From: Synechococcus sp. WH 8016
GTDB taxonomy: Bacteria; Cyanobacteriota; Cyanobacteriia; PCC-6307; Cyanobiaceae
Length of the DNA stretch: 64,000 nt
Assembly (NCBI RefSeq): GCF_000230675.1
Contig: NZ_AGIK01000001.1
Coordinates: 682,001-746,000 of the forward strand
Direction of reading: 5' to 3'
Part shown: piece after piece, positions 1 to 64,000 of the stretch
How the letters are laid out: each line of letters opens with the position of its first letter
How positions within the stretch are numbered: position 1 is the first letter of the stretch
Notes under the pieces: generated by a model
The model's input: the letters and a program-made list of their open reading frames with translations, nothing else
Told to the model about the DNA's origin: nothing
Database searches by the model: none
Translations under genes and position numbers: made by a program

Positions 1-130
1 GGTATCCCGTCATTCCGGTGTTGAACACCACCTCGCCGATCACGCTGCCGCGCTGACCACAGGCAAAGCCCTCGAGAACCGTGCCGTCCTGCAGGACCAG
101 ACGCGCTGTGAATGGGTTAAGAGCGGTCAT
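1..130 (-). CDS. carA: Carbamoyl-phosphate synthase small subunit, N-terminal part
   Basis: Only the first 43 codons are in the window; the gene continues off the left edge. The translated start, with [17 protein letters not shown] followed by [12 protein letters not shown], is the typical CarA N-terminus. CarA is the glutaminase subunit that feeds ammonia to CarB for carbamoyl phosphate, used in pyrimidine and arginine synthesis in the cytoplasm. It lies 30 bp downstream of trpD on the same strand, so the two may be cotranscribed. Confidence 0.9.
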
Positions 131-160
131 TAGCAGAAGCGAGTGTCAGCCATGGCCTCT

Positions 161-1207
161 TCATTCTTCCTTGCGACCTTCCAAGGCATCGCGGAGAGAC
201 ACAAGTCGATGCCACGGCTGCGCTTCCCCCAAGCTTGTCAAAGCCTGTTGAACACCCTTGGACAGATCAGACTGAAGGCCTGCAGCCCAAAGGACCAGCG
301 CCGTGTTCAAGGCGACGGCATCCCGGTGCGCAGCAGGAGCTTCACCCTTTAAGACCGCCTCAAGAATCTGCTGATTGGTCACCAAATCCCCACCCTTTAA
401 GGCCTCCAGGGGAGCAGAGGTCAAGCCAACATCAGAGGCGCTGAGTTGATCGGAACGAATCGTTCCGTTCTCAAGAATGCGTAGTTGATTCGCTCCCTCC
501 AGCGAAGCTTCATCCAGCCCTCCCGCGCCATGCACCACCACGGCGCGCTTGAGCCCCAGTTGTTGTAGGGCCTCCGCCATCGGATCCAACAGGTCCGTTT
601 TGGCAACACCGAGAACTTGCGCCTCTGGGGTGAGTGGGTTCACCAGAGGGCCGAGCAGATTGAAAACCGTTCGCACCCCCAAACTGCGGCGAAGCGGAGC
701 GAGGTTTACGAGTGCTGGATGCCATGCAGGAGCAAAGAGGAACGTCACTCCCGATGCAGGTAAGGCTCCAACCACTGTTTCCAATGGAGCCTTGAGTTGC
801 AATCCCAATCCCTCAAGAACATCGGCGGAGCCGACCTTTCCACTGGCGCTGCGGTTGCCATGTTTGGCGACATTGGCCCCACAGGCCGCCGCTGTGAAGG
901 CAACAGCCGTTGAAATATTGAAGGTGTTAGCTCCATCTCCACCTGTGCCACAGGTGTCGACAAGAGCAAGGTTTGGTTTCGCGTTTGGAAGCGCACACGC
1001 CTTGCGCAAAACCTGGGCCATCGCGGCGAGTTCCGTGCCTTGAACGTCGCGTGCGCGCAAAGCCGCAAGAAATGCACCGGTCTGAACGGGCGTGAGCTCT
1101 TCCGCCAGCCAAGCCTCCATCAGTGCAGAAGCATCCTCCTTGGACAGAACGTTCCCTCCCAACAACTGCTCAAGAAGTTGGGGCCAGGACGCTGATGCAG
1201 TGACCAT
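161..1207 (-). CDS. trpD: Anthranilate phosphoribosyltransferase
   Basis: TrpD transfers the phosphoribosyl group of PRPP to anthranilate in tryptophan synthesis. The 348-residue product has the family's usual length and shows [17 protein letters not shown] (PRPP/phosphate loop), the KHGNRS motif and a C-terminal [12 protein letters not shown] helix. The reading frame stays open to 1411, but the extra 68 residues run through a hairpin with a poly-U tract and have no TrpD character, so I start at the ATG at 1207 ([10 protein letters not shown]). carA follows 30 bp downstream. The intrinsic-terminator-like hairpin in its leader suggests possible attenuation. Confidence 0.93.
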
Positions 1208-1238
1208 GAGAGAAACGCGATTGAAGTGTCTGCTCAGA

Positions 1239-1270
1239 AAAAAGCCCGGTGTGCAGATGCACGCCGGGCC
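1239..1270 (-). terminator. Intrinsic terminator / attenuator in the trpD leader
   Basis: Read on the minus strand, an 11-bp GC-rich stem (GCCCGGCGTGC with GCACACCGGGC, loop ATCT, one G.U pair) is followed by TTTTTT. It ends 31 nt before the trpD start codon. No minus-strand gene lies between it and the divergent ABC gene at 1417, so it must terminate either a short leader transcript of trpD or a small RNA. A second imperfect hairpin (GGGTGAT with ATCATCC) lies just upstream of it. Confidence 0.6.
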
Positions 1271-1416
1271 GGATGATGGGGACATCTCCACTATCACCCA
1301 CAAACCAGGCAATGACCAGATAAAGAAGTAACTAGCTATGACTCTCGAAGTCAGCGGTTGCGGACCAACTTCTAACCAAGACGAATGCCTAGGTTGATAG
1401 CTGTTCTGCACCAGGC

Positions 1417-3168
1417 ATGGCCGCCTTCCGTCTCGATTTGATCGGTCGCTATCTGCGTCCGCACCGTCGCACGGTTCTGGTGGGAGCCCTAACGCTGGTG
1501 GTGGTGAATATTCTCAGCGTCACCATCCCGCTTGAGGTGAGACGGGTCATTGATGACCTACAAGACGGTTTCGCAATCTCCGACGTGCTCCGTCAAGCCG
1601 GCTTCATCGTGTTGCTGGCCACAAGCATGGGGATTGCGCGGCTGATTTCGCGTCAGCTGGTGTTTGGGGTTGGGCGGCAAGTTGAAGTGGAATTGCGCCA
1701 AAAGTTATTCGATCAAATGTTGCTGCAGGAACCCGGCTGGGTGCAGCAAACCGGCAGCGGCGAAATTATTAGCCGTGCCACAAGCGATGTTGAAAACGTA
1801 AGAAGGCTTCTTGGCTTTGCCGTCCTCAGCCTGACCAACACCGTCCTGGCTTACGCCTTCACACTCCCAGCGATGTTGGCCATTGATCCAGGACTAACCG
1901 TGGCAGCGATCGCCTTGTATCCGGTCATGCTCGGATCTGTGCGCTTGTTTGGCGGCCGAATGATGCGCCAACAGCGACGCCAACAGGAAGATTTGGCGGG
2001 TCTCAGTGAACTCATTCAAGAAGATCTTTCCGGCATTGCAGCGATCAAGATTTACGGACAAGAGGCTCAGGAACTAGATGCCTTTGGCACACGAAATCAA
2101 AATTACCGGGATTCGGCAATTCGATTGGCTCGAACCCGCAGCACACTTTTTCCACTTTTAGAGGGGATTTCTTCCATCTCCTTGCTGCTCTTGATTGCCC
2201 TTGGCAGTGGACAGTTGGAGCGAGGAGCACTCACCATCGGCAGCTTGGTTGCTCTCATCCTTTATGTGGAACGACTGGTCTTTCCAACGGCCTTATTGGG
2301 CTTCACGCTCAACACCTTTCAGACCGGTCAGGTCAGCCTGGAGAGAGTCGAAGAGCTCCTTTCGCGCCGTCCCCGTGTTGCGGATCCATTGGAGCCTGTC
2401 GCTGTTAAAGAACAGATGCTCGGCGAACTAGAAGCAAGGAATTTGCATATTCGTTACGACGGAAGTGATCAAGACACCTTGAGGGGGCTCTCATTCCGGA
2501 TTGCCCCAGGCGAATTGGTGGCGGTTGTGGGTCCTGTTGGTTGCGGAAAAACCACCCTTGCCCGAGCCCTGGGTCGCATGGTGGAAGTCCCGGAGGGACA
2601 GCTGTTTTTAGATGGCTGCGATCTCACCCAATTCCGGCTTCAAGACCTCAGAGAGCAAATTGCGCTCGTGCCCCAGGAGGGCTATCTGTTTACAAGCAGC
2701 CTTGCCGACAACCTCCGCTATGGAGATCCAGAAGCAGGCATGGATCGGGTGGAAGCAGCAGCTGATCAAGCCCGACTTCTTGATGATGTGAAGGGTTTCC
2801 CCGATGGTTTTGACACCTTGGTGGGGGAAAGAGGTATCACGCTCAGTGGAGGCCAACGGCAGCGGACGGCCCTTGGTAGAGCGTTGTTAATGACCTCACC
2901 GTTGCTCGTGCTGGATGACGCTTTAGCCAGCGTTGACAACAACACCGCCGCTGAGATTCTCGCGTCCGTCCGTCGGCAAACGCAACGCACCATTGTGATG
3001 ATCAGCCACCAGCTGTCGGCAGCTGCGGCTTGCGATCGGATTCTTGTTCTGGAGCAGGGACGCCTCGTCCAGCAAGGTCATCACAACGAACTCATCACGG
3101 TGAAGGGCCCCTACCGCAGCCTTTGGGAGCGGGAGCAGGCTGCCGAACGCTTGGACGCTGTGGCTTGA
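1417..3168 (+). CDS. ABC transporter, fused membrane and ATPase domains (MsbA/MdlB type)
   Basis: A 583-residue half-transporter. The N-terminal ~310 residues hold an exporter-type six-helix membrane domain, and the C-terminal part is a nucleotide-binding domain with Walker [10 protein letters not shown] (about 371-379), signature LSGGQ (about 475), Walker B LLVLDDAL (about 495) followed by ASVD, and the switch ISHQ (about 528). Such proteins act as dimers in the inner membrane, exporting lipids, peptides or drugs; the substrate cannot be told from sequence. The start ATG at 1417 gives a short cytoplasmic N-terminus before the first helix. It is divergent from trpD. Confidence 0.93.
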
Positions 3169-3242
3169 AACATGAAACGCTTATCCATAAAGCCACGACA
3201 AATGTGGCGTTCGGGGCTTAGCTAGTTCAAAAGGTTTTAGCG

Positions 3243-3494
3243 ATGTCTTCCAGCTCTCCCTTCGCGGTGCGCTGCACCCTCACCTTCGGCGACATCTACG
3301 GCCAGATTTTGGCCTGGATGGCAGTGATTTTTGTGAGTTTGGCCTCTGGCCTGGCTCTGATGGGGTCATCCAAGCCGTTGTTCGCGCTTGTGGGTGTAGG
3401 GCTGATTCTTGTGTTGAGCTTGCCCTTTCTTCTATTCGCCTTTGTCACGACGTTGCTGAACCACATTCAACTGGAACCCAAATCAGTTGCCTAG
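3243..3494 (+). CDS. Small membrane protein, unknown function
   Basis: An 83-residue protein with two hydrophobic segments (about residues 20-42 and 46-70) and short polar ends. It sits 75 bp after the ABC gene and 25 bp before msrA on the same strand, so it may share their transcript. I do not recognise the family. Length, GC content and position look like host chromosome rather than the mobile element. Confidence 0.75.
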   Translation: MSSSSPFAVRCTLTFGDIYGQILAWMAVIFVSLASGLALMGSSKPLFALVGVGLILVLSLPFLLFAFVTTLLNHIQLEPKSVA

Positions 3495-3518
3495 GGTTTC
3501 GGCATTGACTTCATCGCG

Positions 3519-4241
3519 ATGCTGCCCTCCTGGCTTACCGGACAGACAACACCGTCACAGCCGTCCAGCGATCAAGGGCGGCATGTCGTGCTTGGCACTG
3601 CCCTGAATGCGCCTTTGATGGACGATCAGGAGGAGGCCCTGTTTGGTTGCGGCTGCTTCTGGGGAGCTGAGAAAGGCTTTTGGAAACTTCCTGGTGTGGT
3701 GTCAACAGCGGTTGGTTACGCAGGCGGAAAAGTCGAGAATCCAAGCTACGAACAGGTTTGCAGTGGACGCACAGGCCATTCGGAAGTGGTGCGAGTGGTC
3801 TGGAGCACGACGGCGATTGATTTCAGTGATCTCCTCAAGCTGTTTTGGGAATGCCACAACCCAACCCAAGGCGATCAACAGGGGAACGACCGAGGCAGCC
3901 AATATCGATCAGCGATCTACACCAGCACGGAACAGCAAGCAGAGCTGGCAATCGCAAGCCGTGATTGGTACCAGGCAGCCTTAAACAATCAAGGTGATGC
4001 TGCCATCACAACGGAAATCGCTTCCGATCAAGTGTTTTTTAGAGCCGAGGAGTACCACCAGCAATACTTGGCCAGGCCGGGCAGCAGGCCGTATTGCTCA
4101 GCCATGCCAAGCGGTGTCTTGCTTGGTGACTTCCCTGGTGCCAATTACAAACTCCCAAGCACTGTTTGGAGCCACTACGACTGGTCCATCAGTCACTGTG
4201 TTTTGCGCGGTGACAACAGCCCCATTTCTCTGAAAGCCTAA
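3519..4241 (+). CDS. msrA: Peptide methionine sulfoxide reductase A
   Basis: MsrA reduces the S-epimer of methionine sulfoxide in proteins using thioredoxin. The catalytic motif GCFWG is at residues 45-49 (nucleophile Cys46), preceded by Cys44. GYAGGKVENPSYEQVCSGRTGH and FWECHNPTQGDQQGNDRGSQYRS follow in the conserved order, as does AEEYHQQYL. At 240 residues it is slightly long because of a polar N-terminal extension of about 35 residues and a C-terminal tail, which is common in cyanobacterial MsrA. A small membrane-protein gene begins 4 bp downstream. Confidence 0.94.
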   Translation: MLPSWLTGQTTPSQPSSDQGRHVVLGTALNAPLMDDQEEALFGCGCFWGAEKGFWKLPGVVSTAVGYAGGKVENPSYEQVCSGRTGHSEVVRVVWSTTAIDFSDLLKLFWECHNPTQGDQQGNDRGSQYRSAIYTSTEQQAELAIASRDWYQAALNNQGDAAITTEIASDQVFFRAEEYHQQYLARPGSRPYCSAMPSGVLLGDFPGANYKLPSTVWSHYDWSISHCVLRGDNSPISLKA

Positions 4242-4245
4242 ACCC

Positions 4246-4407
4246 ATGAACAACGCCTTGCCAGACAGGGTCGTCATGGCAGCCATTGCTCTCACCCTCG
4301 TTGTGGTGTTCGCTTTGATCTTCAGTCTGAGACCGAATAACAACAACGCGGAGCCGTTGCTGTGGAAGGAGCAATCCTCGCCCAGCGAAAGCTCCTTGGC
4401 GATTTGA
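4246..4407 (+). CDS. 53-residue single-span membrane protein
   Basis: A short frame (MNNALPDRVVMAAIALTLVV start) with one hydrophobic helix at residues 9-28 and a polar Asn-rich C-terminus. It begins 4 bp after the msrA stop, which suggests translational coupling. Not recognised. GC content and position fit the host chromosome. Confidence 0.6.
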   Translation: MNNALPDRVVMAAIALTLVVVFALIFSLRPNNNNAEPLLWKEQSSPSESSLAI

Positions 4408-4474
4408 TCACAAACAGAGTTTTGAATGTGAAACTTAGATTATTGAGATCCACCAAGGCACCTAGAAGAGGTTT

Positions 4475-4822
4475 GTGAAGCCTTCACCTGACCCACGCCA
4501 GCGCCGTCGGCTGCACCCATTGCCTAAGGGATTGGTAGAGCTTTATGGCTTGATTGCCGTTTTAATTGTGCTCATTCCTGAATGGCTGGCCGATGGAACG
4601 CTTGCCTTGAATGAGCGCCCGAGCCGCTCAGCAATGCCGATGACCAGCAGAGCCTGGCGCACACTGCCGGAGCTCCAGTTGGCTTCGATGACGCTCTGTG
4701 AGTTGCGTCTCCTTGCCAAGAATTTGCGCCTTTGGGGATACAGCAGCGACAGCCGAAGCGAATTGACAGACCGCCTGCTGAGACGGTCTGCACGCTTCAA
4801 CAAAGGGGGGAATGCGCTGTGA
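4475..4822 (+). CDS. SAP/Rho-N-like helical protein, unknown function
   Basis: 115 residues beginning at GTG. There is a basic N-terminus, a hydrophobic stretch at about 20-38, and a C-terminal segment LCELRLLAKNLRLWGY followed by SRSELTDRLLRR that resembles the helix-extension-helix of SAP/Rho N-terminal nucleic-acid-binding motifs. It is the last host-like gene before the tRNA, ending 14 bp upstream of it. Function is inferred only weakly. Confidence 0.65.
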   Translation: MKPSPDPRQRRRLHPLPKGLVELYGLIAVLIVLIPEWLADGTLALNERPSRSAMPMTSRAWRTLPELQLASMTLCELRLLAKNLRLWGYSSDSRSELTDRLLRRSARFNKGGNAL

Positions 4823-4833
4823 TAGCTTCCTTC

Positions 4834-4910
<77 letters not shown>

Positions 4911-4943
4911 TTTATTACCGGTCCATCAAAACCCCAGTCATAG

Positions 4944-4976
4944 AGCCACTTCTCAGCGATGAGCGTGGCTTTTTTA
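4944..4976 (+). terminator. Terminator after tRNA-Pro
   Basis: Stem AGCCAC/GTGGCT, with an inner CTC/GAG pairing, is followed by TTTTTTATT, 34 nt after the tRNA. Confidence 0.75.
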
Positions 4977-4998
4977 TTGCTCTGACGAGCGTTTGACC

Positions 4999-5090
4999 AG
5001 CGTGTGACTGGTGCCAATGTCCCCTGTAAAGGGGTCCATTCCACTGGGTTTTACCTACCCTGCGTGTGAATTCCGTGTGAATGCGTGTGG
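4999..5090 (+). repeat. Helically phased GTGTG repeats before the integrase (candidate arm sites)
   Basis: CGTGTGA occurs at 5001, 5063 and 5074, and CGTGTGG at 5084; the last three are spaced 11 and 10 bp, one helical turn. A cluster of this kind beside a tyrosine recombinase and its tRNA target is what arm-type recombinase or excisionase sites look like. The last copy overlaps the integrase start. Binding is inferred, not shown. Confidence 0.4.
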
Positions 5091-6205
5091 CGAGTTGGCT
5101 TGATGGAATCAATGGAGCGCTGTCTCACTGCCGTGTGGCTGAGCGTTTCAACACCTATCAACTCAGAGCAACACTGCCTAAGAAGGCGGATGCACGTGCA
5201 ACCTCATATCAAACCATCAGTACAGGGCTTAAGGCCACTCCAGACAACGTGGCACTGCTGAAAGCAATGGCGCTGGAGTTGGATGAACAGATCCAAAGCG
5301 GGACATTTTCCTGGGTTCTCTGGAGTAAGGAAGCACTGAAGAAGAGAGCACAAGGCATCGCAGCTGACGGCATCACCCCAGCAGAATTTGCCTCAGCTAT
5401 TGAGGAGACTTTTAGACACAAGCATCCAGGCGTGGAGCAAAGCTGGAAAACGGCTTGGGGCAAAAAGTTTTCACCTGCATACAAACGCATGCGTTCTGCG
5501 CCAGTAGCAGTGGTGGATGAAGCTGCTTTAAGGGATCTACTGCTTAGTAATCCAAGCCTTGCCGCTCGCAAAACAGATGGCTCTATCTACAGCATCACAA
5601 TTGCCTTCAAGGGTTGGAAGCAGTTTGACCGGAGTTCGATTTTTGAAGCATCCGCTGGTTACACAGCTGCTGAGTTAACTCCTAGAGACATTCCTTCAGA
5701 CGAAGAGCTCTTGGGTTATTACGAAGAAATTGACGCTCCACATTGGAAATGGCTATACGGAATCATGCTCACGTATGGCATCAGACCACATGAGATCGTT
5801 TATTCATCGCTAACGGCAGATGGTCGGCTTGATATTTCAGAAGGAAAAACAGGTGCAAGAGAAGCTTGGCCTTGCAAGCCTGAGTGGGTCAGAAAACTAA
5901 ACCTGAGAGAAGAGCATCGTCCAACACAGTCTTATCAAACAGTTGCGAAAGCTGCTTCAGATTATTTTGCAGAAAAAAAGCCAGGGCGACCTGGCATTCG
6001 TACAAGACCTGCTCGACTTCCTTTTTCGCTTTACACACTGCGACATGCATATGCGATTCGCTTAATGGCGGATGGATACAACAGCGATTTATCTGCCAAG
6101 TTGATGGGTCACTCAGTTCGGGTTCATACAGAGACGTATCGGCGTTGGCTGAACAAATCACATATGGATGCGATGTTTAAGAAGCAGTTGAAGAAACGCG
6201 CTTGA
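5081..6205 (+). CDS. int: Tyrosine recombinase (integrase)
   Basis: A 374-residue site-specific recombinase. The N-terminal half is helical and lysine-rich (SAM-like/arm binding). The C-terminal catalytic domain shows Arg235 in YGIRPHEI, Lys256 in EGKTGARE, Arg321 in LYTLRHAYA (Tyr occupies the place of the first box II His), His344 in LMGHS and the probable nucleophile Tyr353 in ETYRRW. It starts 170 bp after tRNA-Pro in the same direction, the layout of tRNA-targeting islands. Its end overlaps the convergent excisionase-like gene by 29 bp. It should carry out insertion at the tRNA. Confidence 0.9.
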   Translation: MRVASWLDGINGALSHCRVAERFNTYQLRATLPKKADARATSYQTISTGLKATPDNVALLKAMALELDEQIQSGTFSWVLWSKEALKKRAQGIAADGITPAEFASAIEETFRHKHPGVEQSWKTAWGKKFSPAYKRMRSAPVAVVDEAALRDLLLSNPSLAARKTDGSIYSITIAFKGWKQFDRSSIFEASAGYTAAELTPRDIPSDEELLGYYEEIDAPHWKWLYGIMLTYGIRPHEIVYSSLTADGRLDISEGKTGAREAWPCKPEWVRKLNLREEHRPTQSYQTVAKAASDYFAEKKPGRPGIRTRPARLPFSLYTLRHAYAIRLMADGYNSDLSAKLMGHSVRVHTETYRRWLNKSHMDAMFKKQLKKRA

Positions 6206-6467
6206 GCCACTGGTTCATCATTTTTGTTCTGTGATACCTGTACCTAGGACGCTTAGCGGTCCCAACATTTTTAATCGCAGGACCATGGATCACACCGGAA
6301 GCAATGAGACGGGTTAAGTGCCTGTCAGAAATAGACATCAACTGACAAGCTTTCGCTGTTGTGATCCATTGCTCTGTTTCCGTCTCTTCAATTGCAAGCA
6401 ATACTTGCGTAAGCTTTTGTTCAATAGAATCTAATCGATGGTGGAGGAACTGAATATCTGGAGTCAT
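6177..6467 (-). CDS. Excisionase-like winged-helix DNA-binding protein
   Basis: A 96-residue protein starting MTPDIQFLHHRLDSIEQKL. It has an N-terminal coiled segment, then WITTAKACQLMSISDRHLTR, which fits the helix-turn-helix of AlpA/Xis-type excisionases, and a basic C-terminal wing (AKRPRYRYHRTKMMNQWLKR). The frame continues upstream to 6545, but the extension overlaps an opposing gene. Location next to, and convergent with, the integrase supports a role in directing excision. A TGTCNGACA/-10 promoter at 6762-6782 points toward it, with a long leader. Confidence 0.65.
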   Translation of the reverse strand: MTPDIQFLHHRLDSIEQKLTQVLLAIEETETEQWITTAKACQLMSISDRHLTRLIASGVIHGPAIKNVGTAKRPRYRYHRTKMMNQWLKRVSSTAS

Positions 6468-6560
6468 TATTTTATAAACCTTGTCCTTAAAAATCATACC
6501 ACTAAACATATAAATATGGCAACCATTGTTTGTAGAATAAGCCAAGAAGCCAATAAGAAA

Positions 6561-6740
6561 ATGAATGTAAACATAGATATTTCAATAGAAGACTACACAA
6601 TCATCGTCAACGCCTTGCATTACTACAAGAAAGCAGAGAAGCGAGGAAACTTTATAGCCTATGACGAAGCACGTGTGAACCAATTGCGTGATCATCTATG
6701 CGAACAGTTCATGAAATCATTCAAACAAATAAGCAAATGA
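6561..6740 (+). CDS. Small unknown protein
   Basis: 59 residues beginning MNVNIDISIEDYTIIVNALHYY, acidic then basic and predicted mostly helical. An alternative start at 6516 adds 15 residues (MATIVCRISQ). It lies between the excisionase-like gene and the first unknown plus-strand gene. No family is recognised. Confidence 0.45.
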   Translation: MNVNIDISIEDYTIIVNALHYYKKAEKRGNFIAYDEARVNQLRDHLCEQFMKSFKQISK

Positions 6741-6761
6741 AGAGTACATATTAGTTTGTAG

Positions 6762-6782
6762 AATATATAAATATGTCGGACA
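6762..6782 (-). promoter_or_regulatory. TGTCNGACA operator plus -10 (minus strand)
   Basis: Minus strand: TGTCCGACA, 6 bp, then TATATT. This is the same arrangement as at 9886, 13304, 24063 and 38765. It points toward the excisionase-like gene, whose start is about 290 bp away. Confidence 0.45.
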
Positions 6783-6789
6783 TGATCAA

Positions 6790-7212
6790 ATGCAGCATTC
6801 TCAGCAACAAGCAGCCCATGCCTTTGACCTTAAGGATGCTTACGTAAAGGGAGTTAAAGGAGAAGTAGCTGCGGGTCGTTTGATTCCAGGAATTGCGCAG
6901 CAGCCAGCCATACTTCAGGCAAGTGGTCATGCATTTTTAGATGAAGGCAAGGAAGGTGTCATTAATGATGGTGATCCATCGATGTACTTCCACAAAGGCG
7001 GAAACACACATCAGTTCCACCAGCCTGACCTTAGGAATCCAGCACATGGCGGACCTGGGGAACGTCAGCTGAGAGACATGGAACCGAATGAGTTAGATAG
7101 GTTGCGTAATCAATTTGACGATCACGAGAAGTATCTACAGGATCAGAGGTACGGAACGGGCAATCTTGCGCAGTTTCAAGATCCGATGACCGTGAAGCAC
7201 GTGATGGGTTAA
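6790..7212 (+). CDS. Unknown hydrophilic protein
   Basis: 140 residues, glutamine/histidine-rich, mostly polar, with no hydrophobic span and no motif I recognise. The centre contains MYFHKGGNTHQFHQPDLRNP. Its 3' end nearly abuts the convergent minus-strand gene at 7217. It is the only plus-strand gene in this part of the element. Confidence 0.6.
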   Translation: MQHSQQQAAHAFDLKDAYVKGVKGEVAAGRLIPGIAQQPAILQASGHAFLDEGKEGVINDGDPSMYFHKGGNTHQFHQPDLRNPAHGGPGERQLRDMEPNELDRLRNQFDDHEKYLQDQRYGTGNLAQFQDPMTVKHVMG

Positions 7213-7216
7213 ATGC

Positions 7217-7909
7217 TTACCGACCCCACAACATCTCACTCAAACCCCACTCACCCTTGAGTGGATTGAAAGTTGAGGCAGCGTCGTTAAAACGTGCTTT
7301 GACTTCTTGAGCAATTGGATTTTGCTGTCTGCCTTGTCTGACTTCTGGAATGCTTCCATCACTTGGCATCACTGATCCAGCTTCTGGAAATAGTGCAGCA
7401 AGACCACGACCTTTATCTCTGGTCTGAGCCATGATGTCCACGTGTTGATCAAGGTTCTTGCCTGTTGTTGCTTCAAGCACAGATGAGTATGCGTTCTTGG
7501 CATCATTCACGGTGTCCCAAGTTCCAAGCACTGGACCCACGACAGGAATAGAGAATGTCCCAGCACGCCTAGCTAATGCTTTAGCACCTGCTTCGACGCC
7601 TTCTTCTACAAGATGCTCACGAAGTTGGCCAGTGGCTGCACCAGCTCTAGTACCTACTGCTGCTCTATCAACATCACCGCTAGCCAAATGACCTGCAACT
7701 GAGTTTGCTTTCTTTGCACCAGCTTCACCAATCATTGATCGTTTTCCTGGCAATGAATCCTTGACAACATTCTTGACAAGACCACCGGCATTGACATCTA
7801 CTCCACCTGGAAGAATTCCTCCAAGCTGATTATCAACAGCGTTATAGGCACTGCCAAACATTCCACCTACTCGGTCACCTGCAAATCGCGTAATACTTCC
7901 GAAGTTCAT
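7217..7909 (-). CDS. Glycine-rich unknown protein, possible membrane/structural protein
   Basis: 230 residues starting at ATG 7909, 2 bp after the stop of the 649-residue gene, so probably translated together with it. Gly/Ala-rich segments (residues ~12-50 and 105-130, with RRAGTFSIPVVGPVLGTW) resemble glycine-zipper amphipathic helices. No enzyme motif is seen. Together with its upstream neighbour it may form a structural pair; this is inferred from context only. Confidence 0.65.
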   Translation of the reverse strand: MNFGSITRFAGDRVGGMFGSAYNAVDNQLGGILPGGVDVNAGGLVKNVVKDSLPGKRSMIGEAGAKKANSVAGHLASGDVDRAAVGTRAGAATGQLREHLVEEGVEAGAKALARRAGTFSIPVVGPVLGTWDTVNDAKNAYSSVLEATTGKNLDQHVDIMAQTRDKGRGLAALFPEAGSVMPSDGSIPEVRQGRQQNPIAQEVKARFNDAASTFNPLKGEWGLSEMLWGR

Positions 7910-7911
7910 GA

Positions 7912-9861
7912 TCAATACCCCCGCTCTTGGCGTTCTTGGATTTTGCCTTCACGGCGACGTCGCTCTGCTTCACCACCAATAAGAGCACCAGCACCTAGAG
8001 CAGCTGCACCGCCAACCAATCCGGTAACGATAGGATTAGTTTTTCTAAGGCGATTACCAATACCTCTCATAAGAGGATTGTCCATAATTTTTCGTCTTGC
8101 TTCAATGCGGGGCTTTCTTTCGTCAATCTGTTTTTTCATATTCTGCACATCTCGTCTTACTTGATCATCATGAAGGTTATAGTGATGCGTCACATTAGCC
8201 TCATCACTAGAGTAATCATTGTAAAACTTCTCTAAAGAAGCAAGATCTTTTTCATCGTCTTCCAGTCCAGTGAGATTGAGGATGCCATGTTTTCCAAGCC
8301 CTGCTCCAGCAGCAGCGCCGATAACTGCTAATCCTGTAGGGGCAAGAACAGTATTAACAGGCATCGATTTGCCTAAGAACATAATTTCAGCGCCGTCGAT
8401 ACCATCTGCATCGCCTTTTAGGATTCCATTTGCAATATTAAAGTCACCGTCTAAGATATTCCAATCTTCTTTTTTATTAAACCGATAACCCTTGTAGCTC
8501 ATGTAATCTGATTTAGATACATCAGGTCGTACTTTTTTAAACTCTTCCCAAGGCAAAAGATCTCCTTGTCTTCCTAGAAAATATTTGGCTGCTATTTCCG
8601 TGAAAACATTACTCGTCTTAGATGGATCTTCGTCAGACGGAAAAATAGCCTTGCGTCCTTCTGATCCGCCGAACGGTGTAACCAACCCTAAACCTGCGTT
8701 AATACCTACGGCTGCAGGTAAGGCGAGGAGGGTAGATAGATTGTTGTTAGTTCGCTTCCTGCTATAAATAGGATCATATCTACTAACTTTATTTTTAATT
8801 AGGTTGTTAATTTCAGCCTCATCTTTGCCAAGGTTTTTTTCTCTTTCAATTTCTGCAAGATCGCGTATACGACGATTCTTGGCTTCAGGATACATATCCA
8901 TGTACTTCCGTAGAATATCTAAATCAATATCATCGGCAAGAACATTAGGCTTACGAACACGGACATCATTATCCATGACTGCGCCTTTACTATCAATCCA
9001 CTGACGATTCTCAGCTTCTGATTTGATTAATTCATCAGCACCATACAAACCATCACGGTTCATCCAACCAGCACCTTGTTCTGATACTAAATCACTCACA
9101 GCTTGTGGTGCATTAACTAGCCACCAAAAACTTCTTACACCATTATTAACAGCATCAGATGCTGTTCTTCCTAAAATTGAGCCAACCTGTTGATGTGCAT
9201 TTTGTTTCATCAGGTCTATGTTTTGGCTTCTTCTAACGTTCATATGATCGTCACTATATCCGCCAAAAACTTCTCTAATACCATCAACCAGTGGCATTCT
9301 GTCAACAGCTACTTCACCGCGTGGGCCTTCAGGATTTTTTCCTTGTCTTCTATTGATTTCGCGTTTTACAGCAATGAAGTCTTCACTTGAAGGTTGAAAG
9401 GCACTTCTAGCTGCGATGGCTGCTTGAGTTAGACGGTTTTTTCTATACCCTTGCTTTTGAGGCTCGCGTCCATGTAGATGATCATCAAGTGTATATTCAG
9501 GCTCAAAATCAGTACTAATGTAATTATCTGTTCCAGCATTCCTCTCAGCATATTTACGAATAGTTGGTTCTGTTGAAATATTATTTTTGCGATCCTTGTC
9601 ATATTGAGATCTACCAGAAATGACAGAAGCAGCAGTTTTAATATCCATGCCAAATTCATTGGCTGCTTTCTGCAGCGACTCACGTGTGATTTCACCACTA
9701 CTAGACTTAGCTCTTTGTGTAATGTCACCTGCAATAGCCAGCCCAGTCCCTAAAGATCCGCCACCTAATAAAGTCAGAAGATTGTTTGACTCGTTTTCTT
9801 CTTGAGCCGCTACTTCAGTATTAGAGGGTTGATAACCAAGATATGACGATTGATCTAACAT
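7912..9861 (-). CDS. Large unknown protein with glycine-zipper segments
   Basis: 649 residues. A Gly-rich hydrophobic segment sits near the N-terminus (LLTLLGGGSLGTGLAIAG), another at about 400-420, one at about 525 (APTGLAVIGAAAGAGLGKHG), and a third at the C-terminus (IVTGLVGGAAALGAGALIGG) followed by a highly charged Arg/Glu tail. The middle is charged and helical. No catalytic motif is recognised. A TGTCNGACA operator with a -10 box lies directly upstream (9886-9905). Membrane insertion or a virion role is possible but unproven. Confidence 0.7.
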   Translation of the reverse strand: MLDQSSYLGYQPSNTEVAAQEENESNNLLTLLGGGSLGTGLAIAGDITQRAKSSSGEITRESLQKAANEFGMDIKTAASVISGRSQYDKDRKNNISTEPTIRKYAERNAGTDNYISTDFEPEYTLDDHLHGREPQKQGYRKNRLTQAAIAARSAFQPSSEDFIAVKREINRRQGKNPEGPRGEVAVDRMPLVDGIREVFGGYSDDHMNVRRSQNIDLMKQNAHQQVGSILGRTASDAVNNGVRSFWWLVNAPQAVSDLVSEQGAGWMNRDGLYGADELIKSEAENRQWIDSKGAVMDNDVRVRKPNVLADDIDLDILRKYMDMYPEAKNRRIRDLAEIEREKNLGKDEAEINNLIKNKVSRYDPIYSRKRTNNNLSTLLALPAAVGINAGLGLVTPFGGSEGRKAIFPSDEDPSKTSNVFTEIAAKYFLGRQGDLLPWEEFKKVRPDVSKSDYMSYKGYRFNKKEDWNILDGDFNIANGILKGDADGIDGAEIMFLGKSMPVNTVLAPTGLAVIGAAAGAGLGKHGILNLTGLEDDEKDLASLEKFYNDYSSDEANVTHHYNLHDDQVRRDVQNMKKQIDERKPRIEARRKIMDNPLMRGIGNRLRKTNPIVTGLVGGAAALGAGALIGGEAERRRREGKIQERQERGY

Positions 9862-9885
9862 TTGCTTACTTATCTATATACATCT

Positions 9886-9905
9886 AGTTTAACGATTGTC
9901 GGACA
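9886..9905 (-). promoter_or_regulatory. TGTCNGACA operator plus -10 for the 649-residue gene
   Basis: Minus strand: TGTCCGACA at 9905-9897, 5 bp, TAAACT as -10, then a short leader to the start codon at 9861. Four other minus-strand units have the same layout. Confidence 0.5.
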
Positions 9906-10640
9906 CTAAATTAATTCAAGGGTGGAATTGTAGATATGCTCGTTGCGCTCGTATAAAGCTAACTCGTATCGATCAGCAACATCGTCTAAAGCTTGCCTGT
10001 ACTTCGACATATATCTATTGGCATTCGGATCTTGCCTAATTTGTTCTTCAATAGAAGGGGAGAATAAATTATGCTGAGCAGCACTCGTAAGCTGCTGCTT
10101 TAAAATTTCAAGATCTTTAGAAAGGCTTGTCATATCAATGTCATCAATGATTCCAATACCACTTGGTGTTAATGGGATTTGATGTAGAGGGTTAACACAA
10201 CGTCTCTGCCCGCACAGTGAGATGATTTCGTGTCTACCAATATCTCCCCAGGTCAGCCAACTAGCAACGTGAACTGCATGAAATTTAAAAACTTTACGAA
10301 TAGGAGGACGCTTCCAATAAAAAGCGACGCCCATTTTTGGAACATTGGGAGCAGTCCATTGCCAGCAATCATCTAGGGATGCGATGTTTACTTTGGACCA
10401 GAAGCTCTGTGCTTGCTTACGATGCTCAGGCTTTAAGCGATCAAGATTAAATGATAGTTTAGAGCTTTCTATATTTTCAATACAAGCAAGACAAGCATGG
10501 GAATGCCCGTCTCTATAAACTTCAGTATCACCATGTTCGTGATGCAAACACGGAAGTCCTAAGTAAGGGCTATGTGAATAAACTTTTACGGGCGGTTTAA
10601 GCCCTTTGAATTTATGAAGTGAGGTTCCTTGGGTCCACAT
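9906..10640 (-). CDS. HNH-type endonuclease
   Basis: 244 residues. The N-terminus has Cys/His pairs (LPCLHHEHG, HACLACI) and the centre has a phage-type HNH layout: FWSKV, DDCWQWTAP, then HAVHVASWLTWGDIG, then CGQRRCVNPLHQIPLT, where the Cys pair and NPLH supply zinc and catalytic ligands. The C-terminus is helical (about residues 190-235) and may bind DNA. Such enzymes nick or cut DNA and are common in cyanophages and islands. It is 42 bp downstream of the 864-residue gene on the same strand and has no promoter motif of its own. Confidence 0.75.
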   Translation of the reverse strand: MWTQGTSLHKFKGLKPPVKVYSHSPYLGLPCLHHEHGDTEVYRDGHSHACLACIENIESSKLSFNLDRLKPEHRKQAQSFWSKVNIASLDDCWQWTAPNVPKMGVAFYWKRPPIRKVFKFHAVHVASWLTWGDIGRHEIISLCGQRRCVNPLHQIPLTPSGIGIIDDIDMTSLSKDLEILKQQLTSAAQHNLFSPSIEEQIRQDPNANRYMSKYRQALDDVADRYELALYERNEHIYNSTLELI

Positions 10641-10682
10641 TATTTTTATATCTATGATTAACTTTGCTTTTAAACACTCTAC

Positions 10683-13277
10683 CTAGAACGGAATATCATC
10701 GTATTCAGGAACAAGTGGTGCTGTATTCCATCTATCGGCTGAGCTTTCGGCTTGCCGACGCCTACGAACAATCCGGTTCTCAGGTCTAGCCAATGCTGCA
10801 GAAGTAGAACCAGAACGAGTTGACTCTCTTGGCTGCGCTCTTGCGACAGTGTTTCCTGGTGTGCTGTCTGCTGTGTAATCCAGGAACTCATCAAGACTTA
10901 AACCAGAGGGAACAGGAGATTGAGAGCGTTGCTGAGTTCGGCGTTGCGCATCGATACCAAGTTCAGCAAACGAGATGCCATCTAGATCCTGACGAGTCGA
11001 GTTGGGGTCAACTCGTCTGATGGTGCCAAGAGACCAACCTGGATCTGGAGAAAGGTTGTCTGCTTGTTGCATGGCACGTTCTTCCATCTGACGACGGACA
11101 GATGCTGTGAATGGATCGGGTCGTACATCAATTGGTGGACCCCAACGATCATTCCTTCGATTAGCTCGTCTGCGACCTTCTCTGTTCTGACGCTCATCAG
11201 CGATGGGGTTTGTAAAGTTGGGATTAAAAGGCTGAGTGGACTGAATACGTCTGATACGTGCAGATTCGCCGATGTTGAATTGCGATTGATTACTCATTGC
11301 ATTGACTGAATCAAGCAAGATGTTGCCAGATTCATTCTGTGCTGCATTGAGATTGATTAATGCTTGTGCAGAATCACGATCAAAGAAATCAGAGGGTGCT
11401 GTATTGCGTCCATTGAATGCCCTAATACGCATCAAGTCTTGAGGCAGGTTATCGAAATTCGGCTGCAATCCATAGAACTCCTGCATCTGCTGAGGATTTC
11501 TAGGTGTATTCACTGGCAAGGTTCCGTTTTGAACCATTGCTCCAATGCGATCATTAGCCATTACAACGTTGACTCGCATATGACTTGGTGTCAGTTCAAC
11601 GCCTTGCAAAGAATCAATGTTTGCGTAATTCTCAGCAGGTTGATTAGCTCTCCATTGAACTTCACGGGTTCCAGTTGCTAAAGGTGTCCCGGAGTAAGGA
11701 TTCCGTTCCCTATTTTCAAATTCTCTTCTCTGAGCATTTGTAGAAGTACTACGACCGAATGAATTCGATTGTCCTAGAGAAGGTGCATCAGGATGAGCGT
11801 TGTATTGCGCGGGACCCATTGCACGCCCTTGAGTATCAAGGATTGGAGGTGCAGGTCTTTGGGTGTAAGCAGGCAGCGGCCAGTTAATAGCCTGATTGAC
11901 TTGCCATTGGCGCAGGTTCTCTACATCACCTGGGTTAAACAACTCTTGTGCAATAACACGGCCACCCGGTGTCTCCTCATAAATATCAATCAAGTTACGC
12001 TTAGCAGAGTTGCGTATTTCAGCAGGGGCTGAGTCTGCTCCAGTTGGGTGTGCTTCCATTCGATTTCGGACAGCATTTACAAATGCATCTCGCCTTTCAC
12101 CTCTTGGAGTATTAGCTGGTAATTCCGTTCGAAGCGATGAGTAATCATCAGGAGCATTCCGCATCCTGTCCAGATCAGTTGCTGATATTGGCTGAGGCAG
12201 CTGACGAGGATTAAGGCGTTGCAGCAGATCCATATTGGCCCCAGCTTCTCGATTACGCCCATCACCGATATCTTCTAACTGACGTTCACGTACTCTTCTG
12301 ACACCTTCAGCAATGATGGCATCGTCCAAATCATCTTGACGACCATACTCGTCAACTTCCCTGAATACTCCTTCTGCTCTTCGACGAACGTCAATTCCGT
12401 CAGGATACTGTTCATCGATATCACCACTGTAGTCGTAAGGTATATCAAGTCCACTTTCTAAGCGATTCTCAAACTCACGTCTTCTTACAGGAGGCGGAGG
12501 ACCATCATCATAGCCGTCATAACCATAGTCATCGTCATACTCAGGCTGTTTGCCTACATAATTGTTCTCTAGATCTAAAGACTTACGCCTTTCTAATTCT
12601 TTTGAGATAGCTGACGACAACTGAGTATTGCCTCCATTTTTAGCTCGTTCAGCTAAATGCTGAGCATGCATTTCATTTACAACAAATGGAGAGACAGGTC
12701 TGATCCTTCCGTTTTCAACTAATCCATACTGAAGACCATCATTCTGCAAAGGTCCGAACCCTTTTTGCATGTAAATGTCAGCTCTACCAAAATCACCAGC
12801 AGCTGCACCAACTGGAGAATTTTCAACAAGACTGCCTTCAGGCAAATCTTTAATTGCTTTATCAAACCCTCTGTCTGCTGCTCTAGCGATCTTGACACGC
12901 CTGCTTCTTTCAGCGGCACTCTCATTACGAGGGGAACCATTGTCGTAGCTACCGTCGACAGACCAAGCTAAGGAAAAAACATCACCTTTGTTTTTGTCAG
13001 CGATTAAAGCTATCTGCTCAGGGTTTCCATAAATTGTAGTTTCGTTGGGATCAAACGAGGCGTTAGGAAGACCTGATCGGCTGGCCCTGATATCAACACG
13101 AGCATCTGTGCCAGGCACCAAGATTGTTTCGTTAAACCCCGAAGAAGGGAACCCTCGTGTCTCATTCACATTGATTTGATTGAGTTTATTAATTGCATCA
13201 TTTAGCTGCTGACTTATGTTTTGAATAGGCTGTCCAGCCAATTCCATTCCAGCAAATCTTCGACCTCTGATATTCAT
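10683..13277 (-). CDS. Large arginine-rich unknown protein
   Basis: 864 residues, strongly hydrophilic, rich in Arg, Asn, Gln, Pro and Asp, with an acidic stretch near residues 240-300 (EYDDDYGYDGYDDGPPPP) and many RR and RRR clusters; largely disorder-like. No known domain is recognised. A second in-frame ATG (MELAGQPIQN) lies 10 codons in. The promoter signal at 13304-13324 matches that of other minus-strand genes. Size and composition would suit a structural or nucleic-acid-packing protein, but this is speculation. Confidence 0.65.
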   Translation of the reverse strand: MNIRGRRFAGMELAGQPIQNISQQLNDAINKLNQINVNETRGFPSSGFNETILVPGTDARVDIRASRSGLPNASFDPNETTIYGNPEQIALIADKNKGDVFSLAWSVDGSYDNGSPRNESAAERSRRVKIARAADRGFDKAIKDLPEGSLVENSPVGAAAGDFGRADIYMQKGFGPLQNDGLQYGLVENGRIRPVSPFVVNEMHAQHLAERAKNGGNTQLSSAISKELERRKSLDLENNYVGKQPEYDDDYGYDGYDDGPPPPVRRREFENRLESGLDIPYDYSGDIDEQYPDGIDVRRRAEGVFREVDEYGRQDDLDDAIIAEGVRRVRERQLEDIGDGRNREAGANMDLLQRLNPRQLPQPISATDLDRMRNAPDDYSSLRTELPANTPRGERRDAFVNAVRNRMEAHPTGADSAPAEIRNSAKRNLIDIYEETPGGRVIAQELFNPGDVENLRQWQVNQAINWPLPAYTQRPAPPILDTQGRAMGPAQYNAHPDAPSLGQSNSFGRSTSTNAQRREFENRERNPYSGTPLATGTREVQWRANQPAENYANIDSLQGVELTPSHMRVNVVMANDRIGAMVQNGTLPVNTPRNPQQMQEFYGLQPNFDNLPQDLMRIRAFNGRNTAPSDFFDRDSAQALINLNAAQNESGNILLDSVNAMSNQSQFNIGESARIRRIQSTQPFNPNFTNPIADERQNREGRRRANRRNDRWGPPIDVRPDPFTASVRRQMEERAMQQADNLSPDPGWSLGTIRRVDPNSTRQDLDGISFAELGIDAQRRTQQRSQSPVPSGLSLDEFLDYTADSTPGNTVARAQPRESTRSGSTSAALARPENRIVRRRRQAESSADRWNTAPLVPEYDDIPF

Positions 13278-13303
13278 TACTACTACGACTAAATATATTC
13301 CTT

Positions 13304-13324
13304 ATTCTATCTAAATGTCCGACA
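13304..13324 (-). promoter_or_regulatory. TGTCNGACA operator plus -10 for the 864-residue gene
   Basis: Minus strand: TGTCGGACA at 13324-13316, 6 bp, TAGAAT as -10, start codon 27 bp further on. The sequence TGTCSGACACTAAAT is shared with the site at 9897. Confidence 0.55.
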
Positions 13325-13420
13325 CTAAATATTTATCAGCAGGACAGCAAAGAAATTTTTGGCCTTCAACAAATACTTAACATTCACCTATAATCATTAC
13401 AGATAATAGTAATAAGTAGC

Positions 13421-14266
13421 ATGTCTAATTTAGGGAGGAATAAACAAATAACAGATGAGCTCTTGAATAAATTTGAGTATCTTTGCTTAAATGGAATGAC
13501 GCGAGCCGAAGCCGCAGCTAAAGTTGGTTTTTCACTAGCTGGTATTCGAGTTGCATTAAAGAGGGCTAAACGTGCTTTACCTAGAAATAGATTGATCGAT
13601 AAGGTTGAAGCCCGTAAACAAGAAATACAAGATTCAGGAAAGTCACAGAAATTTTGGGCTGGAGAGTTTGGTGTATCTCAACCAGCAATCTTTAAGGTAT
13701 TCGCCAAATTACGAATATCTAAATATGGTAGGAACAGAAATCTACCTGGACCAAGCATTGACCATCAGAAACGTATTAAAGAATATCGTCAGATACTGGA
13801 ACATATTCAGAAACATGGTGGATATGTTCCTCATGCTATTAAGGCTTTAGGTCTCAAGACACCTCCTCAGCCTGTTCGTGAGTTTGCTCGTGCTATTGGA
13901 TTCAATTTAAGTCACTATCAATTTGCATGGAAGCAATATGGATTGTGGCTAACGCTTCCTGGTCCTTGGAAGAAACTTCCTCCAACGAACTATTCAGTGC
14001 CAGCAATCTGTCAAGGATGTAGCACAACAGTAAACCTCAATCTATGCAATGCCAAATCAGGTAAGACCAAAGGATGCAAGTTCTGCTCTTGCAAAGCAAA
14101 AGAGTTCTTTAAAGTAGAAAATAAAACAACAGGTGAGATACACCCATCAATCATGTCATGGGCACGGGAAGTGGGAGTGTACCCGCAATATCAGAAATAT
14201 CGACTACTGCTTCAACAAAATGAATCCGTGATAATCAATGATAATATTTACAAGATAATTGAATAG
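13421..14266 (+). CDS. Helix-turn-helix DNA-binding protein with Cys-rich zinc-binding region
   Basis: 281 residues. The N-terminal 60 residues contain a helix-turn-helix of resolvase/transposase style (LNGMTRAEAAAKVGFSLAGI), and a second similar HTH is at about 70-95 (FWAGEFGVSQPAIFKVFAKL). Further on there is CQGC, then CNAK, GCKFCSC, which fits a zinc ribbon. It may regulate the element or act in DNA transactions. It is divergent from the 864-residue gene and shares its TGTCNGACA-containing intergenic region; a TATAAT lies at 13389-13394 and points toward this gene. Confidence 0.65.
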   Translation: MSNLGRNKQITDELLNKFEYLCLNGMTRAEAAAKVGFSLAGIRVALKRAKRALPRNRLIDKVEARKQEIQDSGKSQKFWAGEFGVSQPAIFKVFAKLRISKYGRNRNLPGPSIDHQKRIKEYRQILEHIQKHGGYVPHAIKALGLKTPPQPVREFARAIGFNLSHYQFAWKQYGLWLTLPGPWKKLPPTNYSVPAICQGCSTTVNLNLCNAKSGKTKGCKFCSCKAKEFFKVENKTTGEIHPSIMSWAREVGVYPQYQKYRLLLQQNESVIINDNIYKIIE

Positions 14267-14372
14267 CTTTAGAAAAAGGAAGTAATAGCTTAGATGATCG
14301 GTTATCCCATGCAAAAGCCGAACAACCTGCTTCATAGTAATCACATAGATTATTACTAATCGCAATAATCAA

Positions 14373-14615
14373 ATGTTCGCACCTTCCCCTTTTACTCTTT
14401 TCAACGAGTTTGGATTCCCTACTCGTGATCGTGTGGTCGTTATTTCAGATAGCCAGATGGCTGAACTGAAGAAGAGCGAAGCTGAAAAGCAAATCGCATC
14501 ACTCGAAGCTAGGAAATCAGAGTATGAGAATGCATTGACTACCTTGACATCAACAATCAAAAGCCTGAAGGCGGAGCACAAGCTCATTGAGCCTGCCACT
14601 CAACAGGAGGAATGA
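14373..14615 (+). CDS. Small coiled-coil protein
   Basis: 80 residues. The N-terminus is hydrophobic-polar (MFAPSPFTLFNEFG); residues 28-72 form a Glu/Lys heptad-like coiled coil (SDSQMAELKKSEAEKQIASL). The end overlaps the convergent gene at 14584-15036 by 32 bp. The family is unknown. Confidence 0.6.
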   Translation: MFAPSPFTLFNEFGFPTRDRVVVISDSQMAELKKSEAEKQIASLEARKSEYENALTTLTSTIKSLKAEHKLIEPATQQEE

Positions 14616-15036
14616 CTGGATACTGGCCAGTACGGATGAGGTCCATGAATTCAGGCACTGGTATCTCACGGGCTGTCTCAGGGTCATCGTTTGACTCCCC
14701 GACAAGATTTACATACTCAGGATCTTGCGAAACAATGTCTCGTTCATCTTCATAGCTGGAGTAACGAGCGTTTATCCCCCACTGCTCGTACTCAGTATTG
14801 TCAGGCAGAATTTGGTTGACTTCACCATCAATCGTCAGTTCTAGTCGGCAGACTGTCAGCTTCTTGTTTAAGTTTCTGTATAGGGCTTGTATAAAGTCGT
14901 ATGCCTCTTCCTCGTTGGCGAATGATTTATATGTCTGCTGTTCGCTAAATTCTTGATACTCATTGGCATTCCAGTAGATGGTTATGCATGAAGCATCTTG
15001 AATGGCTTGATCGCCGGGAGTGAGATTTAAATCCAT
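14584..15036 (-). CDS. Acidic unknown protein
   Basis: 150 residues, acidic, with ITIYWNANEYQEFSEQQ and a C-terminal IPVPEFMDLIRTGQYPVIPP. No membrane span and no recognisable catalytic motif. It follows the 1029-residue gene by 40 bp on the same strand and may be in the same unit. Confidence 0.65.
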   Translation of the reverse strand: MDLNLTPGDQAIQDASCITIYWNANEYQEFSEQQTYKSFANEEEAYDFIQALYRNLNKKLTVCRLELTIDGEVNQILPDNTEYEQWGINARYSSYEDERDIVSQDPEYVNLVGESNDDPETAREIPVPEFMDLIRTGQYPVIPPVEWQAQ

Positions 15037-15076
15037 AATAAAGTGAATTAGTTGTGAGGACTAAGGGAGGAATGGC

Positions 15077-18000
15077 TTAATCCTTAAGCGTCCTTGTATA
15101 GACCGTGACTCCTCCTTTTGCAAGTGTTTTACGGACATCAGGTTGCTCAAATAACTCAGCTATTTCCGCACTCATGTCATCACAATAAAGCTTATCTGTG
15201 CATCCGGTGAAGGCATCAAGCATTTCACTATCTAAGATGTACGGTTTAATTGCACTCCAGAATGGCTCCATTAAGCACAGGTAATTATCTCCTATCCCAG
15301 ATTCACTGGAATCAAGTAGGTACGATGTAAACCTTTCCATTATGTGTGGCTTGTCGGCATTCTGTTGAGCAAATGAGAGCATTTGCTTTGCAGTATCTTC
15401 TACCGTATCAGCATCAATTGCAAAATACAGCTGACCAAAGTTGAAGTGCTTGTTGCCAACTTGATATGTACCATCGCTTTGGATATATTCCACCACGGCT
15501 TTCTTGCAGTATTCAACGAAATCCGATTCGGAAGGCATATCGAATAGATTCAGTTCTTGACTGTTCGTTGACGCATAAATCTTCTTCAACTTCCCAATCA
15601 TTTTTTCCGTGAATGCATTGTTCAAAATATATTGTCCGAGCACATAGCCAAAGGCATCAGGATCGTTACCTGCACTGTGGAGCTGTTCGCAAAAGGAAGG
15701 CCACTCATCGTCTGATATCTCTCCTTCGGCTGATTCATCTTCAGCCTGACCAAGCGCTGCCATCATCTGCTCTTCAGTAAGCACAGTGACACCAAGCTCT
15801 TGAGCCTTCGCCAGTTTGCTGCCGCTCTCGTCCCCTGCCACCAGGAAGTCGGTGGTCTTGCTGACGCCTGATGCAATGGTTGCACCAGCAGCCTCAAGCA
15901 ATGCTTCAACTTCCTTGCGGGTCTGACTGAGCTTGCCTGTTACACAGACACGTTTGCCACTGAAATCAATGGTTGCAGGTGTTGTGGAAAGTGATAGACC
16001 TCTTTTGAAAACCTCAGCAACTTCTGCTCCAAAGTCTGAGAAGTCACCACCTTGTCCCCACTCGTGATTGATTGTCTTAGCTGACAATTCAATCTTATCT
16101 TTGAACTCATCAAACCATTGACCTTGCAAAAGCTCTTCCCAATTATCAGAGCCTGCGTCACCTGCAAACAGCATCTCCCAAAGAGCATCACGGTGTTCTG
16201 GATGACGCTTGATATAAGCCAACGACAGGTTTGTGAAGGGGTTATCAGCTTCCTGAGAAAATGTGTCCCAAGCCCATTGGAAACTTGCTTTCATGTTTTG
16301 CTCGCCAAGAAGAGCTGCTACATAGTTTTCGACTACAGGTTTCCCAGCATTTAAGTACTCTTCTTCTGACACCTCTTGCTCGTGTACATACTGAGCAAAA
16401 TCACTAAGCACGGCTTTCATACCGCTATCCCAAGCTTCTGCCAGGAAGAATGAGGCTGCCACATTCTGGTGACCACTCAACCATGCATTACCTTCTAATC
16501 CATCAAGCCCACGTTGGACCAAAGTCGCTAGGTCACTGCCTGCATCCGCAACAACATATCCACCGTTATCTCCTGCCCAATACTTTCGGTCCTTAATCAT
16601 TTGGCTGAGCTGGTCAACATCGACCTCATCACCATCTATTGAGCCATCAGACATTGCTGCTTCCCACAGAGGTGAATAGTCAAAGCCGTGGCTCCACTTC
16701 GGGCTATAGCAGCACTCAACAAAGCTGATGACATCCAGGCTCATCTTGTATTTCTTGGCGTGCTCTTCTTCAGACAGGCGTTCACCGTTCTCGTTTAGGT
16801 ACGCCTTGGCGGGGACGTAACGCCAGCATTTTGCATCCGTTGCTTGATTAATAACAGGTTCCCAGTCGCCTTCTTCATCAGGATCACCAGCGATGCAATC
16901 TTCGTAATCGTCTTCACTAATTAAGACAAGCATGGCGTATCTGTCATCAGTAGTGTCTTGCTCGATTACTGGCTCTTCTTTCTTGGGTTCTTCTACAGCA
17001 GGTTCTACAGTGTCAGTAGGCAGCTCAAACTTTTCCCACCTGCGATTCTGAACAAGATTATCAATCATGTTGTAGATATGAAACCCTGTGGTTGATGTCT
17101 CTAGTTCACCAGCAAGATTGCTATTTGACTTCTCAAGTCTTGAAGCGATATACATCACAAGCCTTTGCATCTCCCGGCCATGCTCTGGATAAGCATCTGT
17201 TCCCGCTTTGCTTTCTAGAAGTTTCCAGATGCCAGTTGTATCTTCTGCTCCACCAACGGCAGCAGCAAGAAAAGCCTCTCGTATTTGTAAACGGCTACGT
17301 CCAGTGACTTTTGGCTTGAACTCGGGGAAGGAGGCTACAGTATTAGTTACTACACCAGACTGGGCAAAGATCTCTTCTACTTCTGGTCCGTATGCGTTGT
17401 ATAGATCTTCGTTGCCGTCATCGCACCAACGCTTGTAAATCGCTTTGGCATTTAGTTTGAGTTCTTCCTGGAACTCCTCCACAAACCACTGATCCATGAA
17501 CAGCGGTTCATAACTGTCTGAAATAAAATCCTCATTTTCAAAATAAAACAACCAAAGATTATTGCGCCACTCTGGATTACGTTGGACGAATGCTACTGCA
17601 TCTTGTCCGAACTCCCAGTTTCCGACGTAAGAGTAAGCATAGTTGGCACTCTCAAAGAACTGAGCTTTTTCCTCATCTGTTGCATCTTTTAAATCCTCTT
17701 TGATTGACTTCTTGCACCATTCCACTGCCGCCGATATGTACTGAAATCCAGTAACCCCGTGACCTACAACATCATCGTCAACGTATGTCGCAAAGTCAGC
17801 CATATCGATCTGCTCAACTCTTTCTTCAGATACTTCATCTGTAAGAGCAATTGAGTATTTCAAGGCTTCATGACCCCTTACCCAACTGTCACTGCCACTA
17901 GTTGCTATACCTGCAATAAATGTGACAAGCTTTGCTTGCTTCTCTGGGCAAAGTTCAATGTTCTCTGCGCCTAGCCATTCATCGAGAACACTCTCTAACT

Positions 18001-18166
18001 CTGCTTCAGTTTTCTTCCCATCAAATTTGGCTTGATTAAATTGCTCAAGAAACTCTTCGTAGCCAAAGTCGAGCTTGTCTTGCCAGTTTTCTAGTGACTC
18101 ATTGCCGCAGCCGTGCATTGCATCAATAGCTGCCAATAATTCTTCGTTGCTTATTGATGCGCTCAT
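15077..18166 (-). CDS. 1029-residue acidic protein with a BRCT domain and internal repeats
   Basis: Residues about 733-805 form a BRCT domain of the DNA-ligase LigA type (FSGKRVCVTGKLSQTRKEV, then LLEAAGATIASGVSKTTDFL, then LVAGDESGSKLAKAQELGV). BRCT domains bind DNA ends or phosphopeptides. Around it are divergent repeats of about 110 residues: about 170-275 and 600-730 share the order FxxA.xY....QRNPEWRNNLW or IKRHPEHRDALW, then QWF..EF...ELxAKxI, then E..E.F; a partial copy ends the protein. No ligase or helicase motifs are present. It probably acts as a scaffold; the exact job is unknown. Confidence 0.75.
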   Translation of the reverse strand: MSASISNEELLAAIDAMHGCGNESLENWQDKLDFGYEEFLEQFNQAKFDGKKTEAELESVLDEWLGAENIELCPEKQAKLVTFIAGIATSGSDSWVRGHEALKYSIALTDEVSEERVEQIDMADFATYVDDDVVGHGVTGFQYISAAVEWCKKSIKEDLKDATDEEKAQFFESANYAYSYVGNWEFGQDAVAFVQRNPEWRNNLWLFYFENEDFISDSYEPLFMDQWFVEEFQEELKLNAKAIYKRWCDDGNEDLYNAYGPEVEEIFAQSGVVTNTVASFPEFKPKVTGRSRLQIREAFLAAAVGGAEDTTGIWKLLESKAGTDAYPEHGREMQRLVMYIASRLEKSNSNLAGELETSTTGFHIYNMIDNLVQNRRWEKFELPTDTVEPAVEEPKKEEPVIEQDTTDDRYAMLVLISEDDYEDCIAGDPDEEGDWEPVINQATDAKCWRYVPAKAYLNENGERLSEEEHAKKYKMSLDVISFVECCYSPKWSHGFDYSPLWEAAMSDGSIDGDEVDVDQLSQMIKDRKYWAGDNGGYVVADAGSDLATLVQRGLDGLEGNAWLSGHQNVAASFFLAEAWDSGMKAVLSDFAQYVHEQEVSEEEYLNAGKPVVENYVAALLGEQNMKASFQWAWDTFSQEADNPFTNLSLAYIKRHPEHRDALWEMLFAGDAGSDNWEELLQGQWFDEFKDKIELSAKTINHEWGQGGDFSDFGAEVAEVFKRGLSLSTTPATIDFSGKRVCVTGKLSQTRKEVEALLEAAGATIASGVSKTTDFLVAGDESGSKLAKAQELGVTVLTEEQMMAALGQAEDESAEGEISDDEWPSFCEQLHSAGNDPDAFGYVLGQYILNNAFTEKMIGKLKKIYASTNSQELNLFDMPSESDFVEYCKKAVVEYIQSDGTYQVGNKHFNFGQLYFAIDADTVEDTAKQMLSFAQQNADKPHIMERFTSYLLDSSESGIGDNYLCLMEPFWSAIKPYILDSEMLDAFTGCTDKLYCDDMSAEIAELFEQPDVRKTLAKGGVTVYTRTLKD

Positions 18167-18203
18167 ACTAAGTTCTGGTTATTTAAAGGAGAAGTGGAGA
18201 TAC

Positions 18204-18569
18204 TTACCAAGTGGCGACAGTGATGTCGGTGATGTGCTCGTACTTAACGCCTAGATAATCCTCTGCAATAATCTTGAGTGCTGCATCATCGTCATCAGCT
18301 AAATCAACAGTCAGTCCAAGCAGTCGTGATTTAGTGATGGTAGCTGGGTCTGTACAGCCAACGTCTTGATCAGCAAAGAGATCTGGATACAGCTCCTCAT
18401 GCTCGCTCGGTATCTGTACTGACCACGTTGTGTACTCATCTGCATAGAAGAGTTCGCTGTTAATACGGTGGATCTCAAACCCTTCACCGTGATCAGATAA
18501 CTGTGCATCAACGACTGCTTTCTCAGCATCTGTAAGATCTGGATATTGAAGCATTTGAAGTGTTGTCAT
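18204..18569 (-). CDS. Acidic unknown protein
   Basis: 121 residues from MTTLQMLQYPDLTDAEKA. Very acidic (IPSEHEELYPDLFADQD, LADDDDAALKII); no known motif. Start chosen at 18569 rather than 18584 because the first Met-Leu-Lys-Arg stretch has no ribosome site. It lies 38 bp upstream of the 1029-residue gene on the same strand. Confidence 0.6.
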   Translation of the reverse strand: MTTLQMLQYPDLTDAEKAVVDAQLSDHGEGFEIHRINSELFYADEYTTWSVQIPSEHEELYPDLFADQDVGCTDPATITKSRLLGLTVDLADDDDAALKIIAEDYLGVKYEHITDITVATW

Positions 18570-18620
18570 AGTTCTTTTTAGCAATGGTTCTCGGGTTTGT
18601 TTGCTCCCGATAGTGCAGAC

Positions 18621-18800
18621 CTATTGCGTTAATGCACGCCCCGCATAGGCGAGGATCGCCGTTTCCCCTGGACGTGTCTTGGTCAGGTGGGCGACACGGC
18701 AAGCAGCCATTGGGCTGACGCAGGACCTGACGATGATGCGGCGCTCATAGCGGCTGCCGCTCTTGCGGATGGTGACGGCGTAGGTGCGAAGTTCTTTCAT
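18621..18800 (-). CDS. 59-residue basic protein
   Basis: MKELRTYAVTIRKSGSRYER, then RIIVRSCVSPMAACRVAHL, and GETAILAYAGRALTQ at the end. It resembles a small beta-rich, basic, possibly nucleic-acid-binding protein. Local GC is clearly higher than in the neighbouring genes, which suggests a different origin. Not recognised. Confidence 0.6.
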   Translation of the reverse strand: MKELRTYAVTIRKSGSRYERRIIVRSCVSPMAACRVAHLTKTRPGETAILAYAGRALTQ

Positions 18801-18835
18801 GAGTTAGTTATATCCTGTCGTGGACTGGCTTTTCA

Positions 18836-18851
18836 TCCCCCAGATGGGGGA
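18836..18851. repeat. CCCCC/GGGGGAT hairpin
   Basis: A short inverted repeat CCCCCAGATGGGGGAT between two minus-strand genes. Similar elements occur near 19880-19920, 32466, 41445 and 42781. Confidence 0.5.
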
Positions 18852-18885
18852 TTGAGTCTCCCCCAAACGGATGAAATATCAGGCT

Positions 18886-19791
18886 TTATTCCAAGCCGGT
18901 GTGTTCCCACAGCCTTGGATTGTCCTTCAGCAGAAATGGCCCTGCTTCAAGTGTCCTGATCCGAAGCCGCATGTCTGTTTGAAGCAGTGACAGATACTGC
19001 GGATCCAACTCATGAAGAGGCTGCACCTTATGGTCCCCTCTTTGTGTTTTCAACAACTCAGCAGCACACGTCATGACTCCGTCTTTCAAAAGCAGTTTCA
19101 TTAAATGTGCCGAGTAATCCACCACTTGCTTCAAACCATCCAATCGTTCCAATGGCGTGGAGTAAGTAAGCATCTTCTTTCTATCGCTTAACCAAAACGG
19201 CTGATTATTAAAGACCTCACGACTTACAAGGTCAAAATCTTGAATTAGCTGAAACAAATTCTCATATGTCCATTCAATACTTTCCAGCAGAGCAACTAGT
19301 CGCGCCTTTAGTAGGCGTTGCAGATAATCACTTTTCAGTGTTACTGAGTCATGAGCAACCTGTAAGCCCCACTCATTTTCAAGTGGAAGCACATTCAATC
19401 GAACTAAATCACCCTCCATATAACTGTTGGTTGTCACAATCTTCAGATCCTCACCTAATTGAGGATAAGGAGCATCCTTAAAAACAGATGTAACCTCATC
19501 TTCTGCCGCTACTAAGCAAACAGTTGCCAAGGAAATGAGGTTGACAGAGCGTTTTATGTTGGATTTTAGGTTCACCTTTTCAAAGGGTTGGGTATTGAAC
19601 ACCATTCCTTCAATCGTCATGAAATGATTCAAGAAGGGTTTGAACCAAGCTTCTGTCTTCGAGCCAGGTTTGACTGGATAGACAGTTTGTTGCGCCATCA
19701 GAAATCTGGCGGCACTGAAGGTCTCTCTTGCATTTGGGCAATGACGGACGAGGACTTGCTTGTGGTTGGTGCGCTTGCTTGTAGTGGTCAT
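18886..19791 (-). CDS. Unknown protein
   Basis: 301 residues from MTTTSKRTNHKQVLVRHCPN; the frame is open to 19836 but lacks a better start. Mixed alpha/beta composition with a helical second half (KQVVDYSAHLMKLLLKDGVM). No recognisable motif or membrane span. Followed downstream by a CCCCC..GGGGGAT hairpin at 18837-18851. Confidence 0.6.
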   Translation of the reverse strand: MTTTSKRTNHKQVLVRHCPNARETFSAARFLMAQQTVYPVKPGSKTEAWFKPFLNHFMTIEGMVFNTQPFEKVNLKSNIKRSVNLISLATVCLVAAEDEVTSVFKDAPYPQLGEDLKIVTTNSYMEGDLVRLNVLPLENEWGLQVAHDSVTLKSDYLQRLLKARLVALLESIEWTYENLFQLIQDFDLVSREVFNNQPFWLSDRKKMLTYSTPLERLDGLKQVVDYSAHLMKLLLKDGVMTCAAELLKTQRGDHKVQPLHELDPQYLSLLQTDMRLRIRTLEAGPFLLKDNPRLWEHTGLE

Positions 19792-19920
19792 GGTTGAAAC
19801 GAATATGAGATGAAGCACGGCGTCTTGCCTGTGCATACATCCGTTGTAATTCGACCATTACCCTTGCCACATCACCTATCTGGGGGATTTGCTCCTGCAT
19901 CTACTCACCCGATTGGGGGA

Positions 19921-20145
19921 TCAGATGTCGATATCGGCTTCTTTCACTGGCTGGGCATCAAGCTCCTCTAATTCGCTAGCAAGGCTTTCACTTTCCACGT
20001 GTTTAGTAGCAACGCTAGGTAGAACGGTGCGTTTGAACGTTGATCCACCGATTTTCATATGAGCTCCGTCAGGTGAAACTATGTGTTTCCCACTAGTCTC
20101 TTTATATCGTTTAGACAAGTCAGGCTTTTTCTTCGGTCCGGGCAT
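19921..20145 (-). CDS. Small basic unknown protein
   Basis: 74 residues: Lys-rich N-terminus (MPGPKKKPDLSKRYKETSGK), then KIGGSTFKRTVLPSVAT, and an acidic C-terminus. No family recognised. It is the first gene of the minus-strand run that ends at 14584. Confidence 0.55.
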   Translation of the reverse strand: MPGPKKKPDLSKRYKETSGKHIVSPDGAHMKIGGSTFKRTVLPSVATKHVESESLASELEELDAQPVKEADIDI

Positions 20146-20744
20146 GTATTTATTACGAGAATAATAATCATTCTATCTGTTACTAATTTGCGACAGTGAG
20201 GCAAGTGATAGTTAAGCAGATTGGCGAATAGTTAAGGAAACATAAAGTCTCCTATATACCCAAAATCAGTTTTAGAAAAATTTCTATAGAGAGCTTTTTT
20301 GACGAAATAAAAAATTACGGTTATATACGGACCCCCCCTCTTTGTCACACTACCTCCCAGGAAATGTCGGACAAAAACGCCATAGGAGGTTAAAAATGGT
20401 ACATCGCGCTTGGGGGGCTTAATACCCTCCGTACCCCGATGGGCGGTCAAACAAAAAAAAATAAGTAGCTATACAACTTGTGTCATTGCAATAGAAGTCA
20501 GCGTTCTTTTAGTAGCTGAAACTATTTTGTTCTCAATATATTATTTGAATTCACAGTTGAATCACAGTTGAGTTAGCAACTGTTGATCAACGCAAGTGTA
20601 ATCGTTTGAGTTAGCTGTGATAACTACGAGGGTTAACAACTAATCAGATAAGAGATTCCTTTCTCATTGAGTAGCAATCTAATTGCAATCCAATCCGCAA
20701 CCTGCCGGTTGCTCTTGCTCGGGGAGTTCAATGTAATCATCAAG
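20146..20744. other. AT-rich intergenic region with short repeats
   Basis: No convincing gene over 600 bp. It separates the minus-strand block from the plus-strand cassette block. TCACAGTTGA is repeated at 20551 and 20562 (11-bp phase), CAACTGTTGA follows inverted at 20577, and GAGTTAGC occurs twice (20570, 20609). A TGTCGGACA palindrome is at 20365. Possible regulator-binding or origin-type sites. Confidence 0.45.
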
Positions 20745-20894
20745 ATGAAGTCCCGTACCCGTGAAGATCAGAAGGTTCTCCACATCCGTAAGTCTATTGC
20801 TTGCCAGCAAGTGAAGTCAGTCAGCTGTGCATCACACGATGCGGCGGTTGACCCCCGTCACCTGTTGTTTATCCAAGGCAAGACCTACGCCTAA
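20745..20894 (+). CDS. 49-residue basic protein
   Basis: MKSRTREDQKVLHIRKSIAC, then QQVKSVSCASHDAAVDPRHL, ending LFIQGKTYA. Start chosen at the ATG preceded by ATCATCAAG; the upstream in-frame Met would add a poor leader. It has its own terminator 9 bp downstream. Unknown function. Confidence 0.55.
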   Translation: MKSRTREDQKVLHIRKSIACQQVKSVSCASHDAAVDPRHLLFIQGKTYA

Positions 20895-20902
20895 TCAATG
20901 GG

Positions 20903-20925
20903 GACACCTGCCGGTGTCTCTTTTC
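20903..20925 (+). terminator. Cassette terminator
   Basis: GACACC-TGCC-GGTGTC stem followed by a T-rich tract, directly after the 49-residue gene. Confidence 0.75.
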
Positions 20926-20950
20926 TTTTGTGTTCATTACATATTCATTC

Positions 20951-21010
20951 ATGAAAATTTTCTACATCTATCTGGCTGTATCACTCTTGCTACTACCAAT
21001 TGGGTTGTGA
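20951..21010 (+). CDS. 19-residue hydrophobic peptide
   Basis: MKIFYIYLAVSLLLLPIGL, a complete tiny frame lying between two strong terminators with the same spacing as neighbouring genes, so it looks like a free-standing unit. The whole peptide would span a membrane. It could be a toxin-like or regulatory microprotein, or a leader remnant. Coding status is inferred from position only. Confidence 0.35.
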   Translation: MKIFYIYLAVSLLLLPIGL

Positions 21011-21016
21011 ACCATT

Positions 21017-21038
21017 GCCTCCTGTTGGAGGCTTTTTC
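21017..21038 (+). terminator. Cassette terminator
   Basis: GCCTCC-TGTT-GGAGGC stem followed by TTTTTCTTTT. Confidence 0.75.
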
Positions 21039-21067
21039 TTTTGTTGTTCATTCATTATTCATTCACT

Positions 21068-21550
21068 ATGACTACCACTAATTCTTCAGCTCCTATCACC
21101 CCATATGAGAAGGAACGCCTTGCTACTGCTAAGAAGCATGGCTTCAGCTTCTTCATGGTCCGTGGGGATGAGGAAGGTCCTGCCTTCATCTACTCCATCG
21201 GTATGTCCCAGCATGGGCTACCTGATGTGCTGATGTTCCTCGACTCCGAGTACGTCGCACCACAGATGGGGTTCCTGACGAATCTCCTCAGTCATCTGAT
21301 TGAAGGCTCAAAGCTCTTCGATGCAGACGCACTTATTCGTTCCATTCATGGTTCGAAGAAGGTTGTGTCTGATCCAGAGATTGAGTACACCTTCACTGTT
21401 CTCAGTCCTTCAGATACTGACAAGGCAGTGCACGACTACATGTGCCGCTGCCACTACTTCAGGCGTGTCTTGGGTGACCCATCTGTGATGGTCATCTCCA
21501 GTGACTTCAACCCCTCCTGGAGGGATGTCACTGACAAGGCAATTGCCTGA
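21068..21550 (+). CDS. DUF4262 family protein
   Basis: 160 residues from MTTTNSSAPITPYEKERLAT. The pattern KKHGFSFFMVRGDEEGPAFI, then YSIGMSQHGLPDVLMF, fits the DUF4262 family, in which the Y(S/T)IG...GLPE segment is the conserved core; its biochemical role is not known. A paralog lies at 25763-26263. It is a single-gene unit with its own terminator. Confidence 0.7.
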   Translation: MTTTNSSAPITPYEKERLATAKKHGFSFFMVRGDEEGPAFIYSIGMSQHGLPDVLMFLDSEYVAPQMGFLTNLLSHLIEGSKLFDADALIRSIHGSKKVVSDPEIEYTFTVLSPSDTDKAVHDYMCRCHYFRRVLGDPSVMVISSDFNPSWRDVTDKAIA

Positions 21551-21557
21551 TTCATTA

Positions 21558-21579
21558 GCCCCCTGCCGGGGGCTTTTTT
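21558..21579 (+). terminator. Cassette terminator
   Basis: GCCCCC-TGCC-GGGGGC stem then TTTTTT, followed by CTTTCGTGTTC. Confidence 0.8.
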
Positions 21580-21605
21580 CTTTCGTGTTCAATCGAAAGA
21601 TTCCA

Positions 21606-21830
21606 ATGACTACTGTCCCTTTCTCTGCATCACTTGAAGCAGAACTTGCTCAGCGTGAGGCATGGCATAACGCATCTCGCATCCAACGGTGTGAGAACGC
21701 TCAGTCCATCATCAGGCTGGCATCCCCTCTCACTGTCCTCAAGGATGTGTGGGTCTTGTATCCATACACATCCTTTGAAGGACGCACCCACTACCGCAAG
21801 GTGAAGGAGTGCAGGGATGTTCTGATCTGA
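21606..21830 (+). CDS. Small unknown protein
   Basis: 74 residues from MTTVPFSASLEAELAQREAW; an Arg-rich helix (HNASRIQRCENAQSIIRLAS) precedes an aromatic beta-like part (DVWVLYPYTSFEGRTHY). Single-gene cassette between two terminators. Not recognised. Confidence 0.55.
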   Translation: MTTVPFSASLEAELAQREAWHNASRIQRCENAQSIIRLASPLTVLKDVWVLYPYTSFEGRTHYRKVKECRDVLI

Positions 21831-21842
21831 TGCAGAACCTAA

Positions 21843-21865
21843 GGCCACCTCTCGGTGGCTTTTTT
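21843..21865 (+). terminator. Cassette terminator
   Basis: GCCACC-TCTC-GGTGGC stem then TTTTTT. Confidence 0.8.
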
Positions 21866-21890
21866 CAATCGTGTTCATCACATATTTCTA

Positions 21891-22079
21891 ATGTCTTCCT
21901 ACTTCACCTCGATCACCCTTGGCGTGGGTCTTGGCTTCATCCTCTGCGTAGCAGGGTCAAAGATGACCGAAGCCTATGCACAGGACATCTGCAAGGACCT
22001 AACTGATACACATCAGATTGTTCTTGTCGATTCATTCATGGGCTCTACCTACACCTGTGTTGATCGCAGATATCTCTGA
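21891..22079 (+). CDS. Small membrane or exported protein
   Basis: 62 residues: hydrophobic N-terminus (SSYFTSITLGVGLGFILCVA), then a polar part with two Cys (DICKDL, STYTCVDRRYL). It could be membrane-anchored or a secreted Cys-containing peptide. Single-gene cassette. Confidence 0.5.
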   Translation: MSSYFTSITLGVGLGFILCVAGSKMTEAYAQDICKDLTDTHQIVLVDSFMGSTYTCVDRRYL

Positions 22080-22086
22080 TCCACTA

Positions 22087-22108
22087 GCCACCTGCCGGTG
22101 GCTTTTTT
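22087..22108 (+). terminator. Cassette terminator
   Basis: GCCACC-TGCC-GGTGGC stem then TTTTTT and CATTCGTGTTCC. Confidence 0.8.
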
Positions 22109-22137
22109 CATTCGTGTTCCTCTCATATTTCTCTGAT

Positions 22138-22413
22138 ATGTCACACATTCTGTATTCCCTCAACCGCACCATCGGTGACTTCGCTGTGCGCCGCCCCGAG
22201 ACATGGATCTACTCCTGTGCTCTGGTCGGTATTGCACTAGGCATCGCCATGCTTGGTGGTATCGGGTATGTCTTTGGCATGCCCTTCCACCAGTCCACTT
22301 ATGGCATGTATGCCGGTCTTGCCTTCTACGCCTTCTGGTTTACCTGCAACGTAGATGCCATCAAAGAAGCATCTGATGTGCAGATCGCGAATATCAAGCG
22401 TCTACGCGGTTGA
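22138..22413 (+). CDS. Two-span membrane protein
   Basis: 91 residues from MSHILYSLNRTIGDFAVRRP; hydrophobic helices at about 23-42 and 55-72, polar C-terminal tail (DAIKEASDVQIANIKRLRG). Family unknown. Single-gene cassette. Confidence 0.6.
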   Translation: MSHILYSLNRTIGDFAVRRPETWIYSCALVGIALGIAMLGGIGYVFGMPFHQSTYGMYAGLAFYAFWFTCNVDAIKEASDVQIANIKRLRG

Positions 22414-22420
22414 TATCAAT

Positions 22421-22445
22421 GGCCGCCAGGTATGGCGGCTTTTTC
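22421..22445 (+). terminator. Cassette terminator
   Basis: GGCCGCC-AGGTA-TGGCGGCT stem then TTTTT. Confidence 0.75.
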
Positions 22446-22474
22446 TATCTATGTCCTTCACTATCTAAATACTT

Positions 22475-22627
22475 ATGGAACTAACCCCCTCCGACAAGCA
22501 AGAGCTTGCCTTCTGGGCAGCTGTTGCTGATGCCGAAATGACATCACCCCAGTCCAGAGCAAATGCTCAACGCGCTCGCGGTGAAGCCAAGGCTTCCGAC
22601 CGCCGTAAGCGCCAAGGATTTGGCTGA
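22475..22627 (+). CDS. 50-residue charged protein
   Basis: MELTPSDKQELAFWAAVADA, then an Arg/Lys-rich tail (RANAQRARGEAKASDRRKRQ). Helical and basic at the C-terminus, possibly nucleic-acid binding. It lies between two cassette terminators with the usual spacing, which supports it as a gene. Confidence 0.5.
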   Translation: MELTPSDKQELAFWAAVADAEMTSPQSRANAQRARGEAKASDRRKRQGFG

Positions 22628-22635
22628 CCCATATA

Positions 22636-22677
22636 GCCACCTGACGGTGGCTTTTTCTCATCGTGTCCTCACAGGAC
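22636..22677 (+). terminator. Cassette terminator plus GTCCT/AGGAC hairpin
   Basis: GCCACC-TGAC-GGTGGC stem with TTTTT (22636-22656), then the second hairpin GTCCTCACAGGAC (22665-22677). Confidence 0.75.
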
Positions 22678-22705
22678 AAATAACCACTTACACAGGAGAT
22701 AACAA

Positions 22706-23113
22706 ATGCCTTCATATAAAATATGGGGAATGAAGAAACGAATTCACATCGGAGAAATACAAGTACAGCAAATACCTACCGATGATTCATCACAAGAATC
22801 ACCTGGTACCTGGACTATCCGTAGGATGTGTGTAGAAAACATGGAAGGAGAACCTCTCACCAGAGGGTTTGGCATTGCTAGTCGTTGGGATGAATCGCAA
22901 CAAGAGACTTCAGACTCAATCTTTGAAGAATCCTTCAAGAAGAAAGTCGTCAATGTTGCCAAGACAGTCGCTGTTACTGCACCTGCCGCAGTCGTAGCTG
23001 TTGTTGCAACTCCAACTGTTGCTGCCCCTATGGCTGCTGTTGCGGTAGCCACTGCAGTTGTTCATACAGCACTAAATGATAACAATGTTGATCATTCATT
23101 TAACTGTCCTTAA
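22706..23113 (+). CDS. Unknown protein with C-terminal hydrophobic Ala/Val region
   Basis: 135 residues. The N-terminal part (RIHIGEIQVQQIPTDDSSQE, then SPGTWTIRRMCVENMEG) resembles the N-terminus of the next gene's product; the C-terminus is an unusually regular Ala/Val/Thr hydrophobic stretch (residues ~85-125). A membrane anchor is likely. An AGGAG ribosome site precedes the ATG. Confidence 0.6.
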   Translation: MPSYKIWGMKKRIHIGEIQVQQIPTDDSSQESPGTWTIRRMCVENMEGEPLTRGFGIASRWDESQQETSDSIFEESFKKKVVNVAKTVAVTAPAAVVAVVATPTVAAPMAAVAVATAVVHTALNDNNVDHSFNCP

Positions 23114-23119
23114 TCATTA

Positions 23120-23161
23120 GCCACCTGACGGTGGCTTTTTCTCATCGTGTCCTCTTAGGAC
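23120..23161 (+). terminator. Cassette terminator plus GTCCT/AGGAC hairpin
   Basis: GCCACC-TGAC-GGTGGC with TTTTT, then GTCCTCTTAGGAC at 23149-23161. Confidence 0.75.
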
Positions 23162-23186
23162 AACTAACCACCTACATAGGAGCATT

Positions 23187-23684
23187 ATGCGACTTCCAGT
23201 ATTCGGTCGTTCAGACCTATTCATTCATGTCGGATCTACCAAGGTCCAATCAATACCTGACCCTAACCGTCAAGGTGAGGAGCAGTCTCGTTTCTGGAAA
23301 CTCTTTCGGGTCTCACTCGAAAGTGTTGATGGCAAACATTGCTCCCCTGGGTTAGGTGTTGCTATCCCTTGTGAGCCCGGTTATCCCGAGCCTACAAAGA
23401 AGGCAGACAAGAAGGAGAAGTCTTCCGACAAGGAGACTGATACTCCTACCCCTCAAAAACCTGAGGATGTCGTCACACCCGTATCACCTACTGAGGTGAT
23501 GCCTACGGAAAAGGTTGACACCCGTACACCAGAAGCAGCCGCTAAGGCTGAAGCTGCTGTAGCGGCATACGAAGCTGAGGAACGAGACTATCTCAATAGT
23601 CACATCAACGAAGATGATACTTATGAACCTGAATACGACCCTACTCTAGATATGATTGGTGTCGCATGTATGGGCTTTATGTGA
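23187..23684 (+). CDS. Unknown protein, N-terminal paralog of the preceding gene
   Basis: 165 residues. DLFIHVGSTKVQSIPDPNRQ and RFWKLFRVSLESVDG parallel RIHIGEIQVQQIP and RMCVENMEG of the 22706 gene. The middle is a Lys/Pro/Thr-rich linker, then an acidic tail. The shared N-terminal domain with different C-termini suggests modular swapping. An AGGAG site lies upstream. It abuts the convergent gene at 23685. Confidence 0.6.
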   Translation: MRLPVFGRSDLFIHVGSTKVQSIPDPNRQGEEQSRFWKLFRVSLESVDGKHCSPGLGVAIPCEPGYPEPTKKADKKEKSSDKETDTPTPQKPEDVVTPVSPTEVMPTEKVDTRTPEAAAKAEAAVAAYEAEERDYLNSHINEDDTYEPEYDPTLDMIGVACMGFM

Positions 23685-24038
23685 TCACATCGGCAATGTG
23701 TTTGGGCCTGCATCATCTGCGGGTCCACCAAACGTACTTGCCATCGCATGGGTGAGGTCAATCAGACCTGCACCAGCTGCTGTAATTCCACCTGCTTGCA
23801 GTGCTCTTGTTCCATACAAAGCAGTCTTACCTTGCCAGCTATTATCAAAACCACTACGATCTTTATGAATCAGTTCACTTACATCATCTAAGTAACCTCT
23901 TGCTCCCTCAGGAACATAATTACCCATACGTCCATATGTATTCCGAGCAAATTCCTGCACTCGGTCATCCATACGATTAAGACCACCACCGAGGTCATTC
24001 ATCAACTCTCTCAACCGGTGTGCGCCAGGATTAGCCAT
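23685..24038 (-). CDS. Unknown protein of the minus-strand TGTCNGACA set
   Basis: 117 residues: charged helical N-terminal part (LRELMNDLGGGLNRMDDRVQ), then a Gly/Ala-rich segment (ALQAGGITAAGAGLIDLTHA) like those in the other minus-strand proteins. Its operator/-10 is at 24063-24082. Its start-codon region resembles the first spacer of the adjacent hairpin array. Confidence 0.65.
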   Translation of the reverse strand: MANPGAHRLRELMNDLGGGLNRMDDRVQEFARNTYGRMGNYVPEGARGYLDDVSELIHKDRSGFDNSWQGKTALYGTRALQAGGITAAGAGLIDLTHAMASTFGGPADDAGPNTLPM

Positions 24039-24062
24039 AACATTTCTACACTTGTTACCCCT

Positions 24063-24082
24063 ATTGTATGTAATGTCAGACA
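24063..24082 (-). promoter_or_regulatory. TGTCNGACA operator plus -10
   Basis: Minus strand: TGTCTGACA, 5 bp, TACAAT, leading to the start codon at 24038. Confidence 0.55.
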
Positions 24083-24100
24083 GCTCTGATTTACAGACCA

Positions 24101-24282
24101 GGGTGTAACGCTTTTGCAGATAAAAGACATGCTTTATTGACTACCACGGTAGTCGTGATCCACAGTGCGCCAGGTGCCATCCTCCGCTCAATTCGTTGGG
24201 CGTCGCTACCGCATATTTATATGCCTCCCCGCTCATGTTTTTCATGGGCGTAACTATGGCCGCCAGGTATGGCGGCTTTTTT
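24101..24282 (+). repeat. Hairpin repeat-spacer array A with leader and terminator
   Basis: Leader GGGTGTAACGC... to GCTTTA (24101-24136), hairpin GACTACCACGGTAGTC (24139-24154) with the GTGATCC handle, spacer of 24 nt, hairpin GCTCAATTCGTTGGGC (24186-24201) with the degenerate handle GTCGCTACC, then hairpin GCTCATG-TTTTT-CATGGGC (24231-24249), then the terminator GCCGCC/GGCGGC with T-run (24258-24282). No protein frame fits, so this looks like a complete small non-coding transcription unit of about 180 nt. Confidence 0.7.
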
Positions 24283-24341
24283 AGTTCGTGCTCTCACAGA
24301 GCAATATCCCTATCCCCAGAACATCACTGGGCTACCTCTAC

Positions 24342-24665
24342 ATGCCACAACAAGTCGCATCTCAGATTGACAACCAAATCATTGCTCCTGCTGTTTGGGT
24401 CTTCAGCCTACATTCCAAAGATGCACCTAATCCAGACAAAGCTGGAGTAGTCGGGCATATCGAAATAACTGATCGTAAAACATTAAGCGATCTAGCTGAT
24501 ACTTTTTACTTTGAAGTATTTAAAGATTACAATGCTTCTGAAGGAAGAATCACTTGTTCGACCAATACCTCCCTTGTCCTGTATTTCCATGAAGACCATC
24601 CCAAAATGATGATGGTTCTTCCTAAAGGAACGCGCAAGCACAAATCTAAGAAAGGCTTTGCCTGA
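24342..24665 (+). CDS. Unknown protein
   Basis: 107 residues from MPQQVASQIDNQIIAPAVWV; beta-rich with a basic C-terminus (LPKGTRKHKSKKGFA). No motif recognised. Single-gene cassette between terminators. Confidence 0.55.
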   Translation: MPQQVASQIDNQIIAPAVWVFSLHSKDAPNPDKAGVVGHIEITDRKTLSDLADTFYFEVFKDYNASEGRITCSTNTSLVLYFHEDHPKMMMVLPKGTRKHKSKKGFA

Positions 24666-24677
24666 TGCCACACAAGG

Positions 24678-24700
24678 GACACCTGCCGGTGTCTCTTTTT
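24678..24700 (+). terminator. Cassette terminator
   Basis: GACACC-TGCC-GGTGTC stem then CTTTTT. Confidence 0.75.
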
Positions 24701-24729
24701 AATTGTGTACAACATATAACTCACTACTC

Positions 24730-25389
24730 ATGGATAACATCCCCTTCGATCAATACGATCGCTCACAACTTGCTGAATTCCTTGGTGAATCAGCTTGTTT
24801 CATGGGCACCGTAGTCAATATCAAGTCACCTACCCCAGACAAGAAATTCGCATGCCTGCGTAATGTCCGTATCACACATCGTGATGATTCGGTTCGCTTT
24901 ATTGACCGCCCATACGTCACATGTGACCACATCTGGATCGATATCTCCTGTATTGATGCATTCAAGACACGTATCACTGATACGGTCGTAGGGATGTGTA
25001 CCGTTTACGAATATTCTCGTAAAGACGGCACTAAATCCTTCTGCCTACGCTTCAAAGAGCAAGGCATGACAGATGGCACTCTCCTGAAGAAGTTCTTCGA
25101 GCAAATCGGAGAAATTCGAAAGGTATCTGAAATGATCACCCTCGATCAGCAACACAATCTGATCAATACACTCATCGAGAAGACAGAGGAAATCGCTATG
25201 AGCGGCAACATCTGTTTCTTCGATGAAACACAGGCTTCATTCCTGAAGACGATACAGAAGTATCGCGGTCGCATTAAGCAGGCTGCCGGAGTAATCCTCC
25301 CCTGCAATCGTGCAGGCAGGCGCTTCCGTCGCGAACAAGGCGTTACTCGTCATCGCATACAGCAGCCTAAAGCTCACGGCTTTGGCTAA
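24730..25389 (+). CDS. OB-fold-like unknown protein
   Basis: 219 residues from MDNIPFDQYDRSQLAEFLGE. The N-terminal half has the order GTVVNIKSP..FACLRNVRIT..DHIWIDIS...GMCTVYEYSRKDG, reminiscent of an OB-fold. The 30137-30883 product has a similar layout (GRIDKF..FTILFTEIDVV..DHLWQTDI), so the two may be distant paralogs. The C-terminus is basic (RAGRRFRREQGVTRHRIQQP), suggesting nucleic-acid contact. Function unknown. Confidence 0.6.
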   Translation: MDNIPFDQYDRSQLAEFLGESACFMGTVVNIKSPTPDKKFACLRNVRITHRDDSVRFIDRPYVTCDHIWIDISCIDAFKTRITDTVVGMCTVYEYSRKDGTKSFCLRFKEQGMTDGTLLKKFFEQIGEIRKVSEMITLDQQHNLINTLIEKTEEIAMSGNICFFDETQASFLKTIQKYRGRIKQAAGVILPCNRAGRRFRREQGVTRHRIQQPKAHGFG

Positions 25390-25396
25390 TCCAATA

Positions 25397-25417
25397 GCCA
25401 CCTACCGGTGGCTTTTT
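25397..25417 (+). terminator. Cassette terminator
   Basis: GCCACC-TACC-GGTGGC stem then TTTTT. Confidence 0.8.
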
Positions 25418-25449
25418 CAATCGATGTAATCATCAAATTTCTAATTACT

Positions 25450-25701
25450 ATGCTTCACATCTATTGGACTGAGATCGCTTGCTACATCAAGTATGTCAAG
25501 GGTACTCAACGCAGACAGATCCGAGACAGATTCCGCATCTACGTCAACGCAAAGGGTTGCGTAAAAGGTAAGTCTGAAAGGACTGGCAAGGAGTTTAACT
25601 TCACATCATTAGAAGATCTACACTCTAAGATTTCATCGCTTACTAAAATCCAATACAGATTAGAGAGCGGTGCAATACCTACTCGTGTAACAAGCATCTG
25701 A
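25450..25701 (+). CDS. Small basic unknown protein
   Basis: 83 residues from MLHIYWTEIACYIKYVKGTQ. Aromatic N-terminus, then a strongly basic central part (RRQIRDRFRIYVNAKGCVKG). Possibly nucleic-acid binding. Single-gene cassette. Confidence 0.5.
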   Translation: MLHIYWTEIACYIKYVKGTQRRQIRDRFRIYVNAKGCVKGKSERTGKEFNFTSLEDLHSKISSLTKIQYRLESGAIPTRVTSI

Positions 25702-25715
25702 AACAGCCTAAGAAG

Positions 25716-25737
25716 GACACCTGCCGGTGTCTTTTTT
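25716..25737 (+). terminator. Cassette terminator
   Basis: GACACC-TGCC-GGTGTC stem then TTTTTT. Confidence 0.8.
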
Positions 25738-25762
25738 AAATCGTGTCCTACACATAATTCAC

Positions 25763-26263
25763 ATGACAACCACCTCCTCCTCCTTCCCTTCTGCGATCGA
25801 GGCTTACGAGATACAGAAGACCGGTGTAGCAAAGAACCACGGTTTCGCCTTATTCCCGATTCGTGGAGATGAGACCCATCCCGGTTTCATTTACACAGTC
25901 GGTATGGCTCAGCACGGTCTGCCAGAGCTCCTCGTGTTTTTCACAGAGGGGATGGCTCCTGGTACCAACAATATGGTGATCCAGGTAGCTCAGCACCTGA
26001 TTACAGGTTCGAAGCGATTCGAGATCGCTCCCCTACTTCGCTCATTCATCAGAGCAGGTATCACGGTTAGTGATCCAACGATTCACTATCACCCTGAATT
26101 TCTCAGAGGTGATGACCTGAAGTATGCCTACCAGGCATATGTCACCAGAGCGATGCGTCTCCGTCAGGAGCTCGGCATGCCTAAAGGAGTATTAGTACTC
26201 AATCATGCTGATGTTCCCAGCATCCAGCAGCAGCGTGCCATGGCAATGCTGTCTGCTAGCTGA
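25763..26263 (+). CDS. DUF4262 family protein (second copy)
   Basis: 166 residues from MTTTSSSFPSAIEAYEIQKT. KNHGFALFPIRGDETHPGFI, then YTVGMAQHGLPELLVFF, corresponds block for block with the DUF4262 protein at 21068-21550. Two diverged copies 4 kb apart in the same cassette format point to duplication within the element. Biochemical role unknown. Confidence 0.7.
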   Translation: MTTTSSSFPSAIEAYEIQKTGVAKNHGFALFPIRGDETHPGFIYTVGMAQHGLPELLVFFTEGMAPGTNNMVIQVAQHLITGSKRFEIAPLLRSFIRAGITVSDPTIHYHPEFLRGDDLKYAYQAYVTRAMRLRQELGMPKGVLVLNHADVPSIQQQRAMAMLSAS

Positions 26264-26270
26264 GTGAAGA

Positions 26271-26293
26271 GGCCACCTATCGGTGGCTCTTTC
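26271..26293 (+). terminator. Cassette terminator
   Basis: GGCCACC-TATC-GGTGGC stem then TCTTTC; a GTCCCA/TGGGAT hairpin follows. Confidence 0.65.
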
Positions 26294-26335
26294 AAAGGGT
26301 GTCCCAGTCATGGGATGTCCTTTGCATATAAACCA

Positions 26336-26509
26336 ATGCGTTCTATCTATAACGACAACAACGATTCCTGCTCCACTGATCTTTATACATACGGTGATTT
26401 CACCGGCATGCGTAAATGTTATCAGGAGCTAGGACTAGATGTGCCAACTGATGATGACTACTACTCATCAGATAATGACACTGCAATCGATGTAGTCGAA
26501 ATCTTCTGA
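26336..26509 (+). CDS. Small acidic unknown protein
   Basis: 57 residues from MRSIYNDNNDSCSTDLYTYG, rich in Asp, Ser, Tyr and Asn; C-terminus DNDTAIDVVEIF. An in-frame ATG at 26315 would add 7 residues but lies inside the upstream hairpin. Single-gene cassette. Confidence 0.5.
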   Translation: MRSIYNDNNDSCSTDLYTYGDFTGMRKCYQELGLDVPTDDDYYSSDNDTAIDVVEIF

Positions 26510-26521
26510 TCGTAATCACCA

Positions 26522-26565
26522 GCCACCTGTCGGTGGCTTTTTTCATTCGTGTCCTCTCGTAGGAC
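26522..26565 (+). terminator. Cassette terminator plus GTCCT/AGGAC hairpin
   Basis: GCCACC-TGTC-GGTGGC with TTTTTT, then GTCCTCTCGTAGGAC at 26551-26565 followed by GT. Confidence 0.8.
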
Positions 26566-26600
26566 GTTCTCTCGTATCCAGCATGTACTGGATTCACTTC

Positions 26601-27014
26601 ATGGCTACTGCCAATACCGCTACAACCCTGTCCAACACTGCTGTCTCCACTGAGAAGCCGCTTCCCAAAAACTACGCAGGATTTAATTCCTTGACACTGG
26701 AGGGACGAATTTTCAATGCGGAACTCGTCACCCGTGACGGTCAAGAATTCCTGTCTGTGTCTGTCATCCAAAATCTTCAGGATGACGACATGGGATGTGA
26801 ATTCTGTTTCACAAACAGCAATGGCCTGATGTCACTTTACAAAAAGGGATATCTGCCTGCTGGCCGTCGCTGCCACGTTGTCGGGCACGTCAAAGAAGTC
26901 ACCTCGACATGGACTGATAAGGCGACTGGTGAGGTGAAACTCCTCAAAAGACCTCGCGTCCGTATGGACCAGGTGACAGTCACAGTCGGAGCTATGCCTG
27001 CGGCTAAGAACTGA
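26601..27014 (+). CDS. Single-stranded DNA-binding-like OB-fold protein
   Basis: 137 residues from MATANTATTLSNTAVSTEKP. NSLTLEGRIFNAELVTRDGQ, then FLSVSVIQNL, CEFCFTNSNGLMSLYKKGYL and RRCHVVGHVKEVTSTWTDK follow the strand order of SSB proteins (LxGRLxxDPExR...F.VA......W......L.KGxxVxVxG.). It lacks the long acidic tail of host SSB. It probably protects single-stranded DNA during element replication or recombination, with the exonuclease at 52743 as likely partner. Confidence 0.7.
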   Translation: MATANTATTLSNTAVSTEKPLPKNYAGFNSLTLEGRIFNAELVTRDGQEFLSVSVIQNLQDDDMGCEFCFTNSNGLMSLYKKGYLPAGRRCHVVGHVKEVTSTWTDKATGEVKLLKRPRVRMDQVTVTVGAMPAAKN

Positions 27015-27038
27015 TCACGGTGGCAGCATCCTCGGATG

Positions 27039-27157
27039 TGTAAGTCCACCCTTGCCCAACATTGGGCGTGATCCTTATCCCTTTTTGAAGTGGCCCATCA
27101 CATGCTCACGTCAGTGGGCGAAATCACAAGAGGCCACCTACTCGGTGGCTCTCTTTT
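27039..27157 (+). repeat. Hairpin repeat-spacer array B (one spacer)
   Basis: After the SSB-like gene: TGTAAGTCCAC (27039), hairpin GCCCAACATTGGGC (27054-27067) with GTGATCC, spacer 27075-27103 (29 nt), terminal hairpin GCTCACGTCAGTGGGC (27104-27119) followed by GAAATC instead of the handle, then the terminator GGCCACC-TACTC-GGTGGCT with a T-run (27132-27157). Confidence 0.65.
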
Positions 27158-27189
27158 TCACTTGTATCCCATATACGTAACTACTTTTT

Positions 27190-27591
27190 ATGACTACCTC
27201 CCGCCCCGAGGATTTTCCTGCCTCGATTTCAATCGAACAGCTACAACAGCTGCATAAATCCGCAACAACAGAAGCATCTGCACAGTCAGAGGGTTCTGAA
27301 GACTATCAAGAACGAATCGAACGGGTATCTGCTGAGATTATCGAAGCGATGAGTGAGAAGTTCGATGATCACATGATTCCAAAACTGGTTATCCTCCGTC
27401 TCATCAATCAGATGATGGGATGGGCTCTGAGTAATCAAGATCTCGCTGCCAAGCACGAAGATTTAAATAATCTCGCTTCATTCGCCTCCATGGCTGCACA
27501 ATTATCGGCATCGTCCGTAGCTGTGCAAAATATTTACATGGGCGAGGAAGACTTTACCCATCCTCACAACATCGAGAAGCAATCTGACTAG
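27190..27591 (+). CDS. Unknown helical protein
   Basis: 133 residues from MTTSRPEDFPASISIEQLQQ; helical, acidic, with KLVILRLINQMMGWALSNQD in the middle. No motif recognised. It is the last gene before an 830-bp non-coding region. Confidence 0.6.
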   Translation: MTTSRPEDFPASISIEQLQQLHKSATTEASAQSEGSEDYQERIERVSAEIIEAMSEKFDDHMIPKLVILRLINQMMGWALSNQDLAAKHEDLNNLASFASMAAQLSASSVAVQNIYMGEEDFTHPHNIEKQSD

Positions 27592-28427
27592 ATCCTGCTT
27601 GATATACAGATGATCACCCCCATATGTCCTTAATTATGAGAATGATTATCATTCTTACTGGACATGTCTAGGGATCATCCACTGATATCTACTGATATCC
27701 CCCGATCATTTACTGATCACCCCCGATGTCTAGAAATATGGGCGAATATGCCTATATTTTCTACGACTCATTCCTCTATCTAAAAATATGGAGTAAATAC
27801 AGCTGTAAATTCTACTGTCTGACTCTATATATTCCGATAGATTACTTAATAATAGCTTAACACTCCTATTATTCGCCTACATTTGCGTAAATCCGCAGTA
27901 TTACTAGGGTTTATCTCCCGATATCTACGGAAATTAGGCACATCCTGGTAGTGAAATCGTCAATCCACTACATTGACACCCAGATATCTAATAATTCAGT
28001 AGTGATAATGATTCTCATTCCTATATGAGTACAATATCGCACTGATTTATACCTATATCTATTACATCTACCTCCTATCTCTAGCTTTGATTCCTATCAA
28101 TAGCCACACCCCCCTAGTTAACACAGTCGCATCAGCGTCTGCAGTTACTTGCGTTTCTCGGTCGTAGACCTGGACGCAATACTAATGCTCTTACATTTAC
28201 TGAATACCTTTCAGAAAACTTTGGAGAGTGTTCGTTAACTGGAGCATACCCACCGTTCATAGTGAATTATTTTCTACAAAGTGAGAATCATTCTCATAAA
28301 TGAACTCATTATGGCCGCGAGGTGTCGCGGCTTTTGGTCTTAGTGGCGTCAGGTTTGCCTGTATAAGCCCACATAAAGCTCAAGCTTGAGCGTAATAACA
28401 AAACAACCCCTACCCATACAAAATCCT
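27592..28427. other. AT-rich non-coding region with iterons and Fur-box-like palindromes (candidate origin)
   Basis: No gene. Direct repeats TACTGATATCCCCCGATCAT (27690) and TACTGATCACCCCCGATGTC (27711) are 21 bp apart. Three palindromes resemble Fur boxes: GAGAATGATTATCATTCTT (27638), GATAATGATTCTCATTCCT (28004) and GAGAATCATTCTCAT (28283). A terminator stem GCCGCGA/TCGCGGC with TTTT is at 28313-28336, and GTATAAGCCCAC at 28361 precedes the next gene. The content fits a replication origin or a regulatory hub. Confidence 0.5.
28313..28336 (+). terminator. Terminator-like hairpin
   Basis: GGCCGCGA-GGTG-TCGCGGC followed by TTTTGGTCTT; the T-run is short. Confidence 0.5.
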
Positions 28428-28913
28428 ATGTCTATTCAATCAATAACAGAAGCAATTCAGACCGAATGGGATCGTCAATTCGCTGAAGTTTGGCCTCAAG
28501 AAGCTAAAGATGCTCAAGCCTTCAAGAATGACTGCCCTCCCGACAGCGACGCTGAAGAGTATCAAGACATCATCTTCACTCACATGATGCGTGAACTCAA
28601 TGAGTATCGCGAAGACCGCTATGAAGAAGATAACCTCGACGACTTGGAAACACAGCTTTCAGTCGAAGCACAGATTTATTACATCTGGTGGTCGATGCTT
28701 AATTTGGATCGAGAATCAATCGAATTCAAGATCTCACAGCACGGCAACATCCGTTCCTGCTGGAAAGAAAGCATGTCCTACTACGCAACTTCACTTCGTG
28801 GCAACGGACTACTAGCAGCTGCTGATGCTCTTGACGCTAAAGTTCAAGCCCTCGAATCGCCCATCTCGGTGATGCAGTGGGTCACAAACATTGTGGAGCA
28901 AAACAGTAACTAA
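28428..28913 (+). CDS. Acidic unknown protein
   Basis: 161 residues from MSIQSITEAIQTEWDRQFAE, helical and strongly acidic (REDRYEEDNLDDLETQL), with aromatic IYYIWWSMLNLDRE. Not recognised. It is flanked on both sides by non-coding, origin-like sequence, so a replication or partition role is conceivable. Confidence 0.6.
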   Translation: MSIQSITEAIQTEWDRQFAEVWPQEAKDAQAFKNDCPPDSDAEEYQDIIFTHMMRELNEYREDRYEEDNLDDLETQLSVEAQIYYIWWSMLNLDRESIEFKISQHGNIRSCWKESMSYYATSLRGNGLLAAADALDAKVQALESPISVMQWVTNIVEQNSN

Positions 28914-29340
28914 ATGCTGACTTAAGGTGTCTTATGACGTAAGACAGGGCAAATCCCTTGCAGCGCAATGTGTCTCAAGGATTTGTCTTACCTGTCACAG
29001 AAACTCCCTATATATACCTTTTTTAAATAGGGTTTTCCACAGGTCTCTTCTACTTTTTATATTGCATATGTTTTTGAGATCAAAGACATAAGACAGAAGG
29101 GTATATAAACAGTGAAATGCATTGCCCTGCAGTGGTTTTCAGCTGTCTTAGGACAAAAAATCGTGCTAAGTCACCCTTCCCAAAACCCTTGGTATGACTA
29201 GAACTGCTGTCTTATCACTGCTTTTTTTCGAACCTCGTCGTAAGACACTTTTTGTATCACTATGTACTCAAGTAGAGCGAAGTGTCTTATCACGACGATT
29301 TTGATAAGTCAGACGTAAGACAAAACACAAATAAACAACA
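28914..29340. repeat. TGTCTTA/TAAGACA iteron region, left copy (candidate origin)
   Basis: Non-coding. TGTCTTA or its complement occurs at least eight times, including the palindrome TGTCTTATGACGTAAGACA (28924). It also holds AAATAGGGTTTTCCACAG, CCTATATATACC and T-runs. The same elements occur in inverted order at 49100-49445 (CTGTGGAAAACCCTATTT, TGTCTTACGTCTGACTTATC). Dense short iterons plus AT-rich tracts are typical of Rep-binding origins. Confidence 0.65.
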
Positions 29341-29358
29341 ATCCAAATTACAAACAAA

Positions 29359-29616
29359 ATGACAACTCAATCAGAAAAAAGAAATCAACGCATTGTTGCA
29401 ATCACCCGTGACCAACAAATGCTTGACGGAACAGCTGCTCAAATAGCTGAAATAATCAAACATCCATCACATGTTATTCATCGTGTATGCCAAGGCAACC
29501 GGCAAACCGTAGGTGGCTGGACTTGCAGGTATCTCAATGACATCGAGAACGACTCCGACGTCTATAACTATATGGTCGAATATTTCGACTCTGCCTCAAA
29601 GCCTGTTCACACATAA
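29359..29616 (+). CDS. NUMOD1-like DNA-binding protein
   Basis: 85 residues. TAAQIAEIIKHPSHVIHRVC, then QGNRQTVGGWTCRYL, matches the helix-turn-helix plus G(G/W)..W.Y layout of nuclease-associated modular DNA-binding (NUMOD1) domains, here without an attached nuclease. It starts right after the TGTCTTA iteron region and might bind it. A leader motif of the hairpin arrays follows its stop codon. Confidence 0.55.
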   Translation: MTTQSEKRNQRIVAITRDQQMLDGTAAQIAEIIKHPSHVIHRVCQGNRQTVGGWTCRYLNDIENDSDVYNYMVEYFDSASKPVHT

Positions 29617-29652
29617 GGGTGTAATGCTTTTGCAAATAAAAGACATGCTTTA
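29617..29652 (+). repeat. Array leader copy in front of a protein gene
   Basis: GGGTGTAATGC...TTTGCAAATAAAAGAC...GCTTTA, a slightly diverged copy of the leader. Here it is followed after 22 bp by the start codon of the 86-residue gene instead of a hairpin. Confidence 0.65.
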
Positions 29653-29674
29653 GTAGACCATACTGTTCAAACAC

Positions 29675-29935
29675 ATGACTGACATCCCAGACAAGATTGA
29701 CTTCGGACAGCTTCAACAATACGCAGAGACTGCCACATCTGGTATCTCTGCAGTAGATGCCGAAGAACTCATCTCATTATGCGATACATACATCGAGAAT
29801 CTTGACGACATGATCGAAAAGATCGATGCCTGTATGACATCCACCATCACCCCTGAGAGATGGCAGTACTTTGTCACTGCACGTAAGTCTCTCAAAATAG
29901 CTCGCCGTAACTTTAGAGCTGCCACACGCAGATAA
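29675..29935 (+). CDS. Unknown helical protein
   Basis: 86 residues, MTDIPDKIDFGQLQQYAETA; acidic first half (LISLCDTYIENLDDMIEKID), basic C-terminus (SLKIARRNFRAATRR). Unknown function. It is the only protein gene directly preceded by an array leader, and an array follows it. Confidence 0.6.
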   Translation: MTDIPDKIDFGQLQQYAETATSGISAVDAEELISLCDTYIENLDDMIEKIDACMTSTITPERWQYFVTARKSLKIARRNFRAATRR

Positions 29936-29947
29936 TCAGCTACACCT

Positions 29948-30092
29948 GTCCGTTTATCGGACGTGATCCTACCTTGAGCCAGGCGATCTCTGTGGCTTCA
30001 TCACTGATGTATAAGTCCACAACTTGTCCCATTCGTGGGACGTAATTACACATTAGGAATCACTATGGCCGCCAGGGATGGCGGCTTTTTTA
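29948..30092 (+). repeat. Hairpin array C
   Basis: Hairpin GTCCG-TTTAT-CGGAC (29948-29962) with GTGATCC, a long spacer containing TGTATAAGTCCAC (30008), terminal hairpin GTCCCATTCGTGGGAC (30026-30041) followed by GTAATTAC, then the terminator GCCGCC/GGCGGC with TTTTTT (30067-30092). Confidence 0.6.
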
Positions 30093-30136
30093 ATAAGTGT
30101 CCTCAGGACCAGTAAACAAACTATCTATACAGTCAA

Positions 30137-30883
30137 ATGACTACAAATACTACACAATCAAAATCACATAATGTTCCTACTCGTATTACACGTGGACGGC
30201 AACAGTTAATTAGACATCCGCTTTGCCAAAAAGGTTCTGATCGCACAATTATGTCCGGTCACATCGGACAACTTGTAATGATGAAAGGCCGAATTGACAA
30301 ATTCTTCAAACAAGAAAACGGAAAATTTACAATTCTGTTCACTGAGATTGATGTTGTCCTTTGGGACGAAAGAAACCTACCTAAACCACAGCAGACGTTA
30401 ATGCCAATTGATCATCTATGGCAGACAGACATTACTATCAGTGACAGACAATTTGCTTTAGCTGTAGGGGATTTGTGGGGTGGAGTGGGTCATATATACC
30501 CATACACACGTACAAATCAAGAGCGCTCTTACAACGTCGTCACTACACCATCAATCACAGCATCTCGATACATCAGTACGTCTTTAATGCAAATGTTCAA
30601 CGCAATCATAAATTGTGAGAATACAAAATCTGATTATGCAACGATGGTCCACGCAATGGATCGTATACGTACGAACTGCCTTGCAGGATCATTCAATACC
30701 CCCCAAGGGAATAAAACGCTAATCAATCCCATATTTCATACAAAAAATGAGTTAAATACAATACTGAATCAGATTGAACGCAAGGTGCATCACTTTGTAA
30801 AAAGTGGAAACTTGCAAAGCCTAAGTAAATATATTGACCAAATTGCGTTTCATATGGAACGCGGATACCTCTTCTTCCAATAG
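30137..30883 (+). CDS. OB-fold-like unknown protein
   Basis: 248 residues. HIGQLVMMKGRIDKFFKQEN, then KFTILFTEIDVVLWDERN, and DHLWQTDITIS resemble the layout of the 24730 product. The C-terminal part is helical with a basic stretch (QIERKVHHFVKSGNLQSL). No catalytic motif. Its last codons are duplicated downstream within array D. Confidence 0.6.
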   Translation: MTTNTTQSKSHNVPTRITRGRQQLIRHPLCQKGSDRTIMSGHIGQLVMMKGRIDKFFKQENGKFTILFTEIDVVLWDERNLPKPQQTLMPIDHLWQTDITISDRQFALAVGDLWGGVGHIYPYTRTNQERSYNVVTTPSITASRYISTSLMQMFNAIINCENTKSDYATMVHAMDRIRTNCLAGSFNTPQGNKTLINPIFHTKNELNTILNQIERKVHHFVKSGNLQSLSKYIDQIAFHMERGYLFFQ

Positions 30884-31039
30884 TTAAATATGATTGGCAT
30901 CGATTTAATCGTGTAAGTCCAGTCCTGTCCGTATATCGGACGTGATCCTGCGGATATTTGTTCTTCCAATAGTCAAATATACTTGGCATCGATTTAATCG
31001 TGTAAGTCCACTACCTGTCCCATTCGTGGGACGTGATCC
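30862..31039 (+). repeat. 89-bp tandem duplication of gene end plus hairpin
   Basis: The unit starting CGGATA at 30862 (last codons of the 248-residue gene, TGTAAGTCC motif, hairpin, GTGATCC) is repeated at 30951. The intervening text (CTTCCAATAG.CAAATAT, CATCGATTTAATCGTGTAAG) is nearly identical, while the hairpin stems differ in a compensatory way: GTCCG/CGGAC against GTCCC/GGGAC. Confidence 0.85.
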
Positions 31040-31115
31040 CGATGATCGCCGAAGCGGCTCTACCTGCTCAGTTCGCTGGGCGTAACCCAATGGCCCCCTG
31101 TCGGGGGCTTTTTTA
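30912..31115 (+). repeat. Hairpin array D
   Basis: TGTAAGTCC at 30912 and 31001; hairpins GTCCG-TATAT-CGGAC (30927-30941) and GTCCCATTCGTGGGAC (31017-31032), each with GTGATCC; spacer 31040-31065; terminal hairpin GCTCAGTTCGCTGGGC (31066-31081) followed by GTAACC; terminator GCCCCC-TGTC-GGGGGC with TTTTTT (31092-31115). Confidence 0.65.
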
Positions 31116-31121
31116 GTTCGT

Positions 31122-31138
31122 GTCCTAGTTCATAGGAC
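31122..31138 (+). other. Post-terminator GTCCT/AGGAC hairpin
   Basis: GTCCTAGTTCATAGGAC, the second hairpin that commonly follows the cassette terminator. Confidence 0.5.
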
Positions 31139-31190
31139 AAACACCCTCTGATTTCTAATCAGAAGACTCTCCACTCATATAGGTAACTTT

Positions 31191-31418
31191 ATGTCTATCA
31201 AAAAAGCAAAGCGCCATGGCGCCCATCGTTCATCAATCGTGCGTCCTCGTACTCGCAGAGGAACTGCACTTACACACCGTGAAGAGGTGGAACTGCGGTA
31301 TCAGCGATATCTAGACCGTCAGTCTGCCGTTGGGACTACACCAGTCATCACTCATACAGTATCTGTAGGAGATGGTTCTCCAGGACAGACATATATCAGT
31401 CGTCCCGTACAACGATAA
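31191..31418 (+). CDS. Small basic unknown protein
   Basis: 75 residues; first 30 strongly basic (MSIKKAKRHGAHRSSIVRPR, then TRRGTALTHREEVELRYQRY), last part Gly/Thr-rich. Possibly a nucleic-acid-binding peptide. Not recognised. Confidence 0.55.
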   Translation: MSIKKAKRHGAHRSSIVRPRTRRGTALTHREEVELRYQRYLDRQSAVGTTPVITHTVSVGDGSPGQTYISRPVQR

Positions 31419-31424
31419 AAACAT

Positions 31425-31441
31425 AGCCCTTCGGGGCTTAT
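31425..31441 (+). terminator. Short terminator-like hairpin
   Basis: AGCCC-TTCG-GGGCT followed by TAT; weak T-run. Confidence 0.45.
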
Positions 31442-31465
31442 CAATATTAACTTGCTAAATTACAA

Positions 31466-31660
31466 ATGAAATTCCAGAAAAGAAATAACTTTTTAAATGG
31501 TCTACTAAGGATCAATACTTCAGGATCTGGAGTATCAGCATCCATAGGAGTGCCTGGGTTCCGTGTCAATATTCCACTCCTTGGTAAAGCCAAAACACCT
31601 GGAGTGACAGTAGGAATCCCAGGAAGTGGGATATCACATCATCAGAAACTAGGTGAATAA
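31466..31660 (+). CDS. DUF4236-like small protein
   Basis: 64 residues. FLNGLLRINTSGSGVSASIG, then VPGFRVNIPLLGKAKTPGVT and GIPGSGISHHQ, follows the pattern of DUF4236 N-terminal repeats (lNxsksGxSxsxGxxGxxxN, then tGxPGtGxs). Role unknown; the family occurs in phages and plasmids. Confidence 0.65.
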   Translation: MKFQKRNNFLNGLLRINTSGSGVSASIGVPGFRVNIPLLGKAKTPGVTVGIPGSGISHHQKLGE

Positions 31661-31683
31661 GTGAATTGACTTAACTATCTACC

Positions 31684-31713
31684 ATAGGTGTATCTGCTTA
31701 AGCAGACACCTAT
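31684..31713 (+). terminator. Terminator-like hairpin
   Basis: AGGTGT.CTGC-TTAA-GCAG.ACACCT with a small bulge, followed by ATATCTATTT. Confidence 0.5.
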
Positions 31714-31733
31714 ATCTATTTATCTACTTATCT

Positions 31734-32462
31734 ATGATTAGAAAAATCAAGCTGCGATCACTCGCTGCTAAAACTCTGCTGGCTAGCTATTGCTCGTTAA
31801 CTGCAGGTATCAACCTCGGTGCCATTACACATGCTGCACCACTAACAATGCAAGAAGCTTTAGACAGCTTCAACCAATCACCACAACCAGAACCTGAAGA
31901 CATCCCTGTCCCAGTAGTTCATGCTCCTACACAAGCACTGCTTGAAACTATTGCCTACGCAGAAGGAACGTGGGATGAGAAAACTCAATCGATAAATTAT
32001 TCGATGCGGTTTGCCGATAGAGCTGGGCAAGGCACTCTTGATACAGATCATCCCCACCCCCGACAAATTCGAGGCAGCCGTTACGGCAGTGGTTATCGAT
32101 CAGACGCCTCTGGTGCCTATCAGTTTTTATCTACTACGTGGATAGGACTGCATAACGGAACCAACCAAGTCATGTCTCCTGAAAATCAGGACAGTGCAGC
32201 ACTGAAACTCGTTCGTGCCACTGGTTATGACGTCAACCGTCCATTCAGGCATCAAGCTCATCGGCTTGCAAGCACGTGGGCTTCATTCCCTACCCGTAAT
32301 GGTTGGAGTTTCTACGGACAACCTAGTAAGGGACTGCATCTCCTGGATTCGTTCTTTCAGAAACGGATGGCTGTTCATCAGACATACGCAAAGCTCCCTA
32401 TAGATGAACCCAGGTCGTACTGCTACCTCGAAGAGAAGCGATTAGTTACAGCGTTCGCGTAA
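31734..32462 (+). CDS. Lysozyme-like muramidase with N-terminal signal or anchor
   Basis: 242 residues. A basic, hydrophobic N-terminus (about residues 1-35) looks like a signal peptide. The catalytic part has ETIAYAEGTW with probable catalytic Glu77, then QIRGSRYGSGYRSDASGAYQ and FLSTTWIGLHNG, the pattern of lambda R/GH104-type endolysins, which cleave the peptidoglycan glycan strand. The linker is Pro/Glu-rich. A 29-residue hydrophobic peptide gene follows. It supports a virus-like release function or cell-wall opening. Confidence 0.8.
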   Translation: MIRKIKLRSLAAKTLLASYCSLTAGINLGAITHAAPLTMQEALDSFNQSPQPEPEDIPVPVVHAPTQALLETIAYAEGTWDEKTQSINYSMRFADRAGQGTLDTDHPHPRQIRGSRYGSGYRSDASGAYQFLSTTWIGLHNGTNQVMSPENQDSAALKLVRATGYDVNRPFRHQAHRLASTWASFPTRNGWSFYGQPSKGLHLLDSFFQKRMAVHQTYAKLPIDEPRSYCYLEEKRLVTAFA

Positions 32463-32465
32463 ACC

Positions 32466-32510
32466 ATTCCCCCATTTGGGGATACAGAATCACCCATTTA
32501 GGGGATGTGA
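32466..32510. repeat. Two CCCC..GGGG hairpin motifs
   Basis: CCCCCATTTGGGGAT and CACCCATTTAGGGGATG in tandem after the lysozyme gene; part of the family also seen at 18837, 41445 and 42781. Confidence 0.45.
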
Positions 32511-32558
32511 AATCCCAACATTTGCAAGATATTAAAGGTATCGAAAAGAGGTCACCAA

Positions 32559-32648
32559 ATGAACCACAACACTGCTGACAAAACCCCCCTTGGTCACATT
32601 GCAACCGCATTGACCACGGCTCTCATCTGTTTGGTGATTGCCCTCTAA
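32559..32648 (+). CDS. 29-residue single-span membrane peptide
   Basis: MNHNTADKTPLGHIATALTT, then ALICLVIAL. A GAGG ribosome site precedes the ATG. One hydrophobic helix with a polar N-terminus. As the first gene after a lysozyme it could serve as a holin-like or pinholin-like peptide, but it is far shorter than known holins; the coding call rests on the ribosome site and composition. Confidence 0.45.
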   Translation: MNHNTADKTPLGHIATALTTALICLVIAL

Positions 32649-32696
32649 AGATTACATCCAACAACCAATGATCGAGATGACGAAGACTAATCAATA

Positions 32697-32719
32697 GGCC
32701 ACCTCTCGGTGGCTATTTC
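32697..32719 (+). terminator. Cassette terminator
   Basis: GGCCACC-TCTC-GGTGGC stem followed by TATTTC. Confidence 0.65.
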
Positions 32720-32745
32720 AATTGGTGCAATCAAATAAGTAATAA

Positions 32746-33351
32746 ATGACAACACTAGTAATTGCAGACGTACATGGCTGCTATAACCCTCTAGATAAAA
32801 TACTTAGAACCTACTCACATCAAGGGCACGATCTAATCTTCTTAGGCGACTACATTGATAGAAGTCCTGAAGAAGATGGAGACCTCCGTGTCCTCAATCG
32901 AGTACGTGCTCTTACTGAAGAACCCCTATCCCATGGATATCGCTCATGTGTTGCCTTACTCGGTAACCATGAGCAGATGTTCATTGAATCATTAGAAGAC
33001 GATGACTATGAACTATGGGAATACAACGGCGGTAACGCAGAAGTAATCCCAGATCTCAAGGGTCATCTCAACTGGATGCACTCACTACCTCGATATGAGC
33101 AACGGGGTGAATACCTCTTTGTTCATGCTGGTGTTAGGCCAGGTGTGTCACTAGAAGATCAAGATTCTCAAGACCTGATCTGGATACGCAAACCTTTCCT
33201 TACTTGTAAGGATCATGGACTTCCTTGGACCGTTGTCCACGGCCATACGGTCACTAAATCGCAAAAGGTAGAACACCACCCCGGCCGCATTGCTATGGAC
33301 TGTGGGAGCTTCTTTAGTGGCAAGATCGGCCATGCAGTATTCGACTGTTAA
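32746..33351 (+). CDS. Serine/threonine protein phosphatase, calcineurin-like metallophosphoesterase
   Basis: 201 residues, the size of phage lambda-type PPP phosphatases. Metal-binding motifs in order: ADVHG (7-11), GDYIDR (34-39), GNHE (73-76), FVHAGVRPG, and HGHTVT, ending with DCGSFFSGKIG. These bind two divalent metals and hydrolyse phosphoester bonds. Possible targets are phosphoproteins or dinucleotides; the host or element substrate is unknown. Single-gene cassette with a terminator on both sides. Confidence 0.88.
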   Translation: MTTLVIADVHGCYNPLDKILRTYSHQGHDLIFLGDYIDRSPEEDGDLRVLNRVRALTEEPLSHGYRSCVALLGNHEQMFIESLEDDDYELWEYNGGNAEVIPDLKGHLNWMHSLPRYEQRGEYLFVHAGVRPGVSLEDQDSQDLIWIRKPFLTCKDHGLPWTVVHGHTVTKSQKVEHHPGRIAMDCGSFFSGKIGHAVFDC

Positions 33352-33357
33352 TAACAA

Positions 33358-33380
33358 GGCCACCTGCCGGTGGCTTTTTC
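33358..33380 (+). terminator. Cassette terminator
   Basis: GGCCACC-TGCC-GGTGGC stem then TTTTTC and AATTCGTGTCC. Confidence 0.8.
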
Positions 33381-33411
33381 AATTCGTGTCCACAGTCATT
33401 TATATATTCAC

Positions 33412-33711
33412 ATGACATCATCAACATTCCAAGTCATCGGTCACTACCGAGGAGATCACAAAAACACTGTGACCTTTTCACTGAGTGCTTGCAATCAGAA
33501 CCAGGTCTACTCGTTCGTTCGAGGATTTATTCCCTCGTTCGTGATCACTATTCTCCGCCCATCCACACAGAAAGAAGAGACTCATTATGACTTTTCAACA
33601 GTCAACCCAGTTATCTCAGCACGCTTCCACCGCGAGAACATTCGTAGCTGTGGCGTAGCTGTCAGATCCATGGCACGTAGCGGTCGTAGACCTCATCGTG
33701 TAATTGCCTGA
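33412..33711 (+). CDS. Basic unknown protein
   Basis: 99 residues from MTSSTFQVIGHYRGDHKNTV, beta-rich with basic C-terminus (AVRSMARSGRRPHRVIA). Not recognised. A TGTAAGCCC motif lies at 33736 before the next gene. Confidence 0.55.
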   Translation: MTSSTFQVIGHYRGDHKNTVTFSLSACNQNQVYSFVRGFIPSFVITILRPSTQKEETHYDFSTVNPVISARFHRENIRSCGVAVRSMARSGRRPHRVIA

Positions 33712-33776
33712 TCCTTGGGCATTCAGCAGAGCTGATGTAAGCCCCAACACATATACATCTACATATCAATATCAAA

Positions 33777-33893
33777 ATGACCCAAGTACAGATTCAGTTC
33801 TTACAATCGGAAAAAAAACGTGCGACACGTGCTGCTAAAGAGCAAGCTCGTGATCGCCATCACTTAAACACCTACATCAACATAATTCAATGA
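33777..33893 (+). CDS. 38-residue basic peptide
   Basis: MTQVQIQFLQSEKKRATRAA, then KEQARDRHHLNTYINIIQ. Highly charged helix. Its stop overlaps the start of the next gene (ATGA, 4 bp), which indicates translational coupling and supports it being real. Confidence 0.5.
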   Translation: MTQVQIQFLQSEKKRATRAAKEQARDRHHLNTYINIIQ

Positions 33894-34342
33894 CACAAAC
33901 AGCATTACAAACTTGTACTTACTGGAAGCTATCCGATGAGGATCGCAAGAAAGTCAATGCCTCAGCTCCAGATCTAGATGCTTGGGATTTTCACATCACA
34001 CGCAACGAGATGGGCTTATGGCAATTCGATCTGCCACAGTACAAAACATATGGAGAGCTACTTCTAAACGGAACGGAGCTAATCATCGACCATTTCTACA
34101 CAGAGATGTCCGATTGTTTGCCTGACGAATGGAGCGCAATGTCCATGACAGTAAGTCGCATCCCACTACGACACGAGACAACAAGTCTCACGTTCCTAGA
34201 AGCTGATCCATTAGATCCCTCCGCATCGTTCTACACAGACGACAAAACCGGCATGAAGCTTTGGCTATGCGGGTTCTTAACCGGAGTTCTATGGAACCCT
34301 GCTCCAGAAAAACTCTACGTAAACCTTACTCTCGTTTCCTAA
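33890..34342 (+). CDS. Unknown phage-type protein
   Basis: 150 residues. NEMGLWQFDLPQYKTYGELL, then LNGTELIIDHFYTEM, is reminiscent of DUF6717-type cyanophage proteins (GLWxFDxxxxxxxxEpFVxGxxxIID), but I am not certain. Coupled to the 38-residue peptide by a 4-bp overlap and followed 4 bp later by the next gene. Confidence 0.6.
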   Translation: MTQTALQTCTYWKLSDEDRKKVNASAPDLDAWDFHITRNEMGLWQFDLPQYKTYGELLLNGTELIIDHFYTEMSDCLPDEWSAMSMTVSRIPLRHETTSLTFLEADPLDPSASFYTDDKTGMKLWLCGFLTGVLWNPAPEKLYVNLTLVS

Positions 34343-34346
34343 ACCT

Positions 34347-34712
34347 ATGATTATTATTCAACAAGATCAACTCAATCAAAACATTAAACACATAACTACC
34401 GCTAGTGTTGATGATTATGCAAACGCTATCCGTAGCGTCGCTAACTTCATCGGCACAGTGGTGGCATTTACTTTGACAGTGATAGCAATTACAAAGGCTG
34501 CTTATAAACATCCATTAGCTGCATTAGATCAATGGACAAAGCCTGCTTCTGAAGCAGTCGCTGCACCAGTCAAAGAACGCCCAACAAAGTCTGTTCCAAG
34601 ACCTCGTCCTGCTGCCCCTGCAGTTAACGAGTTATCTGAAAAACCAGCTCCTGCTGTTACTCCTAAACGTGTATCCCGTGCACGTAAGAAAAGGACACTA
34701 GTAACTGCCTAA
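34347..34712 (+). CDS. Membrane protein with Pro/Ala-rich tail
   Basis: 121 residues: hydrophobic helix at about 33-52 (NFIGTVVAFTLTVIAITKAA), then a long Pro/Ala/Lys-rich tail ending in basic RVSRARKKRTLVTA. This TonB-like or histone-like tail could contact periplasm or DNA. Unknown. Confidence 0.6.
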   Translation: MIIIQQDQLNQNIKHITTASVDDYANAIRSVANFIGTVVAFTLTVIAITKAAYKHPLAALDQWTKPASEAVAAPVKERPTKSVPRPRPAAPAVNELSEKPAPAVTPKRVSRARKKRTLVTA

Positions 34713-34744
34713 GTATTTACAATAGTTAGATACGGAATAGAAAG

Positions 34745-35320
34745 ATGTTATCTCAAGACTTCGCTTCAGCTTTAGGCCAGATACGCAACGAATTGGCTGG
34801 TCTCGTAAAAGAGAATCAGCTATTGCATAAGCGTATCGATGATCTCACGAAACAAGTAGAGCAGTCTGATGAACGCATCTTCAAGCAACAAAGCAAACGC
34901 ATCCGTCAAGCTGCTGCTGCTAACGACTTCGACTCACTCGAAGCTCTCAACAGTGGAGCTATCTCCCCAGTAGATGCAGAATTAATCAGGCTGGCAATGC
35001 CAGTTGAAACTATTCAACCAATTGCAGCTGCTACACCAAACAATGCCTTGGTATTAAACATGATTACAGCGGCTCGTGAAGGACGCTTTGCCCCTCCTCT
35101 CCAACAGCGTTCAGTGCCTGATACACGAAACATCGAGCGTGTTCACTTACAACTTAAAGCCAATGCTGCCGCAATGGCACAACAAGCTCAGATACAACGT
35201 GATAACCAACAACGTTTAGATGCAATTAAACAAGCTGAATACAAAAAACAAAACAATGCTTTAGTGCAACGGTCACCTCTATGGGGAATGGATAGTGATG
35301 GGAAAATTATTGACTATTAA
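34745..35320 (+). CDS. Coiled-coil protein
   Basis: 191 residues. N-terminal coiled coil (about 8-50: LGQIRNELAGLVKENQLLHK), Ala-rich centre, and a Gln/Ala/Lys-rich second helix. Possible scaffold protein. Ends at 35320 just before the HNH gene; an HNH insertion in this operon is plausible. Confidence 0.6.
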   Translation: MLSQDFASALGQIRNELAGLVKENQLLHKRIDDLTKQVEQSDERIFKQQSKRIRQAAAANDFDSLEALNSGAISPVDAELIRLAMPVETIQPIAAATPNNALVLNMITAAREGRFAPPLQQRSVPDTRNIERVHLQLKANAAAMAQQAQIQRDNQQRLDAIKQAEYKKQNNALVQRSPLWGMDSDGKIIDY

Positions 35321-35339
35321 ATTAAACACTGAAAACAAA

Positions 35340-36095
35340 ATGATAAAACATAAACCTATTCCGAAGGATATATCAAACTATTTAAGTATCAACCCTGACA
35401 CAGGAGAAATCTTACGAATCGCTTATTCAGGTTCAAATAGAACTTGTGAAATAGAGCTTGGAACTAGAGCAGGGTATATTGACTCAAGTGGATATCGAAA
35501 ACTATCTTTTAATGGAAAAGAATATCTAGAGCACAGAGTCGCATGGTATCTATATTATGAAGAAGATCCAGGAGACCTAACAGTCGATCATATTGACAGA
35601 AACCCTACAAACAATAAGAAAAATAATCTTCGATTGACCCTACAAAAAGGACAAGCTCAGAATAGAGCAGCATTAGGATATAGCTATTCCTCAAAACACA
35701 ATTTATTTATAGCTCACTTAAAAGTAAATAGCAAATCAAAAAATCTTGGGCATTATGATTGTCCATTACTAGCCAGACTAGCCTATGAGAGCGAAGCGAA
35801 GAAGCATCACGGAGACTTTTTCTGCAGTGATCTACCAGATAATATTATTGGTAGACCAAAAGGTGTTGAAGCTAATGGGCCGCATGGGTCTAAGCATTTA
35901 GGCTATACCAAAGCAGGCAATAGATTTCGAGTAATCGTTACTTTAAAAGGAAAAAGAATTACACAAACTCATCACTGTCCACTACTTGCACGTTATGGGT
36001 ATATTGATTCATTGCTAACGCTAGGGCAGGCATTCAAACCATCCTTCATCCCTAAAGTAGAAATTATTGGCAAAGATATGTCAGACAATTGCTAG
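35340..36095 (+). CDS. HNH homing-endonuclease-like protein
   Basis: 251 residues. The HNH core is EYLEHRVAWYLYY (62-74), then TVDHIDRNPTNNKKNNLRL (81-99); flanking repeats (NLFIAHLKVNSKSKNLGHYD, and HLGYTKAGNRFRVIVTLKGK) look like AP2-type DNA-binding strands. Such nucleases nick or cut DNA and spread as free-standing homing genes. The frame is more AT-rich than its neighbours, which fits separate mobility. Confidence 0.8.
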   Translation: MIKHKPIPKDISNYLSINPDTGEILRIAYSGSNRTCEIELGTRAGYIDSSGYRKLSFNGKEYLEHRVAWYLYYEEDPGDLTVDHIDRNPTNNKKNNLRLTLQKGQAQNRAALGYSYSSKHNLFIAHLKVNSKSKNLGHYDCPLLARLAYESEAKKHHGDFFCSDLPDNIIGRPKGVEANGPHGSKHLGYTKAGNRFRVIVTLKGKRITQTHHCPLLARYGYIDSLLTLGQAFKPSFIPKVEIIGKDMSDNC

Positions 36096-36121
36096 AATGA
36101 AATAACTTAGACGACAATACA

Positions 36122-36547
36122 ATGGATAGTTTTTACAATAAAACTGTACTAGGAGGTTCTCAACCACAGCCGATGCCTCAAGTACGGCAAATGGCCCCTG
36201 CTCCACAACCAGTTGATCCTCGCCTTGTTGCACAAGTGCTTCAACAGATGCAGCTTCAGCAACAACAGCCAATGTCTCAGCACGATTCCATCGTCATTCA
36301 GAACAGACCTGAGCCTCCAGCTGTCGTTGTCAGTGGTGAGGTAGATCCATTCCAACAGCAGGCCATCAATCTCACTCGTTCTCCTCTAGGACAAAAGATG
36401 GTACATGGAGCAGACTGTGGCTATCAGCAAGTAGCTGCTGATGAAGCTATGAATCCACTAATTGCTGCAACTGCACAAGTCATTCAGCAAGCCTTTGGAC
36501 AAGCTCAAGGCGGTCAGGGTACAAACTATGTACCTTATTCTCGTTAA
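36122..36547 (+). CDS. Gln/Pro-rich unknown protein
   Basis: 141 residues, low complexity at the N-terminus (SQPQPMPQVRQMAPAPQPVD, LQQMQLQQQQPMSQ), more ordered C-terminus (QKMVHGADCGYQQVAADEAM). Unknown. Start ATG at 36122. Confidence 0.6.
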   Translation: MDSFYNKTVLGGSQPQPMPQVRQMAPAPQPVDPRLVAQVLQQMQLQQQQPMSQHDSIVIQNRPEPPAVVVSGEVDPFQQQAINLTRSPLGQKMVHGADCGYQQVAADEAMNPLIAATAQVIQQAFGQAQGGQGTNYVPYSR

Positions 36548-36577
36548 CAGCATTCACTATCACTAACAATGGTTGCT

Positions 36578-36604
36578 AGCCTCGTTTAATAACGGGGCTT
36601 TTTA
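36578..36604 (+). terminator. Terminator
   Basis: AGCCTCGT-TTAATA-ACGGGGCT stem then TTTT. Confidence 0.7.
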
Positions 36605-36628
36605 ATACCAACTTATAAATAAACCACT

Positions 36629-37339
36629 ATGCATACAGACTTATTATCACCTGAATCGCCATTGTTTGATGCTGTATCAGCACAAGACACCAACGAAGTG
36701 GGTAACATATTCCACAACACAATGCTTGCAAGCGCAAGAGAAGGCTACGTCACTCCTAATACTTTGTATGTGATCACTCCTTCAAAGATTGGAGTAGAGC
36801 AACTAGACGGAGAACGGGCATCTCTTCGATTCGAACAAGCTCTCCAAGCTGGCAGAGACTTCTCAGCAGAGTTTGGACGACAACCTCTGTTCTATCTAGT
36901 TCATCAAGTGATGTCCTACGAATCCTCATCAAAGGAGCACATGCCTAACGATGATCCAATGCGAACAGAATCCTGCTGGACATTCGTATCTCCGTTGCTT
37001 GGAATGTGCCTTTCTCGTTCCATACGAGGTCATATGAATGCTATCCAGAATTGGAACCAACGTGCTTGGTGTCACGAATTACATGAAGGACTACCAATCA
37101 AAAAACGCAATGAGAACTCATTAATAGTTTCAATAACAAACAACGAAAAAGGTCATTACGACAAAACAGAAACAAACATAATGGTAATTGATAATTCAAT
37201 TATCAGCCAATGCATCATTGGTTTATCTCCTTCATTCCCAGGAATACACATCAGTGCAGATACACCAATTCAAAGAGCTATCTCACTAGAACTGATGAAG
37301 AAGACAGCTGATGCACTATATGCTGAAACTTACCCATAG
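36629..37339 (+). CDS. Unknown protein
   Basis: 236 residues, mixed alpha/beta. Contains FYLVHQVMSYESSSKEHMPN and HMNAIQNWNQRAWCHELHEG; no catalytic motif that I can assign. Free-standing unit between a terminator and a 95-bp gap. Confidence 0.6.
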   Translation: MHTDLLSPESPLFDAVSAQDTNEVGNIFHNTMLASAREGYVTPNTLYVITPSKIGVEQLDGERASLRFEQALQAGRDFSAEFGRQPLFYLVHQVMSYESSSKEHMPNDDPMRTESCWTFVSPLLGMCLSRSIRGHMNAIQNWNQRAWCHELHEGLPIKKRNENSLIVSITNNEKGHYDKTETNIMVIDNSIISQCIIGLSPSFPGIHISADTPIQRAISLELMKKTADALYAETYP

Positions 37340-37435
37340 TAATACTATTCATTAGTTATAACCACATACGAATAAATCTACGCTAGATTAAACTAAAGTA
37401 GTTATTCATTACTCCTAAACATTATCTATCCGCCA

Positions 37436-37756
37436 ATGTCATTACACAACGATACTGTAGTCAACATCGACTCTACTGAAATTTGTACCGTCTTCACAGG
37501 GACGCAAGAATTCAAGATGCCACTTATTGACGACAACACATCAGATACCACCATTCAGAAGGTGAGTATCGATGGCTATGAGTTCACAGGAATTGTCAAC
37601 TGCAACATGCGTGGAGACGCTGAGCTCATCATCGATCTCAAGACCGGCATTACTTACGAGCTACTGCCAGTAAAGGTTGACACCAGCAAGGAAATCAACC
37701 TTGCTACTGCCGCAGAAAAGAAAGAGCTGGACCAGCTACTGAAGCTCACCGCTTAA
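37436..37756 (+). CDS. Unknown small protein
   Basis: 106 residues, acidic, beta-rich (TEICTVFTGTQEFKMPLIDD, then KVSIDGYEFTGIVNCNMRGD). Convergent with the metallopeptidase gene 12 bp away. Not recognised. Confidence 0.6.
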   Translation: MSLHNDTVVNIDSTEICTVFTGTQEFKMPLIDDNTSDTTIQKVSIDGYEFTGIVNCNMRGDAELIIDLKTGITYELLPVKVDTSKEINLATAAEKKELDQLLKLTA

Positions 37757-37768
37757 TGAGAACTAATC

Positions 37769-38743
37769 TCAATAACCAACTGGTGCTGCTCCTGTTGGCA
37801 TAGAACCCCGCCCGGCAGCAGTCGTGTTGATATTGCCGGGTGCATTAGTAGGACTTTGATTAAACCGCTGCTTAATATCTCCAGCGGTTCGTTTGATAAA
37901 AGCTCTAGTGCCTGGGTGAGCTGCAGCTGCAAGAGCACTGCCTATACCCATAGCAGTAACCAGAGCTTCTCCAGGGCCACCCATTCCATAAGTTGCCCAG
38001 GCTCTACCTAGATCTCCCATGGCATCAATCGTCCCTACATCCTCTGGCAAATAGCCCAGTGCTCTCCGGGATGCTTCGCCCTCGTATGCAGCCATACCGG
38101 ATGCACCTACAGCTCCTACAGCTCCACCAATGCCACTACCAATCAATTGGCTCTTAAGAGCGTCCATCTCTGATGCTTTTCTGTTCCGTGCTCGGAACTG
38201 ACCGGTCAAGGCACCAAGAGCCGCTCCTGCTCCACCCAATAAAAAAGCGTTATTGCCACTAGCTCTACCAAGACCTGATGTCTGCAAGAAAGACAGAGGG
38301 TCATTGCTGTGATTCATATTCACATGGCCTAGCTCGTGAGCGAGAACAGCTGGGTGTGGTGCAGAACTATCGATAAAGACAACGTCTTCTCCAGTACCAA
38401 GGCGACCTGCAGCCCAGTAGTCCTGACCAGGCATATCCATGAGATATTCAACAGGGTTACCTGTCTTCTCTAGATACCTGTCATAGGTACGGATCATCTG
38501 ATCCATCTGACGCGCTTGTCTCTCAGGGTCTTGACGAATGCGCTGGAATTCATCACGCAAGCCTTTAGATGCTTGGGAGTGAACATTGTTCCGCAATGAC
38601 TCACCTGCCACAGAACCAGCTGCACCAGCAACTGCTACACCAGGAGCTGTACTGAAACCACGCCTTCTAGAAATCTCTTCAGCAACAAGACTCTCCATCT
38701 GCTCTTGAGATAGTTCTTTGCCGCCTTCAAATAAAGACATCAT
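37769..38743 (-). CDS. Zinc metallopeptidase-like protein with glycine-zipper segments
   Basis: 324 residues. HPAVLAHELGHVNMNHS at 130-146 carries a zincin HExxH motif (His136, Glu137, His140) as in M48-type peptidases. Several Gly/Ala-rich segments (FLLGGAGAALGALTGQFRAR, then SGIGGAVGAVGASGMAAYEG, and GPGEALVTAMGIGSALAAAA) could be membrane-active helices. It belongs to the TGTCNGACA minus-strand set (operator at 38765-38785). It may process other element proteins or the cell envelope; the substrate is unknown. Confidence 0.72.
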   Translation of the reverse strand: MMSLFEGGKELSQEQMESLVAEEISRRRGFSTAPGVAVAGAAGSVAGESLRNNVHSQASKGLRDEFQRIRQDPERQARQMDQMIRTYDRYLEKTGNPVEYLMDMPGQDYWAAGRLGTGEDVVFIDSSAPHPAVLAHELGHVNMNHSNDPLSFLQTSGLGRASGNNAFLLGGAGAALGALTGQFRARNRKASEMDALKSQLIGSGIGGAVGAVGASGMAAYEGEASRRALGYLPEDVGTIDAMGDLGRAWATYGMGGPGEALVTAMGIGSALAAAAHPGTRAFIKRTAGDIKQRFNQSPTNAPGNINTTAAGRGSMPTGAAPVGY

Positions 38744-38764
38744 TCATAACACTAATATCCTTCT

Positions 38765-38785
38765 ATTATACCCATTTGTCTGACA
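38765..38785 (-). promoter_or_regulatory. TGTCNGACA operator plus -10 for the metallopeptidase gene
   Basis: Minus strand: TGTCAGACA, 6 bp, TATAAT, start codon 22 bp further on. Clearest example of the motif set. Confidence 0.65.
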
Positions 38786-38824
38786 TATCTATTACTATTA
38801 ATTCATAGATAGTAGATATTAGAT

Positions 38825-39412
38825 GTGTATGATTCTGAAGAAGCAACATACCTATACGTAGTCAGCTGGAAAAACTCTCCAGATGTTTGCAAAATTGGAA
38901 GATCAAACAATCCATCTAGACGATTCAACGATTTTTTAACTGCTCATCACGAGCCTTTACTCGTACATTGCATATGCGATGAACTAGTAATGTCAGAGGC
39001 TAATATGCATAGTCGATTTAAAAGTGCGCAGATCACTTTAGAGCATCACCATTTCACACAAGACATAAAAGATGTACTTGATATGCTCAACATGAGCAGT
39101 AAATTCAAACCATACGAAATCCCAAGAACCCAGTCACAGACTGGTGTTATAGAAACATCTCCATTAGTAGATCAACTAAAAACCACCATTGCTATACCTC
39201 CACTACGCATCTCCCCTATGGAAAAGGAGGTAGCAATCCTGCATGCCATTGGGGCAACAGTAGCCGAATCCGCTGCAGTTCTTGATCTGACTGAAAGCTG
39301 TATCAAATCGCACAGAGCAGGCGTATTACAAAAGTGTTTCACACCGAACACCTCCTCTGCTCTTGTAAAGTTGATAGCTCACGACATCATCACTACTAGA
39401 GATTTGAAATAA
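38825..39412 (+). CDS. GIY-YIG/T5orf172-like domain fused to a LuxR-type HTH
   Basis: 195 residues, GTG start. Residues 1-85 (ATYLYVVSWKNSPDVCKIGR, then SNNPSRRFNDFLTAH, later SEANMHSRFKSA) fit the T5orf172/GIY-YIG nuclease-like fold. Residues ~130-185 (ISPMEKEVAILHAIGATVAE, then SAAVLDLTESCIKSHRAG) resemble the LuxR-type helix-turn-helix. The combination suggests sequence-guided DNA binding or cutting, or an autoregulator. It stands directly upstream of a leader-array unit. Confidence 0.6.
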   Translation: MYDSEEATYLYVVSWKNSPDVCKIGRSNNPSRRFNDFLTAHHEPLLVHCICDELVMSEANMHSRFKSAQITLEHHHFTQDIKDVLDMLNMSSKFKPYEIPRTQSQTGVIETSPLVDQLKTTIAIPPLRISPMEKEVAILHAIGATVAESAAVLDLTESCIKSHRAGVLQKCFTPNTSSALVKLIAHDIITTRDLK

Positions 39413-39657
39413 GGGTGTAACAGATTTGCAGATAAAAGACATGCTTTAGTGGAGAGTTAAACCTCTCTTATATCCACTCCGGTGGATGTGATCCCGCTGC
39501 AGCCGATCGGCGCTGATAATCACCTGCTCATTTCGATGGGCGATGTCCATTCCGATGGACGTGATCCCGAGGCACGAAACCGTTCCTACTTACTTGCTCA
39601 TTTCGATGGGCGTCATGAACAGAAGATTACTCAATGGCCACCTGTCGGTGGCTTTTT
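39413..39657 (+). repeat. Hairpin repeat-spacer array E with leader and terminator
   Basis: Leader from 39413 with hairpin GAGAG-TTAAAC-CTCTC; hairpin ATCCACTCCGGTGGAT (39472-39487) with GTGATCC; spacer 39495-39525; hairpin GCTCATTTCGATGGGC (39526-39541); then GAT and a new first-type hairpin GTCCATTCCGATGGAC (39545-39560) with GTGATCC; spacer 39568-39595; terminal GCTCATTTCGATGGGC (39596-39611) plus GTCATG; terminator GGCCACC/GGTGGC with T-run (39636-39657). Looks like two complete units joined head to tail. Confidence 0.75.
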
Positions 39658-39662
39658 AAAAC

Positions 39663-39990
39663 AGTGGGTTATGTGGGATAAACACCCACCAATCCATTGG
39701 GTAAGAGATGACTCCACTCATATTCAGTCACATTCTCTGACCCATAAAATAAGTTCTCAGTTGACAGACTCGTCATGGGTATGTCAGCTTGAGGTAGTGG
39801 ACAACGACTGGGCGGCTGGAGAGCCAATCACGAGTTCACGAAACCTATCGGTAAACCGTCGCACGGCCCGACAGGCAAACTACTTGCATCTGAGTTGTAG
39901 CGCCCAACTGGGTTAGCCGCACGTACCCCAAGTTACTGCAGGACTTGGGAGATAGACAGAGACCCGCGAAGCAGAAATCCAATACACGTC
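39663..39990 (+). ncRNA. Candidate structured RNA
   Basis: No credible frame. Strong pairings: GTGGGT with ACCCAC near 39667-39693; GGGT.AGAGA.TGACT with AGTCA...TCTCT.ACCC at about 39699-39748; AGGTAGT (about 39793) with ACTACTT (about 39879); CCGT/ACGG; and CCCAAGT with ACTTGGG (about 39927-39949). GC content exceeds the neighbouring genes. It matches no RNA family I know. It lies between array E's terminator and the 60-residue gene. Confidence 0.4.
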
Positions 39991-40001
39991 TATCTATTCA
40001 A

Positions 40002-40184
40002 ATGTCTAACTTCACCCGTAACGGGCGACCCGTTGTGCTGTATCGCTATAGCGATAACAATGACCGCTGCACGGCAGGACAAGTCACCAGCCCTGCTACT
40101 TCACCAGAAGTAATCACTCATGAAGTGACTCGTCGGAGAACATCAGCTTCCACACTTCGCATTCAACAGCGAGGTGCAGCTTGA
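40002..40184 (+). CDS. Small basic unknown protein
   Basis: 60 residues: MSNFTRNGRPVVLYRYSDNN, then a Thr/Ser-rich and basic C-terminus (VTRRRTSASTLRIQQRGAA). First gene of a compact run; its stop overlaps the next start by one base. Unknown. Confidence 0.5.
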   Translation: MSNFTRNGRPVVLYRYSDNNDRCTAGQVTSPATSPEVITHEVTRRRTSASTLRIQQRGAA

Positions 40185-40348
40185 TGAATGCCACAATCTC
40201 ACGAGAGCAACTCAACGAATTAACCGAAGTAATCGAAGATTCGGTTCAATTTATCTGTGATCAAGAGATGATCTCAGGCGAAAAAGCTTGGGCTGTACTT
40301 GAGTGCCTAGCTATTGCGAAACAAGCTGAGCTAAGCGGAGTCATCTGA
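40184..40348 (+). CDS. 54-residue acidic helical protein
   Basis: MNATISREQLNELTEVIEDS, then VQFICDQEMISGEKAWAVLE, ending CLAIAKQAELSGVI. The start overlaps the previous stop (TGATG), typical of coupled genes. Unknown. Confidence 0.55.
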   Translation: MNATISREQLNELTEVIEDSVQFICDQEMISGEKAWAVLECLAIAKQAELSGVI

Positions 40349-40356
40349 ATACACAT

Positions 40357-40379
40357 GCCCTCTTAACGGAGGGCTTTTA
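40357..40379 (+). terminator. Terminator
   Basis: GCCCTC-TTAACG-GAGGGC followed by TTTT. Confidence 0.7.
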
Positions 40380-40410
40380 CCTTTACCCCCACACTATTAT
40401 TAAACTAATT

Positions 40411-40578
40411 ATGTCGGCTTTTAAGCAGTATCTCTACGAAATGAAAGAGATGGTTGAAACTTGCGACGAGCAAGATGAATACATTCTTAAGGCCTTGATG
40501 GACACAGAACCAGAGCAATGGACTGGCGTTGAGAAAACTTACACACTTAAACCAAATGCAATCTCTCAAAAGAACTGA
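40411..40578 (+). CDS. 55-residue acidic protein
   Basis: MSAFKQYLYEMKEMVETCDE, then QDEYILKALMDTEPEQWTGV, ending EKTYTLKPNAISQKN. Overlaps the next gene by 23 bp. Unknown; probably in one operon with the four following genes. Confidence 0.55.
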   Translation: MSAFKQYLYEMKEMVETCDEQDEYILKALMDTEPEQWTGVEKTYTLKPNAISQKN

Positions 40579-40726
40579 AGCCGCTCGTGCTTCAGATGTA
40601 TTCGCATCACTAGATCAATTCAAGACAGAGCTAAAAGCTATCGCTGCCTCACAAGGTGTGAGCTCAACACTCCTCTATACAATCATCCGAGATTGGTCAG
40701 ATAGACAATTGAGGAGTGACTTATGA
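40556..40726 (+). CDS. Small helix-turn-helix-like protein
   Basis: 56 residues from MQSLKRTEAARASDVFASLD. The C-terminal part TELKAIAASQGVSSTLLYTI IRDW looks like a ribbon-helix-helix or short HTH, so it may be an autoregulator of this operon. The ATG is internal to the preceding frame; it ends with a 4-bp ATGA overlap with the next gene. Confidence 0.5.
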   Translation: MQSLKRTEAARASDVFASLDQFKTELKAIAASQGVSSTLLYTIIRDWSDRQLRSDL

Positions 40727-40929
40727 CTACACCAAAAGAAAAAAGGTTTCGCAACTCACTAAAGAATGCACGAGCTTATCGCAAGGAACTACTAGAGCTA
40801 CTTGCCGAGAAGATTCAAAGAGAAGACAAGCTACCACTTGAGTATGTGCCAGTCAGCTATGGCATTCTCGGCGATCTAGAACTAGACATCAACCTACTGG
40901 AACAAATTCTATCGATAGAAACCAAATGA
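40723..40929 (+). CDS. Small charged helical protein (paralog at 48902)
   Basis: 68 residues. RFRNSLKNARAYRKELLELL and LELDINLLEQILSIETK correspond to QVRLAVRELRGYRRSLLKQY and LKAECALLEQLLDLRK of the 48902 gene. ATGA overlaps on both sides. Unknown function. Confidence 0.6.
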   Translation: MTTPKEKRFRNSLKNARAYRKELLELLAEKIQREDKLPLEYVPVSYGILGDLELDINLLEQILSIETK

Positions 40930-41162
40930 GTAAGAAAAAACCACTTGAGCCAATAGAAGTTCAAAAGGCTGCCGATCAGTTCTTTCCTCTATACAAAATT
41001 GTATTAGAGCAGATGCCTGATGGAGCTACCGCTGAAGACACTCTCAAATGTTTTGAGGCGATCAGTAAGTTAGCTTACTTCAACCGATCACAAGAACCAA
41101 AAGGAATGCCATTTGGATTTAACAAACAAAACAAACCAGAAAATACTACAAAAGATGACTAA
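40926..41162 (+). CDS. Small unknown protein
   Basis: 78 residues, basic N-terminus (MSKKKPLEPIEVQKAADQFF), helical body with PDGATAEDTLKCFEAISKLA. Overlaps both neighbours. Unknown. Confidence 0.55.
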   Translation: MSKKKPLEPIEVQKAADQFFPLYKIVLEQMPDGATAEDTLKCFEAISKLAYFNRSQEPKGMPFGFNKQNKPENTTKDD

Positions 41163-41373
41163 TACTACTAAATTGAAATACACCATAAAACCACTAACCT
41201 CTATTGATGATGACAGAATTTTGATGCAACTGCCCATCAATGTTCGAGAACAACTTGGACAAGAAGTTGAAAGCGGCTTTCATTTATTCCTACATAGGCG
41301 AGACCTATTCTTTGAGAATGGCTTAGTGCAATACGTATTAGGTGAAAAGACGGTCAATGTAGAACTCAACTAA
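41155..41373 (+). CDS. Small beta-rich unknown protein
   Basis: 72 residues from MTNTTKLKYTIKPLTSIDDD; MQLPINVREQLGQEVESGFH looks like an AbrB/MazE-type swapped-hairpin start, which would make it DNA-binding, but the match is partial. Last gene of the overlapping run, followed by a terminator. Confidence 0.5.
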   Translation: MTNTTKLKYTIKPLTSIDDDRILMQLPINVREQLGQEVESGFHLFLHRRDLFFENGLVQYVLGEKTVNVELN

Positions 41374-41408
41374 ACCGCAGTAAAGCATCAGTTAACCCAT
41401 CTGTTATT

Positions 41409-41427
41409 GCGCCCTACCGGGCGCTTT
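41409..41427 (+). terminator. Terminator-like hairpin
   Basis: GCGCCC-TACC-GGGCGC followed by TTT, at the end of the 40.4-41.4 kb operon; a CCCCCC..GGGGGAT hairpin follows at 41443-41466. Confidence 0.6.
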
Positions 41428-41499
41428 AAAACGGGGGGTGGGATAGTTCCCCCCAATCGGGGGATTACATAACATCCCTTAGCTGCTTGTATATCAATA

Positions 41500-41544
41500 G
41501 GCCACCTGTCGGTGGCTTTTTCAAACAGTGTCCTGCAATAGGAC
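41500..41544 (+). terminator. Cassette terminator plus GTCCT/AGGAC hairpin
   Basis: GGCCACC-TGTC-GGTGGC with TTTTT, then GTCCTGCAATAGGAC (41530-41544) followed by GT. Confidence 0.75.
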
Positions 41545-41576
41545 GTTCACTTGTAAACCACACTAGATAAAAACAA

Positions 41577-41816
41577 ATGTCAATTCCAACTGCTGATAAA
41601 ATTACACTCACAGCAAATCAAATCGAAGAATTCAAAGCTCGCCTTACTCAATGCGATGAATCAGAAATCTGGGGCGAGGTCAAAGCTTACTCAAACGAAA
41701 TTACGGAATACGATGTATTCGTTGATGTGCTTGATAACCTTCGTGAGCAGCTATGTGTAATAGCTGAAACTGCAACACTTCGAAGCCACAGTTCTGACTG
41801 GACTTACTCTGCATAA
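41577..41816 (+). CDS. Small acidic unknown protein
   Basis: 79 residues (MSIPTADKITLTANQIEEFK, later CVIAETATLRSHSSDWTYSA). Follows a cassette terminator with the usual leader. Unknown. Confidence 0.55.
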   Translation: MSIPTADKITLTANQIEEFKARLTQCDESEIWGEVKAYSNEITEYDVFVDVLDNLREQLCVIAETATLRSHSSDWTYSA

Positions 41817-41880
41817 AAACCTTGGCAGCACTAAGCGTAAGACCAAATATCAATCAATAAACCACACGAGAGAAACACAA

Positions 41881-42273
41881 ATGACAACAACTATCGAACT
41901 TCCACAAGTAAGCTCCGTAATCAAGAGCAAAATCAAAGCGATCCTTGATAATGGTTTTACTACTGAACAAGGGAGAAAAATCTCAGAAGCGAAAGTCGAA
42001 GCATTTTCTACATATGGAGACGATACAACCGCTGACGACTTACATGAAGCTGTGAGTGAAGTTCTTTGTGACGTTGTATTTTCAGATGAAGAGTATGAAA
42101 AGTACAATTCAGACATCGAAGAATGCTGTGAACACTCCAGCTGGGAAACGATTATTCAAAAAGGCATATGGGATGTGCCTGATTACGTTGACGATACTGT
42201 CGATCAGTTGCTTGCAAAAATCAATGCACTGTCAGCTGAAGACCGCAAGTCATTACTTAATCGCATTAACTAA
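41881..42273 (+). CDS. Acidic unknown protein
   Basis: 130 residues; acidic helical (DDLHEAVSEVLCDVVFSDEE), C-terminal LLAKINALSAEDRKSLLNRI. That C-terminal pattern recurs in the 44993 product (VVERLNRMTETDRQFVLSRV), so the two may share a domain. Unknown function. Confidence 0.6.
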   Translation: MTTTIELPQVSSVIKSKIKAILDNGFTTEQGRKISEAKVEAFSTYGDDTTADDLHEAVSEVLCDVVFSDEEYEKYNSDIEECCEHSSWETIIQKGIWDVPDYVDDTVDQLLAKINALSAEDRKSLLNRIN

Positions 42274-42368
42274 CAACGAAGGCAACTTGCTCTACTAAAC
42301 CTTATGGCATTCAATTGAGATGTAAGCCCATGTACTAAACACGAAAACACATACACGAGATACAACAC

Positions 42369-42557
42369 ATGACCACGCAAACGAAACCTGAACTTACAGA
42401 ATCACAAAAAACTATTAGTGATGCACTGGGGCAATTAACAGAAGCTCTAGCTAATGCCCACAACCAAAACATACTCACACTCAAAACGTTAGACAGAGCT
42501 ATGAACGAAGCAAGTGAAATGGCACTTCACGAAATGGTATTACGTAAAACTCAGTGA
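42369..42557 (+). CDS. Small helical unknown protein
   Basis: 62 residues (MTTQTKPELTESQKTISDAL, then GQLTEALANAHNQNILTLKT), amphipathic helix. TGTAAGCCC lies 48 bp upstream. Unknown. Confidence 0.55.
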   Translation: MTTQTKPELTESQKTISDALGQLTEALANAHNQNILTLKTLDRAMNEASEMALHEMVLRKTQ

Positions 42558-42626
42558 CTAACATCGCCCACTACTCACTGCTGAGTGGCGGGTGATTCCT
42601 ACTTAACTAAACACAAAATAAATCAA

Positions 42627-42773
42627 ATGAGTCAATTCATTTTTACAACGACAACAATCACATTCATTGTTCTCCTTGCTTTCGCTGTAGAGCAACTTGG
42701 AGAAACGTTCGTAGATGACTACAGACAACGAAGAAACACCCAACAACGAATGGACGAATACCAAGAAGATTGA
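42627..42773 (+). CDS. 48-residue single-span membrane protein
   Basis: MSQFIFTTTTITFIVLLAFA, then a charged tail (DDYRQRRNTQQRMDEYQED). One transmembrane helix with cytoplasmic charged tail. Unknown. Confidence 0.5.
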   Translation: MSQFIFTTTTITFIVLLAFAVEQLGETFVDDYRQRRNTQQRMDEYQED

Positions 42774-42777
42774 ATAA

Positions 42778-42800
42778 CTTCCCCCATTTGGGGGATTACT
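42778..42800. repeat. CCCCCATTTGGGGGAT hairpin
   Basis: Perfect inverted repeat CCCCCATTTGGGGG plus ATTAC between two genes; same family as at 18837, 32466 and 41445. Confidence 0.5.
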
Positions 42801-42826
42801 ACCTAATACACCTTGCTTATATTCAT

Positions 42827-43957
42827 ATGACAACAGCCCCCGCACAACGCTTGCAGTACCTCTATCTCATTGCCTCTGGAAATGAAGATAACATTTTCAA
42901 GATCGGCATAAGCCACAGTCCTACTCAGCGACTGGAGCAAATCAAACGTGATTACAACGTCCCTGATGCTTACATCCTTGAATTTATGGATGTGCCGAGT
43001 AGAGATGAAGTGTTTGCTATTGAAAACGCACTACATACTCGGTTCGATAGCAAGCAATCAACTAAGTACCCTGGGCGTGAATGGTTCAAACTCAGTCCTA
43101 AAGACCTAGAAGATCTTCGATCTCTCTATCAAGAAAACTCAAATAGCTTTGCACAAGCCAGTGCCTACTATGGAATCATTGAAGAGATGGAACGCATATC
43201 TGATGTAGCAGAAACTGAAGACATGAAACGGCGGAAGCAGATTCATCACAATCGCGTCCACGGAAAAACCTATGACACTGCACCTAAAGGAATACTCAAG
43301 CGATACAACGATCTAAGCAGAAAATCTAGTGAAGGAATACTGGCTAGTCGATTCGAATTTCATCGTATCCAACATCCTATCGTTAAAGCTTTAAATGAAG
43401 CGAGGAACGATATTCTAGAAATCATTGGCGAAAAGGTTAAGCCATGTGGACTTCAAGTAGGAGTTATTGGCTTGATGTCTGGCATGGTCCTAGGAAGTGC
43501 TATTGCCCCTGCTGCAGTGAGCCCCATTACTTGGGGAACAACAGCCATTGGATTTATTGCCGGATCAATTTCTGGTGCAGCTAGAAAGTCTAAAGAGTCT
43601 GAAGCCTTAACCATCTCTTTAAATAACTGGGCAGATCACGAGTATCCAAATACTCGATTACAAACAATGGAATTTATTGAAGACAAGACTGAACACAAAA
43701 GCTTACTCATTCGTAAATACACGGAATCAAAACCAGTATTAAGAAAAGAGCCTGCACTTATGCCAAGGATTGACATAACTCAAACTATTACCAAGCCAAT
43801 GAAAGACAGGTACAGTAACAAAAACTATTTCCCAAAAGTAGCCACAGTAGCAACAATAGCTTGTGCTGGATTCTTCGGACTTGCATCTGTCGAAGGACAA
43901 GATAACAACCGTTACTCATTTGAACAAACGCCTCCAGCTATCGAGCGACTTACGTAA
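42827..43957 (+). CDS. T5orf172/GIY-YIG-like protein with membrane segments
   Basis: 376 residues. The N-terminal ~100 residues (LQYLYLIASGNEDNIFKIGI, SHSPTQRLEQIK, then AIENALHTRFDSKQ and YPGREWFKL) show the T5orf172 GIY-YIG-like order KIGxSxxPxxRlxqi...E..lH..F...R....EWF.l. A Gly/Ala-rich double hydrophobic segment follows at about 220-260 and another near 345-360. The nuclease-like head on a membrane-associated body is unusual. Not clearly related elsewhere to the GIY-YIG protein at 38825. Confidence 0.65.
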   Translation: MTTAPAQRLQYLYLIASGNEDNIFKIGISHSPTQRLEQIKRDYNVPDAYILEFMDVPSRDEVFAIENALHTRFDSKQSTKYPGREWFKLSPKDLEDLRSLYQENSNSFAQASAYYGIIEEMERISDVAETEDMKRRKQIHHNRVHGKTYDTAPKGILKRYNDLSRKSSEGILASRFEFHRIQHPIVKALNEARNDILEIIGEKVKPCGLQVGVIGLMSGMVLGSAIAPAAVSPITWGTTAIGFIAGSISGAARKSKESEALTISLNNWADHEYPNTRLQTMEFIEDKTEHKSLLIRKYTESKPVLRKEPALMPRIDITQTITKPMKDRYSNKNYFPKVATVATIACAGFFGLASVEGQDNNRYSFEQTPPAIERLT

Positions 43958-43978
43958 TTACTAAGTACTAATTGATTA

Positions 43979-44022
43979 GGCCACCTTCGGTGGCTTTTTC
44001 AAAAGGTGTTCTATCAAAGGAC
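43979..44022 (+). terminator. Cassette terminator plus second hairpin
   Basis: GGCCACC-TTC-GGTGGC with TTTTT, then GTTCTATCAAAGGAC (44008-44022) followed by GT. Confidence 0.75.
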
Positions 44023-44081
44023 GTTTCAAACCTACACTTTACATATACAGAACATGAAACGTAAGCACACTGGCAAAGCAA

Positions 44082-44375
44082 ATGAATACGAAGCTGATTA
44101 ATACAGTCCTTGCATTGCTTTGCTGCATCGGTGGATTTACCGGAACACTTTCCATTGGCTGGTATTTCTTCTGGGGTGAGACAAAACATGGTGGTGAATA
44201 CCCTATGGCATTGCACTACTACAGAGAATATCTACGCACAGGCAGGCATCACTTAAAAGAATCAGCTGCAATACATCGCAGTAATTCTGAGACATTAGCC
44301 CTCTGGGGGTTTATGTCTGCTAACTTAATGGCACTATCACTGATAGGGCTGAAAATTAAAACAACAAAGGACTAA
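44082..44375 (+). CDS. Two-span membrane protein
   Basis: 97 residues: hydrophobic segments at about 5-30 and 74-92, with a soluble loop (HYYREYLRTGRHHLKESAAI) between. Followed 1 bp later by the next gene. Unknown. Confidence 0.6.
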   Translation: MNTKLINTVLALLCCIGGFTGTLSIGWYFFWGETKHGGEYPMALHYYREYLRTGRHHLKESAAIHRSNSETLALWGFMSANLMALSLIGLKIKTTKD

Positions 44376-44376
44376 T

Positions 44377-44709
44377 ATGACAACCGCAATCGCACCCACT
44401 ACAACTGAATACAAAGTAACCTTTCACTGGACTGCTAGTGATTGGGAAAACTCAACCAACGCAGACGGTGAATACAACTACGACAATCAACCCAACGAAA
44501 CCACTGAGTGCTCGGTGACACTCCCTACAGATGCCACACCTTGGGATGTTTATTGCGCTGCTGATGAAGTAATTGGAGATGCTCCCAACACTGATGACAG
44601 TGTCTATGGCTGGGATGGCGATGGTATGTGTGTTGAATTCAACGGAAAAGTTTTAAACATCTCCGGCGACACGATTAAGCACACGGCCACCTGGTCTGAC
44701 TTTCACTAA
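44377..44709 (+). CDS. Acidic beta-rich unknown protein
   Basis: 110 residues (YKVTFHWTASDWENSTNADG, later DDSVYGWDGDGMCVEFNGKV). Very acidic, no motif. Coupled to the upstream membrane-protein gene. Confidence 0.6.
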   Translation: MTTAIAPTTTEYKVTFHWTASDWENSTNADGEYNYDNQPNETTECSVTLPTDATPWDVYCAADEVIGDAPNTDDSVYGWDGDGMCVEFNGKVLNISGDTIKHTATWSDFH

Positions 44710-44729
44710 ACAAATACACGAGATAAACC

Positions 44730-44906
44730 ATGACAAAAATACAAGACTTGACTTCAATTGAAACTGCACTATAGGCACTAGCTTCCTGCAACCTTAAAGA
44801 AGCAAATCATTCTCAATCCAAAAGGCTATGTGCAATCATTGATTCATTGCCCGATGAATTTAAATCTTGGATGAATGAGCGTATCTGCTGGCCTGAAGAT
44901 AAATAA
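44730..44906 (+). pseudogene. Small gene interrupted by an in-frame TAG
   Basis: The frame MTKIQDLTSIETAL is stopped by TAG at 44772-44774 and then continues ALASCNLKEANHSQSKRLCA, IIDSLPDEFKSWMNERICWP, EDK to TAA. Spacing, ATG context (ACACGAGATAAACCATG, as for neighbours) and the terminator at 44925 all fit a 58-codon gene. Most likely a nonsense mutation; amber readthrough is possible. The product is unknown. Confidence 0.5.
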
Positions 44907-44924
44907 TCAACTGAACCAGTCAAT

Positions 44925-44969
44925 GCCACCTGTCGGTGGCTCTTTCAAACCGTGTCCTCAAGAGAGGAC
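44925..44969 (+). terminator. Cassette terminator plus GTCCT/AGGAC hairpin
   Basis: GCCACC-TGTC-GGTGGC then TCTTTC, and GTCCTCAAGAGAGGAC (44954-44969) followed by GT. Confidence 0.7.
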
Positions 44970-44992
44970 GTACAACCACACGAGGAAACCTC

Positions 44993-45421
44993 ATGACTAC
45001 AACCATCACTGCTCCACTCAAAGGTGACACTTCACTCCGCACTGCAGTGGAACTACTCACACGTCTTACACCTTTACAGCTTGCTGATGCTGTAGATAAT
45101 ATCAACTACTACATGGACGAAGACACATACGGACCAACACGTGCCTTCCAGAAACACGGCTGCGTCGATATGCCTGAGCTTCGCGATGAAGATGTTTACC
45201 TATGGGTATATCAACTCCTATTCTCTGGGTGTACAGATCGTCTGGATGAGCTAAAAGATGAGGGACAAATCACAGTCTCTGATGAAACGACTGCACTAAT
45301 CACGCAACTGGAAGAGTTGTATGAGACGAAGCGTCAAGAAGGTCGGCTATTACAGGTCGTCGAGAGGCTGAACCGCATGACTGAAACGGATCGTCAGTTT
45401 GTACTGAGTCGAGTCAGCTAA
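44993..45421 (+). CDS. Acidic helical unknown protein
   Basis: 142 residues from MTTTITAPLKGDTSLRTAVE; DAVDNINYYMDEDTYGPTRA and a C-terminal LNRMTETDRQFVLSRVS resembling the end of the 41881 product. Unknown. Confidence 0.6.
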   Translation: MTTTITAPLKGDTSLRTAVELLTRLTPLQLADAVDNINYYMDEDTYGPTRAFQKHGCVDMPELRDEDVYLWVYQLLFSGCTDRLDELKDEGQITVSDETTALITQLEELYETKRQEGRLLQVVERLNRMTETDRQFVLSRVS

Positions 45422-45427
45422 TCACTA

Positions 45428-45449
45428 GACCCCTACTGGGGGTCTTTTA
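45428..45449 (+). terminator. Terminator
   Basis: GACCCC-TACTG-GGGGTC followed by TTTTATT. Confidence 0.7.
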
Positions 45450-45476
45450 TTCACAGTGTTTCATAAGAGAAATAAT

Positions 45477-45854
45477 ATGTTCAACAAAATCAAAGCCTTA
45501 CTAGGACTTACAAAGAAACCAAACACTCCAACTTCATTCCTTGTGCGTTCAAAACATAAGGACACCCATGTGTTCTTCACACAAGAGTTTGAGACACCAC
45601 AGGAATTAGATGAGTACTTAGAACGCTACCAACCAACAGCTCACCTGAATTACGTGAGCACAACCGTCTATGCCTGCTATGGCAAGAAGCGTCAGCTCAT
45701 CGAAATCCACGAGCACTGCACGGGTAACCCTGAATGGGAATACAGCAAGTTCAGAGATATTGCTGCATCACTAGGGGCAGAAATCGAACAACTGGACTCC
45801 TATCCCAATCAAAGCTCAGCGGTTAGCACCGTTGCTCGATTTACTTACGACTAA
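45477..45854 (+). CDS. Unknown protein
   Basis: 125 residues from MFNKIKALLGLTKKPNTPTS; basic N-terminus then beta/alpha mix (HVFFTQEFETPQELDEYLER). Unknown. Confidence 0.6.
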   Translation: MFNKIKALLGLTKKPNTPTSFLVRSKHKDTHVFFTQEFETPQELDEYLERYQPTAHLNYVSTTVYACYGKKRQLIEIHEHCTGNPEWEYSKFRDIAASLGAEIEQLDSYPNQSSAVSTVARFTYD

Positions 45855-45862
45855 CTCCATAT

Positions 45863-45906
45863 GCCACCTGACGGTGGCTGTTTATATCCGTGTCCTTACA
45901 AGGGAC
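45863..45906 (+). terminator. Cassette terminator plus GTCCT hairpin
   Basis: GCCACC-TGAC-GGTGGC then TGTTTAT, and GTCCTTACAAGGGAC (45892-45906) followed by GT. Confidence 0.65.
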
Positions 45907-45927
45907 GTATCCACATACCTACTACAT

Positions 45928-46911
45928 ATGTCTGAAACACTTCGCGAAATGAACAGCGGCTGGCTCCTCAAAGCTGATGGAAGTCAGTTCAACAGCGGTG
46001 TAATCACCGACCACAGCCTTCCAGCACGAGAAGCATTCGAGACAGCAGGTGCTCTATTCACTGTGTCAAAGCACCCACTCTTCTTCAAGGATGCGATTGG
46101 TCAAGAGCACGAAAGTAATGGCGTTGGTCTTGTAAGGCAAGACACAGGACGAGAGTTGGGTGTCGTTACTGCCAACTACGAGGTAGTTCAAAACGACAGG
46201 CTCCTCGAAATGGCTGAAGCCTTGCGGGACGAAGTCTCAATGGAGACAGTAGTGCTGATCCAGCACGGTGCAAAGGTTGCCTTCACAGCTCAGATCAAAG
46301 GGACCAACAGCGATGTTGTGCCTGGTGACACTGTCGGCAAACGCATCGTTGGTTATCTCGGACACGATGGCAAGACAGGGATCGGTGCCTTGTTCACCAC
46401 AGTGCGTGTTGTGTGTTCAAACACCTTGGCATTAGCCACTGCTAAGGCATCAGACCTGAAGCGTCTGACTCACAAGGGCGGAGCTAACGCTGATGTCACA
46501 ACACTGATCGAATCAATCAACGTTGCTCGCGAGTCATTCGATCAAGAGGTTGAAGGCTTAAAACTCTTAGCGAATACCCCTATGACCAACGACCTATGTC
46601 GTGAGTTCCTGGAACGTGTGTTTGCCAAAGAGATTGCTGGGCAGATCAAGAAAGACAAGGATGCTCCTGCAAGGGACAAGACCTTGGAAGACCTGCGCAT
46701 TACGAAGCACATCTACCGCGCTGTTAACAACGGCTTGGGTCACCAATACGCTCCAAACACTCTGTACTCAGCCTTCAATGCCGTTACAGAAGTCTTGACC
46801 TCACCTCTTACTGGTAGAGGCGAAAGCAAGCTGGGTTCACTTTGGTTTGGCGTAAATCGCAACCGTGTTGAAGCAGTACGTGAGATTGCCTTAGAGCTTG
46901 CGACTGCATAG
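45928..46911 (+). CDS. DUF932 family phage/plasmid-like protein
   Basis: 327 residues from MSETLREMNSGWLLKADGSQ. LGVVTANYEVVQNDRLLEMA, then VVLIQHGAKVAFTAQIKGT, and TTVRVVCSNTLALATAKA match the DUF932/TIGR03299 family (the VGxxYxxvQN...RVVCxNTLxxA signature). These proteins are frequent next to DNA repair and anti-restriction genes in plasmids and phages; their activity is not established. Usual family length. Confidence 0.85.
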   Translation: MSETLREMNSGWLLKADGSQFNSGVITDHSLPAREAFETAGALFTVSKHPLFFKDAIGQEHESNGVGLVRQDTGRELGVVTANYEVVQNDRLLEMAEALRDEVSMETVVLIQHGAKVAFTAQIKGTNSDVVPGDTVGKRIVGYLGHDGKTGIGALFTTVRVVCSNTLALATAKASDLKRLTHKGGANADVTTLIESINVARESFDQEVEGLKLLANTPMTNDLCREFLERVFAKEIAGQIKKDKDAPARDKTLEDLRITKHIYRAVNNGLGHQYAPNTLYSAFNAVTEVLTSPLTGRGESKLGSLWFGVNRNRVEAVREIALELATA

Positions 46912-46918
46912 CACCAGT

Positions 46919-46985
46919 CACATTTAGTAGTTAAATTACTACTGGAATGTTTCAACAGCCTGCTGTCATATAGCAGTGGGCTTAT
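46919..46985 (+). terminator. Terminator-like hairpin
   Basis: AGCCTGCTG...CAGTGGGCTT imperfect stem (about 46961-46983) after the DUF932 gene, preceded by a palindromic AGTAGTTAAATTACTACT. Confidence 0.45.
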
Positions 46986-47008
46986 CAAAATCAATATAAA
47001 GATTAACT

Positions 47009-47248
47009 ATGGATACTGCAGAAAGCAAACGCTCGAAGTTCGCACGCATCTTTCCAGCGAGGGTGCAAAAGATAAGGGACCAGTTACGCATACTAGGCAA
47101 CTGTTCTAGTAAAAGTAATTACGACTGGGACCAAAGCAAGGTTGAAATCTTCTTTGCCTTAATTCTCAAAGAAATAGTGACACTTGCAAGTGGCTTCGGA
47201 GTACCAGTAACAGCACAAGTAGGAGACAAAGACGTTGAACTTTTCTAG
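47009..47248 (+). CDS. Small unknown protein
   Basis: 79 residues. KRSKFARIFPARVQKIRDQL, then IFFALILKEIVTLASGFGVP; basic N-terminus and helical. Unknown. Confidence 0.55.
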   Translation: MDTAESKRSKFARIFPARVQKIRDQLRILGNCSSKSNYDWDQSKVEIFFALILKEIVTLASGFGVPVTAQVGDKDVELF

Positions 47249-47314
47249 CCAATGATTATCTCAACCAAACACACAACGGTAAACAGACCTTTGAAAAATC
47301 ACCTCAACATTCTT

Positions 47315-47491
47315 ATGTCAAGAGAAAAACTAATGAACGACATTGAAGCAATTGTCGAATCATATGTAACCGACATGACTAATCAAAACAAGTTTACAAA
47401 AGAGTTACGTGATGCTGTCTCTAGACATACTCACACTACACAGTTACGTAGGCGTAGGACACGCAAAACTCCAAGCTCTTGCAATGACTGA
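47315..47491 (+). CDS. Small basic unknown protein
   Basis: 58 residues from MSREKLMNDIEAIVESYVTD; C-terminal basic tail (HTTQLRRRRTRKTPSSCND). The frame is open from 47252; the internal ATG is preferred because the upstream part lacks a ribosome site. Unknown. Confidence 0.45.
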   Translation: MSREKLMNDIEAIVESYVTDMTNQNKFTKELRDAVSRHTHTTQLRRRRTRKTPSSCND

Positions 47492-47550
47492 AGTTTCTAA
47501 AAACTAAATAAAAACATCTACGTAAAACACACTACATACATAGAGGTTCT

Positions 47551-47757
47551 ATGCACCCAAAAGCGTTTGATGACTTACGCAAAATTGCTGATGCCATCGA
47601 TGTATTGAATGACTTTTCAGTATTAGGTGATTCCGAAGCTGACAATTTATTCATGAATCATCTAAATGACATTGACGTATCACTCGAAGATTACTGGGGT
47701 TATTACGGGGAAACCTGCCCAGTTGCATACAAATACCTAGGTAAAACAAATGACTAA
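47551..47757 (+). CDS. Small acidic unknown protein
   Basis: 68 residues (MHPKAFDDLRKIADAIDVLN, later LEDYWGYYGETCPVAYKYLG). GAGG precedes the ATG. Overlaps the next gene by 8 bp. Unknown. Confidence 0.6.
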   Translation: MHPKAFDDLRKIADAIDVLNDFSVLGDSEADNLFMNHLNDIDVSLEDYWGYYGETCPVAYKYLGKTND

Positions 47758-48043
47758 TTCAACCATGACAACAGAAGCAATCAAAGCAACTACTATCCCT
47801 GAGAACGCAGTGGTAGTCAACAACTACACATGGAACACATGTGAATATGGACAGTACCGAATCGAGAAAACACGATTTGGTTTATTCAAATCAATCGGCA
47901 AAGACGGAAACGATTTGGTCACAGGAGGTTCAGAAGAAGCTGTAATGGCTATTACACCGATGCACCTCGAAGCAAACTCACCTGATTACGATGGCAAGTA
48001 TGACGGCAATAAATTCTCATCATTTGTATCTGGGAAACTATAA
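47750..48043 (+). CDS. Unknown protein
   Basis: 97 residues with aromatic beta-like segments (NNYTWNTCEYGQYRIEKTRF). An internal ATG (residue 6) is an alternative start. Coupled to the upstream gene. Unknown. Confidence 0.55.
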   Translation: MTNSTMTTEAIKATTIPENAVVVNNYTWNTCEYGQYRIEKTRFGLFKSIGKDGNDLVTGGSEEAVMAITPMHLEANSPDYDGKYDGNKFSSFVSGKL

Positions 48044-48095
48044 TCCCACGACAAAAGATAACATCGACTAGATTAAAAATAAACGGTAAAAATAC

Positions 48096-48905
48096 ATGAG
48101 TTTAGAACTAAACGCAATACTTCACGGGGAATGTCCGACAATAGATATTCCCTCACTAGACAATATCAAAAATCTATCAAGCAATATTGACGATTGGCAG
48201 TATGTAAATCCTATGCTTCATGCTCGACGTCTAAATAAGATCTTAAAGAGCGATCCAATTCGTAGGCTATACGATTACACATCTCGTGCTTATGCTGCTG
48301 TACGCAGGTATCAATTGCTTCAAGAGAGTGGCTATACAAAACTTCCTGGTCAATGGGCACGCACAGAAGATGAACTATGGAAACCAGAAGACGTAGATAG
48401 CTGCGACTGGCGGTGGAATGCGCCAAGAGGTAGACCACCACTGTTCTGGCAATTTGTTGCTCACGGATCTTGTCATTGGAACTGCGAAGCAAACATTGAA
48501 GTTGCCAAAAGATTATTTCCAGATATTGAATGGATGGTCTTCAGTGGCACACTTCATTCCACAGTACTTGCTCCTGAAGAAAAACTATGCTTTGACCTCC
48601 AATACATTGCATTAGAGGTATCACTTAAAGCAGGGTTTGAACTATTGTTCGGAGAAGAGTTGAACAACTTTGACGAAATACTGGTAGGTACTGAAGAGTC
48701 ACCATATAAATGTTCTGAAGGTACTGCTGGTCCAGCAATGATGCTCTTCAATATGATTGACAAAGATTTTTCAGACAGACCAGAAGTAGCTCTACAACAT
48801 CTTCGTGACTTCATGGCTATGAAAGCTGACGAAGACTTTAGCCAAGAGCTTGTGGAATCACCATTGATCAAGCCTGCATTAACACTAGAAGTGATTGGAG
48901 CATGA
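48096..48905 (+). CDS. Phage-type unknown protein
   Basis: 269 residues. Central part FWQFVAHGSCHWNCEANIEV, AKRLFPDIEWMVFSGTLHST, with well-placed Cys/His, then a long helical C-terminus. I cannot name the family; it gives the impression of a phage auxiliary protein. Overlaps the next gene by 4 bp (ATGA). A TGTCCGACA palindrome lies inside its 5' end (48132). Confidence 0.65.
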   Translation: MSLELNAILHGECPTIDIPSLDNIKNLSSNIDDWQYVNPMLHARRLNKILKSDPIRRLYDYTSRAYAAVRRYQLLQESGYTKLPGQWARTEDELWKPEDVDSCDWRWNAPRGRPPLFWQFVAHGSCHWNCEANIEVAKRLFPDIEWMVFSGTLHSTVLAPEEKLCFDLQYIALEVSLKAGFELLFGEELNNFDEILVGTEESPYKCSEGTAGPAMMLFNMIDKDFSDRPEVALQHLRDFMAMKADEDFSQELVESPLIKPALTLEVIGA

Positions 48906-49099
48906 GTGACCCACAAGATAAACAGTTTCAAGTTCGACTTGCTGTTAGAGAGTTGCGTGGGTATCGGCGGTCATTGCTGAAGCAGTATCAAGAACTTGTT
49001 GCTGCAGAGCAAAACCCACTTCAATGTAATTGGCATCAGACCGTTGATCTCAAAGCAGAATGTGCCCTGTTAGAGCAACTTCTTGATCTAAGGAAATAG
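48902..49099 (+). CDS. Small charged helical protein (paralog of 40723)
   Basis: 65 residues, similar over its whole length to the 40723 product (RELRGYRRSLLKQY; ALLEQLLDLRK). Both sit as the coupled downstream partner of another small gene. Followed by the right iteron region. Confidence 0.6.
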   Translation: MSDPQDKQFQVRLAVRELRGYRRSLLKQYQELVAAEQNPLQCNWHQTVDLKAECALLEQLLDLRK

Positions 49100-49445
49100 A
49101 ACTGCTGTCTTACGTCTGACTTATCAAAAACTTTGTCGTAAGACACTTCTCTCATATTAGAGCCAATTATGGTGCATAAATGACTTAGAAAAACTAGGTG
49201 TCTTACGTCGTAAGACAGGAGACAAGACACCCCAAACGCCATGCAGCGCAACGGGTTTCAGCTCTCTGTCTTATGTCTTATCTCTCAAAAACATATTGAA
49301 TAAAAAAGACACTAGCCTGTGGAAAACCCTATTTAAAAAATACATATATAGGGGCCAACTATGACAGCCAAGACAAATCGCTGAGACCCATTCTGCCGCA
49401 ATGGATTACAACTGACTTACGTGATAAGACACCCTAAGACAGTAA
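49100..49445. repeat. TGTCTTA/TAAGACA iteron region, right copy, inverted relative to 28.9 kb
   Basis: Non-coding. Motifs: TGTCTTACGTCTGACTTATC (49107), TAAGACA (49139), palindrome TGTCTTACGTCGTAAGACA (49200), TGTCTTATGTCTTAT (49267), CTGTGGAAAACCCTATTT (about 49318), ATACATATATAGGGG, TAAGACACCCTAAGACAG (about 49425). Order and orientation are the reverse complement of 28914-29340. Confidence 0.65.
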
Positions 49446-49460
49446 TTTTCTTCTAATAAA

Positions 49461-49581
49461 GGTGTAACGCTTTTGCAGATAAAAGACATGCTTTAGTGGA
49501 GAGTTAACTCTCTCTTATATCCACTCCGGTGGATGTGATCCCGCTTCTTTGTCTATAGACACTTTGCTCACTACGGTGGGC
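49461..49581 (+). repeat. Hairpin repeat-spacer array F with leader, 5' of the ligase gene
   Basis: Leader GGTGTAACGC... with GAGAG-TTAACT-CTCTC; hairpin ATCCACTCCGGTGGAT (49519-49534) with GTGATCC; spacer 49542-49565 (24 nt); terminal hairpin GCTCACTACGGTGGGC (49566-49581) plus GTCTATTC. The ligase start codon follows 26 bp later with no terminator between, so the array may be part of the ligase mRNA leader. Confidence 0.7.
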
Positions 49582-49607
49582 GTCTATTCTTTATATCTAT
49601 TACAACT

Positions 49608-50501
49608 ATGCATCATCAAAATTTCAAACCACTACTTGCCTCACGATGCGATTTATTATCCATCAAATACCCAGTCGCTGTTACACCCAAATTAGACGGC
49701 GTACGTGTCATCATCCGCGATGGAGTCGCTCTCTCACGGTCTCTGAAGCCCATCCGAAGTCGTGTAGTTCAATCTATCCTTGGCAATCTTCCATCGGGCT
49801 GTGATGGCGAAATCGTCTGCAATGACGGATCATTTCAAGGCACTGTCTCATCTGTCATGTCAGAAGATGGAGTTCTTAATTGGACCTATCACATCTTTGA
49901 TTTCCTCGACTTCTCAACACCGGAGATTGCTCCATACACCGATCGCATGCATCAATTGCAAGATCATCTAGAGCGAGGACGATTGAACAAAAACTGCAAA
50001 GTCATCTACCCAGAATTTGTATACGACAAAGAAGGTTTGATGCAATTCGTGCAAGAACATCTAGACGATGGTTACGAAGGGACCATGGTTCGAGACCCAA
50101 GTGGTACCTACAAATTTGGACGATCAACTGTAAATCAAGGCATTCTGTTAAAGATAAAAGCCTTTGAAGATGCTGAAGCACGCATCATCGGAGTAGAAGA
50201 ACTTATGCACAACGACAACCCAGCAGAGCTGGACGAATTGGGGCACACCAAACGCTCCACATCAAAAGAGAATCTTGTTCCTGCAGGCACTCTCGGTGCA
50301 TTAGTCGTCCAGTCATTAGAAGATGAACGAATTACATTCAAAATTGGAACAGGATTTGATGCACAGCAACGGCAGGAACTATGGAATCAAAAGGATGAGT
50401 TAATTGGACAATACGCTAAATACAAATTCTTCAATCAGGGAATTGTGCTTAGACCAAGGTTTCCAACATTTTTAGGAATACGACCATCTGATGATATGTA
50501 A
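49608..50501 (+). CDS. ATP-dependent DNA ligase
   Basis: 297 residues. Motif I TPKLDGVR with nucleotidylated Lys28, then the motif III region SGCDGEIV, IFDFLDF, the motif IV region DGYEGTMVRDPSG and motif V LLKIKAFEDAEARIIG; a C-terminal OB-fold with KFFNQGIVLRPRFPTFLGIR. It seals nicks in duplex DNA using ATP, unlike the host NAD-dependent LigA. Phage-type short form without extra domains. First gene of the replication block. Confidence 0.88.
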   Translation: MHHQNFKPLLASRCDLLSIKYPVAVTPKLDGVRVIIRDGVALSRSLKPIRSRVVQSILGNLPSGCDGEIVCNDGSFQGTVSSVMSEDGVLNWTYHIFDFLDFSTPEIAPYTDRMHQLQDHLERGRLNKNCKVIYPEFVYDKEGLMQFVQEHLDDGYEGTMVRDPSGTYKFGRSTVNQGILLKIKAFEDAEARIIGVEELMHNDNPAELDELGHTKRSTSKENLVPAGTLGALVVQSLEDERITFKIGTGFDAQQRQELWNQKDELIGQYAKYKFFNQGIVLRPRFPTFLGIRPSDDM

Positions 50502-50564
50502 TCTCACGAATGTATCAAGCGAAAGCTACACTAAAAATACGCCTTACTAATAGAAAATAATACT

Positions 50565-51839
50565 ATGACAATCAATCCAGAATTTATTGACCTAGAGCCT
50601 ACTCCTAATGAATCAGATGACGATGGTGATCAAACCCAAACGCGAGGCAGAGGACGTCCACCGTTAACTGCAGACCGTCAAATTCAAGAGCGAACTGATG
50701 ACGTCAACATTTTAAAAGAATGCCTGCCAGATCTTCGCTTAAATCAACTCACTGGAAAAATGGAGTATGGACCTAGAACATCTCCAACAGTGATGGAAGG
50801 CGACGACATCGACACGATGTCTGTGCGATTGGCTCTAGAGCATGACAAATTTGTTCCTGAGCAACGTGTTCGTGCAGCCATTCGTTATATCGCAAAGCAC
50901 AACGGCTACTGTCCAATCAGAAGATACCTTATGGATTGTGCCTACAGCGCAAAACCTTTTGAGGACTGGGATCGTCTAGGCGAAATACTTCTTGGTAACT
51001 CGACTGAACTAGCCACGCGAACACTACAAAAATTCCTCATCGGTGCTGTAGCCCGTGCCTACAACCCAGGTTGTTCTATGTCTTGGATACCCATATTCAT
51101 TGGGGCACAGGGCTGTGGAAAGAGCCAGTTGCTTCGAGAATTAGTTCCTGAAGAGCTATTTGCAGAAATCTCTGTATCAATGGACTTACTGTCAAAGGAA
51201 ATCTATCGCCTGCACGTCTCCTATTTAGTAGAGCTGCCAGAAGTGGACAACTACTTCAGTGTCAAGAACATTGAGAACTTCAAAAACCTAATCACAACAC
51301 GAGTAGACGAAACACGTTATCCCTATCAGTCACTACCTGTCAGTCTTGCACGACGCTTTGTGATGGCTGGAACATCTAACCGTTCAGAGTTTTTAGTGGA
51401 CAGCACGGGCAACCGACGCTTTATGCCACTAGAAATTGGTGATGGCTTCGAAACACCATGGAGAACTCTTCATGAATTCCGTGATCAGCTTTGGAAGAAA
51501 GCCATATTGGAATACGAAGCTGGTACTCAATGGGAAATCACATCAGGTGAAGTTGCTCAACTGGCTGATTACATCCAGCAGTTTTCGGTATCTGATCCAT
51601 GGGAGACCATCGTTGAAGAATTCCTAGGAACAAAAGATGAAGTAAGTGCCAATGACATTCTCATTGGTGCTCTTGGATTCTCACCACAAGCAGTAGGTGT
51701 ACGTGAGTCAAAACGAGTCGGCTCAATTATGTCTGCCCTTGGTTGGCGGCGTATGGTCACTACCCGCAAAGGTAAATCAATCCGACTATGGAAACGCAAG
51801 ACACCGCTCAAAAAGAAAACTAGACTTGATGACTTTTGA
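50565..51839 (+). CDS. VapE-type P-loop ATPase (replication helicase-like), copy 1
   Basis: 424 residues. After an acidic, basic-patched N-terminus (RGRGRPP), the ATPase has Walker A FIGAQGCGKSQ (about 178-188), acidic YLVELPEVDNY (Walker B-like), TTRVDETRYPY, RRFVMAGTSNRSEFL and the arginine motif TGNRRFMPLEIG. This is the virulence-associated E/primase-C-terminal family, which unwinds DNA or supports priming in phage satellites and plasmids. The C-terminus is a winged-helix-like basic region. A paralog is at 62344. Confidence 0.85.
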   Translation: MTINPEFIDLEPTPNESDDDGDQTQTRGRGRPPLTADRQIQERTDDVNILKECLPDLRLNQLTGKMEYGPRTSPTVMEGDDIDTMSVRLALEHDKFVPEQRVRAAIRYIAKHNGYCPIRRYLMDCAYSAKPFEDWDRLGEILLGNSTELATRTLQKFLIGAVARAYNPGCSMSWIPIFIGAQGCGKSQLLRELVPEELFAEISVSMDLLSKEIYRLHVSYLVELPEVDNYFSVKNIENFKNLITTRVDETRYPYQSLPVSLARRFVMAGTSNRSEFLVDSTGNRRFMPLEIGDGFETPWRTLHEFRDQLWKKAILEYEAGTQWEITSGEVAQLADYIQQFSVSDPWETIVEEFLGTKDEVSANDILIGALGFSPQAVGVRESKRVGSIMSALGWRRMVTTRKGKSIRLWKRKTPLKKKTRLDDF

Positions 51840-51845
51840 AATCAA

Positions 51846-52164
51846 GGTGTAACGCTTTTGCAGATAAAAGACATGCTTTAGTGGAGAGTTAAATCTCTCC
51901 TATCTCCACATCGATAGATTTAGTCTTTATCTATTGGGGCAGTCATCGGACAATCATCAACAATTTTCCGTCACTGACGTAAGTCCCTATCGCAAATATC
52001 CACTTCGGTGGATGTGATCCTATGTACAAGTTCGGCAATTTCTTTTGCTCACTTCGGTGGGCGTGATCCTGAAGCACCGAGAGCTGCGAGTTCACTTTTG
52101 CTCACTTAGGTGGGCGTGATCCTCTCGCAACCAGCATCTGATCTAATTGCTCACTTAGGTGGGC
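51846..52164 (+). repeat. Hairpin repeat-spacer array G with leader
   Basis: Leader from 51846, a decayed first hairpin (ATCTCCACATCGATAGAT), about 75 bp of unrelated sequence, CGTAAGTCC (51979), then hairpin ATCCACTTCGGTGGAT (51998-52013) with GTGATCC and units GCTCAC..GTGGGC at 52047, 52100 and 52149; spacers 52021-52046, 52070-52099, 52123-52148. The last hairpin has GTCCTTATTC in place of the handle. The next start codon is at 52191. Confidence 0.75.
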
Positions 52165-52190
52165 GTCCTTATTCTTTACACAAATACTTT

Positions 52191-52460
52191 ATGCACACTT
52201 TATCCGTTCTATACGATGCATCTGATCGTGATGACATCTTCACATTCCTCAAAAAAGCTTTTGCTGGTGCGGCATCTGACGTATCAGTCACACAGATTAT
52301 TCCAGATGAGTATGCAGAACTATCCTGGTCTGGCGATGTAGAACCTTCGTCAGTAGCATCCGATTTATCAGCAGCTGTTCGTGGAGCAGTCATTGAGATC
52401 CCTTCTACGACAGGCATTGATCTCAAATCTAGATTTTTTAACAACTCACAATTATGGTGA
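52191..52460 (+). CDS. Unknown protein
   Basis: 89 residues from MHTLSVLYDASDRDDIFTFL; acidic alpha/beta (QIIPDEYAELSWSGDVEPSS). Lies right after array G with no terminator. Unknown. Confidence 0.55.
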   Translation: MHTLSVLYDASDRDDIFTFLKKAFAGAASDVSVTQIIPDEYAELSWSGDVEPSSVASDLSAAVRGAVIEIPSTTGIDLKSRFFNNSQLW

Positions 52461-52464
52461 CCCT

Positions 52465-52710
52465 ATGACAACTCCAGATAAGCCAGAAAAATTCGATGGC
52501 GAACTTCCTACCCACATTGCTCTGACTGACTTTTCAGTTGAGTCTTTAGAAGCTCTTGACCACTTTGGTATCGAAGCACCCGCAAAATTAAATTCCTATG
52601 CGATGGCATTAGAAGATGCTTTAATCGAACAGGTCAACCGAAACAAAGAATACAAAGACGAAATTGAACGACTAAAAAAATTACTCACAGACAACGACAT
52701 TAATCACTAG
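52465..52710 (+). CDS. Small protein with C-terminal coiled coil
   Basis: 81 residues: HIALTDFSVESLEALDHFGI, then EQVNRNKEYKDEIERLKKLL coiled coil. Starts 4 bp after the previous stop. Unknown. Confidence 0.6.
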   Translation: MTTPDKPEKFDGELPTHIALTDFSVESLEALDHFGIEAPAKLNSYAMALEDALIEQVNRNKEYKDEIERLKKLLTDNDINH

Positions 52711-52730
52711 CACCCACGGGTGCTTTTTTA
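52710..52730 (+). terminator. Short terminator
   Basis: GCACCC-ACGGGTGC stem then TTTTTTA, 13 bp before the exonuclease start. Confidence 0.65.
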
Positions 52731-52742
52731 TTGGAGACACAA

Positions 52743-53813
52743 ATGACATCATCCGTATCAAAAACAAATCTATTCGAAGAAATTGGAGCAGTAGCTGAAG
52801 AGCAAGTGCCACAAGTCATCTTTGGCGACCGTGTCGTCGATGGCGATGAAGCACCACCCGATCTACGCTTACGTGCTCATCTCATGCGATTGCCCTATGA
52901 AGACGAGCGGGTAAATGATCCAGAAATCAGACAATGGATGGAAGACCGACGTTTAGGTGTTGGTGCTTCCGAGATAGCTGTCTTGTTTGGACTATCCCCC
53001 TGGCAGACATTGCGAGATTTGTGGCATGAGAAAGTCCACGGTTGTTCTTACGACCCTGGTAGCGAGCTGTTCCATTGGGGACACACAATGGAACCTGTAG
53101 TCGCTGCTGAATTTGAGAGACGGACAGGTGAGCCAGTCGGAATGCCAGCATCAATGATCATGGTGGGTGAAAAACCACACCATCGTGCAAGTCTTGACCG
53201 TGTGGTTTTAGAAGACGGAGTTGCAGTAGCAGCACTGGAACTCAAGAATCTCCACGAAGGACGCTATGCGGAATACAAATTAGCCGGTCCATCAGTTGGT
53301 TACTTGCTTCAATTGCAGTATCAAATGATTGTTGCTGGCTTGGATTACGGATATTTGGCCTGCCTGTTCGGTGGACAGAAGCTCGGCGTATGGCGAGTGG
53401 TTGGATCACCATCCGTACAACGCGAAATCATTGACCGTGTCGATGAGTTCTGGGGTTACGTCACACGCAAAGAAGAGCCACCTGAATCACTAGGTACACG
53501 TCAGGTATCTATCCCTGCAGGAACTCTGCAGCTAACTGATCCATCGTGGGAAGAAAAGCTCTCGTCTCTGGAGCAAATCCGTATTCAAAAAGCAAAGCTT
53601 GAAAAAGAGGAAAAGATTTTAAAAGCTCAAATAAAAGAAACGATGGGAGAGTTCACGACCGTCGAAGCAGGGCAAATGACTGCATCGTATTCAACATCTA
53701 CACGAAGATCAATTGATACTGCTCGTCTAAAGACTGAGATGCCTGAAATCGTAGAGCAATTCACGAGAGAAGCATCAGTTAAAAGCCTACGTATCCGACA
53801 ACGAAAATCCTAA
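52743..53813 (+). CDS. YqaJ/lambda-exonuclease family recombinase
   Basis: 356 residues, ATG with GGAGA upstream. LGVGASEIAVLFGLSPWQTL, then FHWGHTMEPVVAAEFERRTG, HRASLDRV (Asp about 149), ALELKN (ExK about 164-166) and YLLQLQYQMIVAGLDYGYLA give the complete viral recombinase nuclease core. It resects 5' strands for single-strand annealing. A C-terminal coiled coil (about 275-305) and basic tail follow. The SSB-like protein at 26601 may assist. Confidence 0.87.
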   Translation: MTSSVSKTNLFEEIGAVAEEQVPQVIFGDRVVDGDEAPPDLRLRAHLMRLPYEDERVNDPEIRQWMEDRRLGVGASEIAVLFGLSPWQTLRDLWHEKVHGCSYDPGSELFHWGHTMEPVVAAEFERRTGEPVGMPASMIMVGEKPHHRASLDRVVLEDGVAVAALELKNLHEGRYAEYKLAGPSVGYLLQLQYQMIVAGLDYGYLACLFGGQKLGVWRVVGSPSVQREIIDRVDEFWGYVTRKEEPPESLGTRQVSIPAGTLQLTDPSWEEKLSSLEQIRIQKAKLEKEEKILKAQIKETMGEFTTVEAGQMTASYSTSTRRSIDTARLKTEMPEIVEQFTREASVKSLRIRQRKS

Positions 53814-53815
53814 TC

Positions 53816-54130
53816 ATGACAAAATCAATGGAAGATCAAAAACAAATTGAAAACTTCAGAGAGCAACTGGCTCTTGATAGACGCAAAGAGTTTCTATCAT
53901 CACTACGAAACGATGAAAATTCAGATGCTGAACGTACAGAACTGACAAATCTTGCTATCGATTCAGTTGCAAGACTGATTGAACTAGAACAAAAATACAT
54001 CAAAGAATTAATCCAAGGCGACACTGTTTGCCCTGGTTGCGTAATTGGTTCTACACGGGAACTCACATTACTTGAAACAACATTCTCTACATTTAAACGA
54101 TATGCAGAAACCGACAGCTGCGATACCTAA
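53816..54130 (+). CDS. Helical protein with CxxC
   Basis: 104 residues, charged helices (QKQIENFREQLALDRRKEFL), then GDTVCPGCVIGSTRELTLLE with a CPGC pair and a C-terminal Cys. It follows the exonuclease by 2 bp, so it is probably a functional partner. Unknown. Confidence 0.6.
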   Translation: MTKSMEDQKQIENFREQLALDRRKEFLSSLRNDENSDAERTELTNLAIDSVARLIELEQKYIKELIQGDTVCPGCVIGSTRELTLLETTFSTFKRYAETDSCDT

Positions 54131-54141
54131 GGTAATTTCTA

Positions 54142-54462
54142 ATGACACAGCAAAACCACCATGACAACTGTGAAATGGTCTGTTCAATATCACTACAAAA
54201 ACAAGATGGGCCATTTGAGGAAGAAGAAGCCAATGCTTTGATGCATGACTGGATATTCTTCCTAGAACCATATCTAACTAAGTTTTTAGTACGTCCCCAT
54301 ATATCAAGAAAAAACAACACCATATTCACAGCGTCATTCACTTGCTATCCCCAATTACGAGAAACAATTGAATCATTCTTATACATCACTATGAAATACG
54401 ACCATTACTACAAGACAACATCTACATTCGATCCCATAGAAAGATCACTAGACAAGGTGTAA
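54142..54462 (+). CDS. Unknown protein
   Basis: 106 residues: His/Asn N-terminus (MTQQNHHDNCEMVCSISLQK), aromatic middle (HDWIFFLEPYLTKFLVRPHI). The stop codon lies inside the array leader copy (GGTGTAA), so the leader has joined or replaced the gene's 3' end. Unknown. Confidence 0.55.
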   Translation: MTQQNHHDNCEMVCSISLQKQDGPFEEEEANALMHDWIFFLEPYLTKFLVRPHISRKNNTIFTASFTCYPQLRETIESFLYITMKYDHYYKTTSTFDPIERSLDKV

Positions 54463-54656
54463 CGCTTTTGCAGATAAAAGACATGCTTTAGTGGAGAGTT
54501 AAATCTCTCCTACATCCACAACATTGGATGCAATACTCTTATCTTTTATTCAATCAAGGGTGTAACGCTTTTGCAGATAAAAGACATGCTTTAGTGGAGA
54601 GTTAAATCTCTCTTATATCCACTTCGGTGGATACGATCCTGACTACTACTGTAGTC
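54456..54656 (+). repeat. Two tandem leader copies with short arrays H and I
   Basis: The first leader (54456) carries one hairpin ATCCA-CAACAT-TGGAT (54514-54529) with no handle or spacer. The second leader (54558) carries ATCCACTTCGGTGGAT (54617-54632), the variant handle ACGATCC and immediately GACTAC-TACT-GTAGTC (54641-54656) with GTAATTT. They are 102 bp apart, a leader duplication; neither has a normal spacer. The next gene starts at 54686. Confidence 0.7.
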
Positions 54657-54685
54657 GTAATTTCCTCCTACTTATATTTTTTCTA

Positions 54686-55228
54686 ATGACTATTTCTACC
54701 TTCTCTGCTGTATCGTCACGGCCTGAATATCAAGTCAATGAACTTGGACAGCCACTTCAATTGCCTTTGCCATCACTGTCTTACGGACAGTCACTGACAC
54801 AGCCTGTGAAAGTGGACGAACGATATGCATCTGAACAACGATTTGACTACTCAGATACATACATCGATCTGGACGATGAAACTACAGATGGATATGAATC
54901 TTGCTACTCCTCATGGGGAATGCACACAGCTCATCTTGCTGAAGATGATGAGTTTTTTGAGACTGAACGAACTGTTCTGGAATGGTCAGCAACCACATCT
55001 AATGGTTATGTAATCAGTCAGTTCTGTGAAGAACACGAAGGAGTTTGCGTATCTACGACACCTGTTTCAGAAATTGACGACCGTGATCTGTGGATTGACT
55101 GGCTGGATTGCATCCGCACCTGGAAAGAAACGATGCCCGAAGCAGTCGTTAATTGCATCGATTGGTCAAAAGTAAATCCTTCTGATTATCTGATTACTGC
55201 AGATTGTCGATTGGTCCTGATCGACTGA
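54686..55228 (+). CDS. Acidic unknown protein
   Basis: 180 residues: Gln/Pro-rich N-terminus, then acidic aromatic region (YSDTYIDLDDETTDGYESCY) and IDWLDCIRTWKETMPEAVVN. No motif. Unknown. Confidence 0.6.
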   Translation: MTISTFSAVSSRPEYQVNELGQPLQLPLPSLSYGQSLTQPVKVDERYASEQRFDYSDTYIDLDDETTDGYESCYSSWGMHTAHLAEDDEFFETERTVLEWSATTSNGYVISQFCEEHEGVCVSTTPVSEIDDRDLWIDWLDCIRTWKETMPEAVVNCIDWSKVNPSDYLITADCRLVLID

Positions 55229-55236
55229 TACCGATT

Positions 55237-55349
55237 GTCCCCCTACGGGGACGTGATCCTGCGATCGGCGCTGGCGATCTATTGCTCACTTCGGTGGGCG
55301 TGATCCTCCACTTTTCAACATCCTGTAAACCGTGCTCACTTCGGTGGGC
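55237..55349 (+). repeat. Hairpin repeat-spacer array J (two spacers, no leader)
   Basis: Hairpin GTCCCCCTACGGGGAC (55237-55252) with GTGATCC, 9 bp after a stop codon; spacer 55260-55283 (24 nt); GCTCACTTCGGTGGGC (55284-55299) with GTGATCC; spacer 55307-55333 (27 nt); terminal GCTCACTTCGGTGGGC (55334-55349) with GTAATTCC. TGTAAGTCCAC is found at 55393, 48 bp before the next gene. Confidence 0.75.
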
Positions 55350-55440
55350 GTAATTCCTAGTGGCATTTAATTGGCTTAAACCTACCAATTACTGTAAGTC
55401 CACTTGCTAAAAAACCTGTAAACCTCAAACGTTAAATCTA

Positions 55441-56016
55441 ATGTCTACTCTTGCAACTGTAATTACTGCTGATCGTCAATCACAAGCAATCGAAACCACA
55501 ATGACGATGCTTCCTCCTGGCTTCGAGGAGCGTCCCAGCCGTCCGATGGTTTTCATCGGTGGTGAAACTGAAGGCGGACAGCCTTTCTACCAATGGAATC
55601 GTGAGACATCTGCGCGTGAATATATCCCAACAAACCGTTTCACAGCACGTCTGACTGACGTGAAACTGATCGTCCGCAATGCTGATGATGAACTGAAGAA
55701 GACCACAAAATTGGTCTGCGAATTTGTCACTGCATCTGGTGGTGAAGTTGCCGTCTCATGCGGGGCTGCAACTTATTCCGCCATCGGAATTATCGCCGGA
55801 CTTAACAATCTGACTAGCGAACAACTCAGTTCTGAACTGGGTTTATCTGGAAAAGTCGGTAAAGGCGGAAGGGTCACTTTCGTAAATGTGTACCAAGGTG
55901 GAAGCCCATCTCGTGACATGAATGCCGAGGATCTTCTCAAAGAAGTTCGCGGCACTGATGAGTACATGAAAGCCGTCGAGGGCTTTGTGGGCGACATCAA
56001 AGCCAAACTCGCCTGA
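55441..56016 (+). CDS. Unknown protein, possible single-strand-binding or cofactor protein
   Basis: 191 residues. RPMVFIGGETEGGQPFYQWN, RFTARLTDVKLIVRNADDEL, then KLVCEFVTASGGEVAVSCGA: a beta-rich order that could be an OB-fold. The 60024 product has a comparable size and place among arrays. Unknown; the OB suggestion is weak. Confidence 0.55.
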   Translation: MSTLATVITADRQSQAIETTMTMLPPGFEERPSRPMVFIGGETEGGQPFYQWNRETSAREYIPTNRFTARLTDVKLIVRNADDELKKTTKLVCEFVTASGGEVAVSCGAATYSAIGIIAGLNNLTSEQLSSELGLSGKVGKGGRVTFVNVYQGGSPSRDMNAEDLLKEVRGTDEYMKAVEGFVGDIKAKLA

Positions 56017-56024
56017 TACAGACG

Positions 56025-56044
56025 GGTGTCGCTACGGCGGCACC
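56025..56044 (+). other. Hairpin before array K
   Basis: GGTGTCGC-TACG-GCGGCACC with a UNCG-type loop, directly after the stop codon; no T-run follows, so it is not an obvious terminator. Confidence 0.5.
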
Positions 56045-56048
56045 ACAA

Positions 56049-56411
56049 ATCCACATCTGTGGATGTGATCCTGTCACGCGTCCTCCTTTGCCAAAAACTT
56101 GCTCACTTCGGTGGGCGTGATCCTCGCGAGTTGCCCAGACCCAGATTGCTCACTTAAGTGGGCGTGATCCTTAGTCGGCGACCTGCAGCACAATTGCTCA
56201 CTTCGGTGGGCGTGATCCTGTGACGGACGCAGATTTCGATGGCCTTAATTGCTCACTACGGTGGGCGTGATCCTTCGGGTGGCATGATCGTTGTTTTGCT
56301 CACATACCGTGGGCGTGATCCTACAGCTTCAAGTGCATCTCATAGTGCTCACTCCGGTGGGCGTGATCCTTGAGGCAGGCTGGTGTTACACAATTGCTCA
56401 CTTCGGTGGGC
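56049..56411 (+). repeat. Hairpin repeat-spacer array K (eight hairpins, seven spacers)
   Basis: Longest array. First hairpin ATCCACATCTGTGGAT (56049-56064), then GCTCAC..GTGGGC hairpins at 56101, 56148, 56196, 56251, 56298, 56347 and 56396. The first seven hairpins are followed by GTGATCC(T); the last has GTTTTAATC. Spacers are 29, 24, 25, 32, 24, 25 and 26 nt, all different, usually ending in AATT or ATT before the next hairpin. Loops are TTCG, TTAA, TACG, ATACC and TCCG. No frame reads through. Confidence 0.85.
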
Positions 56412-56465
56412 GTTTTAATCATCAATAACTCTGGACACTTGAGTATATTTATCACGTCAATTATG

Positions 56466-56495
56466 TTGACAGATATCATACTCCGGGTCTATGAT
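56466..56495 (+). promoter_or_regulatory. Sigma-70-type promoter
   Basis: TTGACA (56466-56471), 18 bp, TATGAT (56490-56495), 60 bp upstream of the 56555 start. It separates array K from that gene. Confidence 0.55.
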
Positions 56496-56554
56496 GATCG
56501 TGGGGGAGTAACTAACCCACGAAAGAGTTCTATACAAACTATCCCAAATTAATT

Positions 56555-57097
56555 ATGTCTGATTTTTCTCAAAAAGTAGTCGTGGACAAACGTTACGTCA
56601 TTCCTCAAGCAGGGGTTGAAGCCATCCCCGTAGCAACTCTGGCATCCATTGATGTCAACGGAAGCGGCATGGATGGTGGTGGAGTGCTTGAAATGACCGC
56701 CGAAAGCACTATCGGTGGTGTCTTAGTCTACTCAGCGTATCAAGCGATTCTGACCCTGCTCAAATCAGAAGCCGCCAGAAAAAATGGTGAAATAAACAGG
56801 GCACAGCAACTAAAACTAGTTGCTTCCACTGCTGTCGATGCTGGCAAGTCTTCGGCTTTCACGATGGTTGTGGCGTCGGCTCTCGTAGCGTTGATGCCGT
56901 GGCTTGCAGGACCTCTGACGATTCTCGGTGTAGTAGGTGGCGGGGTGATGGCCACGAGAATTGCTCATCAATTCTGGGAAGCTCTGGATGAATCACAGCA
57001 AGCAGATCTTCGCAATGCTGCTGCATCAGCCAAAGTCAAGATCGATAATCTGATTCCTGAAGACAAGACCATCACTGCAGAAGCAGTACCTGCCTGA
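56555..57097 (+). CDS. Membrane-associated unknown protein
   Basis: 180 residues. Polar N-terminus, helical middle, then a long hydrophobic region (SSAFTMVVASALVALMPWLA, then GPLTILGVVGGGVMATRIAH) at about 100-135 and a charged C-terminal helix. Gly-rich membrane segments recall the minus-strand proteins. Unknown. Confidence 0.6.
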   Translation: MSDFSQKVVVDKRYVIPQAGVEAIPVATLASIDVNGSGMDGGGVLEMTAESTIGGVLVYSAYQAILTLLKSEAARKNGEINRAQQLKLVASTAVDAGKSSAFTMVVASALVALMPWLAGPLTILGVVGGGVMATRIAHQFWEALDESQQADLRNAAASAKVKIDNLIPEDKTITAEAVPA

Positions 57098-57118
57098 TAA
57101 AGCCTAAGTGTTACATAG

Positions 57119-57136
57119 GCTCAACATTTGTTGGGC
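57119..57136 (+). terminator. Hairpin after the 56555 gene
   Basis: GCTCAACA-TT-TGTTGGGC, extendable by AG/CT pairs to TAGGC..GCCTA. No long T-run; its stem sequence matches the array hairpin family. Confidence 0.4.
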
Positions 57137-57143
57137 CTATATG

Positions 57144-57172
57144 TTGACAATACCCAATACCTATCCTATATT
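57144..57172 (+). promoter_or_regulatory. Sigma-70 promoter
   Basis: TTGACA (57144-57149), 17 bp, TATATT (57167-57172). A cassette-type terminator at 57223-57246 follows before the gene at 57277, so termination or attenuation is possible. Confidence 0.6.
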
Positions 57173-57222
57173 TAGAGAGGAGACAAAACTATCAATCAAT
57201 ATCCAATGTAACCAATTGTATT

Positions 57223-57246
57223 GGCCGCCTGTCGGCGGCTCTTTTA
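57223..57246 (+). terminator. Cassette terminator
   Basis: GGCCGCC-TGTC-GGCGGC then TCTTTT, between the promoter at 57144 and the gene at 57277. Confidence 0.65.
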
Positions 57247-57276
57247 AAGAGCGGAACACACATATGAAGAACACAA

Positions 57277-57525
57277 ATGACGTACTCTCCTGCCAAGATC
57301 CTAGAAATACTTGGCGAATCGCCTTCACAACTTGAAGAGCCGATTCAATTCACTGATGCAGAAATCGAAGCGATTGTCCGATCACGTGAATTAACAGACC
57401 ACTCACGGCAACACGAACGCCAGCAATCGCTGGATGAAATGTTTCCCAACCGCACACAAGGTGCGCTTTATGAACCACCGATGGAGATGTCTGATGAAGA
57501 TATTTTCGACATGTGGTTGTCATAA
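57277..57525 (+). CDS. Acidic unknown protein
   Basis: 82 residues: KILEILGESPSQLEEPIQFT, then EIEAIVRSRELTDHSRQHER; acidic C-terminus. Helical. Unknown. Confidence 0.6.
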   Translation: MTYSPAKILEILGESPSQLEEPIQFTDAEIEAIVRSRELTDHSRQHERQQSLDEMFPNRTQGALYEPPMEMSDEDIFDMWLS

Positions 57526-57563
57526 CAACACTTCCCACCCCTAAAACACTCGATTAAAACGAA

Positions 57564-58784
57564 ATGAATACTCTCACAGATTTGGCTCAACTTCAGCCTG
57601 CTTCGGAAAAAGCGGCTCAATACAAAAAGCGCAACAGACAGCTTATACTCAGACTTCGTCAAGTAGCGATTGCCGCTACGCAAACCGTTGAGCCAGACCC
57701 GCATAGGGATCAGTTGTTCAACACTAATCGGACATTCAACATTCGTATGAGAAGAATGTTCCCTACACTAAAACGTCCTCTGACACATCGTCAATGGTCT
57801 TACATTATTTCTGAGGCACGATCAGCATGCCTGCCTCATCTAGATCAAGATGGACACATTCCTGAAGAGATTATAGGTGAATCAGATTACGCACTATTTG
57901 TGCGCCACGTACTTACCTTATATGTGAATAGCTTTGGCTTAGCTGAAGCAATTACCTCATTGCATGCACATAGAAAGGATCTTCATAAAGATTCAGAAGG
58001 AGGAACTCTAGCTGGTGAAATATGCACAAATATAATCACGCCAGAGCAAAAGCAAAAGACCGTACGTAGGCAACCTCTGTTGACAATATGTCTAGTAAAG
58101 GATCTAGATCCTCCACAAGTCACAGACACTATTAAATTAATAGTCAAGAACGATGTTTGTAAGCTACTAAAGCAAGAAACGGAAGACTGTAAGCCAATTC
58201 CTCAGGTAGATGCATCTTATGATGACAAAATGCCACCAGGTGACAGGGCAAAAATGCAGGGCGATATTGTCCCTAATGATTACAAGCCTTTGGTGCGTGA
58301 AGAAGTCACAACACTACTTGCAAAAGCCATCGAAAAGATGTCTTATGAGCAGCAGTTAATCCTGATGACATTCTTAGACCCTGCGTACGAAGTGATGCAA
58401 CTAGGGAAAAAGACACTTGAGTCAAGTATCTTGACTATGAAATCAATCACTGGAATTGGAGAACACAAGACCAGGAGACTAACAAGAGAAATACTTAGTA
58501 TTTGTAGAGAGTTACTTGAAGTTACAGTTACCGAAAGAACTGTCAATAGACTACAGATTAAGGATGCAACGCTGCGAAGTAAAATCAAAAGAGGACTACT
58601 TAAATTTGGCTTCAGCAGACAAGAAACAGCAGTGTTACCAGTCAAGGAAGAACACAGTCTCTGCACGACTGTATCTAACTCACATATTGAGCACATGCTG
58701 CTTTATATAAACAAAGGAGGACACATCTTTCCTGAAGTTATCGCTAGACTGGAGGAACCAAAAGAGACAACAAACGAAGTATAA
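57564..58784 (+). CDS. Unknown helical protein, weakly sigma-factor-like
   Basis: 406 residues, basic and helical. Residues ~265-320 (LAKAIEKMSYEQQLILMTFL ... GEHKTRRLTREILSICRELL) resemble the layout of sigma region 4 (L..L...Q..il.L.......T..eIg......tr.i...al), and the N-terminal half could bind nucleic acid, but the match is loose. 13 bp upstream of the next gene, so cotranscribed. If a sigma or activator, it would be a candidate to read element promoters. Confidence 0.5.
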   Translation: MNTLTDLAQLQPASEKAAQYKKRNRQLILRLRQVAIAATQTVEPDPHRDQLFNTNRTFNIRMRRMFPTLKRPLTHRQWSYIISEARSACLPHLDQDGHIPEEIIGESDYALFVRHVLTLYVNSFGLAEAITSLHAHRKDLHKDSEGGTLAGEICTNIITPEQKQKTVRRQPLLTICLVKDLDPPQVTDTIKLIVKNDVCKLLKQETEDCKPIPQVDASYDDKMPPGDRAKMQGDIVPNDYKPLVREEVTTLLAKAIEKMSYEQQLILMTFLDPAYEVMQLGKKTLESSILTMKSITGIGEHKTRRLTREILSICRELLEVTVTERTVNRLQIKDATLRSKIKRGLLKFGFSRQETAVLPVKEEHSLCTTVSNSHIEHMLLYINKGGHIFPEVIARLEEPKETTNEV

Positions 58785-58797
58785 AAGGGAGAAACGC

Positions 58798-59673
58798 ATG
58801 ACAGCAATTGACGATTGGAAGGGATACCTAGATGTTACAGGTATCTCTTGGACATCCCTTGAATCAAATAATAATGCGATACAACTCACTGGTATGGCAG
58901 GAGCACCAATCCTCCGTGCTGTAGAAACGAGAGAACAACTAGATAGCCTACATACAACAGCAAGGCAGAAATCATCAGAGCTGGAAAGATTACTCATTCT
59001 GGCTCTGCCATTTGACCACCCTCATACGCAGATGACACTACCTGGAGACATTGTTCTACCAAAAGTACGAGCATACGCCGGTCACATTTCAGACACATAT
59101 TCCTTATCAGGACATTTAATCCAATCAAAATTCCTGACTTCTATTAAAAAGGAAGTCTCTCGCGTAATTACAGACGGACCTAAAGTCTCAACACCGCTAT
59201 GTGACTGGGCATTGAAACTGCTTGGTAGATCATGGGTGTATGGAACTCCTAGCTCCGCCTCGCAACTTGACTCCATGCTTGGGCTTCTGGCTAAAGATCC
59301 TGCGATGATCGGTCATGTACGTAGCAGGCAACTGACATATGGCAGAGGCTGCGCCGATGCTGTTCTTCTACCAATTAAAGGAGTACAGCTTTCTACAAAC
59401 AAACTCGATCAAAAAATTGAGCAATGCGACATGCGGTTCGTTTCGTTAGAAGCAGAGATGTCAATGTATGACTCCAGTCGTGCACGCATCCACGCCGTAA
59501 TGTCTAATCATTATCTGACATGCGCATCACAATCCAATCAAACTTTCGCTTCACAATTAGGATGCGACAGTATGATTGGTATTTCAAAGATCGGGACAAC
59601 ACATACAAAAGAAAGACATGATACTGGGTGTAACGCTTTTGCAGATAAAAGACATGCTTTAGTGGAGAGTTAA
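58798..59673 (+). CDS. Unknown protein whose C-terminus is encoded by the array leader
   Basis: 291 residues, GGGAGA before the ATG. Helical, charged, with no motif. The last 15 codons (GCNAFADKRHALVES) are read from the conserved leader of array L (59626 onward) and end at its internal TAA, so the natural C-terminus was probably replaced when the leader-array arrived. Unknown function; coupled to the 57564 gene. Confidence 0.6.
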   Translation: MTAIDDWKGYLDVTGISWTSLESNNNAIQLTGMAGAPILRAVETREQLDSLHTTARQKSSELERLLILALPFDHPHTQMTLPGDIVLPKVRAYAGHISDTYSLSGHLIQSKFLTSIKKEVSRVITDGPKVSTPLCDWALKLLGRSWVYGTPSSASQLDSMLGLLAKDPAMIGHVRSRQLTYGRGCADAVLLPIKGVQLSTNKLDQKIEQCDMRFVSLEAEMSMYDSSRARIHAVMSNHYLTCASQSNQTFASQLGCDSMIGISKIGTTHTKERHDTGCNAFADKRHALVES

Positions 59674-59923
59674 ATCTCTCTTATATCTACTTCGGTAGAT
59701 GTGATCCTGATGCAGAGTTTATCCACTAATTGCTCACATACCGTGGGCGTGATCCCTCTTGCGATTATCTGCCGCGCTGCTCACTTCGGTGGGCGTGATC
59801 CTACATGTGGTATTGCTGGCACATTTGCTCACTTCGGTGGGCGTGATCCTTCGTGTTCATCGCAGGTCGGGCCAATTGCTCACTCAGGTGGGCGTTGCCT
59901 CCGATAATTCGGGGGCTATTTTT
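59626..59923 (+). repeat. Hairpin repeat-spacer array L with leader and terminator (four spacers)
   Basis: Leader from 59626; first hairpin ATCTACTTCGGTAGAT (59685-59700), a compensatory CC/GG to CT/AG variant, with GTGATCC; GCTCAC..GTGGGC hairpins at 59732, 59779, 59827 and 59878; spacers 24, 23, 25 and 28 nt; terminal handle GTTGCC; terminator-like CCTCCGA-TAAT-TCGGGGG then CTATTTTT (59898-59923). A complete leader-array-terminator unit. Confidence 0.85.
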
Positions 59924-59963
59924 ATACCTCACATATTTATTATGTAGAGGCTACAATCAAAAG

Positions 59964-59972
59964 TGTCGGACA
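59964..59972. promoter_or_regulatory. TGTCGGACA palindrome
   Basis: Same palindrome as the minus-strand operators, here 52 bp upstream of the 60024 gene; no convincing -10 at the standard distance. Confidence 0.3.
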
Positions 59973-60023
59973 AATTCTGATACAGCCCACGTGGCAATAA
60001 AAATATATTCGATCTAAAAACCA

Positions 60024-60824
60024 ATGGCTTTCTTCACAACTCTATCGGCAACAATTATTGCCCCTGCTACAGAATCGACATCTACGGATGGCGTAAAAAT
60101 CTACGAATTCAAAGCATTAAATCAAGCAAATAATCCTGGCATTCCAGTCCTACTACACGTAGAGCAAGGGACTGAAAACGGTACGTTTCTAAAATCACTT
60201 GCTGAAGACGCATCTACTACTCCAGTAAAAGTTTTAGTCTCAGGTGTTATTCAGTCGGTGCTTGCAGAAAAAGACGAGAAAACAAAAGACATCACAAAAC
60301 CACCCAAAGTGATTGTGCATGTTGGAAGTGCTCGTCGTCTACGGATGGATACCAAGATTGAACCCGAACAAGCAATCATCTTTGGTTCTGGCTATTCCAG
60401 CCCAATCACAGATTTTGAAGACGATACCAAACGCAAGCGTGAACTGTTTGTGGCGTCTGGTTGTGAGTCTCTTCTTGAAGAAGGACGATACGAATCACGC
60501 TTACAAGTCATCGGAACAGATGAAGGCGGAACTGGTGATAAGTGCGAGACAGTTGCTGATGGGACTGAAGTGTATTTTATGGGTAACTTATTCCGCTCGA
60601 AAGGTGAAGTCGGCACGACCGTTTACGACAAGCTAAAAGTCAGTGCAACCTTTATGCAAGAGACAGACCGAGTGAAATCTCGCAAAGGTGGAGGCGGCCG
60701 TAAGAAAGGCAATTCGATGCGCACACAACTGGATAGCTCATTCGAAGAAGCTGAATCGCAAGCCCAGTCGTTGTCTGCTGAGGAACTGGCAGTCAAAGCT
60801 TCAGTTGCTTTGTCTGATTTCTAA
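60024..60824 (+). CDS. Unknown beta-rich protein, possibly OB-fold
   Basis: 266 residues. KIYEFKALNQANNPGIPVLL, then VKVLVSGVIQSVLAEKDEKT, PKVIVHVGSARRLRMD; later RKGGGGRKKGNSM and an acidic C-terminal tail ending ALSDF. A strand-rich body with a flexible basic then acidic tail ending in Asp-Phe recalls single-strand-binding proteins, so it may be a second SSB-like factor. No firm assignment. Confidence 0.55.
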   Translation: MAFFTTLSATIIAPATESTSTDGVKIYEFKALNQANNPGIPVLLHVEQGTENGTFLKSLAEDASTTPVKVLVSGVIQSVLAEKDEKTKDITKPPKVIVHVGSARRLRMDTKIEPEQAIIFGSGYSSPITDFEDDTKRKRELFVASGCESLLEEGRYESRLQVIGTDEGGTGDKCETVADGTEVYFMGNLFRSKGEVGTTVYDKLKVSATFMQETDRVKSRKGGGGRKKGNSMRTQLDSSFEEAESQAQSLSAEELAVKASVALSDF

Positions 60825-60856
60825 ACACTTGGCATGCAGTTTTTCATAGTCTCTGC

Positions 60857-61239
60857 TGTAAGTCCAAGGCGGGGTTTGGGTTGTCCCTCGTGTTTATGCG
60901 TAAAGGAACATCGGGAGGTTTCGACCTCCCTTTGACCACATCTGTGGTCGTGATCCCTGCATCCCTTCCAAAAATTGCTCACTTCGGTGGGCGTGATCCT
61001 CGTAGCAGCAAGCGATCAACTTGCTCACATACCGTGGGCGTGATTCTTCAGCACAGACAATCTGTTTACTCCATTGCTCACATCTCGTGGGCGTGATCCT
61101 GGCGGAAGTGAGACAGATCAATACTCACTTCGGTGGGTGTGATCCTTACGTAATGTCGTTGCATTGCAAATGCTCACTTAGGTGGGCGTGATCCTCAGGA
61201 CCCAGTTCAGACCGCCAAAGCATGCTCACTACGGTGGGC
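60857..61239 (+). repeat. Hairpin repeat-spacer array M (seven hairpins, six spacers, no leader)
   Basis: TGTAAGTCC (60857), hairpin GGGAGG-TTTCGA-CCTCCC (60913-60930), first array hairpin GACCACATCTGTGGTC (60934-60949), then hairpins at 60977, 61023, 61076, 61123, 61172 and 61224. Spacers are 20, 23, 29, 23, 26 and 29 nt. The hairpin at 61123 is ACTCAC..GTGGGT, a compensatory G-C to A-U change. One handle is GTGATTC. The last hairpin has GTAACTAAC. The AEP-like gene starts 64 bp later. Confidence 0.85.
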
Positions 61240-61303
61240 GTAACTAACAATTCTGGTTTGACGCATTACGTATGCAGTTCGAACTAACTATCTTTTAATT
61301 AAA

Positions 61304-62272
61304 ATGAAAATCAAATGTTCATTGCACTCAAGGTGCATCGATAAACAGGATCCTCAAAAGGTTGCCAAAGGCTGGCTATCTGATTGGAAAACTCCTGAAG
61401 AAATCGCCGCTCATATCCAACGTGGATACGGCTGGACCGCCACACACTTCCGTGACGGTCACAGAAAGCAAGCCAATGCTCAAGGTAGCAACTGCGTAGT
61501 CTTTGATTTTGACGGGGATTGTTCCTTAGAGAAATTCTGGACCACAAAAGTTGCTCAAGACTGGTGCGTGATGACCTACACATCTGCGTCTCATACACCA
61601 GAAGTGCACCGGTTTCGTGCCCTATTTCCTATAGAAGGTATGCCTATGACAACCGTATGGGAGCACCGATGCACTTACGACTGGATTGCTTTGAAACTAG
61701 CGGCACAACTGGGTATCGATGATTTCGAAGACAATTGTGGGCGTAAGCCAGAACGCTTGTGGTATGGCAATCGCAATGCAGAAGTCATTCACAATGCTGA
61801 TGCTTGCGTACCGATCGCAGTAGCAGCAACCATTCCAATCCCTGACGAGCCGCAATTCGCAGCTAAAGGTATGGATGGTGTCACTGATATCGACATCAAA
61901 CGGGCGATTTTCGTATTAGAAAATTTCTTGCGTCCTACAGAAGAAGGAGAGTACAACAGCTTCTATCTTCCGATCACTGCAGCATGTGCCTCCATTGGCG
62001 ATCAGATGGTTGATGCGTGGCGTCATTGGGTATCCAAAGGACATCACGGCAGTAAGCCAGCAAATCTGGATCCTTCACTGAAATGGAATGGCTTGACTTG
62101 TGGCGGACCAGCCACGATCTTTAAGCACGCCAAGATGCAAGACAATAGGTGGTCATCATTCTTGCCTGAAGCACTTAGCTTCAATCCAGGCAGTGGTCAA
62201 TCTATGGACTTAGATGCAATTCTTGCACAATCTATGAATACTGCACCACGATATATGTTCAGGAGGTCTTAA
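61304..62272 (+). CDS. Primase-polymerase (AEP)-like protein
   Basis: 322 residues. NCVVFDFDGDC (DxD at 68/70), then TYTSASHTPEVHRFRALFPI (SxH-like, about 94-110) and CGRKPERLWYGN (about 145-157) follow the motif order of archaeo-eukaryotic primases on satellites and plasmids (DxD, sxH, then a basic/aromatic third motif). It would synthesise primers for replication. An AGGAGG-like box (62261-62266) and a TGTCCGACA palindrome follow, then the second VapE gene. The assignment is by motif order, moderately sure. Confidence 0.6.
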   Translation: MKIKCSLHSRCIDKQDPQKVAKGWLSDWKTPEEIAAHIQRGYGWTATHFRDGHRKQANAQGSNCVVFDFDGDCSLEKFWTTKVAQDWCVMTYTSASHTPEVHRFRALFPIEGMPMTTVWEHRCTYDWIALKLAAQLGIDDFEDNCGRKPERLWYGNRNAEVIHNADACVPIAVAATIPIPDEPQFAAKGMDGVTDIDIKRAIFVLENFLRPTEEGEYNSFYLPITAACASIGDQMVDAWRHWVSKGHHGSKPANLDPSLKWNGLTCGGPATIFKHAKMQDNRWSSFLPEALSFNPGSGQSMDLDAILAQSMNTAPRYMFRRS

Positions 62273-62273
62273 C

Positions 62274-62296
62274 TGTCCGACAAATATTGCTACACT
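62274..62296 (+). promoter_or_regulatory. TGTCCGACA palindrome with nearby -10-like box
   Basis: TGTCCGACA (62274-62282), 8 bp, TACACT; the spacing differs from the minus-strand set. It lies 62 bp upstream of the VapE copy 2 start. Confidence 0.35.
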
Positions 62297-62343
62297 TAAG
62301 TAGTTAATAAAGACAAACGACTTATCACACTACGGAGATACTG

Positions 62344-63987
62344 ATGAATATCAGAATGAAACAAATAGATTTGCAGTTGGAACTGCTAGAAGGGCCAAAT
62401 GCAGACGAAGAATTATTACTAGTATTAAGATCAGCGAAAGCAATATTGCTATCAAAGATTGAAGCAAATGAATATAAAGACGGATACCATGACTTAGCGA
62501 TCAAGGGCTTACAAGATGAGTCGATGCAGGAAAGATATTTAGGTGTATCTGACAAGCACCCGTTTATCGAAGATTTTACTGTTGGTGAGTTTATAGTATT
62601 TGAATCATCTCTTAAAGAGATGCTGGAGTCAAAGACTAAACGCAAGAAGGGACGCCCTCGTAAAACAGAAGAAGACCAAGCTAAGCAAATCCAAAACGAT
62701 GTCCAAATCGTTAGTGAAAAGTTCCAAGGTTTGCGTCATAATCGTATGACTGACCAGTATGAATACTTAAAGATTCACGATCAGACTGGCAAGCTTGGGT
62801 GGCATGAAACAGAAGGCGAAGAACTCAATCAACTGTCAGTTCATCTGGCAGTAGAGCACGGCGTCTTTATTCCTGCTCAACGAGCAAAGGATGCGTTCAT
62901 CTTTGTAGCTAAGAAGAACCCTTACGAGCCTCAACTCGAAATGATTGAGTGGTGCCGTAAGCAGTACCCGACAATGGGTCTTGAAGAAGCACAGGAATTC
63001 CTGTTCTCTCTTGGAGAGCAGTTGCTTGGACACCACGGTGATGAGCCGATTATTTGTGGTGAATATCTTCGCAATAGATTCCTTGCTCGATTTTTAGTTG
63101 CGATGGCATTCCTTGCCAGGCATCCAGGTGAGACACTGCAATGGATGCCAATCCTGGTAGGTGCTCAAGGGTGTGGAAAGAGTCAATTCTGCACGCATCT
63201 TGTACCCCAACGATTTAAGGATTTGTTTCAGCAGATGACCTTGCCAATCGAGACCATCAAACGTGAGCCACACCAATTACATATTGGCTTCTTGCTTGAA
63301 ATGCCTGAAATTGATGCGCAGATGCGTAATCAACGATCAATTGAGCCAATGAAAAACATGGTGACGACTCGTATTGACAATTGCCGTAAGCCATACGCAG
63401 CGCAGCCTGTCAAATTACTTAGACGCTTTGCATTGATTGGAACTACCAATCGATCTGACCTCTTTCAAGATGGCACAGGTGAACGACGGTTTATGCCTAT
63501 CCTCATTCCACATGGGTGGGAAATCCCTTGGGAAGAGGTCCGTGATGGTCTAAATGTAAAGATCTGGGCTGCAGCTGACATCATCGCCGAGACATACACT
63601 GCAAATAGCCGTGAGATGCGTGGGTTCACTGATGAAGAACGCGAAGCACTGAATACTTGGCAAAGGAACTTTACTCAAGTAGATCCTTGGGAAACTAAGT
63701 TGCTCGACTTTGCACGATTAAGGCGTGAGTTCACACCAGGACTTGCTCTGTCTCAGATTGGTGTTGAAGATTCACGGCAAACAACGTCTGATGTAAAACG
63801 ACTCAACAACCTAATGCGACTGCTCTTCACAAGAGATCAAGCAGAATACAAGCAGGTGCGACGTGATAATGGTCGTCCATGGGTATGGATTATCCGTGAG
63901 ATGCCTGGTGGGTCAACAGATGATAAACCAACAGTCACAGATTTAGAAGAATTTGCAGCTCATTTGAAGGCAAAAGCGGACTTCTAA
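62344..63987 (+). CDS. VapE-type P-loop ATPase, copy 2
   Basis: 547 residues. An extra N-terminal helical domain (about 1-100) and basic hinge KRKKGRPRKTEEDQ precede the same core as copy 1: Walker A LVGAQGCGKSQF (about 272-283), LLEMPEIDAQ, TTRIDNCRKPYAAQPVKLLR, RRFALIGTTNRSDLF, TGERRFMPILIP (about 378). Both share the segment before Walker A (QWMPILVGAQG / SWIPIFIGAQG). The C-terminal region is longer. Two diverged VapE paralogs in one element suggest separate initiation or helicase roles or hetero-oligomers. Confidence 0.85.
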   Translation: MNIRMKQIDLQLELLEGPNADEELLLVLRSAKAILLSKIEANEYKDGYHDLAIKGLQDESMQERYLGVSDKHPFIEDFTVGEFIVFESSLKEMLESKTKRKKGRPRKTEEDQAKQIQNDVQIVSEKFQGLRHNRMTDQYEYLKIHDQTGKLGWHETEGEELNQLSVHLAVEHGVFIPAQRAKDAFIFVAKKNPYEPQLEMIEWCRKQYPTMGLEEAQEFLFSLGEQLLGHHGDEPIICGEYLRNRFLARFLVAMAFLARHPGETLQWMPILVGAQGCGKSQFCTHLVPQRFKDLFQQMTLPIETIKREPHQLHIGFLLEMPEIDAQMRNQRSIEPMKNMVTTRIDNCRKPYAAQPVKLLRRFALIGTTNRSDLFQDGTGERRFMPILIPHGWEIPWEEVRDGLNVKIWAAADIIAETYTANSREMRGFTDEEREALNTWQRNFTQVDPWETKLLDFARLRREFTPGLALSQIGVEDSRQTTSDVKRLNNLMRLLFTRDQAEYKQVRRDNGRPWVWIIREMPGGSTDDKPTVTDLEEFAAHLKAKADF

Positions 63988-64000
63988 ATACAGTCCACGA

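What the first reader, a model, noticed from the sequence alone, without database searches (positions are those of the whole stretch)
56049..56411. CRISPR-like hairpin repeat-spacer arrays with no cas gene in view
Array K has eight hairpins and seven unique 24-32-nt spacers at a 47-55-bp period. The same architecture recurs in about a dozen intergenic regions (24101, 27039, 29948, 30912, 39413, 49461, 51846, 54456, 55237, 56049, 59626, 60857), with about 29 spacers in total. A unit is spacer, GCTCAC-loop-GTGGGC hairpin, GTGATCCT. If cut at the 3' base of each hairpin, each RNA would have an 8-nt 5' handle GUGAUCCU, a ~25-nt guide and a 3' hairpin, the plan of Cas6-processed crRNAs. Unlike CRISPR repeats, loops and stems vary. 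Either a degenerate guide-RNA system using trans-acting proteins, or a new class of tandem small RNAs.
Basis: partly seen in the sequence, partly recalled or inferred. Interest (0 to 1): 0.97.

Follow-up and report, generated by a model that had tools for sequence, protein, structure and literature searches.

The report
Scattered mini-CRISPR arrays in mobile element
An 80-kb mobile DNA element in a bacterium (probably a cyanobacterium) carries its own unusual CRISPR-Cas machinery and keeps its guide RNAs in 17 tiny arrays between its genes instead of one long array.

Summary
The hairpin arrays are real, and they are CRISPR arrays. The window ends 0.8 kb before the cas genes. Downstream lie cas3, cas8e, cas11e, cas7e, cas5e and cas6e, all above Pfam cut-offs; the five Cascade proteins fall below the NCBIfam type I-E cut-offs. 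Handle GTGATCC ends known type I-E repeats (PMC7156538). The system sits in an 80,398-bp element at tRNA-Pro(GGG), flanked by 49-bp repeats, with an empty site in a relative.

Unusual: 70 hairpins in 17 mini-arrays, one strand only; stems and loops vary, and each array opens with a hairpin of another type (0 of 17 versus 46 of 53 begin GCTCA); handle-to-hairpin length 19-32 nt (median 23.5), hence unit period 43-56 nt against 61-64 in ordinary I-E arrays of the same family; no Cas1 (PF01867) or I-E-type Cas2 (PF09707) match in the host's draft genome.

One of 48 spacers matches host DNA, beside the most repeat-like site in 400 kb. No other target was found. Processing, targeting and spacer capture are inferred; there are no RNA data. 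Verdict: new variant of a known kind.

The parts
4837..4910 (+). tRNA-Pro(GGG), integration target
   Evidence: ARAGORN and Rfam
4865..4913 (+). left copy of a 49-bp direct repeat (attL-like); the right copy is 80,398 bp on, at 85263-85311 counted from the window start
   Evidence: empty site in relative G021
5081..6205 (+). tyrosine integrase-like gene
   Evidence: PHROG integrase E=1e-5; Pfam Phage_integrase 17.6 bits, below its cut-off
24139..24202 (+). mini-array 1: 2 hairpins, 1 unit, leader 24105
27054..27120 (+). mini-array 2: 2 hairpins, 1 unit
   Evidence: hairpin 27104 added by hand
29948..30042 (+). mini-array 3: 2 hairpins, no strict unit (degenerate)
30927..31082 (+). mini-array 4: 3 hairpins, 1 strict unit
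39472..39612 (+). mini-array 5: 4 hairpins, 2 units, leader 39417
49519..49582 (+). mini-array 6: 2 hairpins, 1 unit, leader 49464
51998..52165 (+). mini-array 7: 4 hairpins, 3 units, leader 51849
54617..54657 (+). mini-array 8: 2 hairpins, no strict unit; two leader copies (54459, 54562)
55237..55350 (+). mini-array 9: 3 hairpins, 2 units
56049..56412 (+). mini-array 10 (array K of the finding): 8 hairpins, 7 units
59685..59894 (+). mini-array 11: 5 hairpins, 4 units, leader 59630
60934..61240 (+). mini-array 12: 7 hairpins, 6 units
52731..53813 (+). RecE-like/YqaJ exonuclease of the element (possible player in spacer exchange; inference)
   Evidence: PHROG 434 E=1.1e-66, Pfam YqaJ
62344..63987 (+). 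VapE-like helicase gene, last window gene before the cas genes

Best explanation
[quoted passage not shown] Shown by sequence: a full effector gene set (cas3, cas8e, cas11e, cas7e, cas5e, cas6e) interleaved with replication genes and with 17 mini-arrays in gaps between genes; a conserved handle GTGATCC directly after a 6-bp hairpin; an opening hairpin of another type in every array; and no Cas1 or I-E-type Cas2 match in the host genome. Inferred: transcripts are cut by Cas6e at the 3' base of each hairpin, giving RNAs of about 43-57 nt with 5' GUGAUCCN, a guide, and a 3' hairpin that stays on Cas6e. The opening hairpin serves only as a cutting site that frees the first handle, so its sequence is freer. 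The short guides would fit a Cascade with fewer Cas7 subunits than the six of ordinary I-E. The complex most likely acts against competing DNA (phages or other elements) in the same cell, with repression as an alternative outcome for the shortest guides.
For: Cas families above Pfam cut-offs for all six genes; the best PADLOC match is the type I-E model for each: Cas3e 6e-88, Cas8e 8e-19, Cas11e 4e-9, Cas7e 8e-22, Cas5e 1.5e-18, Cas6e 3e-16. The Cas3 alignment to a solved Cas3 keeps the HD, Walker A, DExH and SAT-like motifs (motif names recalled); Cas6e aligns with a solved Cse3 (5u07). Handle GTGATCC ends the type I-E repeat GTTTTCCCCGCACATGCGGGGGTGATCC printed for Lactobacillus casei group strains (PMC7156538, passages). 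47 of 59 GTGATCC words follow a hairpin against 2.8% background; 69 of 70 model hits lie in the element between 24.1 and 74.9 kb, all +. 0 of 17 opening hairpins but 46 of 53 others begin GCTCA. att repeats and empty site. Cas1 PF01867 and Cas2 PF09707: no match in the own genome, while 9 and 2 of 14 control genomes ring.
Against: No RNA data: processing is not shown. No spacer matched a phage: 45 of 48 spacers lay in stretches compared with the phage records by blastn (array K also), and none of the listed matches falls in an array (one search listed 20 of 35 records); 4 of 48 were sought in IMG/VR, none found. Guides of 19-32 nt are shorter and more variable than in I-E systems known to me, so Cascade assembly is unproven. 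The Cascade proteins miss the NCBIfam cut-offs. The whole array has no unusual fold. No relative of the arrays was found in 399 other family genomes, so conservation cannot be tested. Only one Cas2 family was searched, in a 16-contig draft of 99.5% completeness.
Confidence: 0.87

Rival explanations
1. The system is mainly a gene silencer: guides of about 24 nt or less let Cascade bind and block transcription without Cas3 destruction, and the mini-arrays regulate host or rival genes.
For: In the type I-B system of Haloarcula hispanica spacers of 24 bp or less repress the target while interference and priming disappear (PMC10989794, abstract and passages). Handle-to-hairpin length has median 23.5 nt over 48 units. 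One spacer matches a host gene at 24 of 25 positions, although a Cas3 gene with intact-looking motifs is present: destruction of that site would be harmful.
Against: Type I-E complexes with spacers cut by 6 or 12 still degrade DNA, more slowly (PMC7296934, passage). The one host match has a mismatch at guide position 4, so it may be inactive. Cas3 is kept. The other 47 spacers have no known target.
Confidence: 0.25
2. The arrays are fixed structured RNAs, such as processing or stabilising hairpins in long transcripts, and the cas genes beside them are unrelated.
For: Hairpins lie in gaps between genes on the coding strand and often in the presumed leader of the next gene; no variation between strains is known, and stems vary.
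Against: A conserved type I-E handle follows the hairpin; spacers are unrelated to each other (the best pair is reached by 8 of 200 shuffles); mini-arrays stand directly before cas3, cas8e and cas7, and the largest array, of 10 units, stands between cas5 and cas6e.
Confidence: 0.06
3. A decaying CRISPR-Cas system: a former ordinary I-E locus broken up by rearrangement, whose arrays and repeats are rotting.
For: Repeats are not identical; some left arrays are degenerate (29948, 54617: no strict unit); no adaptation genes found.
Against: All six cas frames are open over their length; stems stay paired through changes on both sides (with its selection caveat); leader copies are nearly identical (10 of 12 within one mismatch of the pattern); opening hairpins are cleanly set apart. 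Decay would not keep hairpin and handle in about 50 places.
Confidence: 0.07

Closest known systems
Type I-E CRISPR-Cas (ordinary loci of the same bacterial family, e.g. handles G105, G166, G174, G119, G193)
   Same: Six effector genes of the I-E families; hairpin repeat with 8-nt handle
   Different: Ordinary loci give regular arrays of near-identical repeats at 61-64 nt; here repeats vary, the period is 43-56 nt, arrays are 17 and small, cas genes are split by a DNA polymerase gene and mini-arrays, no Cas1 or I-E-type Cas2 match, and Cas7 is 505 aa
Virus-borne mini-CRISPR arrays of Sulfolobales viruses SPV1/SPV2 (PMC6858448, abstract and passages)
   Same: Mini-arrays in intergenic regions of a mobile genome, with leaders
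   Different: Those have 1-2 spacers, no cas genes, use the host's Cas proteins and repeats like the host's; here 17 arrays hold up to 10 units and the element brings its own Cas set
Complete CRISPR-Cas in phages, such as ICP1 type I-F (PMC6452262, listing and start of abstract only; review PMC11656645, passages)
   Same: A mobile element with its own effector
   Different: Other subtype; no dispersal of arrays over the element is described in what I saw
Nostoc cyanophages A-1/N-1 with a CRISPR array (PMC4916379, listing and start of abstract only)
   Same: Cyanobacterial mobile DNA with a CRISPR array
   Different: Described there as an array; what I saw mentions no Cas set or scattered mini-arrays

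Membership tests
Type I-E CRISPR-Cas | Cas8e, Cas11e, Cas7e, Cas5e, Cas6e and Cas3 genes | tested here: met
   Pfam above cut-offs, PADLOC type I-E models; but below NCBIfam cut-offs for the five Cascade proteins
Type I-E CRISPR-Cas | Repeat with stem-loop followed by an 8-nt 5' handle | tested here: met
   handle as in PMC7156538
Type I-E CRISPR-Cas | Near-identical 28-29-nt repeats and 32-33-nt spacers at regular spacing | tested here: not met
   guide region 19-32 nt, unit period 43-56 nt; repeats vary; family relatives 61-64 nt. This lowers 'ordinary I-E locus', not 'I-E effector with crRNAs'
Type I-E CRISPR-Cas | Cas1 and Cas2 adaptation genes (often but not always present) | tested here: not met
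   no PF01867 or PF09707 match in the own genome; other Cas2 families not searched
Type I-E CRISPR-Cas | crRNA processing by Cas6e at the hairpin base | not testable with these tools
   needs RNA sequencing or an enzyme assay
Type I-E CRISPR-Cas | Spacers match foreign DNA next to a PAM | tested here: inconclusive
   1 of 48 matches, in the host's own gene, 5' neighbour ATG; no phage match found
Virus-borne mini-CRISPR arrays | Carried by a virus, without cas genes, using host Cas proteins | tested here: not met
   own cas genes; virion genes not recognised among 88 proteins scanned
CRISPR-associated transposon (Tn7-like) | Cas3 lost; Tns/TniQ genes | tested here: not met
   Cas3 with HD domain present; Tns/TniQ were not sought as such
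TIGR-Tas arrays | Nop-domain Tas protein; paired short spacers | not tested
   feature list recalled; the unit here has a single spacer, and cas genes explain it

The most novel reading that the evidence does not exclude
A mobile element has turned type I-E CRISPR into a distributed, short-guide system that gains spacers without Cas1-Cas2. New guides enter by recombination or annealing at chance repeat-like sequences in other DNA, helped by the element's own RecE-like exonuclease; the complex with 19-25-nt guides acts as a weapon or silencer against co-resident DNA. The trace is the one host-matching spacer: homology runs from the spacer through the hairpin into the next handle (47 columns, 2 mismatches, 1 gap), and that host site is the best match to the repeat in 400 kb of chromosome (score 17, next 14; 3 shuffled copies reach 13-14).
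Probability: 0.15. Interest if true: 0.92.

Novelty: new variant of a known kind. Interest (0 to 1): 0.74.

Why it matters
It shows that CRISPR arrays need not be recognisable as long identical repeats: a working plan can be kept as hairpin plus handle in many tiny arrays spread over a mobile genome, which searches for identical repeats would tend to overlook (inference; no array finder was run). It offers a natural test of how short a type I-E guide may be, what the opening hairpin of an array does, and whether guides can be gained without Cas1-Cas2.

Tried and rejected
Rejected: (1) antisense or ribosome-binding reading of GTGATCC (it is complementary to the 3' end of 16S rRNA, recalled): unnecessary once the I-E handle was known. 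(2) A crRNA against the element's own cas7 (unit 72138, 18 of 19 matches): shuffled spacers reach its score of 30.2 bits in 6 of 20 sets, so chance. (3) Duplicated, diverged spacers (39488/55253, 64731/74597): 8 of 200 shuffles reach the best pair. (4) A Cas8e relative in G019 (below the cut-off): no island protein matched there. (5) A one-unit remnant in G015: weak, E=0.02 and 0.099; left open. (6) The G021 element near the same tRNA shares some proteins but no arrays. (7) Covariance model in 400 family genomes: 54 with a match at E<=0.1 where about 40 are expected by chance; apart from the own genome none listed has more than two weak hits. (8) Close relatives of Cas7 and Cas3 in IMG/VR and in the GTDB-based genome collection: none; Cas8e and Cas7 in phage records: none; nearest listed plasmid Cas3 is 25% identical. 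(9) Hairpin-handle and leader patterns in IMG/VR: none. (10) Plasmid search with array K: one match at E=0.6, taken as chance. (11) Sigma-70 scan near one leader: one site, shuffles mean 0.8.

Limits: all 48 spacers were compared with 544 kb of the own genome; 28 of them also lay in whole-genome queries, in which only 9 of 24, 20 of 22 and 23 of 27 own-genome candidates were scored. The other 20 were not tested against the remaining 2.15 Mb.

Full report
OBSERVATION. Array K holds eight hairpins and seven spacers of 23-31 nt at a period of 47-55. 47 of 59 GTGATCC words in 144 kb follow a hairpin directly, against 2.8% of positions. Of 70 model hits up to E=1 in that stretch, 69 lie between 24.1 and 74.9 kb, all on the + strand.

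WHAT LIES NEXT DOOR. The window is cut from a 1.26-Mb contig of a 2.69-Mb draft genome. Counting on from the window start, cas3 lies at 64773-67493, a family-A DNA polymerase and its exonuclease at 67870-69695, cas8e at 69857-71563, cas11e at 71550-72062, cas7e at 72175-73692, cas5e at 73689-74342, a 10-unit array at 74350-74839, tRNA-Arg(TCT) at 74844-74919 and cas6e at 74978-75583 (starts are of the longest frames). Pfam cut-offs are passed by all six cas genes. PADLOC assigns each to type I-E. NCBIfam gives the same names but below the cut-off for the five Cascade proteins; two Cas3 domain models are above theirs.

THE ELEMENT. A 49-bp direct repeat starts inside tRNA-Pro(GGG) at 4865 and recurs at 85263. 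The joined flanks match G021 without a gap of element size, 94.5% over 1,956 bp, so 80,398 bp were inserted. An integrase-like gene, ATP ligase, two VapE-like helicases, a RecE-like exonuclease, an endolysin-like gene and a DNA polymerase are recognised. Of 88 proteins scanned against PHROGs none matched a capsid, portal or large terminase; weak matches to a small terminase (E=4.5e-4) and a tape measure protein (E=0.005) were seen. Whether it is a virus is open.

ANATOMY OF THE ARRAYS. 10 of 17 arrays have a leader copy within 260 nt upstream (12 copies in all). Each array opens with a hairpin whose stem is not of the GCTCA type (0 of 17); 46 of the other 53 hairpins are of that type. The full handle GTGATCC follows the opening and inner hairpins of strict units and is missing after the last hairpin of every array, where a G still follows in 17 of 17. 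Stems change on both sides in 5 of 6 pairs, with the caveat that rows were chosen for pairing. Handle-to-hairpin length is 19-32 nt, median 23.5, sd 3.1, n=48. Ordinary I-E arrays found in five stretches of family relatives have steps of 61-64 nt, larger listed steps being multiples.

MECHANISM. By analogy with known type I-E, Cas6e should cut between the last stem base and the G of the handle, giving RNAs with 5' GUGAUCCN. The opening hairpin needs only to be cut, while inner hairpins must also stay on the complex as the crRNA 3' end; this would explain why the former differ and the latter are conserved (inference). Six guide bases per Cas7 subunit (recalled) would give about two fewer Cas7 copies than usual (inference). 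Truncated I-E guides still allow slower Cas3 degradation (PMC7296934, passage), while in a I-B system guides of 24 or less repress without cutting (PMC10989794, abstract and passages). I therefore hold DNA attack on rivals as most likely and silencing as the main rival.

SPACERS. One of 48 stands out: the first spacer of the array beside cas6e matches the host chromosome (G000:C1:633756-633802, E=2.4e-12) in an EF-hand/arginase-family gene (Pfam), 24 of 25 positions, mismatch at position 4, 5' neighbour ATG, which is a known I-E PAM (recalled). Against 544 kb it scores 42.1 bits; 20 shuffled sets reach at most 32.2. The homology runs on through the hairpin and into the next handle; that spot is the best match to the repeat in 400 kb of chromosome, 17 against 14 for the next and 13-14 in three shuffled copies. 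A relative, G006, has the same gene (85%), so the host gene is the likely source. Either the guide was captured with help of this likeness, or this unit seeded the GCTCAC repeat type; I cannot tell which. The hairpin-handle model itself does not ring at the host site (L103). No phage match was found for the 45 of 48 spacers lying in stretches searched (only 20 of 35 records were listed) or for 4 of 48 in IMG/VR.

DISTRIBUTION. The exact hairpin-handle pattern is in 1 of 31 genus genomes, the own one; the leader in 1 of 300 family genomes, the own one. The model gives chance-level hits in the others of 400. Cas8e (PF09481) is above its cut-off in 8 of 300 family genomes including the own. Close relatives of Cas7 and Cas3 were not found in IMG/VR or the GTDB-based genome collection.

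LITERATURE. Six phrases for scattered or dispersed CRISPR arrays gave 0 papers. Other searches listed mini-arrays in viruses and complete systems in phages, and nothing in the listings that I recognised as this layout; most subscription papers are not held.

VERDICT. A genuine, probably functional, CRISPR-Cas variant in a mobile element; function and spacer source remain to be tested.

Noticed in passing
window 24105, 29621, 39417, 49464, 51849, 54459, 54562, 59630; also 64616, 67503, 69701, 72067 counted from the window start: Twelve copies of a conserved leader (GTAACGCTTTTGCAGATAAAAGACATGC and on), with a near-palindrome AAAGACATGCTTT and a GGAGAG hairpin after it in most copies shown; possible promoter or operator of the element.
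   Followed up: partly
L009 10844-10919: tRNA-Arg(TCT) directly after the last hairpin of the 10-unit array, before cas6e.
   Followed up: no
L009 13422-19202 (-): A 1,926-aa protein of the element without a match in Pfam or PHROGs.
   Followed up: partly
G021:C1 about 1,699,700-1,733,900 (L073-L075): Distant relative of the element (VapE-like, BRCT protein and others) a few kb from the empty tRNA-Pro site, without arrays.
   Followed up: partly
G015:C3:47445-47467 (L119 7445-7467): A hairpin matching 22 of 23 bases of an element hairpin, with a handle-like stretch and 26-nt gap before it; possible decayed unit, statistically weak.
   Followed up: partly
window 38825-39412, 42770-43957, 35295-36095, 9906-10640: GIY-YIG-like (T5orf172) and HNH endonuclease genes in the element.
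   Followed up: no
window 30880-31020, 60860, 51980, 27040: A recurring GTAAGTCC motif upstream of several arrays without leader.
   Followed up: no
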